From Ectocarpus siliculosus (taxonomy: Eukaryota > Sar > Phaeophyceae > Ectocarpales > Ectocarpaceae), in assembly GCA_000310025.1 (NCBI GenBank), contig FN649735.1, positions 1,796,040 to 1,843,621 of the forward strand: a stretch of 47,582 nt of DNA, given 5' to 3'. A program made the translations under genes and the position numbers. Below, piece after piece: positions 1 to 47,582 of the stretch (position 1 is the first letter of the stretch; every line of letters starts with the position of its first letter). A model generated the notes under the pieces. The model ran no database searches, had not been told where the DNA came from, and saw only the letters and a list, made by a program, of their open reading frames with translations.

Positions 1-175
1 GGGAAAAGTTGCACAGCGATAAATTGACGACAACCAAAGCCTGCCGATGTGTGCTTGGATGTCTCGACTGCAGCCCCTTCCGTGCTACTGCAAACCTTGC
101 GTGTGTGAACACCTCATCGCCAAATCCATACGTTTCAAGTCCGGGTCCACAAAAACAAAATCGGGGTATGCCACG

Positions 176-178
<3 letters not shown>

Positions 179-259
<81 letters not shown>

Positions 260-303
260 CCTCCCTCTCTGTCCCTCCCTCTCTCTCTCTCTGTCCCTCC
301 CTC
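179..303. repeat. (CT)n microsatellite
   Basis: About 120 bp of nearly pure CT, ending in CCCTCC and CTCTGTCC variants. It lies just 3' (on the minus strand) of the last visible protease exon, where the intron reads as GA repeats almost from the splice donor onward. Long reading frames across it (Ser-Leu or Arg-Glu runs) are artefacts of the repeat. Positions 1-178 show no recognisable exon and are probably the same intron. Confidence 0.95.
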
Positions 304-307
304 TCGC

Positions 308-3300
308 CTGCATCGTGTACCACTTCCTGTCGATGGTGATAACCGCCGTCTTGGTCCGGTGGCGATCACCCAGAGCCTTGTACCTCACCGACACACGCGC
401 CCCGTCCGCATGCCTGGACATAAAAAACAATCAGAGTTTTGAGTTTTTCACTTTACATCCGTTCCATATTGACAATCCGAGCTTTGATCTTTTACTTTGC
501 ATCCGTTTCATACTGACAATCCGAGCTTTGATCTTTTACTTTGCATCCGTTTCATACTGACAATCCGAGCTAGAGGTTTACGCTTTGCACCCGCTTCATA
601 CAGTAGCACGGGCGGCGGGCAGCGGAAAGCCAGGGGGACAAAGGTCAGCACTGAAAACATACCACGAGGACACAAAACAACAACCGAGGAATGACAGTCC
701 CGGGATGTTGACAGTCCCGTCTGTCTCCGGCCGTATCGTCCGGCATGACATGCTTGCAAAGAACGGACGCAGTCACCCCGAGACTTGTTTCTTATGTGTA
801 ACACAACAAATGCTCATCTCTTCCACAGACAAAAAAGAGTCTGGGACAGAATTACGGTGAATTCCAAGCATCAGCAGAAGTTAACCGCCGTGCACTTGCC
901 AGAAGAAGCGTGCGCGATACAACCTAAACATCACCCTCACGAGACAATTATCAGGTGAGGGTTTTCCTCGACGGCAGGAAGGGTGTTATGGTAGAAAAGG
1001 GGACACCTTTTCACGGCCATTCGCGTTGCCACTAACGGATGAAAAGTGATAGGTGCCATGAGGCGTCGTTCAGGCACCGGGATTGAAAGGATAACCGATG
1101 CAGGGAGGGTTGCGCGTCGTCGTACTGCTACGAGCGTCTCGAGAATGAAACCCCGTGACCAGGCCGACCAAGCACGAGTGAGAACAGTAGGTCCTTCCAA
1201 GGAGCACAAAAAAAAAAGACAAAACACAAAAAAATGGACAAAAACCAAGCACAAGAAAGGAAATGTTAAGCGTGTCTGCCTTCCCTCCTCTTTGCTCTCT
1301 TGACTTGCACATGCGCCGTTGTGTTGCCCGCGTGAGCTAAACACCGGCTCATCGCCAGAAGAAAACCACTTGTTCAAAGGACGAATACAACGCCTTCTAA
1401 GCCGCAAAAGCAAAAAACAAAAAACAAAAAATGAAAAAATGAAAATTGTAAAAGCGTGTCTGCCTAGTTCTCCCTGTCCGTCAGCCTCACTTGCACAAGG
1501 CGGCCTCGCACGCATCGAGGTCCGGTGTGGGGTCGGAGCCGATGGACGTGATGAGGCACTGGCTCGAGATCCACGCCCGTTCGAGCATGTAACCGGCCTG
1601 GCACGTGAAGCCCCAAAAGAGGAGGAACAAACAGCACGCAGGGGCAAGCGGGCCGGCGTGGCGTCGGACGAAGCAGCAGCAGCAGCAGGTGGTGGTGGTG
1701 GTCGTCGTCGTCGTCGTGAACAGAAAAGGTGAACGCGCGTGCCCGTGCCACCGTCTCGAGACGGGAGGAGAGCATGTCTCACACGAAAAAGGGTGAGGGT
1801 GTTATTCGGCATCATGCAATCGCCACCGCCGCTTAACCGGGTCATTGGTCTTCGAGGTACAGGTGTCGGAGTTTTCACCGGCTAAATTGGCAGGGAGGGG
1901 CAGCAATGCCTGTGTGCGAGTGCGGGTGTGTGTGTCTCATGCCTTTTGAGAGCCAGGCCGAGGTAGCTTTGGCTGGCTAAGTTCTACTTCCATCAATTTT
2001 GTTGGTTAGTTGGCCTGTGACAACGTAAGGCACTGATATTACAAGGTACTGAAGAGCATAGATCGGAACGGTTTTCAATGTGAGGAGCAACAAATCAAAG
2101 CAAGTCTCGGACCCAAACACAACCACGGCAACGCTGACTAAGCAACCAAATATCCGTATCAGCTGTCGTCGAAACTACTACTCTTGCCGCCGCCGCCGCC
2201 GCCGTCCCCGCGTCGCCGACTGAAAACAGTCTGAGCGTTTAGACAGCCCTGTCCTGAACGTGCGTACAACACACACGTGAAATCTAACCTGTGCGAGGTA
2301 GACCCCCTCCACGGGGAGGTTGTAGTTCCTGGCCTGCTGGTAGCTCAGTGGGTGGAGCACGCTCGAGCTCACGTCCAGGTACTCGGCCGGGGTGATGGCG
2401 TGCAAGTCCCTATCGCCGCGGAGCGGAGGAACAAGCAAGCGGGTGGACAAAAAACAACAACAATACAAGACGGAGAGAGGGACGGGGGAGAGGGGGACAG
2501 AGAAAGGGTTTACACGGAGAGTCGCACAGAGACGCCAAGCGGGGAGACACACAGCGGTACGAAGCCGACGTCGCATGACAGGACTTCAGCTTCGTAACAC
2601 TAGAGCAACACTAGAGCACCTGCACACCGCCGCTTGCTCTAACGCCTGGCTGCGGTTCAGCGACTTCGTCTCGTCGGTCTACTTAATTTTAATTACTATC
2701 TCTTCATTTGAAAAGTTAAGAACGAAGCCCGTGTATTTGATGGGTGAGACACAAGAGACAATAAAAAAATAGAGGACTCTCACCCGACCGTCAGTCAACC
2801 GTGGGTGGAACAAAAAAAAGCAGCGCATATTTCTTTCCGAACAGTCCCGGCGCTGTTTTCCCTCTCTTTTCATTTCCATACGCCGGTTTCCATACACAAG
2901 CATGAGGCGCGATCGACCAAAAAAAAAATGAAGGCCTTTCTGTTTTCGTACGAGCGAGACAAAAAAGAGACAAGATCAACAAGGGGGGACTCTCTCACTC
3001 GACCGCCCAACCGTGGGCGGAATAAAAAAAGCAACATACACTTTTAAGGTAGTTGTTTCCGAACAACCCCGGCTGTTTTCTCTTTTCTTTTTCCAAAATG
3101 CCGGCGAAACGCACAGGCGTGAGGACACGATCGACAAAAAAGAAAACGAACGAAGGCCTTTCTATTTTTGGCATGAGTGACACAGTAGGGGCAAGAACAA
3201 CAAGAAGAGGAGACTCTCACCCGACTGCCATTCAACTGTGGGCGCAGGTAAAAACAAACGAGCAGCATCAGTACCGAAATATTTTCCGGCGCTACTTTCT

Positions 3301-5768
3301 CCTCTTATCCTTTTCAATACCTCGGTGAAAAACTCAAGCGCAAGGACATGACCCATGAAATAAAAATATAGCGAAGCCCCTTCTTTTGTTCGTATGAGCG
3401 AGACAAGAACAACAAGAAAGGAGGGGCTCTCTCTCACCCGACCGTCAACCGAGCGATGACCTCCTTTCCCCCGCGCTGCACCTGCACCTCCACCTCCCCT
3501 CCGACACCGTCATCGAGGGCCGACTCCCACGGCAAGAAGGTGGTGATCGTCTCGCCCTTCATGCGCACCACGACGTCTCCCGGCTCCAGCACGCCGTCCG
3601 CGGGCCCCTTGGGGACTACCTGTCATTGGTTTGTTGGTGGTGTTGTTGCAACTGCTGTTAGAAGGTACTGAGCCAGAGACCGGAATGTCGGGGGGTTTCC
3701 AACGCAGAGGCAACAACAAAAAAACAAGAATAACCAACAGCACGGACGACAAGGCGGATGTTTGCAGGTGCTCAGCCAGAGACCAGAACAACTTTTTTTC
3801 ATAACCCAAGACAACAACAACAACAACAGCACCTGGACCGACTGGCCGTACTTACCTCTCCCACGACGAGAACGCCTGTTTCTTCCGGAAACTCCTTTCG
3901 GAGGAGTGCCTCGGTGTCCGGCTTGAGCCCCAGGCGGCGGGCTTCGTCGAAGGCGGTGTGCCTCAGAACGGTCTGCAACGTGCCTCGTGTCACCTATGAC
4001 GATGTTTTTCGTTAGGCGTTGTGTTAGATTTATCTGTTGAGTTTTGCGGGGGGCTGAATCTCAGGTCTTTTTTTGGGTTGTTTTATTAAAGTTCTTCGCC
4101 AATGCTTCGGCTGGAACTCGGGGTGGGAGTTTGGATTCTAGTTGGGGTTTGCGACAAGTCGTTAAATTTCGTCGTGTAATGGAAAATGCAGCTATAATAG
4201 CGCCCGTGGTTAAGAACCTGGGAGTCAAGAAACCCTGGCTAGTAATAAAAATCGAAGAACTTGGCCATAAGAACAGGTGCCCGTTCAAGAAGCCTACACT
4301 AAAGGTATATAGTACTAAATAATGGTTTCGCCTACCCCATAGAGACAAATAACCCCCGCCAAAAAATGAGGTTCTTACGTGCGGGCGCTACCTGTATGTC
4401 ATGTGGTTTGTTCAATTTTGTGCAGTGCAGACACCGGCCGTCAGAGTCGGGAGGGGGAAGACTGAGTCGGGAGGGGGAAGACTACGCCCAGACATCAACC
4501 ACAGCAAACGTCCAATCTGACAAAGACACGACAACCGCAGTGGCAAGCAAATGAGGCGCAATCTCCTGCTGACCTTCTCCCCTCGCTGGATGAGCTCAAG
4601 CGCCCTGACAATCTTGGTAAGCGGGAGGTAGAACGCCGCCGCTGTCTCCACACGTGCGCCGCAGTTCAGAGCAACCGCCTTGACACAGACAACAACCACA
4701 CGCCGTAACACCGCAAGAGAAAACGAGAGACACAAGATGGAGACGGCGACGGACAATTGAAGTTAGGGAGAAAGAGCAGAGAGGTAAAGGGAGAGAGACA
4801 GGGAAGGGTAACCAGACAGACAAGGCAAGGAAGACAGCTCGAGCATTTGTGGACTTCAATGAATATTCGGTAGAAATAGCCTCAATCTTCGCGTGATTGT
4901 CAGCACTAAAACAAACACCAACTCTTCGTGAAAATCCGTTACAAACGATCCCTATCCGTTGTTGATATTTTCGTCGTCGTTGTTCTTGTTGATATTGTAA
5001 TGTTGCTAATGCTGTTATTGCTGCCATTGCTGTTGTTGTTCTTGTTGTTGTTGCTGCTGCTGCTGCTGCTGTTGCTAAGGCTGTAATTTGCAACGTCGGC
5101 CCCTCGAGAGCGCCAGCAACCGCGCAGGACCACGACCCCACCAAAAAAAGAAAAGAAAAAAATAAACAGCACCAAAAAAAGGCACCTTCCCGTCCACGGT
5201 CAGGACCGGGCTCCCGCTGCTCCCTCCGCTCGTGGAGCTCGCCGCCGCCAGGTAGAAGGTGTTGAAGTCGCGGTAACCCCCGGTGTCGTACTCCGGTGCG
5301 GCGCGATCGAGCCTCGCCAGAATGCCGGGAAGGATGCTGTTGACACGCAAACACCGCACACACGTTATCATACGATACATCAAGAGTTCGCCTGTCTCCT
5401 GCAACAAAACCGGGTGTGCTACGCGTGTACAGCAAGTAGTTGGACGACCACCAGCTCTTGAACAACGTGGTTGCGTACAATGTATATATTTACAAAAAAA
5501 TTAAACAAGGCGGACGCTCATTCGCATAAGTTGGTTTCGGCGCTGCAGTAAGCTCGAAGCATGACCCTTGCAGCGGCATCAGCACTGCTTGCTGTGCGGT
5601 GCATCGTCGTGAAGGGCGGGGGGAGGGGGTGTCGGTGTACCGGTGGTACGGGAACGGATGGCTAATGCTTTTCCTGTTCGTGCTGTGCCGTGGGCGACAA
5701 AGGCAACACCCTCCCTCCCTCTCTGCCTCTGTCTCTGTCTGTCTGTCTGTCTGTCTGTCTGTGTGTGT

Positions 5769-5809
<41 letters not shown>

Positions 5810-8800
5810 CCCCGGACATTGTCTGGATGCTCCACAAACGGGGGGAGAAGAGCCGTGCCAACACGCTTCCTTCTTCGATCATCGCGTTCTTCTTGTTGAC
5901 ACAACACAACTAAAGGCAAGGCTGGAGACAGAACGAACGGGCTGGACATGGACTCCCTTGGTTTTCCTTGCCAGTCCCGTTTACGGTGGTTGCGGTGAGA
6001 TCCTGGTCTCCCACGTAGCGCAGGGCGTTAAATGCTACGGATTTCCACTCTTCTCGGCAATATAGGGACTATTGTCGCGTTCGCGCTTGTATCCGAATGG
6101 CCATTGTCTTTTCGACCAAAGGCGAAAAACAGCGCCAGTACCCCGCATATCGCTTCGGAAGCAACAAAAGAAATCGGCCAGCATGCTCACTGCTGTAAAC
6201 CAAGTTGGAATCCTCTTCACACCGCCCCTACCTGAGCTTCTCCCCGCTGTCGTTCCCAACCACTCGGATCTCCACCCCGACCTTAGCCCCGTCAGGGTTG
6301 AGCTCCACCTCGGCGACCTGTCTCAAGGGAAAGGGAGGGGTTCCGTGCATGCGCGGCGAACTGCAAGAGTGAGAAGTTGCATCCTTGTACATCACAGAAT
6401 GATGAAAATAACGCTTGCAGAGAAGAGTAAAAAACAAGTTCGCGGCCGTGGGTAGTAGTGCTTGGGGGTGAAGGGGCGGTTGGTTCACTAGAGCTACTGT
6501 TGTTTCCAGGTGCACTCATTGTTGTTGTTGCTGCTGTTGTGTTTCACGTTAAAACCCGTTCCGGTCTCCCCTTAAGTCCCTTCCAATATCCGTGCCGGTC
6601 CAACTGACGCGCGCGCCTTCCGTGGCGACAGGCCAACTACCCGAAAAAGGAGTACACACCTACTCTCCAGACGCAAACACTAGCAGACCCCCAACAACGA
6701 ACCGGCAGACGAGGATGCAGATCGAAAAAACTCATGTGCGGTGGCGCCCTTCCCATTCTCGTTCGAACGACCCTCGAGCAACGAAAACAGTCTATTCAGA
6801 TGAATAGACTCACGAAACGAAACATGCCTCACCTCCATAAACTTGACCGCCTTGGGATCGAAGCGGTAGAAGCCGAAGTCGTGCACGGGGTCGTAGTAGA
6901 TGGGCACAAGGTCCACCTCCTCCTTGTTCATGAAGACGGCGTCGACCATGGTCGGCCCTTTAGTTCGTGGTTCAATGGGGGCAGCAGTAGCAGCGGCCGC
7001 AGTAAGCATGGCGGGCGGGAGGGGCGGCAGCAGCGGCGGTTGCATTGTTGTCGTTGTCGTCTTCACATCAAAAACCGTTCCGGTCTCCGCTCGGTACCGT
7101 CTGATATCCGTACCGGTCCAACTGGCGTGGACGCCTTCCGTGGGGTTGTGTGGCGTCGCAGAATGAGCCGCGGAGTGATCTAGGTTGTCGCTTCCAGCGG
7201 GGTGTGATGTGGCGTCAGAAGCCAGCGGTACGGGTTGAGATAGGTCGTTTGCTGGAGCCGTTGGTTTGGCCAAACAACTCGCAGGTCGGGGATCGAATAA
7301 AACAGGTCCTCAACAATGGTTGCGCAAGTTCATTCGCTGCGTGGATCTTTGACCAGTCCCGTCAACCCCTTAACGTGGAATACCACACGTTGCCAATATC
7401 TAGCAGCATGGGCTGCTCTTCTTTTTTCTTCGGTTTTTCAAAATGGGATACGGGTATTTGGAGTAAAAAAATTGTAGCAACATCAGACCTTGCCAAACAC
7501 TATGCAGCAAACAGCAGTACCGGAGTCACTCATATCACGAGCGATGTGGGAGAACAAAGCAGTACCTGTACGTCGGTATCAATGATATGACACACTACAT
7601 GCGACAAGTAGTAAGCTGTATCAGTACATCTCGTAAAGCATCTAGGACAATCTGGCGATGAATTATTGGTAGCGCTTGGAAAAAAAACAAAACAAGTTCA
7701 GGCCTTTCTCTTGCGAAACTGTTGTCGAGAGACGACAGCGAGATGGATGGATTCACAAGTGGGTTGCTGCATTAGGTGTGCAGCAGCGCGGACGTGTTGC
7801 TCCAATGTACCGCAAGCCGGCTTCTCTTCCGTAAGCTGGGTGCTGGGTGTTGCCGAGACGGCGAGTGATGTGTGTGCCTGCGGTGCCGGTTTTCAAACGC
7901 GTCGCCCACACCGAAAGAACCATTCGCTCTCTTCACCCTTCCAGTCCCACCTAATTCAATGCCAACACCGAAGACCTACGAGGTGAAAATGAGACAATCG
8001 CGTCTTCCTGGAGGTGCTTCGGTAGACTCCGGAACCGTTTGTGGGACATTTTTCTAGAGCGGAGAAAATTCCCGAAGAACGCTTCTCGAGAACGTTTTCA
8101 GTGAAAGTCCGTTCATCTATGTACATACTCGAGTATTCCATATTCCTAGATTGGAACGTTTCCCGGATGCTAAGCTACAGGAGTGTTGGTATTGTGCCAA
8201 GGCACGCTTTTTGTCAGTGACCGAAAAAAGTCGTTGTGATGAGAGTCAGAGCGCCTCATGAAGCTCACTCCGTTTTCTGCTCAGCTCAAAAATATACTTG
8301 TGGCTGAGCCAAACGCCATTTTCAAATTTTCATATTTTTTGGGGAATGAGAATGCCGCCTCCGAATGCCTCCAAGACAGTCATGATGTTCCACATGGCCC
8401 GTCCGAGATCTAAACTACATTCAGGGTATTTCCACACGTTTTAGAGTCAGGGGGGAACTTGTGCGAAGTGTGGTGTGAATGTTGCTGAGCCGCAGCGCGT
8501 ACCTGGAGACAACCGTCTCATGAGGAACAGATTTTGCTTCCTGATACACCGCCATTGTTTAAAAATAAGTGAGGTTTTGTCTTTTCAACAACCGCAGCTT
8601 GGAAATACCTTCAGGTTCTGGCGTGCAGGTGCGCACGTGCCGGCTATGTACAAGGGCGGAGGGGAGTCCGTGGTGGTAGTGTCACCTGGGTGCGCCAACG
8701 ACCTCGCGGTGCATTCAAAAGAAGGATAGTACTTGGGTCCGAAGAGCCGAGATCTCTCCGACGGCGGGCTTGCATTTTTTTCAACCAATCGCAAAAAGTG

Positions 8801-9816
8801 TGCACCGTCACCTATAATAGTTTGCACGATCTCCTTCGGTATTCTTGCAACCACCCGTTGGATGTAATGGGCTCTTGCTTTCCAGATTGACGACGCCTCG
8901 TCGACAAGGTGGAAACTGTGTAGAGTACAGTAGTAATGCCACAAACCACGACCTCGGCCGGCTGGCGGCAAGGTTGTTCAAACCGCGGATACAGCAATCG
9001 CGGCAGTCCTTCGCACAGGCGGCTGCGGAGAAGTATTACCTCTGCTGCTGCCGCCCGTGGAACAAGCCTTTTGTTTTCCAGCGGCAGCCCAGGATCATAC
9101 CCCACCCCCGCCCCTATCTACTGTTGTGACCCGCGAATTATTCCCCCTGGTTTCTTCTGGCGCCGCCACGCAGCAGCGTTACGCTTCGGAAATAGGCTAG
9201 TGTAGAGGTGAAACCAGGCCGTGGTTGCTGCAGGACCACAATCGAGAGACGTCATGTTTTTAATAGATATGACTTGCGTGCATGCGTTGGAGCATGAAAA
9301 CAGCAATAAACCACCGAAAGGCACCACCGAGAGCACCGTTATTCTCGTGCTGCTGCTCGAGTGGTGTTGGCGCGCGCGCTGGACACGCAAGGACGAAAAA
9401 AATGCGAAGCAAAACCCGTACAACTACACGACAAGTGCACACCAGACCAAAGCCAAAACGACGTCACCCTTGCTGCCCTTGTTCAACCCGCCCGATGTAT
9501 TTCAACAGAAACCATCTTGTTCTCGCCCCCGTCCCTCTGCGTTTAAACCAACGTTCGGAGATCAAGAACACACAACGACAGCTTTAGCGTTGTGTGGCCT
9601 AGCGCTCGTACCTGGCGTGACCACGTGCCGGTTGGTGAGGATGATGCCTCGAGCCTTGTCAACGACGAACCCGGTGGCCTTGCCATACCCCGCGGACTCC
9701 GAGTCAAACGGCCCCACGGACAACACTCGAACCACCACGATTGCAGGGACGACGCGCGCAAGCGACTCCTGCCACATCTCCGCATCGCCAGCGCTGCCGC
9801 TGCTGCCTGCACTCAT
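308..9816 (-). CDS. DEG7: DEG7/NMA111-type HtrA serine protease with PDZ domains, 3' part beyond window
   Basis: Trypsin-fold endoprotease of the large eukaryotic HtrA family (plant DEG7, yeast NMA111), used in protein quality control; compartment not predictable here. Ten exons (complement): 9816-9612, 6957-6833, 6317-6232, 5336-5186, 4678-4574, 3993-3856, 3619-3438, 2409-2289, 1597-1491, 413-308. Every junction keeps codon phase and joins family motifs. Residues 1-68 hold the Trp-Gln start motif and TNRHVV (catalytic His64); exon 2 holds DPVHDFG (Asp95); exon 3 [10 protein letters not shown]; exon 4 YRDFNTFY and GGSSGSP (nucleophile Ser179). Exons 6-7 form a PDZ domain ([20 protein letters not shown]), exons 8-10 begin the second half ([22 protein letters not shown]). 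442 codons are visible; family members have about 1,000, so roughly half lies beyond the left edge. Nine introns have GT-AG ends; after exon 10 the likely donor is GC (CAG|GCGAGA). Start chosen because it directly precedes the conserved N-terminus and faces the uL13 gene. No break seen. Confidence 0.93.
2772..3455 (-). repeat. Intronic tandem repeat (three ~215-bp units plus partial) including the 5' splice site
   Basis: Inside the protease intron 2410-3437, three diverged units begin near 2772, 2987 and 3211, and a fourth start at about 3426 is the real end of exon 7. Each unit starts with the plus-strand motif CTCTCACCCGACCG (one copy CTCACTCGACCG) and then CAACCGTGGG-like sequence, A-rich runs, TTTCCGAACA, GAAGGCCTTTCT and GAGCGAGACAA. 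Read on the gene strand, each unit repeats the exon-7 end context GGTTGA...GGTCGG|GTGAGAG, giving spare donor-like sites. Confidence 0.85.
4958..5080. repeat. Mixed GTT/GTC/GCT trinucleotide repeat in protease intron
   Basis: Imperfect TTG/TTC/CTG triplets between exons 4 and 5 of the protease gene. Poly-Ser/Asn/Thr reading frames across it are repeat artefacts. Confidence 0.85.
5700..5812. repeat. Compound CTCC/CTGT/TG/CT microsatellite in protease intron
   Basis: CCTCCCT, then (CTGT)n, (GT)n and (CT)n blocks in succession, inside the intron between protease exons 3 and 4. Confidence 0.9.
6549..6625 (+). repeat. Dispersed repeat R2, copy 1
   Basis: Shares AAAACC(G)TTCCGGTCTCC, ATATCCGT(A/G)CCGGTCCAACTG and GCCTTCCGTGG with copy 2 at 7067-7143; both lie in protease introns (6318-6832 and 6958-9611). 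Shorter relatives occur at 23724-23790 in a uL1 intron and, inverted, near 2041-2076, 3661-3700 and 3765-3795. Possibly a degraded short mobile element; no coding capacity. Confidence 0.7.
7067..7143 (+). repeat. Dispersed repeat R2, copy 2
   Basis: Second full-length R2 copy, about 75% similar to copy 1 by eye, just upstream (gene strand) of protease exon 2. The rest of the 2.65-kb intron (6958-9611) shows no recognisable exon. Confidence 0.7.
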
Positions 9817-10047
9817 GGTGCGATAGGCAGAGGAAGGGTGCAGTGTGCAGTGTACCGAGTACCGAGAGCAGTGTGATGCGGAGGGATGACAGACTGATGA
9901 CCAAGGACCACGTAGATGCGGCGGAATCAAGCGCTGAAAGCACGGAGCCCCCTGAGTCGTCAAACAACAAATCACGCTACTGCTGTAGCTGCTTTGCGTG
10001 CTGTGTTTGCACCTCGACACTCGCTGTGTGTGTGGTGTGCAGCAAGG
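9817..10047. promoter_or_regulatory. Probable bidirectional promoter between the protease and uL13 genes
   Basis: The protease start codon (9816, minus) and the uL13 start codon (10048, plus) are 231 bp apart and diverge, so both 5' UTRs and core promoters must fit here unless an upstream non-coding exon exists. No TATA box or other element could be called with confidence. Confidence 0.6.
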
Positions 10048-12347
10048 ATGGCGACAACACTGAACAGGATTATCAACCACAAGGCTAAGTGGCATCTCAT
10101 CGACGCCAGTGGACAGGTGAAGAATACTCAAGCTCTAGACTGCTCTGCTGTGTTTGATTGCCCACGGGGATCAAACACTGCTGCTGTGTGACCGCGTACT
10201 TATAGGATGCGCTCAGCGCAGGACTGAGGCCTTGCAGCAGCAGTCATTGGACTCCGTGTGTATCTTTGCCGTTGCCCTGCACTCCCGGTACATTGCTATT
10301 GGTGTTTGCCATGAACTTGCATACATGGCGAGCTTCCCGTGCGTGTAAGAAGGGCAAACCTTCTCTCTCCCAGCTCTCCAGGCGGGTTCGGTCCTTTACT
10401 CTTCGTGCTTAGACTAAACACGTGTACAGACTCGCATGATGCTTCCCCGCCATTGCTGTGTACGACGCCCTTCAAAAATTGGCGCCATTGCTGCATTCTA
10501 CTGCATGGCGCGCGCTCGTTTTCTTTTCCTGGACGGGTATCTTCTAACCCTCGTCCTTACCTTCCGGCGTGCTGTTCTAAAAACACATGAATCATTTTTT
10601 AAGCAACGCTCCCCCTGCTGCTGAACAGATCGTAGGCCGCCTCGCGGCCCAGATCGCTCCCATCATCCGCGGGAAGCACAAGCCGACCTTCTGCCCGAAC
10701 GACGACTGTGGCGATGTCGTTGTCGTGGTCAACGCCAATGCGGTGGAGTTCACAGGAAACAAGTGGCAAAAGAAGGTGCGGCTATATGATGGTACCAGTC
10801 TACATGTAGAGAACCCAGGAGGTCACATAGGAGGGGGAGGTACATGGTCGGCATCTCAGCGTGGCACCAGTGGAGTTATGCCGAATGCAAAACTGGAGGA
10901 TGGGGGGGTAAAGCTAGCCCTTCTTTGCGAATCGATTCTTGTTCTCGGCAACGGCCGCCTGCGTACGATTCGATCGGCCGGGCCGTTGTTTTCTCAATGC
11001 GGAAATATTAAAATATTCCTGATATCCTCGGTGTGTCTGCTAGCTTGTCCTAATCGGCGGTAGCCCGCGTATCTCGCACGAATGAAGAGGACGGTGCCGC
11101 AGCTCGAAGGGATGCGCTGCCAATTGCAAAATGGCTTGTCGCAAGCAATAGTAGACCCCCCCCCCCCCCCCCCCCCCCGTGGCCTTCGAAAGCCCGTCTT
11201 CACAATCTCGGTATGGTGGTACGGGTTGCAACGTAGTTACGCCATACAATGACCGGGTACAATCACCAAAACCTCCATCCCGATCCCGCAGGTTTACAGA
11301 TGGCATTCCGGTTTTCCTGGCGGGTTAAAGGAGCGGCCGGCAGACGACCAGCTAGTACGCAAGCCAGAAGAGGTACGGAATACTTCTGCTGCCGCCTGCT
11401 TTCCGGCTGGTATCAGCATCAATTCTTGATGCCATGACCGTTAGCGTATGTATCGCTTATTGGTGAAAACATATTTTTCGCGGTACGGAATGAGCGAGCG
11501 AACCGCGAGATATGTGGCTGGGGTGACGTTCTTCTTGAAAAAGTGGTGATCATCGTGGAACCTGTTCATCCCGCCCGCTACGAGTGCGCCAGCCGCCCCG
11601 TTGAGATCAAGCTTCGTTCCGCCTTCCTTGTCGCGTTTTGTTGCTCAATACAACCAACGGCACGGCAGCATTGTCCGCGTGCCCGTAGCGAACGATGCCT
11701 TCCCACGCCGCATTCGTAAGCCTTCAACGCACAGCGTTTGCACGGCCGGCGTCCGTGTGGCTGTAGCATACATTACCTTCACACGCCGCATTCATTGGTA
11801 AAAGCTTCAACGGTAGGCGTTTCGCACGACCGGCGGCTGTTGTGCGCGGTCAATGCGATAGCACCGCACTGTCCACGCCGCGCGCTCGCTTTTCTCTTGG
11901 TGTACTTTCTGGAAATGAAAACGTTCAGTAGGCCGGTTCTTATTGTATTGCTGAAATAATCATCTCTGCCATATGGGAGTGGCCAAGCTCGTTCTATGGC
12001 CGAGTAGTGAAAGGGCGGCGTTCCCCGCCGTGTTGGCTGCCTTCAGCTATCGTTTTTCAATCTCTCTCCCGTTCTCACTCGTCCTCTCATCCACCCCTCC
12101 TCCGGTTGCTGTCCAATGAAAAAAGATCCTGCGCCGGGCGGTGATGGGCATGCTGCCTAAGAACAGCCTCCGGAAGCGGATGGTGACAAAGCTGCTCATC
12201 TACCCGGGGCCCTCGCACCCCCACGACGACAGGCTGCCGACGGACTCCGCCCAGTCTCTCCTGGAGAAGAGCGATCGCAAGCTGATCGACAGACGGCCCA
12301 CTGACATCAAGAAGTACCAGGACGACAACTACATCGAGTGGCCATAG
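10048..12347 (+). CDS. MRPL13: Ribosomal protein uL13, probably mitochondrial
   Basis: Large-subunit ribosomal protein of the bacterial L13 family. Four exons, 10048-10116, 10629-10775, 11292-11372 and 12126-12347, all phase 0 at both ends, give 172 residues. Family landmarks in order: KAKWHLIDASGQ at the end of exon 1, IVGRLAAQIAPIIRGKHKP and DVVVVVNA...FTGNKWQKK in exon 2, YRWHSGFPGGLKE in exon 3, and RRAVMGMLPKN followed by IYPGPSHPHDD in exon 4, ending at TAG. Donors are GTGAAG, GTGCGG and GTACGG; acceptors end in CAG, CAG and AAG. Length and motifs fit the organellar/bacterial type rather than cytosolic L13a. Red-lineage plastid genomes normally keep their own rpl13, so a nuclear copy most likely serves the mitochondrion (inference). 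It diverges from the protease gene and is followed in the same direction by CMC2. No defects seen. Confidence 0.95.
11156..11178. repeat. Poly-C tract (23 C) in uL13 intron 2
   Basis: Uninterrupted C run about 110 bp upstream of the exon 3 acceptor. One of many long G/C homopolymers in the window. Confidence 0.95.
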
Positions 12348-12398
12348 CATGGCCCCTGATTGCGCTAGTGTAGTGGCCATAGCGTGGCCCTTGATGAC
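12339..12398 (+). repeat. 35-bp tandem duplication containing the uL13 stop codon
   Basis: TGGCCATAGC(A/G)TGGCCC(C/T)TGAT occurs at 12339 and again at 12374. The first copy contains the uL13 TAG; the second lies in the 3' UTR. Confidence 0.85.
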
Positions 12399-13985
12399 TC
12401 TTGTCTAGCGGGCCGGCTGTGGTCTGTATGGGTGTGATGACGTTTTTTTTCCTGGCGCGAAACCCGCTCGGATATCTGTGCGTTTTTCCTAGGGTAGTTT
12501 ATTTTGTTGAGGCGCGGGGATGATTTAGCCGGGGAGACGCTTAGTGGAGGTAATGAGGATTGCCGCGAAGACGCGGTTCGTTGAGTGACCACACCGCAAC
12601 GACCGCCATCTGTCACATGTATGTGTGGCATATTTTGGAGTGTTCAAGTACAAGCAAGTGTGGAGAGTGTTGATTGCCTTTTTCATTTGGGGACCTGTGA
12701 TCGGTCGAAGCAGTGATCCTTGGACGATGGCTGAGTTGTCAGGTTGGCCTACGGTAGTAGTGCAGCACCCCCACGCAGCATATTTTGTCGCTTTGTTCTT
12801 GGATGGAACAGCCGAATATTGCAGGGGGCAATAGTGAGGTGGGAGAGGGAGGAGGGGGGCGTTCACGAGCACATAGACCGCGAACGCTAACAAGTCCAAG
12901 CAAACAATCTCCACGTCGGTTTTCCGTCCGTTAGCAACTTTTGCTCGGGCGGGAGATGTCCGGGAGGGGGCAGGCATTTGCAGCTAGCTTTCTTCGGCCC
13001 CAAATATGACGCACTAACATCCAAACGATGCAGCATCAACCAGGCAACAACGCAGCCGTAGCACTTTGCAAGAGTGGAGATGTTTTTTGTGTACTTGCTG
13101 CTGCCGGCAGCTGATGTCTTTATGACGCATAGATGTTGCCGGCGATTATATCAGTGGATAATATGGGGCGCCTGCTTACTTTCACTTCATACAAATGTCA
13201 TTCAGGCGACCACCGGACAATTTTCCGGCATTAACTAACAACAGGTGTGCGCCGGCAATGGACGGTTTCATGCTGTTTTTTCGGTGAAGAACATGCCCAA
13301 GGTTGACTTCCTCTGCACACGACAATGGTGCTTCCATGGGAACGTCTGTTGTCCTGAGCAAGTGCGCGACGCTTTCGTTCACCTGGAGCCTGTGCTACTT
13401 GGTGGGAACAATCGTGCTGCAGCGCAGAAAATATCATTCTCCTCAAAGAACACACGTACAAGGAAGTGCGTCATTCACATGTGGTGTATCCCTGTCACGC
13501 CGCCAACAGTCTCCTATTATACAAGCTGCTCATCTTCCGCGGTGAGGCCACACAGGGTGCGCTTTGTCTGGCGGGGAGAGACGAGAAGAAACCGAAAGAG
13601 AAAAAACGATAATAATGCGATAAGGCAATCAACACAACATATATAAGCCGCTCGCCAGGTGGCTTAGTCTAGCAGTTTACCTCGTAAACATAATTGTAGC
13701 AGGTTGTGATTTCTTTCTTTCTCTCTCTCTCTGCTCTGCTGGCTCCGTGTAGCGCATACAAAGTGAAAAGTGAAAAAGGGGGGGCTCCGCATAATCAAAC
13801 CGCATTTATGACCGTATCCCTCACGGCTTCCCTGTATCGCATCATCATGCATCAGCTGAACTGAGCTGTGGAGACAAAGACACACACAGCCGACAGCAGG
13901 TTTAGCTTGCTCGTGGAGAATCTGCGCTCAGGCCCGTTTCAGCTACACTGGCTGACATTGTTCGTGGATTTTATTGCCGTGTACC
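12399..13985. other. Spacer between uL13 and CMC2; no gene seen
   Basis: Holds the uL13 3' UTR and the CMC2 upstream region. Short open frames occur on both strands, but none has recognisable motifs. A short CT run lies near 13717-13735. No tRNA or other RNA gene could be supported. Confidence 0.6.
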
Positions 13986-16152
13986 ATGCATCCGCCATTG
14001 CTACGACCACACCCACGCTGCCACGAGGTGAGGGCGACCCTTTGCCTTCGTTTCAAACAGCACCGCAGGTTCCAAATCACCCAGCTGATATTGACTCGTG
14101 CAGACTCTACCGCGCACTGCGTACAGGTGTAGTAGTGCCTAGGTGTTTGTTGCACGGGCGTGCTGTTGAGCCAGAGTCCAACCTGATGGAACTTAAACTT
14201 CCTTTGAGAGTCCACACCGAAGTGCGGGGTATGCTCGGTGGCACTGCGGTAGAGCCAGCGCACGAGCTGCTGACTGTACGACTAACTACATTAGGCCAAA
14301 CCTGCTGTGCTGTTGGTGACTGCACAGACAGCAGCAGTTGTCACGGGCCGCCCCGCCAACCTCCTAGCGCAGTCCACCTGCCCAACGATTGGCAAGAGCA
14401 AGCACATATTTGCTGTTTAGTTACATACTGAAGTGGTCGATGTCATGCAGAATAGCCTACACTGCTGTACACTAAACAATCACTACACGTGGCTGCTGCC
14501 GTCTACGGCGGCAGTGTAGCTAACAACTCGCATGCAATACGCGTTTCGCTGCATTATTTGATTCGATGCGACGTTGCTCTGCGCATGGACGTTCCAGGAT
14601 GGCCGTTCTAGACGCCGTGCCACGTTAGAGTTTCCATCACAATGTGCCCCCGGGCACAATTTGCATGCGTCACCACTCTTCGTGTACTCAGTAACGTAAG
14701 GGTGTGCATGAGCTCCTCGTTGCCGTCAATTCCCGCCAATTCCCGTCCAGGAGCCGTGGACCCAGTGTGTTCCGAGACTCCGCGGTCTGACGGCGTGAAA
14801 TATGTCGTCGTGAGAGGGTGGCGCCTCGCCCAAATCCTCCCCCCGTCCCATCGTCACAAACACGTGTCGACGTGTCGACGTGTTTGCGCTGCAGCGTAGG
14901 ATAAGGATGATGCAACGATGAGGAAGACTTCCACGTTCACAGAGCAGCAAGAATATGTGGTACATTGGCAGCTCTGGGCGAAGAAAGGCCGGCGGTGCTC
15001 GCGCCCTCCCCTTTTCCCTCATCGTCGGGCGCTGACTCAAAGAGCAACGAGTTGTTTACGATTTGTTTGCCTACGCCCCGTCTTCCCTCTCGCACCCCAA
15101 CGATGTACTTGCTCACGGTATGGTTCCCTCGATGCCCTGCAAATGTCGGCATGACCCAGGAGGTGAAGGTGCTGATGGCGTGCCACGAGGAAAACCCATA
15201 CGGAAAATTCTTCGGGGCGTGCAACGACCTCAAGCTCGCGCTCGATTCGTGCTTTGTGGTGAGCAGCAACAGTTGTAGATAGTCGGAGATGATCGAAAAA
15301 ATTGAGAAAACAGCACTCACCCACACTCGCGCGCAAGTTTTTCGAGGGCCCCCGGGGACCTGGAAATTTGACGCTGTTTGTCCCAGGACGACGTATTGAT
15401 GGTTTCCTTCGTTTGTCGGCCGGGTGGCGACGTCGGTGCCATACAGAGAAGCACACACGCACGCAAAGCTTGTTCGCGTTTGTCCTGCTATGTAAACGGA
15501 CCATGTCTTGTCATTGGTGAGCTGTTTAGCGCGCTCGGTACCATTAACAGAAACCCACACCAGACGCACATGCATATGCATATGCATGCAAGAGCACATG
15601 CGCATGGCCTTGCGAAGCATTTTTCTGTTTCAGCTGTACTGACGCCTGTTCATTGGTGTTCATCGGTGTTCATTGGTCAAACGGTTAGCGCGGTCGATGA
15701 TAACAAAATATACACACCCACAAGCCCATGCTTCGTCCACAAAGCTACCCCCTGCCCCCCCCCGTGCCTTCTACCCATCCGGCCCCTTCTCTCTGTCCTT
15801 CGTGCCGCACATGCAGATTGCACGTGTCTCAGAACCTCAAGCGTGCTGTATGGAAAAGGTTTTTGTATCCGGAATGTACCGTATCCGGTCTAGGTCAACG
15901 CCGTTTTTTTTTGGATTTTCCAGTCGTTGGCTTTCCCTACAAGGATTAATTCCTCTTTTGTGTTCAAGCATTGGGGCCATCATCCCCTCTCCGCCTCTAC
16001 ACATGTTTCGATTTCCATGCACGCAGCACGAAAAAGAGGAGAAGCGTCGGAAGAACATGGCCAAGGCCCGAAGTTTCGACGCCGGCTTTCAGAAGGAGCT
16101 CGAACTCAGGCGAAAGGAGCTGGATCAGGAACAACAGCAGGCGGGACGGTAG
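13986..16152 (+). CDS. CMC2: CMC2-type twin CX9C protein (cytochrome c oxidase assembly)
   Basis: Small mitochondrial intermembrane-space protein of the CMC1/CMC2 family, involved in assembly of respiratory complex IV (family knowledge). Exons 13986-14027, 15160-15258 and 16027-16152, all phase 0, give 88 residues. The first exon encodes only 14 residues (MHPPLLRPHPRCHE), the usual start of plant and animal CMC2. Joining it to exon 2 restores the cysteine pattern exactly: Cys12-x9-Cys22 and Cys35-x9-Cys45, with ENPYGKFFGACNDLK between. The third exon is the charged C-terminal helix (HEKEEKRRKN, AKARSFDAGF, QKELELRRKELDQE) and ends at TAG. Donors GTGAGG and GTGAGC, acceptors CCAG and GCAG. No presequence is expected, because such proteins are imported by oxidative trapping (MIA pathway). 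A longer overlapping frame at 13868-14431 is in another phase and not coding. Introns (1,132 and 768 bp) dwarf the 267-bp coding sequence. Confidence 0.95.
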
Positions 16153-16162
16153 CGGCGGTGGT

Positions 16163-16191
16163 GGTGGTGTTGGCAGCAGCAGTAGCAGTAG

Positions 16192-16250
<59 letters not shown>

Positions 16251-16350
16251 CGAGCAGCAGCAGGAGGAGGAGGAGGAGGAGGAGGAGGAGGACAAAGGAG
16301 CTGCATAGACGAGGAACAGCCGCAGGAGGGACGGTAGCAGCAGCAGCAGC
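16163..16350 (+). repeat. GGT/AGC/GGA trinucleotide repeats directly after the CMC2 stop
   Basis: GGTGGTGGTG, then an (AGC)n run to about 16258, then (GGA)n to about 16291, then further AGC triplets near 16337-16352. They begin within about 10 bp of the CMC2 stop codon, so they would lie in its 3' UTR. The poly-Ser, poly-Ala and poly-Leu frames across them are artefacts. Confidence 0.9.
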
Positions 16351-16352
16351 AG

Positions 16353-17483
16353 CAACAGCAACATCGTGTTTCGACGTGATCCCTCCCTGCCAAGGCTCTG
16401 GAATGAGGCCCAACAACCTGTCAACCTCGGTCGCCGTTTGCATCCTACGGATGACGTCAGCACATGACGACCTACTATTATTTTCCCGAGGCTCGCGTTT
16501 CTTTTCTTAGCATGGACTATGTAGATTTGGTGCGGGACGGGGTTCAGTTTCTTGTGCTCGAAGAAACTATCGCCTCAAGAAGTTGAAAAGGGGGGACTTC
16601 GGGGACGGTGCAGTGAGCTGTGTAGGCAAGCGCTCTCGTTTGTCAACTAGAAACTGATCGTTGAGGCTGTGATCCCCCACCCTCCACGACCGTCACAATG
16701 TCCATGGCTGCAGTGGCCCGGACGTGAGGATAGCAAAACGAAGGATGCGTTTTTTTCCTCTTGGCCTTCGTCGAGCATTGTTTAAGCCGGGGCAGAGGAA
16801 ATCTGGCCTTGGGTTCGGCGGCATACGTACGCCGCGAGGCATGGAACAACCATTGTTCTTCCGCTTTTGCTGACGGTAGTGGGCGATTACGTCGCTTCCG
16901 GTGGGCTTCTCTGAGTCCAATTCACGTGTTCCGCGGTGGCAATGGATAGCACGTTGACGCAAGTACGTCGAATCCGAAATTTTTGTAGAAGGGTGCGGTA
17001 ACCACGCAACAGCTGTTGATGACGCGGTGACATTTTCCTTTGTTCTTGGTTGCCCTGCAGATTGAGCATGAACGACGTTCCACCCATCAGTTCACAATTC
17101 ATCCCCCAGCAGCATGTTGGCACGTGTTTCACCTACGATAGTGTTCTGTTGTCGTACAGCAGTGGCCCCGGCGGCATGCCGATGGCTTGAGCGTCTCGAC
17201 TAGCCCGGGTGCTCCCATTCGTTGGAAGTTCGCACTGAACATTGCCAAGCATCAGCAAGCCTGCTGCAGAACGCATTGCCGTCGGTAAGGCAAGGGTTGT
17301 TGCAGAGAATGGATGCACCGCTTGCGAGACGCCCATCCCATCCCGCCTTTTATGCCCTCGTTGCATAGGTATGCCGCACAAGAAGAAGGAGTGTCACGGA
17401 GTCTGACTGCTGCGGTACGCGGTTCTCAAACCGCTCACACACGGAAAGGGCGACGACCGTCCACGAACACATGTACCTTACTC
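16353..17483. other. Stretch without a recognisable gene
   Basis: No exon with family motifs, no RNA gene and no clear repeat seen between the CMC2 downstream repeats and the 117-bp tandem array. Confidence 0.5.
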
Positions 17484-17833
17484 GAAGAAATTCGGACTAG
17501 CTGATAAGTCGGTGGAAGTCTTCCAATTCAAGTCTTCCAAAGAGCGGCAACTCATGCCAACGACGTAATCCTCGCCTGGAAGTCGCGAGAGTGGAAGTTC
17601 GAAGAAATTCGGACTAGCTGATAAGTCGGTGGAAGTCTTCCAATTCAAGTCTTCCAAAGAGCGGCAACTCATGCCAACGACGTAATCCTCGCCTGGAAGT
17701 CGCGAGAGTGGAAGTTCGAAGAAATTCGGACTAGCTGATAAGTCGGTGGAAGTCTTCCAATTCAAGTCTTCCAAAGAGCGGCAACTCATGCCAACGACGA
17801 ATCCTCGCCTGGAAGTCGCGAGAGTGGAAGTGT
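17484..17833. repeat. 117-bp tandem repeat, three copies
   Basis: Units start at 17484, 17601 and 17718 with GAAGAAATTCGGACTAGCTG and end in CTCGCCTGGAAGTCGCGAGAG. The first two look identical; the third lacks one base (ACGACGAATCC for ACGACGTAATCC). Since 117 is divisible by three, the minus strand stays open as repeated 39-residue blocks, but no start, splice or family signal supports a protein. Confidence 0.95.
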
Positions 17834-18541
17834 ATACAACGTTGGCAACCGAGGACCTATGTACATAGGTCTGAAGATTAACGTGCTGTCCGATGATTCT
17901 GAGATGGCGGCAGCACAAACAGCCTCAGAGTATGTGAGGTAGCATACGAAACGCCCTCACCCACGGTGCGCTGCTGTGGAGACACGCGGGACGATAAAGG
18001 GAGAGAGCATAACCAATCGGGTAGACCGAGACCACTGTAGTTCTGCCGTCCCGAGCGCGCCGCTCAAGAACTGAATCGAACAAGCAGCGAGGCGTCTCAT
18101 GAGCCGGGCACCTGGGCCAAGGCACTACGTGAACATCAGTCACCGTCGGGGCCACAAACATTTTCGGCAAAGGTCCGCAAGACGTTCTCAGCTCTGCCAC
18201 CTATCAAGACCCTCTCGAAACGGTAGGACAATAAAGAGTCGGCCATGCCTTCCTCGCGCCGCCCTTCTCACCAAGGCGCCCAGCCAACTCCAGCGATCAC
18301 ACCCGTTGATCTCTGCCGGCAACCGCTACCTGCCACACAAAAGGTCTGTACCCCACGGCGGAAGCACCGTCGAAGCAAAAAACAGGGTGCCCAAACCAAG
18401 CACCTACCTCTCGCTGTCGCGCTCCCACCGTCGCCCCTTCTCCGCATATCTCCATGCCGACCCACAAAAACCCTACACCACGCGGAAGCTCGCTAAAGTT
18501 CCAGCATCGCGCGCGAACGAAGTAACCCTAATCCTCATTTT
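17834..18541. other. Stretch without a recognisable gene
   Basis: A long plus-strand frame (18099-18815) crosses this region but is antisense to the last uL1 exon and looks like low-complexity Arg/Pro/Ser sequence. Nothing else identified. Confidence 0.5.
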
Positions 18542-18735
18542 CTGTTCCCAACATCACAAGGAAATCGCGGTATTCCACCATCAAAGAGGTAAAAACCCAC
18601 TGCTCAAACATCCCGAAAGCCCGCTATTTTTCCAACACTACCACAAGGAAACCTCGGCCTTCCAAATTCAAAAACAAAAAACGCAAGCTCACTGTTCCAA
18701 CATCACAAGGAAGCTCGCTGTTCCCCAGCCCCATC
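18542..18735 (-). repeat. Degenerate repeat overlapping the uL1 stop codon
   Basis: CCAACATCACAAGGAA-type motifs recur near 18547, 18632 (variant AACACTACCACAAGGAAA) and 18696 (plus-strand spelling). The last copy contains the uL1 TGA, so the coding end and 3' UTR share a repeated motif. Confidence 0.65.
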
Positions 18736-21700
18736 CCCTTCCTTCATGGCTTTCGCTAGCTCCGCCTCCAACGCCTTCTTCACCGCCGCCTCCGCGCCCT
18801 CGTCCACAAACATGAAGCGGGGCGAGCTCGGGTCCACGGTAGCCACCTCTACGGGCACGCCCTTCCCCATCGTCGAGCTCAAGTGAACCTGTTTTCGGGG
18901 AGGAAGGGGGGGGCGACGTTGGGGGGGGGGGGGGNNNNNNNNNNNNNNNNNNNNNNNNNNNNNNNNNNNNNNNNNNNNNNNNNNNNNNNNNNNNNNNNNN
19001 NNNNNAGGGAAGGGGAGGGGGGGGGGGGGGGGGGGTACTCTCATGTCAGTAGGCTTCGCAGCGTATTGTATTCAGGCCAGTTGTTATGGAGAAATTTTCC
19101 GATTTGGAATCCGGGGGATCGACAGATAATGCTCCACCACCCCCTAAAAGAAGGAGGTCTGCGTACTGGGCAGCAAGCAGAGAGCACCAAAGCGCTTTGT
19201 CAATTCGTCCTCGCCTCAGACCCCTGTTTGCTATCTAACCGATAAGGCTGTACACTCCACTACTGTGAGCTTCTCGGAGCAAAGTTTGGGCAGCTAGAGT
19301 GCAGTGTGCATAGAGTATGCAATGATATGAAAGCAAAGTCACGATTCCCAATTTGGAATTCCAACCAATTCCAGTTTGGAATTCATTAGGAATTCCCACC
19401 CGGATCGTCCAGCAATTCCAAATTGGAATTCCTATTTTACCAAGCATGGTGAACACACACTCCACCGAGGCTACCCAAACTTGGCTCGAAGAGACTCACA
19501 GCAATGCTCTACGCGGCCTCGAAGGTTTGAATGCAAACGGGTCTCTGTGAGGCGAGTACTGAGTGCCAAAGCGCTTTTGTGAGCTTTTCCATCGAAGTAC
19601 GCAGAACTCCTGCGGCCTCATGGGGGTTTGGATGTAAAAGGTGTAATATCGGGATTCCAAATCGGAAAATTTCTCCATAACAACTGGCCTCAGGAAACAT
19701 GTTGGATAAAGCATGCAATCGGGGAAGTTGGGTTACGGTTAGGGTTAGGGAAATAGGGTCTGCGTACCCCCTCCCTGTTCTATTCCCTTACAATACTGAA
19801 TTTCCGCGAAGGCGGTTCTCTCATGTTTTGCATGCGTTAAGAGGTTAGACCATCGACCACGCGTCCTCGAGAGGACCGAGCGTTGTTGCTCCCACAGGAC
19901 CGATCACCGATATGGCCAATGGTTCCGGAGGGGGGGGGGGGTGTACTCATAGTCGTGCATGCCGTAGTCGTTTGACCATTGACCTCGCATCCCTACAAAG
20001 CCGGGACGGAGCACGCCGGGTTCTCACCGGACCAGGCTCTCACATCACCAAGCGCGAAGCGCCGTGAGGTATTTGGCGAGTCGCATGAAGGGTGAGCTGC
20101 ATCCTGCTAAGGGTGTTAGGCATCTTGTGCTTATTTCCTTGCGTACGGATGACAGCTACGTATGACTTAATTTATTTTCTGGTGCTTTCACTTCCAGAGA
20201 CAGTTGTAAGCACTGTGTAACTGCCTCGAGGAAGCTTGACCATTTTAACACAACGTGGTGCGATCATCCCCCGTTGCGCGGAGTGAGGTTTTTCGACCCC
20301 GCACAACATGATCTACTCGACCATCATTATGGTTACCGCCAAAAGAAAAAACCGAGGTAAAAAAAAAAAGCGGTAACCTGGTTGCCGAGTTCACGAAGTG
20401 AATTGGCTTGTTTTACGACGTCGTTGCCAAGCGACGAAAACCCAATCCCGATGGCAAACACCGAGTGGGGGGCTTGTTTTACAACGTCGTTGCCAAGCGA
20501 CGAAAACCCAAACCCCGATGGCAAAGGTTCCGGAGGGGGGGGGGGGGCAACGTAGGGGATGCAGGGAGGGAAATATTTTCGCGTAGAGCTGTAAGTGCGC
20601 GACCTGCGCCATCGGCATTGTCGCCCCGAAAGGAAAGCCGAGTTGGACGAACCATGACGTGTGTTCGCAGAAACGGCAGGGGAAGGTGGCATGCTGCCGA
20701 TCTCGTTCTTGCCACCCTGACTCAGTCGATGCAACACCGTGGTGCAGACTGCAGGAATCAAATATTTAGACAGGGGATAGGCTGGACACAAATGTAGGTT
20801 GGTCGGAAGGAGGCCTCGACCGAGCGTTGCGGGCATGCCTTGTGAGAACCAGCACTGCAGACCACAAGCGCGCCGTTTTGAGCCTACTGTACCCATCCCC
20901 GACCTTCGTCAAAAGATCATCGGGGAGAAAACCGTGTGCCAATGAGAAAGCGGCCAGCCTGCGCTGAGCCTGCGTGAAAGTACATGGAGAGGTCCGATAC
21001 AGAAAAAACAAGACGCCGGCGGCGACACCCAAGCGGAAAAACAAGCGTGGGAGTATCATATCGACATCTATGCATACTCTTACGAACCGGTGTTTGTGGG
21101 CTCTAACAGAGAATTTTTCCGTGTGTTGCCCGGCGAAGATGACATATTTTTTTATTGGCCGAACGACTTGCGCGGTCGATGCAAACGTTCTCAGACAATA
21201 AAGAAACACGCAGACAAGACTGACGTCTTATCATTGGATAGCACGTCCGAAGCACAAAAAACAAAAACAAGGTCTCAACACACAAACATACACGCACACA
21301 CCTGCGAGATGTATTTCCCCTTGATCACCTCGGGCTTGAGGTTGGAGATAGCAACCATGGTCGCGCGAACATTCTCGATAAGATCCGACCTCGCAAAGCT
21401 CACCTGTCGGCAACAGCAACAACATCAACGACAATGACGTGGCGTAAGAAAAGAGCACAAAACACACACACATAAGGAGACGTGGAAAAAACGAAGTCTC
21501 GGTCATGTCGTAGGCCTCTCTAAGCCGCATCGTCGTGCCCGCTCCAAACAAGACACAAACGAAAGAAAAAAACACGATTGATCATGCCTAGCCTCCCACT
21601 TTCAATCTCGCCTGTCCACCAAAAGCAAAACAACAAGACGTAGCCAAGACGGAAGCAAACGTCGAGAGAACGAGAACGCCCGCGCAAAACCCGCAACTCC

Positions 21701-24243
21701 TCTTCCCTCGGTTTTTGTCGTAAAAAAATCGTTTCGTCTTGCGAGAACAGTAGTCCACTTTTTCTTGGATAATTGGTTATGTCGGCACGCCCGCATGTCA
21801 TTCTGGTACCGTAGCAGCACGAATCGACCAAGCAGGCAGTTAAAATATTCTTGTGTCGAAAAGATGAAACGAAGCCGGTCGGGCGAGAAAAAACAATACG
21901 CCTAAAAATAAACAAACAAACAAAAAACGAAACAGGTGCCATTTTTGGTGTTTTCGTGGGGTGAGCACGTCCTCGCCCACTCACTGCGATGGCCACGCGC
22001 AGCCTTTTTCATGTCATGCGATGGCGGCTACGTTCATTTGCTGGGGTGGACGGCATGAGCATTTTTCGGAGCACCACCTGCTTGCGCGAGTGTTTGGCGG
22101 AGCACGGAACCACGTGCTTGCTTACCTCACAGGACAACACAGACGGCAACACCACCACCACTACCACCACCAACAAACAACGTTTCCGCAGCAACCCCCC
22201 CCCGCGACCGGGCTTCTCACCTTACCGACCCCCATGTGCAGCGCCCCGTTCTTTCCCGCCCTAAACTGCGCCTGTCCCCCCTTCGCCGCCCTAACCGCCG
22301 CCTCCACGTCTCTAGTCACGCTGCCTAGCTTGGCGTTGGGCATGAGGCCCCTTGGGCCCAGAACCCTCGCGGCTCGCCCTACGACCGACATCATCTCCGG
22401 CGTAGCCACGCACCGCTCGAAATCGATGTTCCCTGGATTCCATTTTTTGGGGTGGGGTGGGGTGGGCGGGGGTACTCATCATCACATAATTGTAGCCGTA
22501 GTCGTTAGACCGTTGACCTCGCATCACTACAAAGCCGGGACGGAGCACGCCGGCTTTTCACCAGACCAGCTTAGCACCATCACCAATCGCGAAGCGGGAG
22601 CACGGGGGGGGGGGGGGGGAACCGACGTTGTTCATGCTTTGGTTGTTAGACAAATGACCATGCATCCTCGGGAGGACGGAGCAAGGGTTTCTCACGCTAG
22701 AGAAATGATGTCAATATGCGGAATCGTTCCTTCCTTTTCCTCTGCTGTTGTTCTACATCACCGACAAAACAAAGAAAACACTTGCGCTTATGAGCGGATG
22801 CCCGACGCCCGGCACATCGTGTACCGGTCGCGTCGCTTGGCCAAAAGTGAATCAAATCAAGCTGATGTTCACTTTGACATCATGCATCTGTACTTCGGTC
22901 TACAGGTCTTTGAGGATCAACGTCGGTGCTGCGGGTGCTGGGAAAAGCGTAGAGGTCAGAACGATTGTTGCTACACGAGGAACAACCACACATCAGGGAC
23001 AGGTCACACATGACGTCACTCACCTTTCATCACGGAGGCCACAAGGTCTTCGGTGCCGACAATGTCCGCGCCCGCCGCGGTCGCCGCGTCTGCGTCATCC
23101 CCCTTCGCGAACACCGCCACCCGCACCTACAGTACGCCAGGTACAACCGACCAGTGATAAAAATACGCAGGAGGACGGGGGGGGGGGCACAGGCAGAGCT
23201 GAATGAAGGACGAAAAAGTAGCCCACAAAAATGTTCAGCCCAATAAAAAGGGAGCGGGTCGTAAAGGAAGGAGGGTATGGAGTAAAAAAATTGGTAGGAC
23301 GCGGGTCAAGAAAGCAACGACACCAGCAAACAAGAAAAACACAGACATATGCCGTAACTGCTCCGCAGGCGCTCCTCTGCCTCTACCCCCCCCCCCCCCA
23401 TATGTCGCTCTCGATCCCTCACCGTCTTCCCGCTACCTTTCGGCAGCTGCACGGTTCCCCGGACAGTCTGGTTTGCCTTTCGGGGGTCCACGTTAAGCAC
23501 CATCGCCACCTTGAAGCAGAAAACGAGCACAAAAAAGCCCAGCAGGGGGTTCAAAGGTCGGAGTGAAGCATCATCACCGATAAGCACCGGAAGAGCGAGA
23601 ACAAGGTTGGGGTTGCAAAAGCCGTACAGCACAATACCAAGGCATCTTACACACCAGAGCGGGTCGGCTACTCGAACTCTCCGGCGAGAGAGAAACCTTA
23701 CGGTGTTGTTGTTATACTCACATTAAAACCGTTCCGATCTCTCTGCGCAGTACCTCCATCTGCCCGTACTGGGTTACCACTTGACGCGGTTGAATCCAGT
23801 GGTCACAGGCTAGAACTTACCCCCCCCAAGGTACATACTCAAACAAATTGGACACAAAGGGTCCGCAAAAAAATAAAAACCAGAGACATATAGGATACCA
23901 CATGCTATTACTGCGGTACTGCGGGTTGTCTTGGAGAAAAATCGCACCTCGACGATACCACAATACGGAGTATTGCTTTGTGTGTCATAGAAATTATACA
24001 CGCAAAACACGCAGAAGGACTACCAGTTCGATACTACCCGTTCTTTTTCTACGGTTGTCTTTCCCCACGAAATTCACACCTCGACAGTCTCGTCGAAGTT
24101 GGCCTTGGCACCGTCCTTCACCAGATCCAACGCCTCGGCGATGGGGTACACAGGGTTTCGGGCGGCGACCGCCGCCTGCGCCTGGGTCGGCGAAGCCTTT
24201 CTGCGGTTCTTGTTCTTGGACTTGGAAGACGCCGCGCGCAGCG
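18703..24243 (-). CDS. MRPL1: Ribosomal protein uL1, probably mitochondrial (first exon not proven)
   Basis: Large-subunit L1-stalk protein. Six phase-consistent exons (complement): 24243-24080, 23509-23423, 23126-23024, 22432-22221, 21403-21302, 18888-18703. Motifs in order: basic linker [10 protein letters not shown] and [60 protein letters not shown]...[58 protein letters not shown]...[18 protein letters not shown], then a charged tail and TGA. This gives about 284 residues, longer than bacterial L1 (about 230), as expected for an organellar form. Plastid genomes of this lineage normally encode their own rpl1, so mitochondrial targeting is likely (inference). The first listed exon enters in phase 1, so an upstream exon with the start codon is missing; see the candidate at 24720-24762. 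The last intron (18889-21301) contains an N gap and a foldback element. Donors GTGTGA, GTGAGG, GTGAGT, GTGAGA, GTGTGT; all acceptors AG. Confidence 0.93.
18935..19005. other. Assembly gap (71 N) between G tracts
   Basis: N run flanked by poly-G on both sides, inside the last uL1 intron. The true length is unknown; no coding sequence is interrupted. Confidence 1.
19074..19690. mobile_element. 617-bp foldback (MITE-like) element with 39-bp terminal inverted repeats
   Basis: AGGCCAGTTGTTATGGAGAA...GGAATCC at 19074-19112 matches, inverted and essentially perfectly, 19652-19690. The interior is also an imperfect inverted repeat: CTTCTCGGAGCAAAGTTTGGGCAG near 19269-19293 mirrors 19472-19496, and GCCTCAGACCCC near 19215 mirrors GGTCTCTGTGAGGC near 19540. 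The centre (19345-19435) is built of AATTCCAAATTGGAATT-type palindromes. No transposase and no convincing target-site duplication. Lies in the last uL1 intron. Confidence 0.85.
19732..19750 (+). repeat. Short telomere-like TTAGGG motif
   Basis: GGTTACGGTTAGGGTTAGGG: two perfect TTAGGG units and one variant, in an intron. Too short to imply a former chromosome end. Confidence 0.5.
19840..20060 (+). repeat. Dispersed repeat R1, two adjacent units
   Basis: Unit one (about 19840-19935): GTTAGACCATCGACCACGCG, TCCTCGAGAGGACCGAGC, ending in poly-G. Unit two (19936-20060): GTACTCATAG...GCCGTAGTCGTTTGACC, ATTGACCTCGCATCCCTACA, AAGCCGGGACGGAGCACGCC, GGGTTCTCACC, AAGCGCGAAGCG. Both share a GTTxGACCATxGACC core and a GGACxGAGC element next to poly-G. 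In a uL1 intron; other copies at 22466-22690 and, inverted, 47482-47582. Confidence 0.8.
20405..20545 (+). repeat. ~66-bp tandem duplication followed by poly-G
   Basis: CTTGTTTTAC(G/A)ACGTCGTTGC, CAAGCGACGAAAACCCAA occur twice, starting near 20406 and 20472. The second copy runs into TTCCGGAGG and a poly-G tract, the same TTCCGGAGG-poly-G join seen at 19922-19938. Confidence 0.9.
22466..22690 (+). repeat. Dispersed repeat R1, two adjacent units, second locus
   Basis: GTACTCATCA...GTAGCCGTAGTCGTTAGACC, GTTGACCTCGCATCACTACA, AAGCCGGGACGGAGCACGCC, then CACCAATCGCGAAGCGGGAG, poly-G, and a second unit with GTTAGACAAATGACCATGCA, TCCTCGGGAGGACGGAGCAA. Clearly homologous to 19840-20060 with the two units in the opposite order. 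In a uL1 intron, beginning about 30 bp upstream (gene strand) of the exon 22432-22221. Confidence 0.85.
23724..23790 (+). repeat. Dispersed repeat R2, diverged copy
   Basis: ATTAAAACCGTTCCGATCTC, GCAGTACCTCCATCTGCCCG, TACTGGG resemble the R2 copies in the protease introns. Lies in the uL1 intron 23510-24079. Confidence 0.55.
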
Positions 24244-24249
24244 CTTGAC

Positions 24250-24612
24250 AGGGGATGATAGCTCTGCTGGGTGCGTGTGGGAAACACGCCGTTCGGAAGG
24301 GGGTGCTGAAGTATGGCCATTTTCGAGGGGGGGGAGGGAGGGCTAGCTCTGCTGGGTATGCGTGGGAATCATGTCGTTCGGATGCGTGTGCCGAAATATG
24401 GCCCTTTCGCGAGGGGGACAGGCGATGCTACATGTAGCTCTGCTGGGAGGGGTGTGGGTGGGTGACAAGCCGGTCGGAAGGGTACCGAAATATGACCGTT
24501 TTGAGCGCGGGTAGGGCAGGGGATGCCAGCTCCGCTGGGAGGGGCGATTGTGGGAAACAAGCCCTTCGGAACGGGGTGCTGAAATATGACCTTCTTCGAG
24601 GGGGGGGGGTAC
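24250..24612 (-). repeat. ~90-bp tandem repeat (four units) abutting a uL1 3' splice site
   Basis: Plus-strand motif AGCTC(T/C)GCTGGG recurs near 24260, 24350, 24435 and 24528, each followed by GTGGG, a CGTTCGGA-like motif and GAAATATGxCC, then a G-rich run; GGGGATG-type motifs precede several units. On the gene strand each unit ends in CATC(C/G)CCTG(T/C)C, and the last of these leads straight into the acceptor AAG|CG of the exon ending at 24080. Confidence 0.8.
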
Positions 24613-24719
24613 TGACGTGCTGACCGAGAGAGGCACCAGATCTTGCACTGCTGTGCTGTTCAGCGAGTCGCTTGTTCACGAGGTAGGAGGACTTGTGTCT
24701 AGGATTCGACCGGGAGTAC

Positions 24720-24762
24720 TGACTGTGGCCACACGCAGGCACGTTGCTTTGATGCAGAGCAT
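24720..24762 (-). CDS. Candidate first exon of uL1
   Basis: ATG at 24762 opens MLCIKATCLRVATV, a short basic/hydrophobic stretch like a mitochondrial presequence, and reaches a possible donor (GTCA|GTACTC) in phase 1, the phase the next exon needs. Preceded by a (GCC)n run. The donor is weak and other starts are possible, so this is only a suggestion. Confidence 0.25.
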
Positions 24763-25001
24763 GGCCGCCGCCGCCGCCGCCGCCGCCGCGCGTCCGACAT
24801 CGCCACGAATACAAAACGATTTTTCTCCAAACCTCTGAACTCCTTTAGGTTTCTGCATTGCATTGTGCCATCAATCTGCTTGCGGGAGTTCGAGGAGTGT
24901 GCTCCGAAACGATGAGCGCGAGTTGAGCCTTAGAAAGGGAAACCTGTCCTGACACCGTCGACTGTCTACTATTGTGCCTTGGGTGGGGAGTACGGTAAGA
25001 A

Positions 25002-25204
25002 CCGGAGAGATGACACCCCCGTGTTTGCGTTTTTTTGCAGCGTATTTCTCCACAACTAGGAGGGTGCGAACACCAACCGATACCTCTCAGGAAAGCCCTA
25101 GACGAGATGTTTCCAAAACAGCCCTTTTCGGCAGTGGTACCCCCGTGGTTGTGGAGAAATACGCTACATACAAAAACGCTAACACGGGGGTGCCATCTCT
25201 CCGG
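25002..25204. mobile_element. 203-bp foldback element with ~56-bp inverted repeats
   Basis: CCGGAGAGATGACACCCCCG, TGTTTGCGTTTTTTTGCAGC, GTATTTCTCCACAAC at 25002-25056 pairs with the inverted copy at 25148-25204 with a few mismatches. About 90 bp lie between. No coding capacity; looks like a small MITE. Confidence 0.8.
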
Positions 25205-27509
25205 CTCTTGCGGTAGTGGGGGTGGGCATGTGATGCTCTCCCAGAGTGTGGCTAGGTCAGAGATGACGGAACGCACACAATTGTACGGTGTTGTTGATCC
25301 CGTCGAGAGCTTTCTCCGAAACGTTATCGTTTGATATTTGATATTTGCATAATCTTCGTCGAGGGGGAGTAATCGAGCCCTGGAACTCAGGCCAAAGGAG
25401 GTACGATACCTTCCTGACGCACACACCACGCCTGCAACAAAGTGCAGAGAAAAACACCCATACCGCCGCCAAGAAGCCACGGGAGACTGTTGTGCGTGTT
25501 TGCGCATGCGTTCACCACCACATACGCATAACTCCGTGCATGTCGTTTCACAGCGCGCCAACGAGTCCATCAGACAGCAGCTGCGGCAGAGGCAGCGCCA
25601 GACCGGCAGTTGTTGCTACTGCTACAAATAGCAGGGTTGAAATGGTCCATCCTTGATTTTGGTTGGCTTTGAAAACTTCGGTCGGAAGGACACCCAGCGA
25701 TCACACACGGGACGCATAAGAACAGTTGGGGCAAGAGTGTTGCGCAAGAACAATCCCTCGTAGGTGTTGCACAGAGCAGCGGTTGCAGCGGTTGACGTTC
25801 TCTACCTGTGTGTAGTGGCGTCGTTGCCAGCACCAACATGCGGTGTACCTACGGAAACGTGTTTTGCATGATGCCGGCATACCTCGAGGCACTGAGGGGA
25901 CGCGTGCTTCCATCGACAACGCCATGTTAGCCTAAGAGTGATGCCGTATGGGGCGAGAGAGCTCTGTCTGTGGTGTTGGTCGAAGGTATGTTGGGGAGGC
26001 ATGCAGCAAGGAAGGCTCTTAAGATAAAGGAACACCGCTCAGGCATCAACGTATTCAATACACTGCCAGGTGCTCACCTTTGTGCTGGCCGTGCGCAAGA
26101 ATGTAGAGACCCATGCCTCATCGCAGCTACCAATCGAACGGCGGACGACATAGTACCGTGTTATCCAAGGTGACTGGACTACGCGTGGCGCTGGCACTGC
26201 CTCCCTGCTCTGCTGCTCTCCCCTGCCCCTCCGTGCGGTGTGCGCAGGCGCAGGTTCGACCGCAAATTTGGTAGATGGGGGCTCCGTGATGAATACGGTA
26301 TCCACAACAACTCGACAAAGCGATTCGCGTTTCCCCCCCGCAGGATATCATGAGCCACTCACACCTTCTGCCGCTCTGCTTGCTGCGTCTGCCCTTGACC
26401 AGAAATCTTGACTAGTCAATAGTCAGTCACAGCCGCCCTCCCTCATCATTCTTCGCCAGGGTGTACATGTCCTTCAGGGGAGCAGTCGATGCTTTCTGTT
26501 TGGCGAAAACGACTGAAGAGGAAGATCACGACACCGGCTCTCCTGCAGAGAGCCGGCAGGGGCAACGAACGAGGAACGGGAGTCTTCGATCTCCTGTGGC
26601 GTGTCAGGGTGAAAGCGTTGTTTCCTGGATGGACATCTATGGGGATCCACCCCGTAAGGCAGCGGCAAGTGAGTGGAAAGCGCTCCATGTCTGATTCGAT
26701 TTCATCACATTTTCCCGCAGGCTGGAGCATTAGTCTACTAAATGTCCTTACGGCAGCAACATGTGTACAATAGTCTACGCCACCTGGTCTGTACCAGATT
26801 GTAGATGATGTACTGTACAGTACATCTCTTGTTTGATGAATACCTGGTTGAGAAGGCAGGGCCCCGTTGCTGCATCTCGCCCTGGGCCTCGCACGGTAGA
26901 TGCAGATGTTTCACGCAGCAGTCATGTGCAGCAAGGACTTCGAAAGTTTATTCTGGTACGTTGCAGCAGGCACCCTTGCGTACTTTCGATGTTGGTGTGG
27001 GCTAAACCTAACCGCCGTGGGAGGGACAAAATCCACGAGTTGGGGCAGATCTGTTGACGGGTCGTTCCGACTGACCCGAGATCTGACCAATTTTGCTGCG
27101 GGTCACGGCCTGACCGGCCAATCAGGTTCGACCGGTGGAAAGCCATGTCAATTCCCAGAAAAAGGTTCGCGATACTTGGAACGTGGCAACAGAAGATTTT
27201 CTTGGGCTAGACTGCTGTACACCGCACAACAAAATGCCTCACCCGTGCCTCTCGTAGTTGTTATGGAAAATATACATATAGTAATCTCACAGAAAGACTA
27301 CCCGTTCGAGATATAACCTCAGTCGAAAGGTATGGGTTGAAGTCTTTTCAGTGAGTGGGTGGAAACCGGCTGGAATCTGGGCTTATTTTGAGTTTATTTT
27401 TTTGGCCACGTTGACAACTACGGAAGGATTCACGTCACCAAAACACCCTGTTCCATCTTCTGCGCAATGCAAGGCGCCTGAGAGAGATAACTCTACCGTA
27501 GTTACATTC
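25205..27509. other. Spacer between uL1 and the SET array; no gene seen
   Basis: Several short open frames but no recognisable family motif and no RNA gene. A small palindrome-rich patch lies near 26755-26830 (TGTACTGTACAGTACATC). Confidence 0.5.
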
Positions 27510-27632
27510 CTACTGCATCTCTCGCTCTAGCTCTCGCGTAGTGTCGCGGCACGCTGCGATCCGCTCCTGGGCCTCAGCAGGTTTGGTGCCCTCTCCGTGG
27601 AACTCGGCGATGACCTCTTGGGCCCCGATGGC
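27510..27632 (-). pseudogene. SET exon A copy A1- (N-terminal SET motif)
   Basis: Reads AAIGAQEVIAEFHGEGTKP, then an Ala/Glu/Arg-rich stretch to a stop. Matches EAIGEQEVVAEF of other A copies but lacks the RGFGVFAT part, because the copy is cut at the palindrome centre (27633) where the plus-strand copy begins. Fragment. Confidence 0.6.
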
Positions 27633-27633
27633 A

Positions 27634-27702
27634 GCCATCGGGGCCCAGGAGGTGGTAGCGGAGTTCCAAGGAGAGGTCGTCGACTCGAGTGTGGCATCAT
27701 AG
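27634..27702 (+). pseudogene. SET exon A copy A1+
   Basis: Mirror partner of A1-: AIGAQEVVAEFQGEVVDSSVAS, then TAG. The two copies meet head to head at the perfect 13-bp arms GGGCCCCGATGGC/GCCATCGGGGCCC around one A (27633). Truncated at its 5' side like its partner. Confidence 0.6.
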
Positions 27703-27759
27703 AGGGTCCTGCGACATGGGCTACTGTGCGAGAGCGAGGGCAACACAAGGCCTGTAGGG

Positions 27760-28061
27760 AGAGTTGTCTCTCAGGCGCATGCATTCTGCATACAAGCTAC
27801 AGCAGTGGAACGACGTGCTTTGCCGACGCGGGCGCTTCGTTTGTGAGTTTCGCGATCACCCAACTACCTGTAGTCTCCTTACCTTGTGCTTCTACACGTG
27901 TTCCAACGAATGCGCACCTATGTGGTATTTTTAAACATTGGTACATGCTACGCGTACACCTCAGCTGGCACGTCGACAGCAAACCCCGTCCTTGCCTTGC
28001 TTTGAAAAACATGTTTGTAGAGGAAGAGCAACGTGGCACACTCGTTTTCACGCACTTATAC
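27760..28061 (+). repeat. Array spacer unit D, copy 1
   Basis: Homologous in direct orientation to 34566-34851 (shared TCTCA(A)GGC, CTTTGTATGTGAGTTTCGCA-like donor context, TGCGCACCTATGT, GGCAAACCCCG(T/C)CC, GAAGAGCAACGTG). In both places it follows exon A copies. A possible small exon (about 27775-27842) ends at a GTGAGT donor, but its phase does not fit exon B, so no coding claim is made. Confidence 0.65.
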
Positions 28062-28383
28062 TTTCAAGCACAAGCAGGGTTGAATTTGACGGTGTGTTGC
28101 CCTTGATTTGCTTTGCTGTCCAGCACATCATACGTATGCGACAGCAGCAACCATACCTCACGTTAACACGGCGTGGGTGGATGGTATGATAGCGTGCTGT
28201 GAAAGCACGTCGTTTCGGGTACGCAGATGTTCGCCAGTCAGCCCTCTCTCCGTTCCCAACAACACTGTCAAGTTTACACAATGCTCGCAGTACGCTCGAC
28301 CAAGTAATATCACCCATCCCATCCCATCCAACTGACTGACATAGAGACCTAGCCTACCGTTGGAAGCATGGTACGCTGCTCAC
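28062..28383 (+). repeat. Array spacer unit E, copy 1
   Basis: AAGCAGGGTT...CAGCAGCAACCATACC, CACGGCGTGGGTGGATG, GTTTCGGGTACGCAG, then ATCACCCATCCCATCC up to the donor end of exon B1-. Further direct copies: 29140-29328 (partial), 29688-29992, 31640-31952, 32340-32600, 34850-35035. No inverted copy seen. Confidence 0.8.
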
Positions 28384-28494
28384 CGTGCAGAGGTAAACGT
28401 TGGGTGAACACGAATGGTCCAGGAACCGAGCTGGGTACCCCTTTAGCAGGGCATCCAGGTAGACGGGGTCGTCTCCCACTTGTACTTTGCACCC
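28384..28494 (-). pseudogene. SET exon B copy B1- (open)
   Basis: 111 bp, acceptor GGCAG, donor GTGAGC, phase 0/0. Reads GCKVQVGDDPVYLDALLKGY, then PARFLDHSCSPNVYLCT. The usual Asn of NHSC, which helps hold the methyl donor S-adenosylmethionine, is Asp. Open frame, but no intact partner exons lie in colinear order. Confidence 0.75.
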
Positions 28495-28508
28495 CTGCCT
28501 CATGGTAG

Positions 28509-28618
28509 GAATGCGTGGTCCAAGCCGGGGATGAACCCGTGTGCTTGGGCTGGATGGTGAAGGGCTACCCCTCCTGGTTCTTTGACTATTCATGCGACCA
28601 AACGTGCAGCTCTACACT
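28509..28618 (+). pseudogene. SET exon B copy B1+ (diverged)
   Basis: Inverted partner of B1-, starting 14 bp from it. Reads ECVVQAGDEPVCLGWMVKGY, then PSWFFDYSCDQTC. The NHSCxPN core is lost (DYSCDQT), so it should be inactive. Confidence 0.7.
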
Positions 28619-28779
28619 GTGAGAGTTGGTGAGAATTGTGCAGTTCATCCACCGGGAGGCTAGATCTCTTTAGCCGTCAGTTGGATGGGGTGGGTGTTAC
28701 TACTTTGTCGAGCGCACTGAGAGCATCATGTGATCATGTTTGAAGGTCTATTTACTTAGTGTGTACATATTTGTACAGG

Positions 28780-29130
28780 CGGGCGGCAAGCGAACCCAGG
28801 AAGATTGGATGTTTTTTTTAGATGCAAAGACAGGAGAACGGTATCTTGTTGCGAGAGCACCCCTTGCTACAATTGTGTTTAGTTGACCTTGTTTTTGGAG
28901 TGAAGCCGTTGGTCGGGCTTTCTGTCGTGTAACCGAGAGCTGTGCTGTATAGCGCCCCCCATTTCGCGCCGTGCAAAGCCATGTTTGACCTATTATAGGC
29001 AGTTCTCTTCTTCTCCGTACACATAATCTACGCCGTGATTCCACAAGGGTCAGCCCGAAAACGCGGTTGGAAGATTATCTTAGCACGGCGCCGATCTGGG
29101 GGAGCGTGACCCTTGATTTTTTCCGGGGGT
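28780..29130 (+). repeat. Array spacer unit F, copy 1
   Basis: Begins TGTACAGGCGGGCGGCAAGCG and continues with CCGTTGGTCGGGCTTTCTGT, GAGAGCTGTGCTGTATAGCG, TCTACGCCGTGATTCCACAA, GGGTCAGCCCG. Direct copies at 30398-30745 and, more diverged, 33058-33480. Always lies between the last B pair and the next C or A block. The first bases (GGKRTQEDW in one frame) follow a plausible acceptor but are not conserved enough to call an exon. Confidence 0.8.
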
Positions 29131-29328
29131 TATGTACTCTCTTGTGCCTCAGGCGTGTCAATTAGAAGAATAGCAACGTCGCGCCATCCGAATTCACACA
29201 CTTCTTGTCCAAGCAGGGTTTCTTGCCATTGCTTTTCTTCGCTACCAAACACATGTACGTCGGCAGCATCACTACGAATAGTTACTTTTTTAGTCTATCT
29301 ACTGCTGGAGCCATGGTACGGTGCTCAC

Positions 29329-29439
29329 CGTGTAGAGGTAGACGTTAGGATTGCACGAGTGGTTGAAAAGCCTCGCTGGGTACCCCTTCCTCATGAGGTC
29401 AACGTACAAGGGGTCGTCCCCCAGTTGCACGATGCACTC
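29329..29439 (-). CDS. SET exon B copy B2- (intact motif exon)
   Basis: 111 bp between GCCGCAG and GTGAGC, phase 0/0. Reads ECIVQLGDDPLYVDLMRKGY, then PARLFNHSCNPNVYLYT, a textbook SET core: NHSC with the following Pro-Asn forms the pseudoknot and cofactor pocket. The best-preserved B copy. Flanking exons on the same strand (C1- upstream, B1- downstream) are not in functional order, so a product cannot be asserted. Confidence 0.7.
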
Positions 29440-29461
29440 CTGCGGCAGCGATTGGCCGCAG

Positions 29462-29572
29462 GGATGCGTTGTTCAGGTAGGGGACGATCCGTTACATGTT
29501 GATTGCAAGGTGAAGGGATACCCGGCGAGGCTCCTGAACCACTCGTGCACCCCAAACGTCTACCTACACACG
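29462..29572 (+). CDS. SET exon B copy B2+ (intact motif exon, mirror of B2-)
   Basis: Exactly 111 bp again, phase 0/0, acceptor GCCGCAG, donor GTTGAG. Reads GCVVQVGDDPLHVDCKVKGY, then PARLLNHSCTPNVYLHT; about 27 of 37 residues match B2-. The two acceptors stand back to back across a 22-bp spacer that is itself a hairpin (TGCGGC...GCCGCA). The pyrimidine tract needed upstream of this acceptor would have to lie in the antisense of B2-, which makes efficient splicing doubtful. Confidence 0.7.
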
Positions 29573-29992
29573 GTTGAGCAGCGTGCCATGGTTCCGATGG
29601 TAGATACATATTGCCAGTCAGTTACACGAGAAGGATGATACATTATCGATGCTCCCAACTATGTGAACGTGTTTGTCACTTTCAAGTCCAAGCAGGGTTC
29701 AAGAAGAAGCTTTGCTGTCACACACACGCTACGTATGCACCAGCAGCAACAATACCCAACGTAAACGTGGTGGACACGGCGTGGGTGGATGCTATTGTAG
29801 CGTGCTGTGCATTCACTTCGTTTCGGGTACACGGACTCGTCAGTCAGCCCTCTTTCCCTTCCCGACGACAACACAATCAAGTTTACACAATGCTCGCATT
29901 ACGCTCGACAAAGTAATATCACCCATCCCATCCCATCCAACTGACTGACATAGAGACCTAGCCTACCGTTGGAAGCATGGTACGCTGCTCAC

Positions 29993-30097
29993 CGTGTAGA
30001 GGTAAACGTAAGGGGCGCAGGAGGGGTTGGTTGGCTGGGTACCCCTTCAGCATTCATCCAGGTATAGGGGGTCGTCTCCCACTTGTACTATGCACCC
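29993..30097 (-). pseudogene. SET exon B copy B3- (frameshifted)
   Basis: Starts GCIVQVGDDPLYLDE, then a frameshift leads to a stop; it ends with a readable APYVYLYT and donor GTGAGC. It is 105 bp instead of 111. The NHSC core reads NPSC. Confidence 0.7.
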
Positions 30098-30134
30098 CTG
30101 TGGCAGCGATGACGCGGTCTCATCGGAGCCGTAG

Positions 30135-30245
30135 GAGTGCGTGGTCCAAGCAGGGGATGAGCCCGTGTGCTTCGACTGGATAGTGAAGGGCTACCCCTCC
30201 CGTTTCTTTGACCATTTATGAGACCCAAATGTGTAGCTCTGCACG
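30135..30245 (+). pseudogene. SET exon B copy B3+ (two stops)
   Basis: 111 bp. ECVVQAGDEPVCFDWIVKGY, PSRFFDHL, stop, DPNV, stop, LCT, donor GTGAGA. Very close to B1+, so the B1 and B3 pairs share a recent duplication. Confidence 0.7.
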
Positions 30246-31035
30246 GTGAGAACTGTGCAATGTGTCCACCGGGAGGCTTGATCTCTAAAAGTACAGCAGT
30301 CAGTTGGATGGGATGGGTGATACTACTTTGTCGAGTGAAAGCAATATGCGATCGTGTTTGAAGTCAATTTAATCAGTGTGTGTGTATATCTGTACAGGCG
30401 GGCGGTAAGCGCACCCAGGAAGGTTGTATGTTTTTTTCTTTACTTTAGCTGCAAAGACGGGAGAGACGGTATCTTGCTGCGCACCCCCTGGCAAAAATGG
30501 GGGCTCCATTCATCGCCCGTCGAGAACACCCCTTGCGACTATTGATTCTGGTTGACTTTGTTTTTGTAGCGAAACCGTTGGTCGGGCTTTCTGTCGTGTG
30601 CTCGAGAGCTGTGCTGTATAGCGCCCCGACTTCGTACGGTGCAAAGCCATGTTTGACCTAGGCAGTGCTCTCCTTCTCCGTACACTTAGTCTACGCCGTG
30701 ATTCCACAAGGGTCAGCCCGCAAACGCGTTTTGATGCCCCCCACCAAGAAGAGTGTCATTGTACACGCAAGCGCCGATCCGCGACTTTTGTTCTTTTTCC
30801 GAAGCAGCTGCCTCTGTTCATGGGCCGGCCAGTGAGCGCGGAGGATGTAAGAAAAACAAGACAATGAAACGACCCCGTTGTCCGGCAGAGACTTGCAGCA
30901 GTTTCCTCTTTCTATTGATGACTCGGTCACAGCGGTCGATTTTCGTTTTTCTTCTCATAGACAAAAGTCAAGGTACAACTTGTGCACACGCGCCTCTCGC
31001 CCCCCCCCCCTCCTCCGTGTATCCTTTTCTTCGCG

Positions 31036-31110
31036 CGTGTGACCGCCGGTAAGGGGGGCTCGCAACAAAAGCGAGTGAGGGTGTTCTCGATGAGGGACAT
31101 CGCCGCGGGA
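31036..31110 (+). pseudogene. SET exon C copy C1+ (truncated)
   Basis: TAGKGGSQQKRVRVFSMRDI, AAG, then sequence of the inverted partner takes over. The GEELxFSY end with the SET tyrosine is missing, because the copy is cut where it meets C1-. Confidence 0.65.
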
Positions 31111-31129
31111 GTCGTGCCCCGTGCCGCAC

Positions 31130-31259
31130 ACGATGGGTCATATGGCCGATGTTGTCCAGCTCCGGGGTACGAGAAGCACAGCTTCTCTCCCTCATTGATG
31201 TGTTTCAAAGTGAGCATCCTCACTCGGTTCGTTTGCGCGGCCCCTTTGCCGGCGACTAC
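31130..31259 (-). CDS. SET exon C copy C1- (intact C-terminal SET exon)
   Basis: Acceptor TTTCACACAG, then VVAGKGAAQTNRVRMLTLKH, INEGEKLCFSYPGAGQ. Has the Gly-Glu-x-Leu-x-Phe-x-Tyr motif whose Tyr closes the SET active site. The frame stays open but runs into the antisense of C1+. Together with C1+ it forms an imperfect palindrome, arms about 30932-31105 and 31135-31420. Confidence 0.65.
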
Positions 31260-31493
31260 CTGTGTGAAACTAAGGGTGCGAAAGAAACCATTCGGGTAGG
31301 GTACACGCAGGCGGTGGGGGGAGAGAGGGGTGTGCACCAGTTGCGGCTTGAGCATAAAAACAAACATGTGTGTATATAAGCAAACAAGTATCGACCGTTG
31401 TGACCGACTCGCCAATGGAACGAGGATGGCGACTGAGAGGCGACGGGATGTGCTTGCAGGGCGCCGGAGGGTTACGGTCTCATGTTTGCATAC

Positions 31494-31590
31494 GCGCATG
31501 CCAATGACAGGGGGTTTGTTGTTTTCGCCACGGAGGCAATCGGTGAGCACGAGGTCGTCACCCAGCTCAAGGGGGAGGTCATGGACTCGC
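31494..31590 (+). pseudogene. SET exon A copy A2+
   Basis: YAHANDRGFVVFATEAIGEH, EVVTQLKGEVMDS: an open SET N-terminal motif. The only A copy without an inverted partner. Its downstream end (CCTGTGCTTCAGACGTGTC) recurs at 29135-29155, which marks a lost A copy there. No intact B or C follows on this strand. Confidence 0.65.
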
Positions 31591-31952
31591 CTGTGCTTCA
31601 GACGTGTCTATTAGAAGGAACAGCAACGTCGCGCCATCCGAGTTCACACGCTTCAAGTTCAAGCGGGGTTCGAGAAGAGGGTTCCTTGCCCTTGCTTTGC
31701 TTTTTGCTGCCGAACGCATGCTACGTGGGCAGCAGCAGCAGCAACAATTCCCAATGTGAACGTGGTGGACACAGCTTGGGTGGGGGGGTATGATAGGGTC
31801 CTGTGAAATCACTTCGTGGCGGGTACGCAAGATCGTCAGTCAGCACAAGCACGATTACGTACTGCTCCCAGCACACTCGACAATGTGTCATCCATCCCTT
31901 CTAACTGACGGATAGGCGGCACTGCTGTTTGGAACCATGGCACGGTGCTCAC

Positions 31953-32062
31953 CGTGTGGACGTACATGTTTGGTGTACTTTAGTGGTTGATAACCTAACC
32001 GGGTACCCCTTCGGCATACAGTCAACGAACAAGAGGTCGTCCCCAACTTGAACGATGCACTC
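31953..32062 (-). pseudogene. SET exon B copy B4- (1-bp deletion)
   Basis: 110 bp instead of 111. ECIVQVGDDLLFVDCMPKGY, PVRLS, then the frame shifts inside the NHSC core; CCAAACATGTACGTCCACAC still matches PNMYVHT in another frame. Donor GTGAGC kept. Confidence 0.7.
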
Positions 32063-32096
32063 CTGAGGCACCGAGTAGCCCCCATCGCTGCCGCAG

Positions 32097-32211
32097 GGGT
32101 GTGTTGTCCAAGTTGGGGAGACAAACCCCTTGCATGTTGACTGCATGGTGAAGATATACCCGGCAAGGCTCATGAACCAGTTATGCACCCCAAACGAGCT
32201 ACGTACACACG
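32097..32211 (+). pseudogene. SET exon B copy B4+ (frameshifted)
   Basis: GCVVQVGETNPLHVDCMVKI, YPARLMNQLCTPN, then an insertion shifts the frame; NHSC reads NQLC. Inverted partner of B4-, closest to B2+. Confidence 0.7.
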
Positions 32212-32534
32212 GTTGAGCAGAGTGCCATGGTCCCAACAAAACAGACTTGTAGACAACTATTCATCAGTCAATTAGCCGGGATGGGTGATACAATGTCGAG
32301 TGTACTTGAAGCATTTTGTCAACGTGTTTGAAGTCACATTCAAGTCCAAGCAGGGTTCAAGTAGAAGATTTGCTGTCACACACATGCTACGTATGCACGA
32401 GCAGCAACCGTACCCAACGTCAACGTGGTGGACACGGGCGTCGGTGGATGATATGATGTAGCGTGCGGTCAAATTAGCTCTTTTGGGGTACGCAGATTCG
32501 TCTTCATTCTTCCAGTACACTCTTTTGTTTCATG

Positions 32535-32571
32535 TGAAGACAACAACAACAACAACAACAACAACAACACT
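32535..32571. repeat. (CAA)n microsatellite
   Basis: About ten CAA/ACA triplets in a spacer of the array. Confidence 0.85.
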
Positions 32572-32658
32572 TCACAATGTATCGCCCATCCCATCGAACT
32601 GACTGCAGTAGAGATCTCCCCTTATTTAAATGTTGGCCACACACACATCTTGCCCCAC

Positions 32659-32758
32659 CGCGTTTCGGGTCGCAGGAATGGTTGAATGCCCGGCATGGGT
32701 TGCCCTTCAGCATGCAGCCCACAAATAGGGGGTCGTGTCCAACTTGCATAACGCACCC
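32659..32758 (-). pseudogene. SET exon B copy B5- (3' end damaged)
   Basis: GCVMQVGHDPLFVGCMLKGN, PCRAFNHSCDPK, then the NVYLYT end is lost (100 bp instead of 111). NHSC is intact. Confidence 0.7.
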
Positions 32759-32792
32759 CTGCGGACGCGATTAGATCCCGTCGCTGCCGCAT

Positions 32793-32904
32793 GGCTGCGT
32801 TGTCCAAGTTGGGGATGATTCCCTGTTCTTGGAAGCCCGTGATGTTGGGCTACCCGTGCCGAGCGTTCAACCACTCCTGCCACCCGAACGTGTTTATGTA
32901 CACG
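32793..32904 (+). pseudogene. SET exon B copy B5+ (acceptor lost, frameshift)
   Basis: The acceptor position reads GCCGCAT instead of GCCGCAG. Starts CVVQVGDDSLFLEA, then a frameshift; the other frame gives GYPCRAFNHSCHPNVFMYT up to a GTGGGC donor. Inverted partner of B5-. Confidence 0.7.
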
Positions 32905-33691
32905 GTGGGCAAGTTGTGTGTGCGGTGAGCATGGAACAAGGGGATATATCTACTGCAGTCAGCTGGGATAGGATGTGTGATACATTGTCGAGCGTACTGA
33001 GAGCGTTGCGCGGACGGGTTTCAAGTCTAATATTCTCAGTTTTTTTGTTATCTGTACAGATGGGCGGTAAGCGTGCTCAGGAAGGTTGGGCATGTGTTTT
33101 ATTACTGCAACAACGATAGGAGAAAGGGACGGGGCGGGGTCCTTTCATCGCCCCTCCAGAGCACCCCTTCACGACGAATGTGTCTCTTTTGCCACGTTTT
33201 GTTGTAAACCGTTGGTCGGGGTGTATGCCCTGTGCCCGAGAGTTCTGCTGCATATCGCCTCCGCTTTCGTTGGAGAAAGGAAGTGGACATGTTGCACGTT
33301 GTGTCGACCCCCTCTCGACGTGTTGAGCCACATTATTTCTAGGCCGTGCTTCTTCCCCATGTGCACGCAGAGGGTGCACCGTCAATTCACGGATCAGCCC
33401 ACATACGAGTGTGATTCCCCCCACCAAAGACATTACACGCACGCCGCCCATCTGGGGGGGCGTGGATCCTAATATTTTCCTTATTAAGCAACTCTGTTCT
33501 TGGGCCAGCCGCCTAGCGCGGAGGATGCCATGAACAAAGACAATCACACGAACTCGTTTGTCCGGCAGAGACTTGCAGTAACACCTCTTTCCATAGGTCG
33601 GTCACGGTCGAACTTGTGTTCTTTTTCAAGAACAAGGCGCAACAGGTGCGCCCGCCCCTCCCCCCCCGTCGTGTACCCTGTTGTTATTGCG

Positions 33692-33793
33692 ACGATGGCT
33701 GCCGGTAAGGGGGACTCGGAAGAGTAGCGCGTCTTTGTCTTCTCTCTCAGGGACATCGCAGGGGGCGAGGAGCTGCATTCTACTCGGACCCCG
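33692..33793 (+). pseudogene. SET exon C copy C2+ (stop and frameshift)
   Basis: MAAGKGDSEE, stop, RVFVFSLRDIAGGEEL, then a frameshift separates GEEL from FYSDP. Equivalent to C1 but broken. Confidence 0.65.
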
Positions 33794-33794
33794 C

Positions 33795-33935
33795 GCCGCC
33801 CATGATCGCTCTGATGAGCGATGATGTGCGAGACGGGGCACGAGCAGAATGAAGCTCCTCGCACTCTTCCCTCAGAGAGAAGACGAAGACGTGTTACTTT
33901 TCCGAGTCCCCCTTACCGGCGGTCAACCGCTGCGT
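33795..33935 (-). pseudogene. SET exon C copy C2- (broken)
   Basis: Mirror partner of C2+: AGKGDSEK, stop, HVFVFSLREECEELHS in one frame. Together they form an imperfect palindrome, arms about 33590-33790 and 33795-34070. Confidence 0.6.
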
Positions 33936-34159
33936 GGAACAAAGGATGCGAAAGAGAGCCTTTGGGGAGGGTACAAGAAGGGGGGGGGGCGTGTGCAACA
34001 CTTGTACCTTGTGTAGAAAAACAAGACAAGAAAATTATCGACCGCTGTGACCGGGTCACCAATAGAAAGAGGTTGGTGCCGCAGAGGCGAGCGGATGTGC
34101 TTGCGGGGTACCGGGCAGTTGCGGCCTGATGTCTCAGCGCAAGGAGATTTTGGGGCGGC

Positions 34160-34310
34160 GGGTGGGAGGGCACCGCCTGATTGAAGTAGTCCACATGTAT
34201 GCATGTGGATGTGCCAATGACAGGGGGATTGGATTTTTCGCCACGGAGGCAATCGGCGAGCAGGAGGTTGTCACCGAGTTCAAAGTGGGAGGTCCCGTGG
34301 ACGTGCTTGT
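34160..34310 (+). pseudogene. SET exon A copy A3+
   Basis: Open from an ATG at 34129; GCANDRGIGFFATEAIGEQE, VVTEFKVGGPVDVL. SET N-terminal motif with a damaged EFxGE (EFKVGG). Faces A3- tail to tail. The following B6+ is broken. Confidence 0.6.
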
Positions 34311-34349
34311 GCCGAAGAGAGCAGGTGGCTGCGTACCACCGCCACCCGC

Positions 34350-34482
34350 TTTTTTTGCTTCGGAGGGATCAATGCTCTCTCCCACGAACTCCGCCACGAC
34401 CTCCTGCTCCCCGGTGGCCTCTGTGGCGAAAACTCCAAACCCCCTGCCATTGTCAACATTTCCGCGACAATTACAAGAGGAG
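34350..34482 (-). CDS. SET exon A copy A3- (best-preserved N-terminal exon)
   Basis: CRGNVDNGRGFGVFATEATG, EQEVVAEFVGESIDPSEAKK: canonical start of a SET domain (GxGVFAxxxI...EFxGE, cofactor-binding strand). Its inverted partner A3+ lies 40-60 bp away. Downstream on the same strand come damaged B5- and B4-, then intact C1-, so an A-B-B-C order exists on the minus strand but with broken B exons. Confidence 0.55.
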
Positions 34483-34565
34483 CGGGTGAGGTACTGGTCT
34501 GGTGTAGAGTGGACTATTTTTTGAGAATGACGGCAAGACAGGTATATAGCTGGGGCTCTCTCTCT

Positions 34566-34851
34566 CTCTCTCAAGGCACCTGAATTCTGCGTAACGCTCA
34601 TGGTGGAAGTGGGACAATGTTGTTCACTTTGATGCGCGCTTTGTATGTGAGTTTCGCAGTCACCCAAATGCATGTTATCTCCATGTTGTATTTCTGTACA
34701 TCCAAAACCTCTCCGCACCTATGTTATTAATTGTCGAACATTGCATTGCGATACTTCAACCGACGCCTCCACGGCAAACCCCGCCCGTGCCTTGAAGAGC
34801 ATGTCTGTTGAAGAAGAGCAACGTGAGGTCCCCCGTATTCACACATTTCAA
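34566..34851 (+). repeat. Array spacer unit D, copy 2
   Basis: Direct copy of 27760-28061, again just downstream of the A pair and followed by unit E. A short CT run (34559-34573) precedes it. Confidence 0.65.
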
Positions 34852-35108
34852 TGCCAAGCAGGATTGAAGTAGAGGGTTCCTTGCCCTTGGCCTTGTTTTG
34901 CTGCAGTATGCTTCGCCGGCAGCAGCAGCAACCACGTCCAACGTACACGTGGTGGACACGGCGTGGGTGGATGGTATGGTAGGGTTGTGTCAAACCAGTT
35001 CGTTAGGGGTACGCCGATTCGTCAGTCAGCCCCCCACCCCGTCTGTCCCTCCCGCCAACACCATTTCTTTCCCTTTCCTGGACTCCCCCGATCTCATCGC
35101 TGCCTCAG

Positions 35109-35221
35109 GGACGCATCGTATAATTTTGGGATGACCTCATGTAGTCGGGACGGTATCATCCAGGGCTACCCGTCCCGGACGTTCAGCCATGCATGCAACC
35201 CGAGCATGTTTTACGTACACG
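35109..35221 (+). pseudogene. SET exon B copy B6+ (unpaired, frameshifted)
   Basis: The only B copy with no inverted partner. It has a strong pyrimidine tract and acceptor (CATCGCTGCCTCAG) and donor GTGAGC, but the first half is out of frame; IIQGYPSRTFSHACNPSMFY replaces the usual core (SHAC for NHSC). It suggests what an unmirrored B exon looked like. Confidence 0.65.
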
Positions 35222-35434
35222 GTGAGCAGCGTACAATGCCTCCCGCGGTAAGACTAGATCTCTGCATCAGTCAATCGGGACTCCTTGCGCAGTACCACCC
35301 TCTTTGGTGCCCACCCCCCAACTGTTTGCCCGCCGCTTCCGTCCTCGACCCTTACAAGAATTGCCGGGATTGCAGTCAGAACATCCGTGACGACAACGTT
35401 GCCTCGCAGACATGCCGTTGCCCCGCAGGGAACT

Positions 35435-35698
35435 TCAAAGAACAAATAAGTCTGTAATTTTTCGGCACTTAAGTCCACGGCTATTGGCAACGAACGCTTC
35501 GCAGTCGTTGATGGTAACGTCATCGTCGATGATGCAGCCCAGTTTGTCGCGGAGGAAAGTGAGCAACAAAAGGAGGACATGGTTGGTGCCCACGTGGTTA
35601 TTGTTGAATGACATCGGCAGCCGCGTTCGTCGTGTAGTGGTTGTTGGTGCTGTTGTTGTTTCCGTTGTTGATCCCTCCCCTTGTCTTGTGCCTCGCAT
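35435..35698 (-). CDS. Unidentified ORF, 87 residues
   Basis: ATG-initiated minus-strand frame. The first part is Thr-rich; the second (NNNHVGTNHVLLLLLTFLRD, KLGCIIDDDVTINDCEAFVA) has a normal protein-like composition with one hydrophobic helix. No family recognised. A longer overlapping frame (35254-35994) looks low-complexity. Could be an exon of a larger gene or chance. Confidence 0.2.
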   Translation of the reverse strand: MRGTRQGEGSTTETTTAPTTTTRRTRLPMSFNNNHVGTNHVLLLLLTFLRDKLGCIIDDDVTINDCEAFVANSRGLKCRKITDLFVL

Positions 35699-36208
35699 GG
35701 CTTGGTCGCTCGCAGCGGGGATTTAGTACTTGTCCTATTGCTGTTGCTGCTGTCGTTGCTGCCGTGGTGATGGTATGCCTCGATGTTTGTCGACGGCGCA
35801 CAAGCCGTATGCGCGTCGTGCAAAAGGTATTGAGTGCGGTCGGTTGTTCGTTCGCCGTACCAGCGTGAACGCTTGGTCAGGCTCACTTGCAACCGGTATT
35901 GCCTGTCGATATTACAGGAGACGATGGCCCGGACAACCCGACTGTCCTGCTCGTTTGTCTGCCCCGACATTGCCTGTTCGTTCGGTGTATGCATACGGTC
36001 GGTTATTAGGGCTATTGTAAGGTGATCCGAAGCTACGCCAAATATTAAGTCCTGACCGTGTGCGTTCGCATCTCTTTTTTTTGTGACGTTTCGCGGTTTG
36101 TTTTACAGCGTGGCGTTGCTGACGGCGGACACGACAGTACGAGAAGGGCCGGTTCGACACGTTCAGCGTGGAACGAAAAGGTGCTGTGCGCTTGATGTTT
36201 TGTTTTGT

Positions 36209-36310
36209 TTCCTTTTCCTCCCTTTTCCTACAACCCGTAGTTTTACCTTCCGTTCACGTTTCCTTTTCCTCCCTTTTCCTACAACCCGTAGTTTTACCTT
36301 CCGTTCACGC
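36209..36310 (+). repeat. 51-bp perfect tandem duplication
   Basis: TTCCTTTTCCTCCCTTTTCC, TACAACCCGTAGTTTTACCT, TCCGTTCACG occurs twice in a row, starting at 36209 and 36260. Confidence 0.95.
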
Positions 36311-36830
36311 CCGTCTCTTTCAATACAGCCGTGGCTCTAGTCCGGGACCGAGTTGCGAGTTTTTTTCGGGTCGATTTTGGCTTGCACGTGAGATCAAATG
36401 ATTTCCTACCGCGTTTTACCGCTCAGGTTCCTTCGTTCCTAGGGATTTAGTCCCGATTCCGTGCCATGCAACACTCGCCTGGGGAGAGGTAGGTGTATCG
36501 TTCATCAGGTATGAGACTGCCACGCCGCAGCACACGCAAGGTACAGCTTGGCATTGGCCTCATCCTGTTTTTTGTGCACGCTACGGCTGCAGTGGTAGAA
36601 CCTCAGAACCTGCTTGTCTATTCGGGCTCCTGCAAACGTTCGAAGAACACCGCTGCACTAACAAGACCCTCATCAGTTGCAACACTTTTTCATGGAATGC
36701 TGATGGCATTCATAGCACCGCAACTTTCTTTTACGCTCTTCTTCCCACCCCGCCCTCGCCGCGACTCTTCCTTACACCTTTTCGCACTGGCTGCGCACCC
36801 CGCTTGCTACGACCTGCAACTACAATCCAG

Positions 36831-37027
36831 GTGTTCACCGGGCACCAGAATGATCTGCGCTCGGGGCTGGACGCGTGCTTCGCCCCGAACGCGCAGTACG
36901 TCCTGTCCGGTCCCGAAGAAACACACATCATCTGCTGTACACCTGGCCTACGGAAGACGGTAAACTTGCCACAAGATGCTCTCCCAACGGGCACTCGTCC
37001 GCGGTTGGCGAGGTCATCGCGAGCCCG
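36831..37027 (+). pseudogene. WD40-repeat exon, WDR82/Swd2-like, frameshifted
   Basis: Good acceptor (ACTACAATCCAG) followed by VFTGHQNDLRSGLDACFAPN, AQYVLSGPEE: the blade pattern GH...D.C/SF.P..Q.VLSG.E typical of WD40 proteins and closest, from memory, to WDR82/Swd2. Then a one-base shift; the other frame continues LYTWPTEDGKL and PNGHSSAVGEVIASP up to TGA, i.e. the rest of this blade and the start of the next. No other exons of such a gene were found. WDR82/Swd2 belongs to COMPASS-type SET1 methyltransferase complexes (established); a link to the nearby SET array is speculation. Most likely a pseudogene fragment. Confidence 0.5.
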
Positions 37028-37030
37028 TGA

Positions 37031-40000
37031 ACGCACACGGCGCTGTGGATGGACACGGGTTTGGAACCGGGGCATTGGGATTTTGATCTTCGCGGGTGGT
37101 GTGTATTTTTCGCTGGACGCTACGCCTACTGCTGCTGTCCGATAGTGTCAAGTCACAGAGAACATGTCGCGCACATTGATGTAACTGCTGCTGACGATTG
37201 AGCTTAGTTTGATCGATCAGCTTGGACGCTCTAAAGTTGTCGCGATGGAGGATTCCTTGCATTCTTGCTCTCTCTGTTTCCCGGCAGGTGCTGTCGCTCG
37301 GAGAACTTGTCGAGATTTCCGGACACCCGGATCCACCTGTCTTGCAAGGGTCCCCGCGATTCTCACCGTAGCCCGCTGAATATCTACGTGTACATGTAGA
37401 CTACTGTACAGAGGCCTCTGGTATGCATAGTGGGCATAGAAAATCACGAGCGCCTCACGTAAAATAGAATTGTGTGAGTAGTGATTAAGAAGAGGATATC
37501 GACCCATGGTAGCATTTAAAGACGGCTCGCTGCAATCGCGAAACCTGCACCCGCCCCAGCCATACCTACTGCATGCTGTCTAGGTACATACGTAGGCTTG
37601 CCTGGATGGACTGGACTGGACATCTACTGGTGTAGATTAATTTTCAATTTACATCATGCTCGAACGAAAACTCAGTTCCCACTCATTGCTGTCGGCCGTG
37701 TACCCGTTTGCTGTATCAGTTTATGGATCACCGTACCGTCCGCGCTTGCGATTGCGTACGTCTATCTCCCGTTATTGCGAGCTAAGTCTATTTTCCGGTG
37801 TATAAGAGGGTTGCAGGCCGTGATGCGACATTTAAGAGTGTCGTTTTGTTCGTTTTCATTTCGATAAACCCTGGGAGGCTTGGTTGCCTCAACGCTAGCC
37901 CGTGACTCCCTGCATCACAGCCGCTTCCCCTCTAGGGAGGTCCCCCTGGGCAGTATTGAGTCCTCCAGGGATGCTGTACAGGGTTCAAGGTTATTAAGAA
38001 CAGTTTTGAAGTTGGTTCTGGCGCAATCTCGTTCCCGATCGGGTGTATTTACATAGATAGGCCGCCTTCGTAGAGTCCAGAAATGAAACTCGCCACTCCG
38101 CACGACGCACGACCCACACATCAACGGCAGAAATGATTCGAAATGTATGCAGGCTGTCCAGACAACTGACCCAATTTTTTGAGGGGACGAGGCGTGATGG
38201 GTCTTTACTAATCCGAGCTTCTTGTGGCGATAAACACAACAGTCAGCAGCAGTTCTTTTGCTGCCCCATAAAATCGGCGCGCATTTCGCCCCTGCGTTTG
38301 TTGCCAAATCCTGTCAACTGCTGTTCAGTTTTTTCGCCTTGTGGGCTTTTCCCTCCCGGTCCTACAGTGGGCTTGAAAGTGAGGGCCATCACCAAGGAGT
38401 CACAGTGGGCCTGGCATGTTGCTCCGATGAGTTTGGTTTTGAGGATCGGGAAAGAGTAGAGTAGCAAAGCGGCTACACACAGGAGACACCCAAACAGAAA
38501 ATATCGGATAATTTGCTGGAATCTCCGACTGGTCCAGCCATCGGTTTGACTCTTTCGTCTCGTCGCGAGATGGCTACGACACGCACAGATTTGCGCGCGG
38601 CGCACCAGCCACTCCCCGTCCGCCCTCAGTCTAATGGTGGCAGATGAGAAAAGAGGCACGCAAATGTCCAGAGAATCCCGGACCGAAGCAAAACATTCTT
38701 TGAACACGGCAGACCGGAGACAACAAGGAAACCTTATGCATGCGTGTCGCAGAAGTAGAGGGCATGTATGTGCATAGCGTAGGACGGCGGTTCCCTGCGG
38801 ACTGGTGGGCATACACGTGTTTATACGCCGCCACAGATAGCCTGCGGCAGGTCAGCGTACTATCGTTTCCTCTGGCAGTGCCGAGGACATGAATGGTGGG
38901 CGCCTGGCTGTTGTGTTCATGAAATGAGATGCGTGTCTGCATCTGGGGCCAGATGGATCCGAACTGACACAAACTGACGAAATTCAAACTATCTCCCTCT
39001 GTTCGATGCTGTTGGTCCTCTCTCTCTCAGCGCTTGTTCGTTTTGTTCTTACCTTCTTCTTTTCATGAATGCGGCAGGGAGTCGCTGGTAAGACGGTTGT
39101 AGCTGTGGCGACTGTTTGCTGTAGCGCGTCATGCCCAGCACACGCTGACTGTCGAGCTATCTAGCCGCGATGTGATATTGAAAAAGCACGACGAGACGTG
39201 CCTCCCTGCTGATTTTGTTTTTCTGCGGCATGGGCGAGGAGTGCGAAACAGTTGCTCCTCATCAAATCATGTGTCCTTCTCTTGTGTGCATTTGTTCATG
39301 CTGATGATATTTTCACGTGGCAAAGAGCAGATGCACAAGAGGTTGCGAGTTGCCCGTCGCCCTTGATGTCTAAACACGCAGGAGAGCAACAGAGCCGAAT
39401 TGTATCGCACGAGTCGCGCACCGGCCGTCACCCCGCTGTTCGCCTGCGACCTCTAAAGGTATCGCTTTGCCGCGAGCCATGGGTTCGGTATCCGCCTGGG
39501 GCGAGAGGATTCTGGGGTGCCTTCTGCAGGGAGGGGGATGATTAAATATATCTGTTTCGCTGGACACGACAGAGCAAATAGAGGATAAAGCCAGGTCGGG
39601 AAACATGAACGAAGGAAAGTGCGCTGCTATATCATAGACTTGTTGCGTCCGCAAATACCAAATGTATACCATGTTGCTGTATCCTTCGGCAACCCAACCG
39701 TTATATTTTTGTAACGGATTGTACATGTGGTGTCGTCGTCTGTTTGCTTCACGAGCGCGCGCGCGGCGGGGGGTGCGTGATTTGTTTCAGAATGAATACT
39801 CTGTACCCCCAAACTTGAAACGTTTCTGTCTTCCACGAGCGAGGTACTGTCGCTTCCCCATCGTCTCGCAATGTCCACCTTCCCCTCTTCTCTCTCCTTG
39901 CCAACTCGCGTGCACCGGCCTGCACCAGCGAGTGCTGCCTTCTCTGCAGACGACCGCCAGCGGCACCAGCGACCACGGACTCCTGCACAAGAGGCACACT

Positions 40001-43000
40001 TCCGCGCGTCTTCCGTCTCGTCTGCTGGGTCTGCTGGGTCCGCTGGGTCTGCTGCGGGTCTGCTGGTCTAGACGTGAGTTAAAGGGCCCAGAGATTTTTA
40101 TTGCCTCGTGATGTACAATGTTTTGTGCTTGTCGACGGAGCTACTGCTGCATCGATCCACGAATGCGACATAGAAACCACCCTTTTGGATAGCGCGGGCG
40201 CCGTGATCTGTACGAGGTGAACGCCGCTGGTGCCGAATCTTGTTTAGTTTCAATAGTTCGAACTACCAGTGTGTGGGTTAGCTCGGCCCTTCCCAAAAGG
40301 TTTATCGGGGGTGGCCGTGCTTACCCTGATCCCCAAGTGTGTGTGCTTGCCTCACGCAGCTACAACTGTTTTCACTCCCAGCCGACTGCGCTCGCCCCCT
40401 CTTCCTATCTCGACCAACGACCCAGCCGGTCGATCCCCCCACCTGCCCCACGGGCCTCACTCATCAAATATACTGGCCACATATTAGACGGTATTGAAAG
40501 CACGTTACTCACAACGATACTTATTTTCCGTACGTTAGGTAAACCCCCTGGACCATCTTTTTCAAAGCTCGCCTACGCCACAGCGAAGAGAGTGGTGGCT
40601 GCCCAAGACCGCGACGTTCGAAGCGTCTCGTCTCGAGCTTTTCTTCGGTGAGAGCTTTGTCTCGTCGAGAGCTTTGTCTCGTCGAGAGCTTGTTCACGTC
40701 AAGAACATTTTCTCGTGGAGAGTCCGAAACGTTCTCTCTAGAGGTTTGACCGCTCTTTGAAAAAAAATAATGTACTCTCGAAGACGGATCTGTTGTGCGC
40801 GGAAGTATATTCCGCCGCATTTCGACCGTTACAATTATTCTTGTGTAGCGCGCGCAGCATGCTGATGGCCCTTTGTATTTATTTCTAAATAACGCATCGA
40901 ATTATCTCTACATTGTCCACAGATCTCTTCTTCTCGTCGGAAAACGTGAACTGTAAGTTACCTCCGATCTTGATCAATTTCCGCGGAAGTTCCCTACCTA
41001 CAGCACCTTGGAATTGAAGCTCCGTTCAATGTACAATAGGATGGGCACCCCTTCAATGCCGGGGTGGCTGTGTGTCTATTTATTTAGTCTGCCAATAAAG
41101 AGGTGCGGGACACCTCTCTGCAACCTACCCGGCGGAGGCTTATTCCGCCGCACTTTGTCGTTACATTTATTTGATATGTTTATACAAGCGTGCGCGCGCC
41201 TCGCTTTTATATTCTTTTTTGGCGTTGTGACCCCTTTCAACCCCTTCCGAAATATAGATTTGCCGCTGTGTGTGACCAGTTTTCTTTTGTCTATTCTCTA
41301 CCTGTCTCAATGTACATCCGGCACACCAGAGGAAACCTTATTTACTTTTTGAACGGTGATTGGGATTAGCAGTCGTCTCGTTGGTGTGCTGTATGAAGTA
41401 TACTATTATACAGCAGCGTCAGGCCGCCGAGGTTGCTTAGCGTGACACAGCACCGTGGCGTGTGTTGTGTGACACACGTGTGCGCTGATGATTGACTGGC
41501 TTTCTTCTGTTCGGAACACATCATCACCCTTCTGTCTCTGATTCGTGTACAGGCGCATGTTCTATGTTCATCCTGTGACAGCGAACGCCGTAGGGTGCAA
41601 CAGGAATTAAAGTACGCACATTTCGTTCACCCAGAAATTTGATTGATGTTATTTTGCGAATCTTCATCTCGTCTGTGCTCAAATAATATACATGAGATTT
41701 GAGTAGGCCATGGAGCCGGTCCTTGCTTGTGGCTTTGATGAAAAAAGACACCTTGACAAAATAAATACTTCGAATTATGTTATCTCAGAGAAATAGCACG
41801 CTTGGCTGAAGCAAGCTGTGTTGCCGATGGCCGGAAAGCACTCGGTGGCAGCAAATGTTGTGTGTGCGTTTTTCGCTTCGCTTCGCACGGTCGATGATCC
41901 TGACTCCAGCTGGTGTTAGCATGTTACGGTGCATACCATTTGATCCAGTGATCCCGTTTGCCTTGTCTCTTTGGTTCCATTCCACTCTTGACAGAGCCGT
42001 CCACCACCATGTCCAGGCCCCCCGCTACCGGGGCTTCCGGGGCAGTAGAGGCATCAGGGGCATCAAGGCAAGGGCACTACTGACAGACACATCTCCTACG
42101 CACGTCGAGATTTGTTTTTTGAGCTGTTTCGTGTCGTGCTGTACTTTATTTATTGTGCAATTGACACTAAAAAAGTATATAGCCCACACGCAAATCACCA
42201 TCGTTGATTTATCTACGTGTTACAACATGGGCGGCATTAGAGTCTGTGGGCAACTTTTCTCGAAGGGTAAACGACGCGTCAGGGTATTCCCTGGTCGAAA
42301 AGCGACGCAGCTGGGTACGTACTTTTCATCAGCATGACATGAGTCTAACTGGTTGGAGACGCCCGCTTTGAATCTTCCACGTCACAATATAGCCCGGAGT
42401 ATTCCTTGCCGCGGCTACTTTTCCCTGCAATTTTTTACCTGATGTTCGGAAATGTACCCAGCCCTGACGGGAGATGGGTGCCTTCCATCGGCCATTTTCT
42501 CCGCAGAAATCACTTTCTGTTCCCATCAAAGGACACTAGAATATGAACCTTCCAGCTCCAAGCAAATGATAGCATCCGACATCCGAGACACACTCTTCCA
42601 TGATTGAACACAACATGGTTGACAAGTCGACTGAAACAGGAGTGGTGCTAAGGTAGGAGGGTGCATTCTTGGGGGGTGAGATCTCACACGTTTGGGAAAA
42701 ATGAGGAATACGTAGACCTGTTTCGGTGATGTTACGGTGGTACACGATATTTGTTTGGAGCTGGAATATTCGTGTTTTGGTGTCCTTTCGTTGGAACAGA
42801 GATTGATTTCTGAGGAGAAAATGGCCAGTGGAAGGGACCCATTTCCCGTCAAGGCCGGGTACATTGCCGGAAATCAGGTGTCATTTTGCAGGGAAAAATG
42901 GCCACGATAGGGAGTACTCCGAGATGCTTTGTGACGCGGAAGGGAAAACGTAGGCGTAGACCAATCTGCTAAGCTCATGTCACGCTGACGAAAAGTGCGT

Positions 43001-43300
43001 ATCCGGCTGAGTCGGGTTTCGACCAGGGTATGCCCTGACGTGTTGTTTACCCTTCCCCGAAACATTCCCGACGTAGGACATTTCACACATCTCACATTTT
43101 ACGGAGATCGGGTATATACCTGGGGTAGCACACAAAGTAAATTATCGTGAATCACAACTGACATCCGAGTTTAACACCTCAAGTCTGAACGACTCAGAAT
43201 AGAAACTTGTGCTTGTCCAACCATGCCTCCTACGTTTCCGAAGTTTGGTGTACAGTGTGTGTGTATTTCGTGTGGTGTTTGTTTTGGCGTGAACCCCTGA
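37031..43300. other. Long stretch without a recognisable gene
   Basis: Scattered open frames under 200 codons with no family motif. Two visible repeats: TCGTCGAGAGCTTTGTCTCG-type units near 40640-40690, and a diverged pair near 40800-40860 and 41130-41195 sharing TATTCCGCCGCA(T/C)TT and a GCGCGCGC-rich end. No RNA gene called. Confidence 0.5.
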
Positions 43301-43303
43301 CGA

Positions 43304-43490
43304 GAAGCTCACGACTGCAACCCAAATCTGCTGATGTGATTATGATCCTACCCTCTGCGTCTCGTCAGCGATTACCCTTGCTGTGTTAGCCCTCTACGGG
43401 AGAAGGTCGCGATTGCAACCAAAATCTGCTGATGTGATTATGATCCTACCGTACACATCTCGTCGACGATTACCCTTCTGTGTTAGACTT
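43304..43490 (+). repeat. ~99-bp tandem duplication
   Basis: TGCAACC(C/A)AAATCTGCTGATG, TGATTATGATCCTACC, CTCGTC(A/G)(G/A)CGATTACCCTT occur twice, about 99 bp apart. Related to the 539-bp units at 44307-45400 (shared GCAACCAAACTGCTGA, CGTCTCGTCGACGGTTACCC), so an older member of that family. Confidence 0.8.
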
Positions 43491-44306
43491 TGCGGTGAGT
43501 TGGTGGCCCCGATCGTCTCGACACGTGCGGTCCCTTCCCCATTGCTTTGTTTAATCAGCTGGGGCGGTTGTACTTCCCCGAACTGCGTAGGAACAAACCC
43601 TCGTCGTTTTGTGCTAGCGTTGCGGCAGTCCAGATTGTCGCAACTCCTTGCCCTCGCTGGTGTTCATGCTCCAACTGTTATCTGGCATTGCCTGTGGTCG
43701 GTACTCTCACAAGATAGGTCCGTGTTTGGGGATGTATGTGTATTCTGGAGTGGGGTGATGCGTTCTTGCACCACGCCGTCCCCTGATTGATTTGTTTTGG
43801 GGCACTCTGTCCTTGGTCAGTTCACGATTTTTGAAGGACGGTAGCGATCCCCCTAGCGGCAGGTCGAGAGATTGCATACACCCAAAGCAGCGGAGGGCAC
43901 ATCATGACCCATCCTACAGCAGTGTTTTTTCTTGTTTTCCAACGTTAGTCTCCGACAACCGCCCCCACGTGCCATTTATCACGGCTCTGGATGATGACCT
44001 GGATCATTCCTCTAAGTGGGTGGGGTGTGTTGGATCGGTCGCCAGTTCTGTACGTCCGATGGTTGTTTGTTCGAACGGTCATCCCAGGAGACTTAAAACA
44101 GCAGATCAGCACTGACTGAGTATCTTGTATCCGTCGAGAGGATCAACCTCACTAGATTAGCCAACTCTTTGTAGTCTAGCATGGTAGATGCTCTTCACGA
44201 CCAAAAGACGCTCTCTGTGCCTCGCTGGTTAGTCTAGTGTTTTGGCCCTTCCAACCAACATGAGGGGGTGTGCGAGCATTTCATACCCTCGGACCCTGTC
44301 CACTAA

Positions 44307-45400
44307 CGTTCGCTATGACCTGTATCTGCAAACAAGAGAGCCGTGTTTTGGTTGCGTAAAGTCTCATTGGGTGGTGTGTTCTTCAAATGCACACCGTGTA
44401 CCCCGCGTGGCAAGGTTTTTGAGACGTTTGGCCTGTCCCTGTGATGTGTGTTTCGGTGGCCACATCATCCAGTTGCCCCACGTTACTGTGTTGTTTGCCA
44501 TATGCTCTGTTAGTTTCGTGTGATATACCATTTTGGGGAAGCTCGCCATTGCAACCAAACTGCTGACATCGTGTTAAACAGGCGTTATGTGAATAATACC
44601 GTAAACGTCTGCGTCTCGTCGACGGTTACCCATGCTGTGTTGGACTGTGCGGTGAACTGGAGTCGCCCATCGTTTCATGAGATGGAACGAGTGGCCTCCT
44701 CGTTGCAATGTTTCATCACAGCTGGGTTGGTTGTCGTGTTTCTCTGCTTGTAGAAAAGAACTCCTAACTTTAGGCCAGTGAAGCGGCAGTGCGCAGCAAT
44801 TGCAGCAAGCCGGCATTTCTGCTCCGCATAAGTTGGCGTTCGCTATGACTGGTATCCGCAAACAATAGAGCCGGTTGTGTAATGGCTCATTGGGTGGAGT
44901 GTTCTTCAAATGCACACCGTGTACCCCGCGTGGCAAGGTTTTTGGGACGTTTGGCCTGTCCCTGTGATGTGTGGTTCCAATGCCGATATCACCCGGTCGC
45001 CGCAAGTTGTTGTGTTCTTTGTGTGACCTTACAAATACAAATGTTCTGTTAGTTTCGTGTGATATACCATTTAGGGGAAGCTCGCCATTGCAACCAAACT
45101 GCTGACATCGTGTTAAACAGGCGTTATGTGAATAATACCCTAAACGTCTGCGTCTCGTCGACGGTTACCCATGCTGTGTTGGACTGTGCGGTGAACTGGA
45201 GTCGCCCATCGTTTCATGAGATGGAACGAGTGGCCTCCTCGTTGCAATGTTTCATCACAGCTGGGTTGGTTGTCGTGTTTCTCTGCTTGTAGAAAAGAAC
45301 TCCTAACTTTAGGCCAGTGAAGCGGCAGTGCGCAGCAATTGCAGCAAGCCGGCATTTCTGCTCCGCATGAAACGGGCGTTCACTATCGCTGGTATCTGCA
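44307..45400 (+). repeat. ~539-bp tandem duplication, two units plus the start of a third
   Basis: Units begin CGTTCGCTATGACxxG near 44307, 44837 and 45377. The stretch 44522-44828 and its copy 45061-45367 differ at about two positions; the preceding stretch (44307-44460 against 44837-44980) is clearly more diverged. Each unit contains a 77-codon open frame (44520-44753, 45059-45292) ending in a hydrophobic tail, but it opens with GTG rather than ATG and matches no known family. Confidence 0.9.
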
Positions 45401-45599
45401 AAACATGGAACATTTTGGTTTTATGGCAAATTGCTTCTGATGATGCCTCGTTTTTTTAGATTGTCTAGCGGGGTATATCCTTCTTTGCACTTTTTTTTCT
45501 TGCTTGTGTTGCTTTTGGTCGGTTTCGAAGCGTGAGGTGGTGAAATCGTGTCCCTGTTGAAGACCCGTGTTTACCCATTTTGAGAAAAAGTATTGTAGT

Positions 45600-46509
45600 G
45601 CTCTTGCTCATAGTCGTGTTACAAACGAGCTGTGACCCTTGCTCCGCCCTGCCCACGCCCCGATCCACCCGTGCACCTGTTGACACTGGTTACAGTTCGT
45701 CAAATGTGATCGTTCGCGATGATTGCGAGAGGATGGGCTGTGCCCGTCCTGGCCAGGTCCCTTCGCCGACACCATTATTCCACAACGACATGATCAACAC
45801 CGAGACTGGACAATCCGATGGCTTTTGGGGGTGAGTCATGCATAGCTCTTGGTATTTGCTTTCCAAACGTTCGTGAGACCCTCGAAATGGCTCTCACTAA
45901 TTGAATAAAAGTATAGTTTTCAACCATTCGGGCCTCCACCACAACTTGCCGTGCGGTGCGGTGCGTTCATCTTCAACGGTACAACAACTTAGCGTTTTAT
46001 CGCTCAAGGGCGCACCCACAAATTATCCTAGCATTACACACTTGATGTCGTTGTTGTTGATTATGATGTTGTCGTCACGCCAGATAATATCTGCATCTCT
46101 ATGCAAGAACTCCGCGTGCATACCTCTTGAAAGCCAAGAAATGACGAAAGTAGAAATCAAGTGTGTGGTCACAGACACGAACTGGATTTGATGGCCCTGA
46201 AACACGATACCAGTTATCAGAGAAGCTCCTTCTTTGGGATGAGCAGCACGCAGGCTACTGACACTCTTTGTACCAAACGCTGACTTTCGCCCCAACTTTT
46301 CCCACAATTACAGACCCCCCGACGGCCCCAAAGCGGCGGCCGCCTGGCGGCAGGTGGAGGCCAGCAGTTCCCTGACTAGCGGTCCAACTCAGGGCGAGAA
46401 GCCCGAGTCCCGGCGGGGTGCTCGGAGTGGGTTAAGATCGGTACCAGACAAACCTGTATGCTATTTCCCGCGCTGCATTCAGAGTGGCTTGAATTGTAGA
46501 AGTACATAG
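45600..46509 (+). CDS. Candidate two-exon gene fragment, function unknown
   Basis: An open frame ending at a strong donor (TTTTGGGG|GTGAGT, exon end 45830) joins in phase 2 to a GC-rich exon after a strong acceptor (TTTTCCCACAATTACAG, exon start 46314) and stays open to TAG at 46507-46509. Junction reads TETGQSDGFWG-PPDGPKAAAAWRQ. No start codon lies in frame upstream (the frame begins after a TGA at 45541), so any gene needs a further 5' exon. No family recognised. The strand and splice choice rest only on phase and signals. Confidence 0.25.
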
Positions 46510-47481
46510 ATGTCCAGTTTGTCCAACGTCGTCTCCTCGGCTAGAAACGCCCCTGGAACCTCTCGACTCGCCGACGGCAGCGGCCGAAATGCTTCTGATT
46601 TGGGCCCGTATTGTTAATTTCGCCCTGGCAGCAACAGCTAGAGGATGTTCGATTGTGTGTGCGTTTTGTGGGATATGTCTCTGTCGTCGAATAGTTCATT
46701 TTTATCAACATGTGGTTCATCGAGAATTGATGCCTTGGAACCCCGCCCGCCTCCCTCCGACGCTTGGCTTGGCCGCGCGACCGACGACACGTGGGTGGCT
46801 GCCGGCTCGCCCACTCGGTAGCGCTGGCGTCCCTGGCGGTACGACTTCGCCGCCGAGGCAATCAAGTGAGTACCACCGACGGCCAGGCAATGTGAAGGTG
46901 TTTCAGGCAGTGCGTATATAAAAGGATTCTTGGTGGCTATGATATCAATATTAGCATCCAAACGAGAGCGTGTATTGCGATGGTTGCGGACAAGGCTACA
47001 TACATAAAATAGGAGCTTGTGCGATCGAAATCCACCGGGCCAGGTACTTGGTTGCATCTGTCGCCACGCGGTGTAGGAACGGAGAACCATCTCGGAAACT
47101 GATACTTACACGGTAGATGGTCAAGTGACCCTGGAAAGCAGGAAGCGAGAGCGTTCCCCGACCGTCACGTAATCGATGGAAATAACCGATAGGGACATGA
47201 CGAGAAACTTCCACCTCACGCGGGGGAAAAGACTTTCGTGAGCGTTCTCGGGGGAGCCGCTGATGCGATGGTCGCGGGGCGATTATAGGGATGTTGTATT
47301 GAGGAGAGGCATGCATTTGTTCGTGTGGGGAATAATACTGATACCCTCCCCTCCCACCCCTCGCTCGTGCCCGAACTCATAGTAACTTCTTTCTAAACGC
47401 TACAGTCTCGAGTAGGAATGAATAGGCATATACCGTCGAGACTACATGTATCCCCTCGCCGCGCGGCCTTACTGACAATTC
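46510..47481. other. Stretch without a recognisable gene
   Basis: GC-rich patch near 46735-46865 resembles coding sequence in composition (CGATGACACGTGG-like TDDTWVAAG frame ending near a GTGAGT at 46866), but an in-frame stop interrupts it. Nothing else seen. Confidence 0.4.
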
Positions 47482-47582
47482 CTCCACGGAACCCCCCCCC
47501 CCCGGTGCTCCGTCTCGAAAGGGACGCGTGGTCAATGGTCAAATGACTACGGCAAGCAACAAATGAGTACGCCCCCCCCCCC
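47482..47582 (-). repeat. Dispersed repeat R1, inverted copy at the window edge
   Basis: Reverse complement reads poly-G, GTACTCATTTGTTGCTTGCC, GTAGTCATTTGACCATTGAC, CACGCGTCCC...GACGGAGCACC and another poly-G. Same layout as the R1 units in the uL1 introns at 19840-20060 and 22466-22690. Confidence 0.8.

What the first reader, a model, noticed from the sequence alone, without database searches (positions are those of the whole stretch)
27510..35221. SET-domain exons duplicated as local mirror images along a tandem array
Six B, four A and four C exon copies or fragments of one SET family lie in 7.7 kb, and most sit next to an inverted copy of the same exon (A1, B1, B2, B3, B4, B5, C1, C2, A3 pairs). 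The spacer units D, E and F recur only in direct orientation. The palindromes are therefore not remains of one large inverted duplication; exon-scale inversion-duplication came first, or recurs, and tandem amplification followed. I know of no named process that mirrors exons but not introns. Transcription of either strand would give strong hairpins, so small-RNA production or palindrome-driven gene conversion are possible roles.
Basis: partly seen in the sequence, partly recalled or inferred. Interest (0 to 1): 0.9.

Follow-up and report, generated by a model that had tools for sequence, protein, structure and literature searches.

The report
Mirrored SET exons in an alga
In a brown alga, worn-out copies of a chromatin-modifying gene carry exons that sit beside inverted copies of themselves, a pattern that recurs at several places in this one gene family and may be only a scar of faulty DNA copying or may make hairpin RNAs.

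Summary
Window 27.5-35.3 kb holds a decayed tandem array of SET methyltransferase exons (A, B, C). Nine of its 11 exon sites are abutting or nearly abutting palindromes (arms about 45-260 nt, 60-85% alike; E 4e-21 to 1e-53 for eight, C1 2e-5). Intron bodies match each other directly (19 hits), never inverted. Corrections: arms also hold splice sites and 33-119 nt of intron (B), and I count 6 B, 3 A and 2 C sites. The mirroring is not confined to the array: of 13 loci of this subfamily found, 8 show a mirrored A, B or C exon (three less securely), with the same few axes recurring; four intact genes show none, nor do nine stretches around other SET hits. Arms diverge partly like coding sequence, sometimes share a stop codon, and have exchanged tracts. 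Best reading: recurrent fold-back inverted duplication in SET gene copies, spread by duplication, remodelled by gene conversion, now mostly pseudogenic. A hairpin-siRNA role fits the exon bias, but no reads were available, compensatory changes are near chance, and the array's longest exact match to an intact exon is 15 nt. Organism: a brown alga, judged by its EsV-1-7 domains.

The parts
27560..27706 (.). A1: mirrored exon A (SET N-terminal piece), arms reading outward, axis inside the exon at 27633
   Evidence: 27590-27676, 85%, E 4e-21; 6 arm differences over 14 codons, 5 at third positions
27832..28244 (+). intron 1 body, direct orientation
28281..28726 (.). B1: mirrored exon B (NHSCxPN-motif exon), arms reading outward; the inverted arm has an open frame
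28760..29090 (+). intron 2 body, direct
29296..29606 (.). B2: mirrored exon B, both arms with an open frame
29700..29870 (+). intron 1 element, direct
29904..30335 (.). B3: mirrored exon B; left arm shares a ~100-nt tract (98 of 100 columns) with the B1 left arm (28298-28397 / 29907-30006)
30360..30880 (+). intron 2 body, direct
30904..31426 (.). C1: mirrored exon C (GEEL..Y piece), arms reading inward, intron 2 end included
31481..31596 (+). A2: single exon A, not mirrored
31605..31844 (+). intron 1, direct
31846..32330 (.). B4: mirrored exon B
32369..32502 (+). intron 1 element, direct
32574..32988 (.). B5: mirrored exon B; its two arms are each other's nearest relatives (99/99)
33010..33560 (+). 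intron 2 body, direct
33583..34073 (.). C2: mirrored exon C (core 33701-33920, 79%; outer arms 33583-33679/33968-34073, 71%, E 7e-5); both arms have a nonsense codon at the same place
34212..34455 (.). A3: mirrored exon A, arms reading inward
34600..35060 (+). intron 1, direct
35090..35228 (+). B6: single decayed exon B, not mirrored

Best explanation
The array is a tandem run of pseudogenised copies of a KMT2-like SET/post-SET methyltransferase gene of a brown alga. SHOWN: exon-centred inverted duplications, with axes in or just beside exons, occur in the array and at other loci of the same subfamily; some predate the tandem duplication; arms and copies look as if they had exchanged sequence. 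INFERRED: a 3' end in or next to an exon folded back on itself, or switched to the opposite strand or to a paralogue, and copied outward for some tens to about 260 nt, giving an abutting inverted copy; tandem and segmental duplication spread these palindromes; gene conversion between arms and from live paralogues kept some arms alike and gave others a coding-type divergence. A hairpin RNA would form if the array is transcribed, but no present function is needed to account for the array.
For: Abutting arms. Direct-only spacers. Mirrored exons at L042, L043, L046, L048, and less securely L041, L044, L045. Recurring axes, by inspection: A outward (A1, L046, L048), A inward (A3, L043, L044), B just before the acceptor (B1-B5, L042), C inward (C1, C2), post-SET end inward (L041, L045). 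A nonsense codon at the same place in both arms of C2 and of L042 B: copying or conversion after inactivation. Holding all left B arms together is rejected (p 0.0003), all right arms too (p 0.02) (groups tested after a first tree). C2 arms are sisters (84/91), the C1 inverted arm falls with L022, L044 and L038 (82/87, weak). C161 exon A(+) carries a 40-nt exact tract of the oppositely oriented exon A of L048, and its other arm is 92.6% like the L048 mirror arm.
Against: It does not say why exons, and this subfamily, are singled out. Third-position excess between B arms (45/34/85 differences at codon positions 1/2/3 over five non-independent pairs; 29/17/49 for B1, B2, B5, p 0.0003) is not what a local copy of a dead exon gathers; it needs conversion from live genes or arms from different live paralogues. 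Simple self-mirroring of the B1/B3 pair is not rejected (p 0.17), nor one clade of all ten array B arms (p 0.15). No fresh event or junction was available.
Confidence: 0.55

Rival explanations
1. Hairpin-RNA silencing loci: mirrored exons are kept because hairpin transcripts make siRNAs against spliced SET mRNAs, which would explain why exons are mirrored; the array would be a tandem hairpin cluster like hp-CG4068 of Drosophila.
For: Exon bias and restriction to one subfamily; strong predicted folds (14 of 14 palindromes, z -7 to -32), though that follows from the palindromes; in 7 of 9 array palindromes the inverted arm is nearer the intact proteins (sign test about 0.18); arm transitions in the array favour G-U on the + strand RNA, 137 to 98 (p 0.013; controls 62 to 65); L046, the L048 mirror arm and L044 have 21-40 nt exact matches to intact exon A; Ectocarpus has Dicer, Argonaute and RDR homologues (PMC4513859, passages read).
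Against: Longest exact match of the array to the 18 intact coding exons tested is 15 nt. Double changes at paired positions are near chance and seldom keep the pair. No Rfam match. The wobble excess falls to 116 to 90, p 0.08, without the copy B3, is absent in C1 and B4, is 39 to 30 (p 0.34) at the five other loci, and could come from transcription-linked mutation. No reads.
Confidence: 0.22
2. Arms of different origin: an inverted exon from a second live SET gene was joined beside the homologous exon of the first by template switching between paralogues.
For: Third-position excess between arms (eight other palindromes 28/32/50, p 0.02); B1/B3 left arms group with L022 (76-79) and the C1 inverted arm with L022, L044, L038 (82).
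Against: B5 arms are sisters (99), C2 arms are sisters (84) and C2 and L042 arms share stops; the groupings with L022 are weak; C1 and L046 show no third-position excess.
Confidence: 0.15
3. Convertible or invertible exon cassettes: both orientations carry complete exons that are swapped into the live gene.
For: Most B arms keep acceptor and donor, and B2 has two open arms; tract exchange at C161/C26.
Against: A and C axes cut the exon, so a flip would not give a whole exon; many array arms are frameshifted or stopped.
Confidence: 0.04
4. Inverted-repeat transposon (MITE or fold-back element) that captured exons.
For: The genome has dispersed palindromic repeats (window 24991-25215 with L026, L034, L035).
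Against: All 7 genome matches of a 401-base array piece and all 8 of the intron element lie at SET loci; no common terminal repeat was seen across A, B and C palindromes.
Confidence: 0.02
5. Assembly artefact.
For: None found; an N gap lies at 18935-19005, outside the array.
Against: Arms and copies differ by roughly 15-40%; same pattern on contigs C10, C23, C26 and C161.
Confidence: 0.02

Closest known systems
Drosophila hairpin-RNA (hpRNA) loci, e.g. the tandem hp-CG4068 cluster, Nmy/Tmy (PMC10317233, passages read)
   Same: Inverted repeats proposed to derive from their targets; tandem hairpins; rapid turnover
   Different: Here no siRNAs, transcripts or targets are shown; arms are much decayed; several exons of one gene are mirrored one by one
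Inverted-duplication model of plant miRNA genes (PMC3237417, passages read; Allen et al. 2004 seen only as a citation)
   Same: Adjacent convergent or divergent copies of a gene piece
   Different: Separate palindromes for A, B and C exons, in tandem; no miRNA shown
Fold-back inverted duplication at double-strand breaks (PMC10622511, abstract and section list read)
   Same: Fold-back priming gives inverted copies
   Different: The yeast events make dicentric chromosomes; here arms are at most about 260 nt and interstitial
Brown algal LRR exon shuffling in ROCO genes (PMC11378527, passages read)
   Same: Exon-scale duplication in brown algal gene families
   Different: The words opposite, reverse strand and antisense do not occur in its text; target here is a chromatin enzyme
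Gene conversion in sex-chromosome palindromes (recalled, no call)
   Same: Arm-to-arm exchange
   Different: Arms there are long and nearly identical

Membership tests
SET/post-SET lysine methyltransferase family (gene of origin) | SET profile over the joined exons of an intact relative | tested here: met
   PF00856, E 6e-20, over cut-off; best solved chain KMT2A, E 1e-17
SET/post-SET lysine methyltransferase family (gene of origin) | array copies are intact coding genes | tested here: not met
   stops, frameshifts and missing exons; single exon arms such as B2 are open
hpRNA locus | long inverted repeat able to fold | tested here: met
   z -7 to -32
hpRNA locus | siRNA-length exact complementarity to a target exon | tested here: not met
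   array: longest 15 nt to 18 intact coding exons; met by L046 (40), L048 mirror arm (24) and L044 (23)
hpRNA locus | Dicer-dependent small RNAs and target repression | not testable with these tools
   no reads held
Rfam-listed miRNA or structured RNA | match over gathering score | tested here: not met
   0 matches in the window and in 7 loci
MITE or fold-back transposon | dispersed copies outside the gene family | tested here: not met
   7 of 7 and 8 of 8 matches at SET loci
MITE or fold-back transposon | target-site duplications | not tested
   not examined
Fold-back inverted duplication | arms abut or have a very short spacer | tested here: met
   spacers 1, 8, 4 nt for A1, B2, C2; A3 and C1 have longer poorly matching centres
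Fold-back inverted duplication | short inverted repeat at the axis of the unduplicated ancestor | tested here: inconclusive
   CTGC-C-GCAG at the B acceptor in several copies (read) and a 30-nt palindrome in exon A of the C161 gene some tens of nt from the A-outward axis; no statistic made

The most novel reading that the evidence does not exclude
In a lineage reported to lack PRC2 and DNA methyltransferases, a brown alga controls, or once controlled, a SET methyltransferase subfamily with hairpins mirrored exon by exon from the genes themselves and renewed by repeated inverted duplication and gene conversion: an RNAi feedback on chromatin enzymes, with this array as an ageing tandem hairpin cluster.
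Probability: 0.18. Interest if true: 0.85.

Novelty: new variant of a known kind. Interest (0 to 1): 0.52.

Why it matters
Short inverted duplications are usually discussed one at a time, as fresh rearrangements or as miRNA precursors (recalled). Here one gene subfamily carries many, of different ages, on separate exons, beside unmirrored live genes. That is a natural series for dating how hairpins form, spread, convert and decay, and a test of whether a selected product (siRNA against spliced mRNA) or a local DNA feature makes exons the target. Brown algae are reported to lack PRC2 and DNA methyltransferases while SET proteins are abundant, including two brown-algal families (PMC13076208, passages read); whether this subfamily is one of those two was not tested. 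Hairpin control of such genes would be of real interest.

Tried and rejected
Rejected: one big inverted duplication (no inverted spacer hits). A minus-strand gene: inverted exons run A-C-B-B-C-B-B-B-A, no A-B-C order (by inspection). One founding palindrome per exon without later exchange: AU tests against it for B. RNA-structure selection by compensatory change: near chance (B1/B3 4 double changes against 3.3 expected, B2/B4 26 against 19.3; 1 and 6 keep the pair; comparisons with B5 higher, 36-53 against 25-42). Strand-wobble test: p 0.013, 0.08 without B3, kept as a hint only. Rfam: nothing. Palindromes outside the array (19074-19690, 24991-25215, 42262-43055, L025, L026, L037) were looked at as possible mirrored exons of other genes: 24991 and L026 belong to a dispersed repeat, the others show no recognisable coding arms by eye (not searched against Pfam). 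DOT1 as a control gave only 5 hits. Family controls were judged by eye on listed hits, which are the best-scoring ones and capped, so decayed mirrored copies could be missed. Three weak exon hits that match other SET genes (C2:113441, C16:5579201, C13:478874) were left out of the 13 loci.
Full report
What it is. The window is G000:C10:1796040-1843621 of a 189-Mb genome in 492 contigs. A search for the EsV-1-7 domain scored 150 candidates of 880 and listed 150 matches, with none in 14 control genomes; that so many mark a brown alga is recalled. Exon A, B and C translations are the N-terminal piece, the NHSCxPN piece and the GEEL..Y/post-SET piece of a SET domain. The joined exons of the intact relative L022 match Pfam SET (E 6e-20) and KMT2A chains best (E 1e-17).

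Anatomy of the array. On the + strand the order is A1 B1 B2 B3 C1 A2 B4 B5 C2 A3 B6, with intron 1 pieces before B and intron 2 pieces after most B, as in the intact gene L022, which lies 2-8 kb beyond the window's end (exon A at C10:1845.7 kb, B 1850.7 kb, C 1851.5 kb). Nine of these 11 sites are palindromes; A2 and B6 are not. Arms abut or nearly so in A1, B2 and C2 (1, 8 and 4 nt); A3 and C1 have poorly matching centres. B arms start just before the splice acceptor, run through exon and donor, and end 33-119 nt inside intron 2. C1 arms cover part of exon C and the end of intron 2. Between spacers there are 19 direct and 0 inverted matches.

Order of events. A unit B-B-C-A is duplicated (29306-31485 with 31930-34132, 66%, E 4e-147), and B1 with intron 2 is a copy of B3 with intron 2 (28110-29071 with 29709-30734, 77%). 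Palindromes therefore predate these duplications at B and C. A2 is plain where A3 is mirrored, and A1 and A3 point opposite ways, so mirroring occurred more than once, or was lost at A2. Within B the tree pairs B1L-B3L, B1R-B3R and B5L-B5R; holding all left arms together is rejected (p 0.0003), all right arms too (p 0.02); holding the four B1/B3 arms together (p 0.17) or all ten array arms together (p 0.15) is not. The groups were named after a first tree. C2 arms are sisters (84/91) and have a nonsense codon at the same place; the C1 inverted arm falls with L022, L044 and L038 (82/87, weak). B1L and B3L agree in 98 of 100 columns over one stretch and much less on both sides. These are marks of gene conversion or of separate events.

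Divergence between arms. In exon B the arm-to-arm differences at codon positions 1, 2, 3 are 11/8/20, 7/5/17, 9/9/21, 7/8/15 and 11/4/12 for B1-B5, in all 45/34/85; the pairs are not independent, and B1, B2, B5 alone give 29/17/49 (p 0.0003). Eight other palindromes give 28/32/50 (p 0.02); C1 (9/7/9) and L046 (3/8/4) show no third-position excess. Much of the difference between B arms was thus built up under coding constraint, presumably in live paralogues, before it reached the arms. In 7 of 9 array palindromes the inverted arm scores better against intact proteins (exceptions B4, C2; sign test about 0.18).

Elsewhere in the genome. Exon searches and fetched stretches give 13 loci of this subfamily; three weak hits to other SET genes were left out. 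Mirrored: the array; L042 exon B (1517-1756, 77%); L043 exon A (1693-1895, 70%); L046 exon A (432-694, 83%) and L048 exon A (2700-2887/2977-3168, 84%), the latter beside an intact-looking gene. Less secure: L041 (palindrome 2627-2790, 71%, E 4e-13, but its identification as the post-SET piece rests on a short motif), L045 (same motif, arms short, E 0.003), L044 (inverted exon A pieces, scrambled; 2389-2463/2825-2899, 83%, E 1e-16, plus a short adjacent piece). Not mirrored: the intact genes L022, L038, L040, L009; L047 has a lone exon C. Axes fall into a few recurring types, which suggests descent of some palindromes by duplication, or repeated use of the same fold-back points. The loci outside the array were found with exon probes, so only the array is unbiased about the exon bias; there the four axis types all lie in exons or within about 30 nt of them (by inspection).

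Controls. In 20 ten-kb stretches of C10 the same scan gave six inverted repeats at E 1e-6 or better, one of them abutting (L026, part of a dispersed repeat), none recognised by eye as a mirrored exon. Nine stretches of about 3 kb around other SET-domain hits (L008, L010-L017) gave none at E 1e-3. By eye, no opposite-strand hits lie within 500 bp of each other among the listed 138 kinase, 150 EsV-1-7, 37 NB-ARC and 5 DOT1 matches and the listed part of 181 ankyrin matches; these lists hold the best-scoring candidates only.

Function. Predicted hairpins are strong but that follows from the palindromes. For selection on the RNA: + strand G-U transitions exceed the reverse 137 to 98 in the array (p 0.013), against 62 to 65 in six control repeats; at five other mirrored loci 39 to 30 (p 0.34); without B3 the array gives 116 to 90 (p 0.08). 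Against: compensatory changes are near chance, the array's longest exact match to 18 intact coding exons is 15 nt, and no Rfam family matches. L046 (40 nt), the L048 mirror arm (24) and L044 (23) do match intact exon A sequences, so silencing stays possible there.

Literature. Searches listed no title on mirrored SET exons or on exon-by-exon mirroring in a tandem array; the lists were capped and the library holds open-access papers only. Closest are hpRNA loci, the inverted-duplication model, and fold-back inverted duplication.

Verdict. Real, unusual, found through much of one SET subfamily, and partly explained: recurrent fold-back type inverted duplication with gene conversion in a decaying gene set. 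The cause of the exon and family bias is open, which is the interesting part.

Noticed in passing
window 29737-29850 (also 28120-28244, 31703-31844, 32369-32502, 34919-35032): An intron 1 element is shared with intact SET genes, with a 32-nt exact match to the C161 gene; its 8 listed genome matches all lie at SET loci. It may be more conserved than the exons.
   Followed up: partly
L039 2724-2753 (C161): A 30-nt palindrome inside exon A of an intact gene, some tens of nt from the A-outward mirror axis: a possible fold-back point.
   Followed up: partly
window 19074-19690: A 617-bp abutting palindrome (67%) with no relative among the held stretches, followed at about 19730 by TTAGGG-like repeats and preceded by an N gap at 18935-19005.
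   Followed up: partly
window 24991-25215; L026 8740-8964; L034; L035: A dispersed palindromic repeat, MITE-like.
   Followed up: partly
window 42262-42567 / 42749-43055; L025 46-1143; L037 2973-3699: Spaced inverted repeats with arms of about 300 nt, 78-94% alike, nature unknown.
   Followed up: no
L039+L046 (C161) and L048 (C26:1699501-1703500): Copies of one SET locus, 93-94% identical over 1.8 and 1.0 kb; C161 has an extra 1.2 kb holding another inverted exon A. Could be haplotypes or a recent duplication.
   Followed up: partly
window 36210-36310: A direct tandem repeat of about 50 bp just downstream of the array (read).
   Followed up: no
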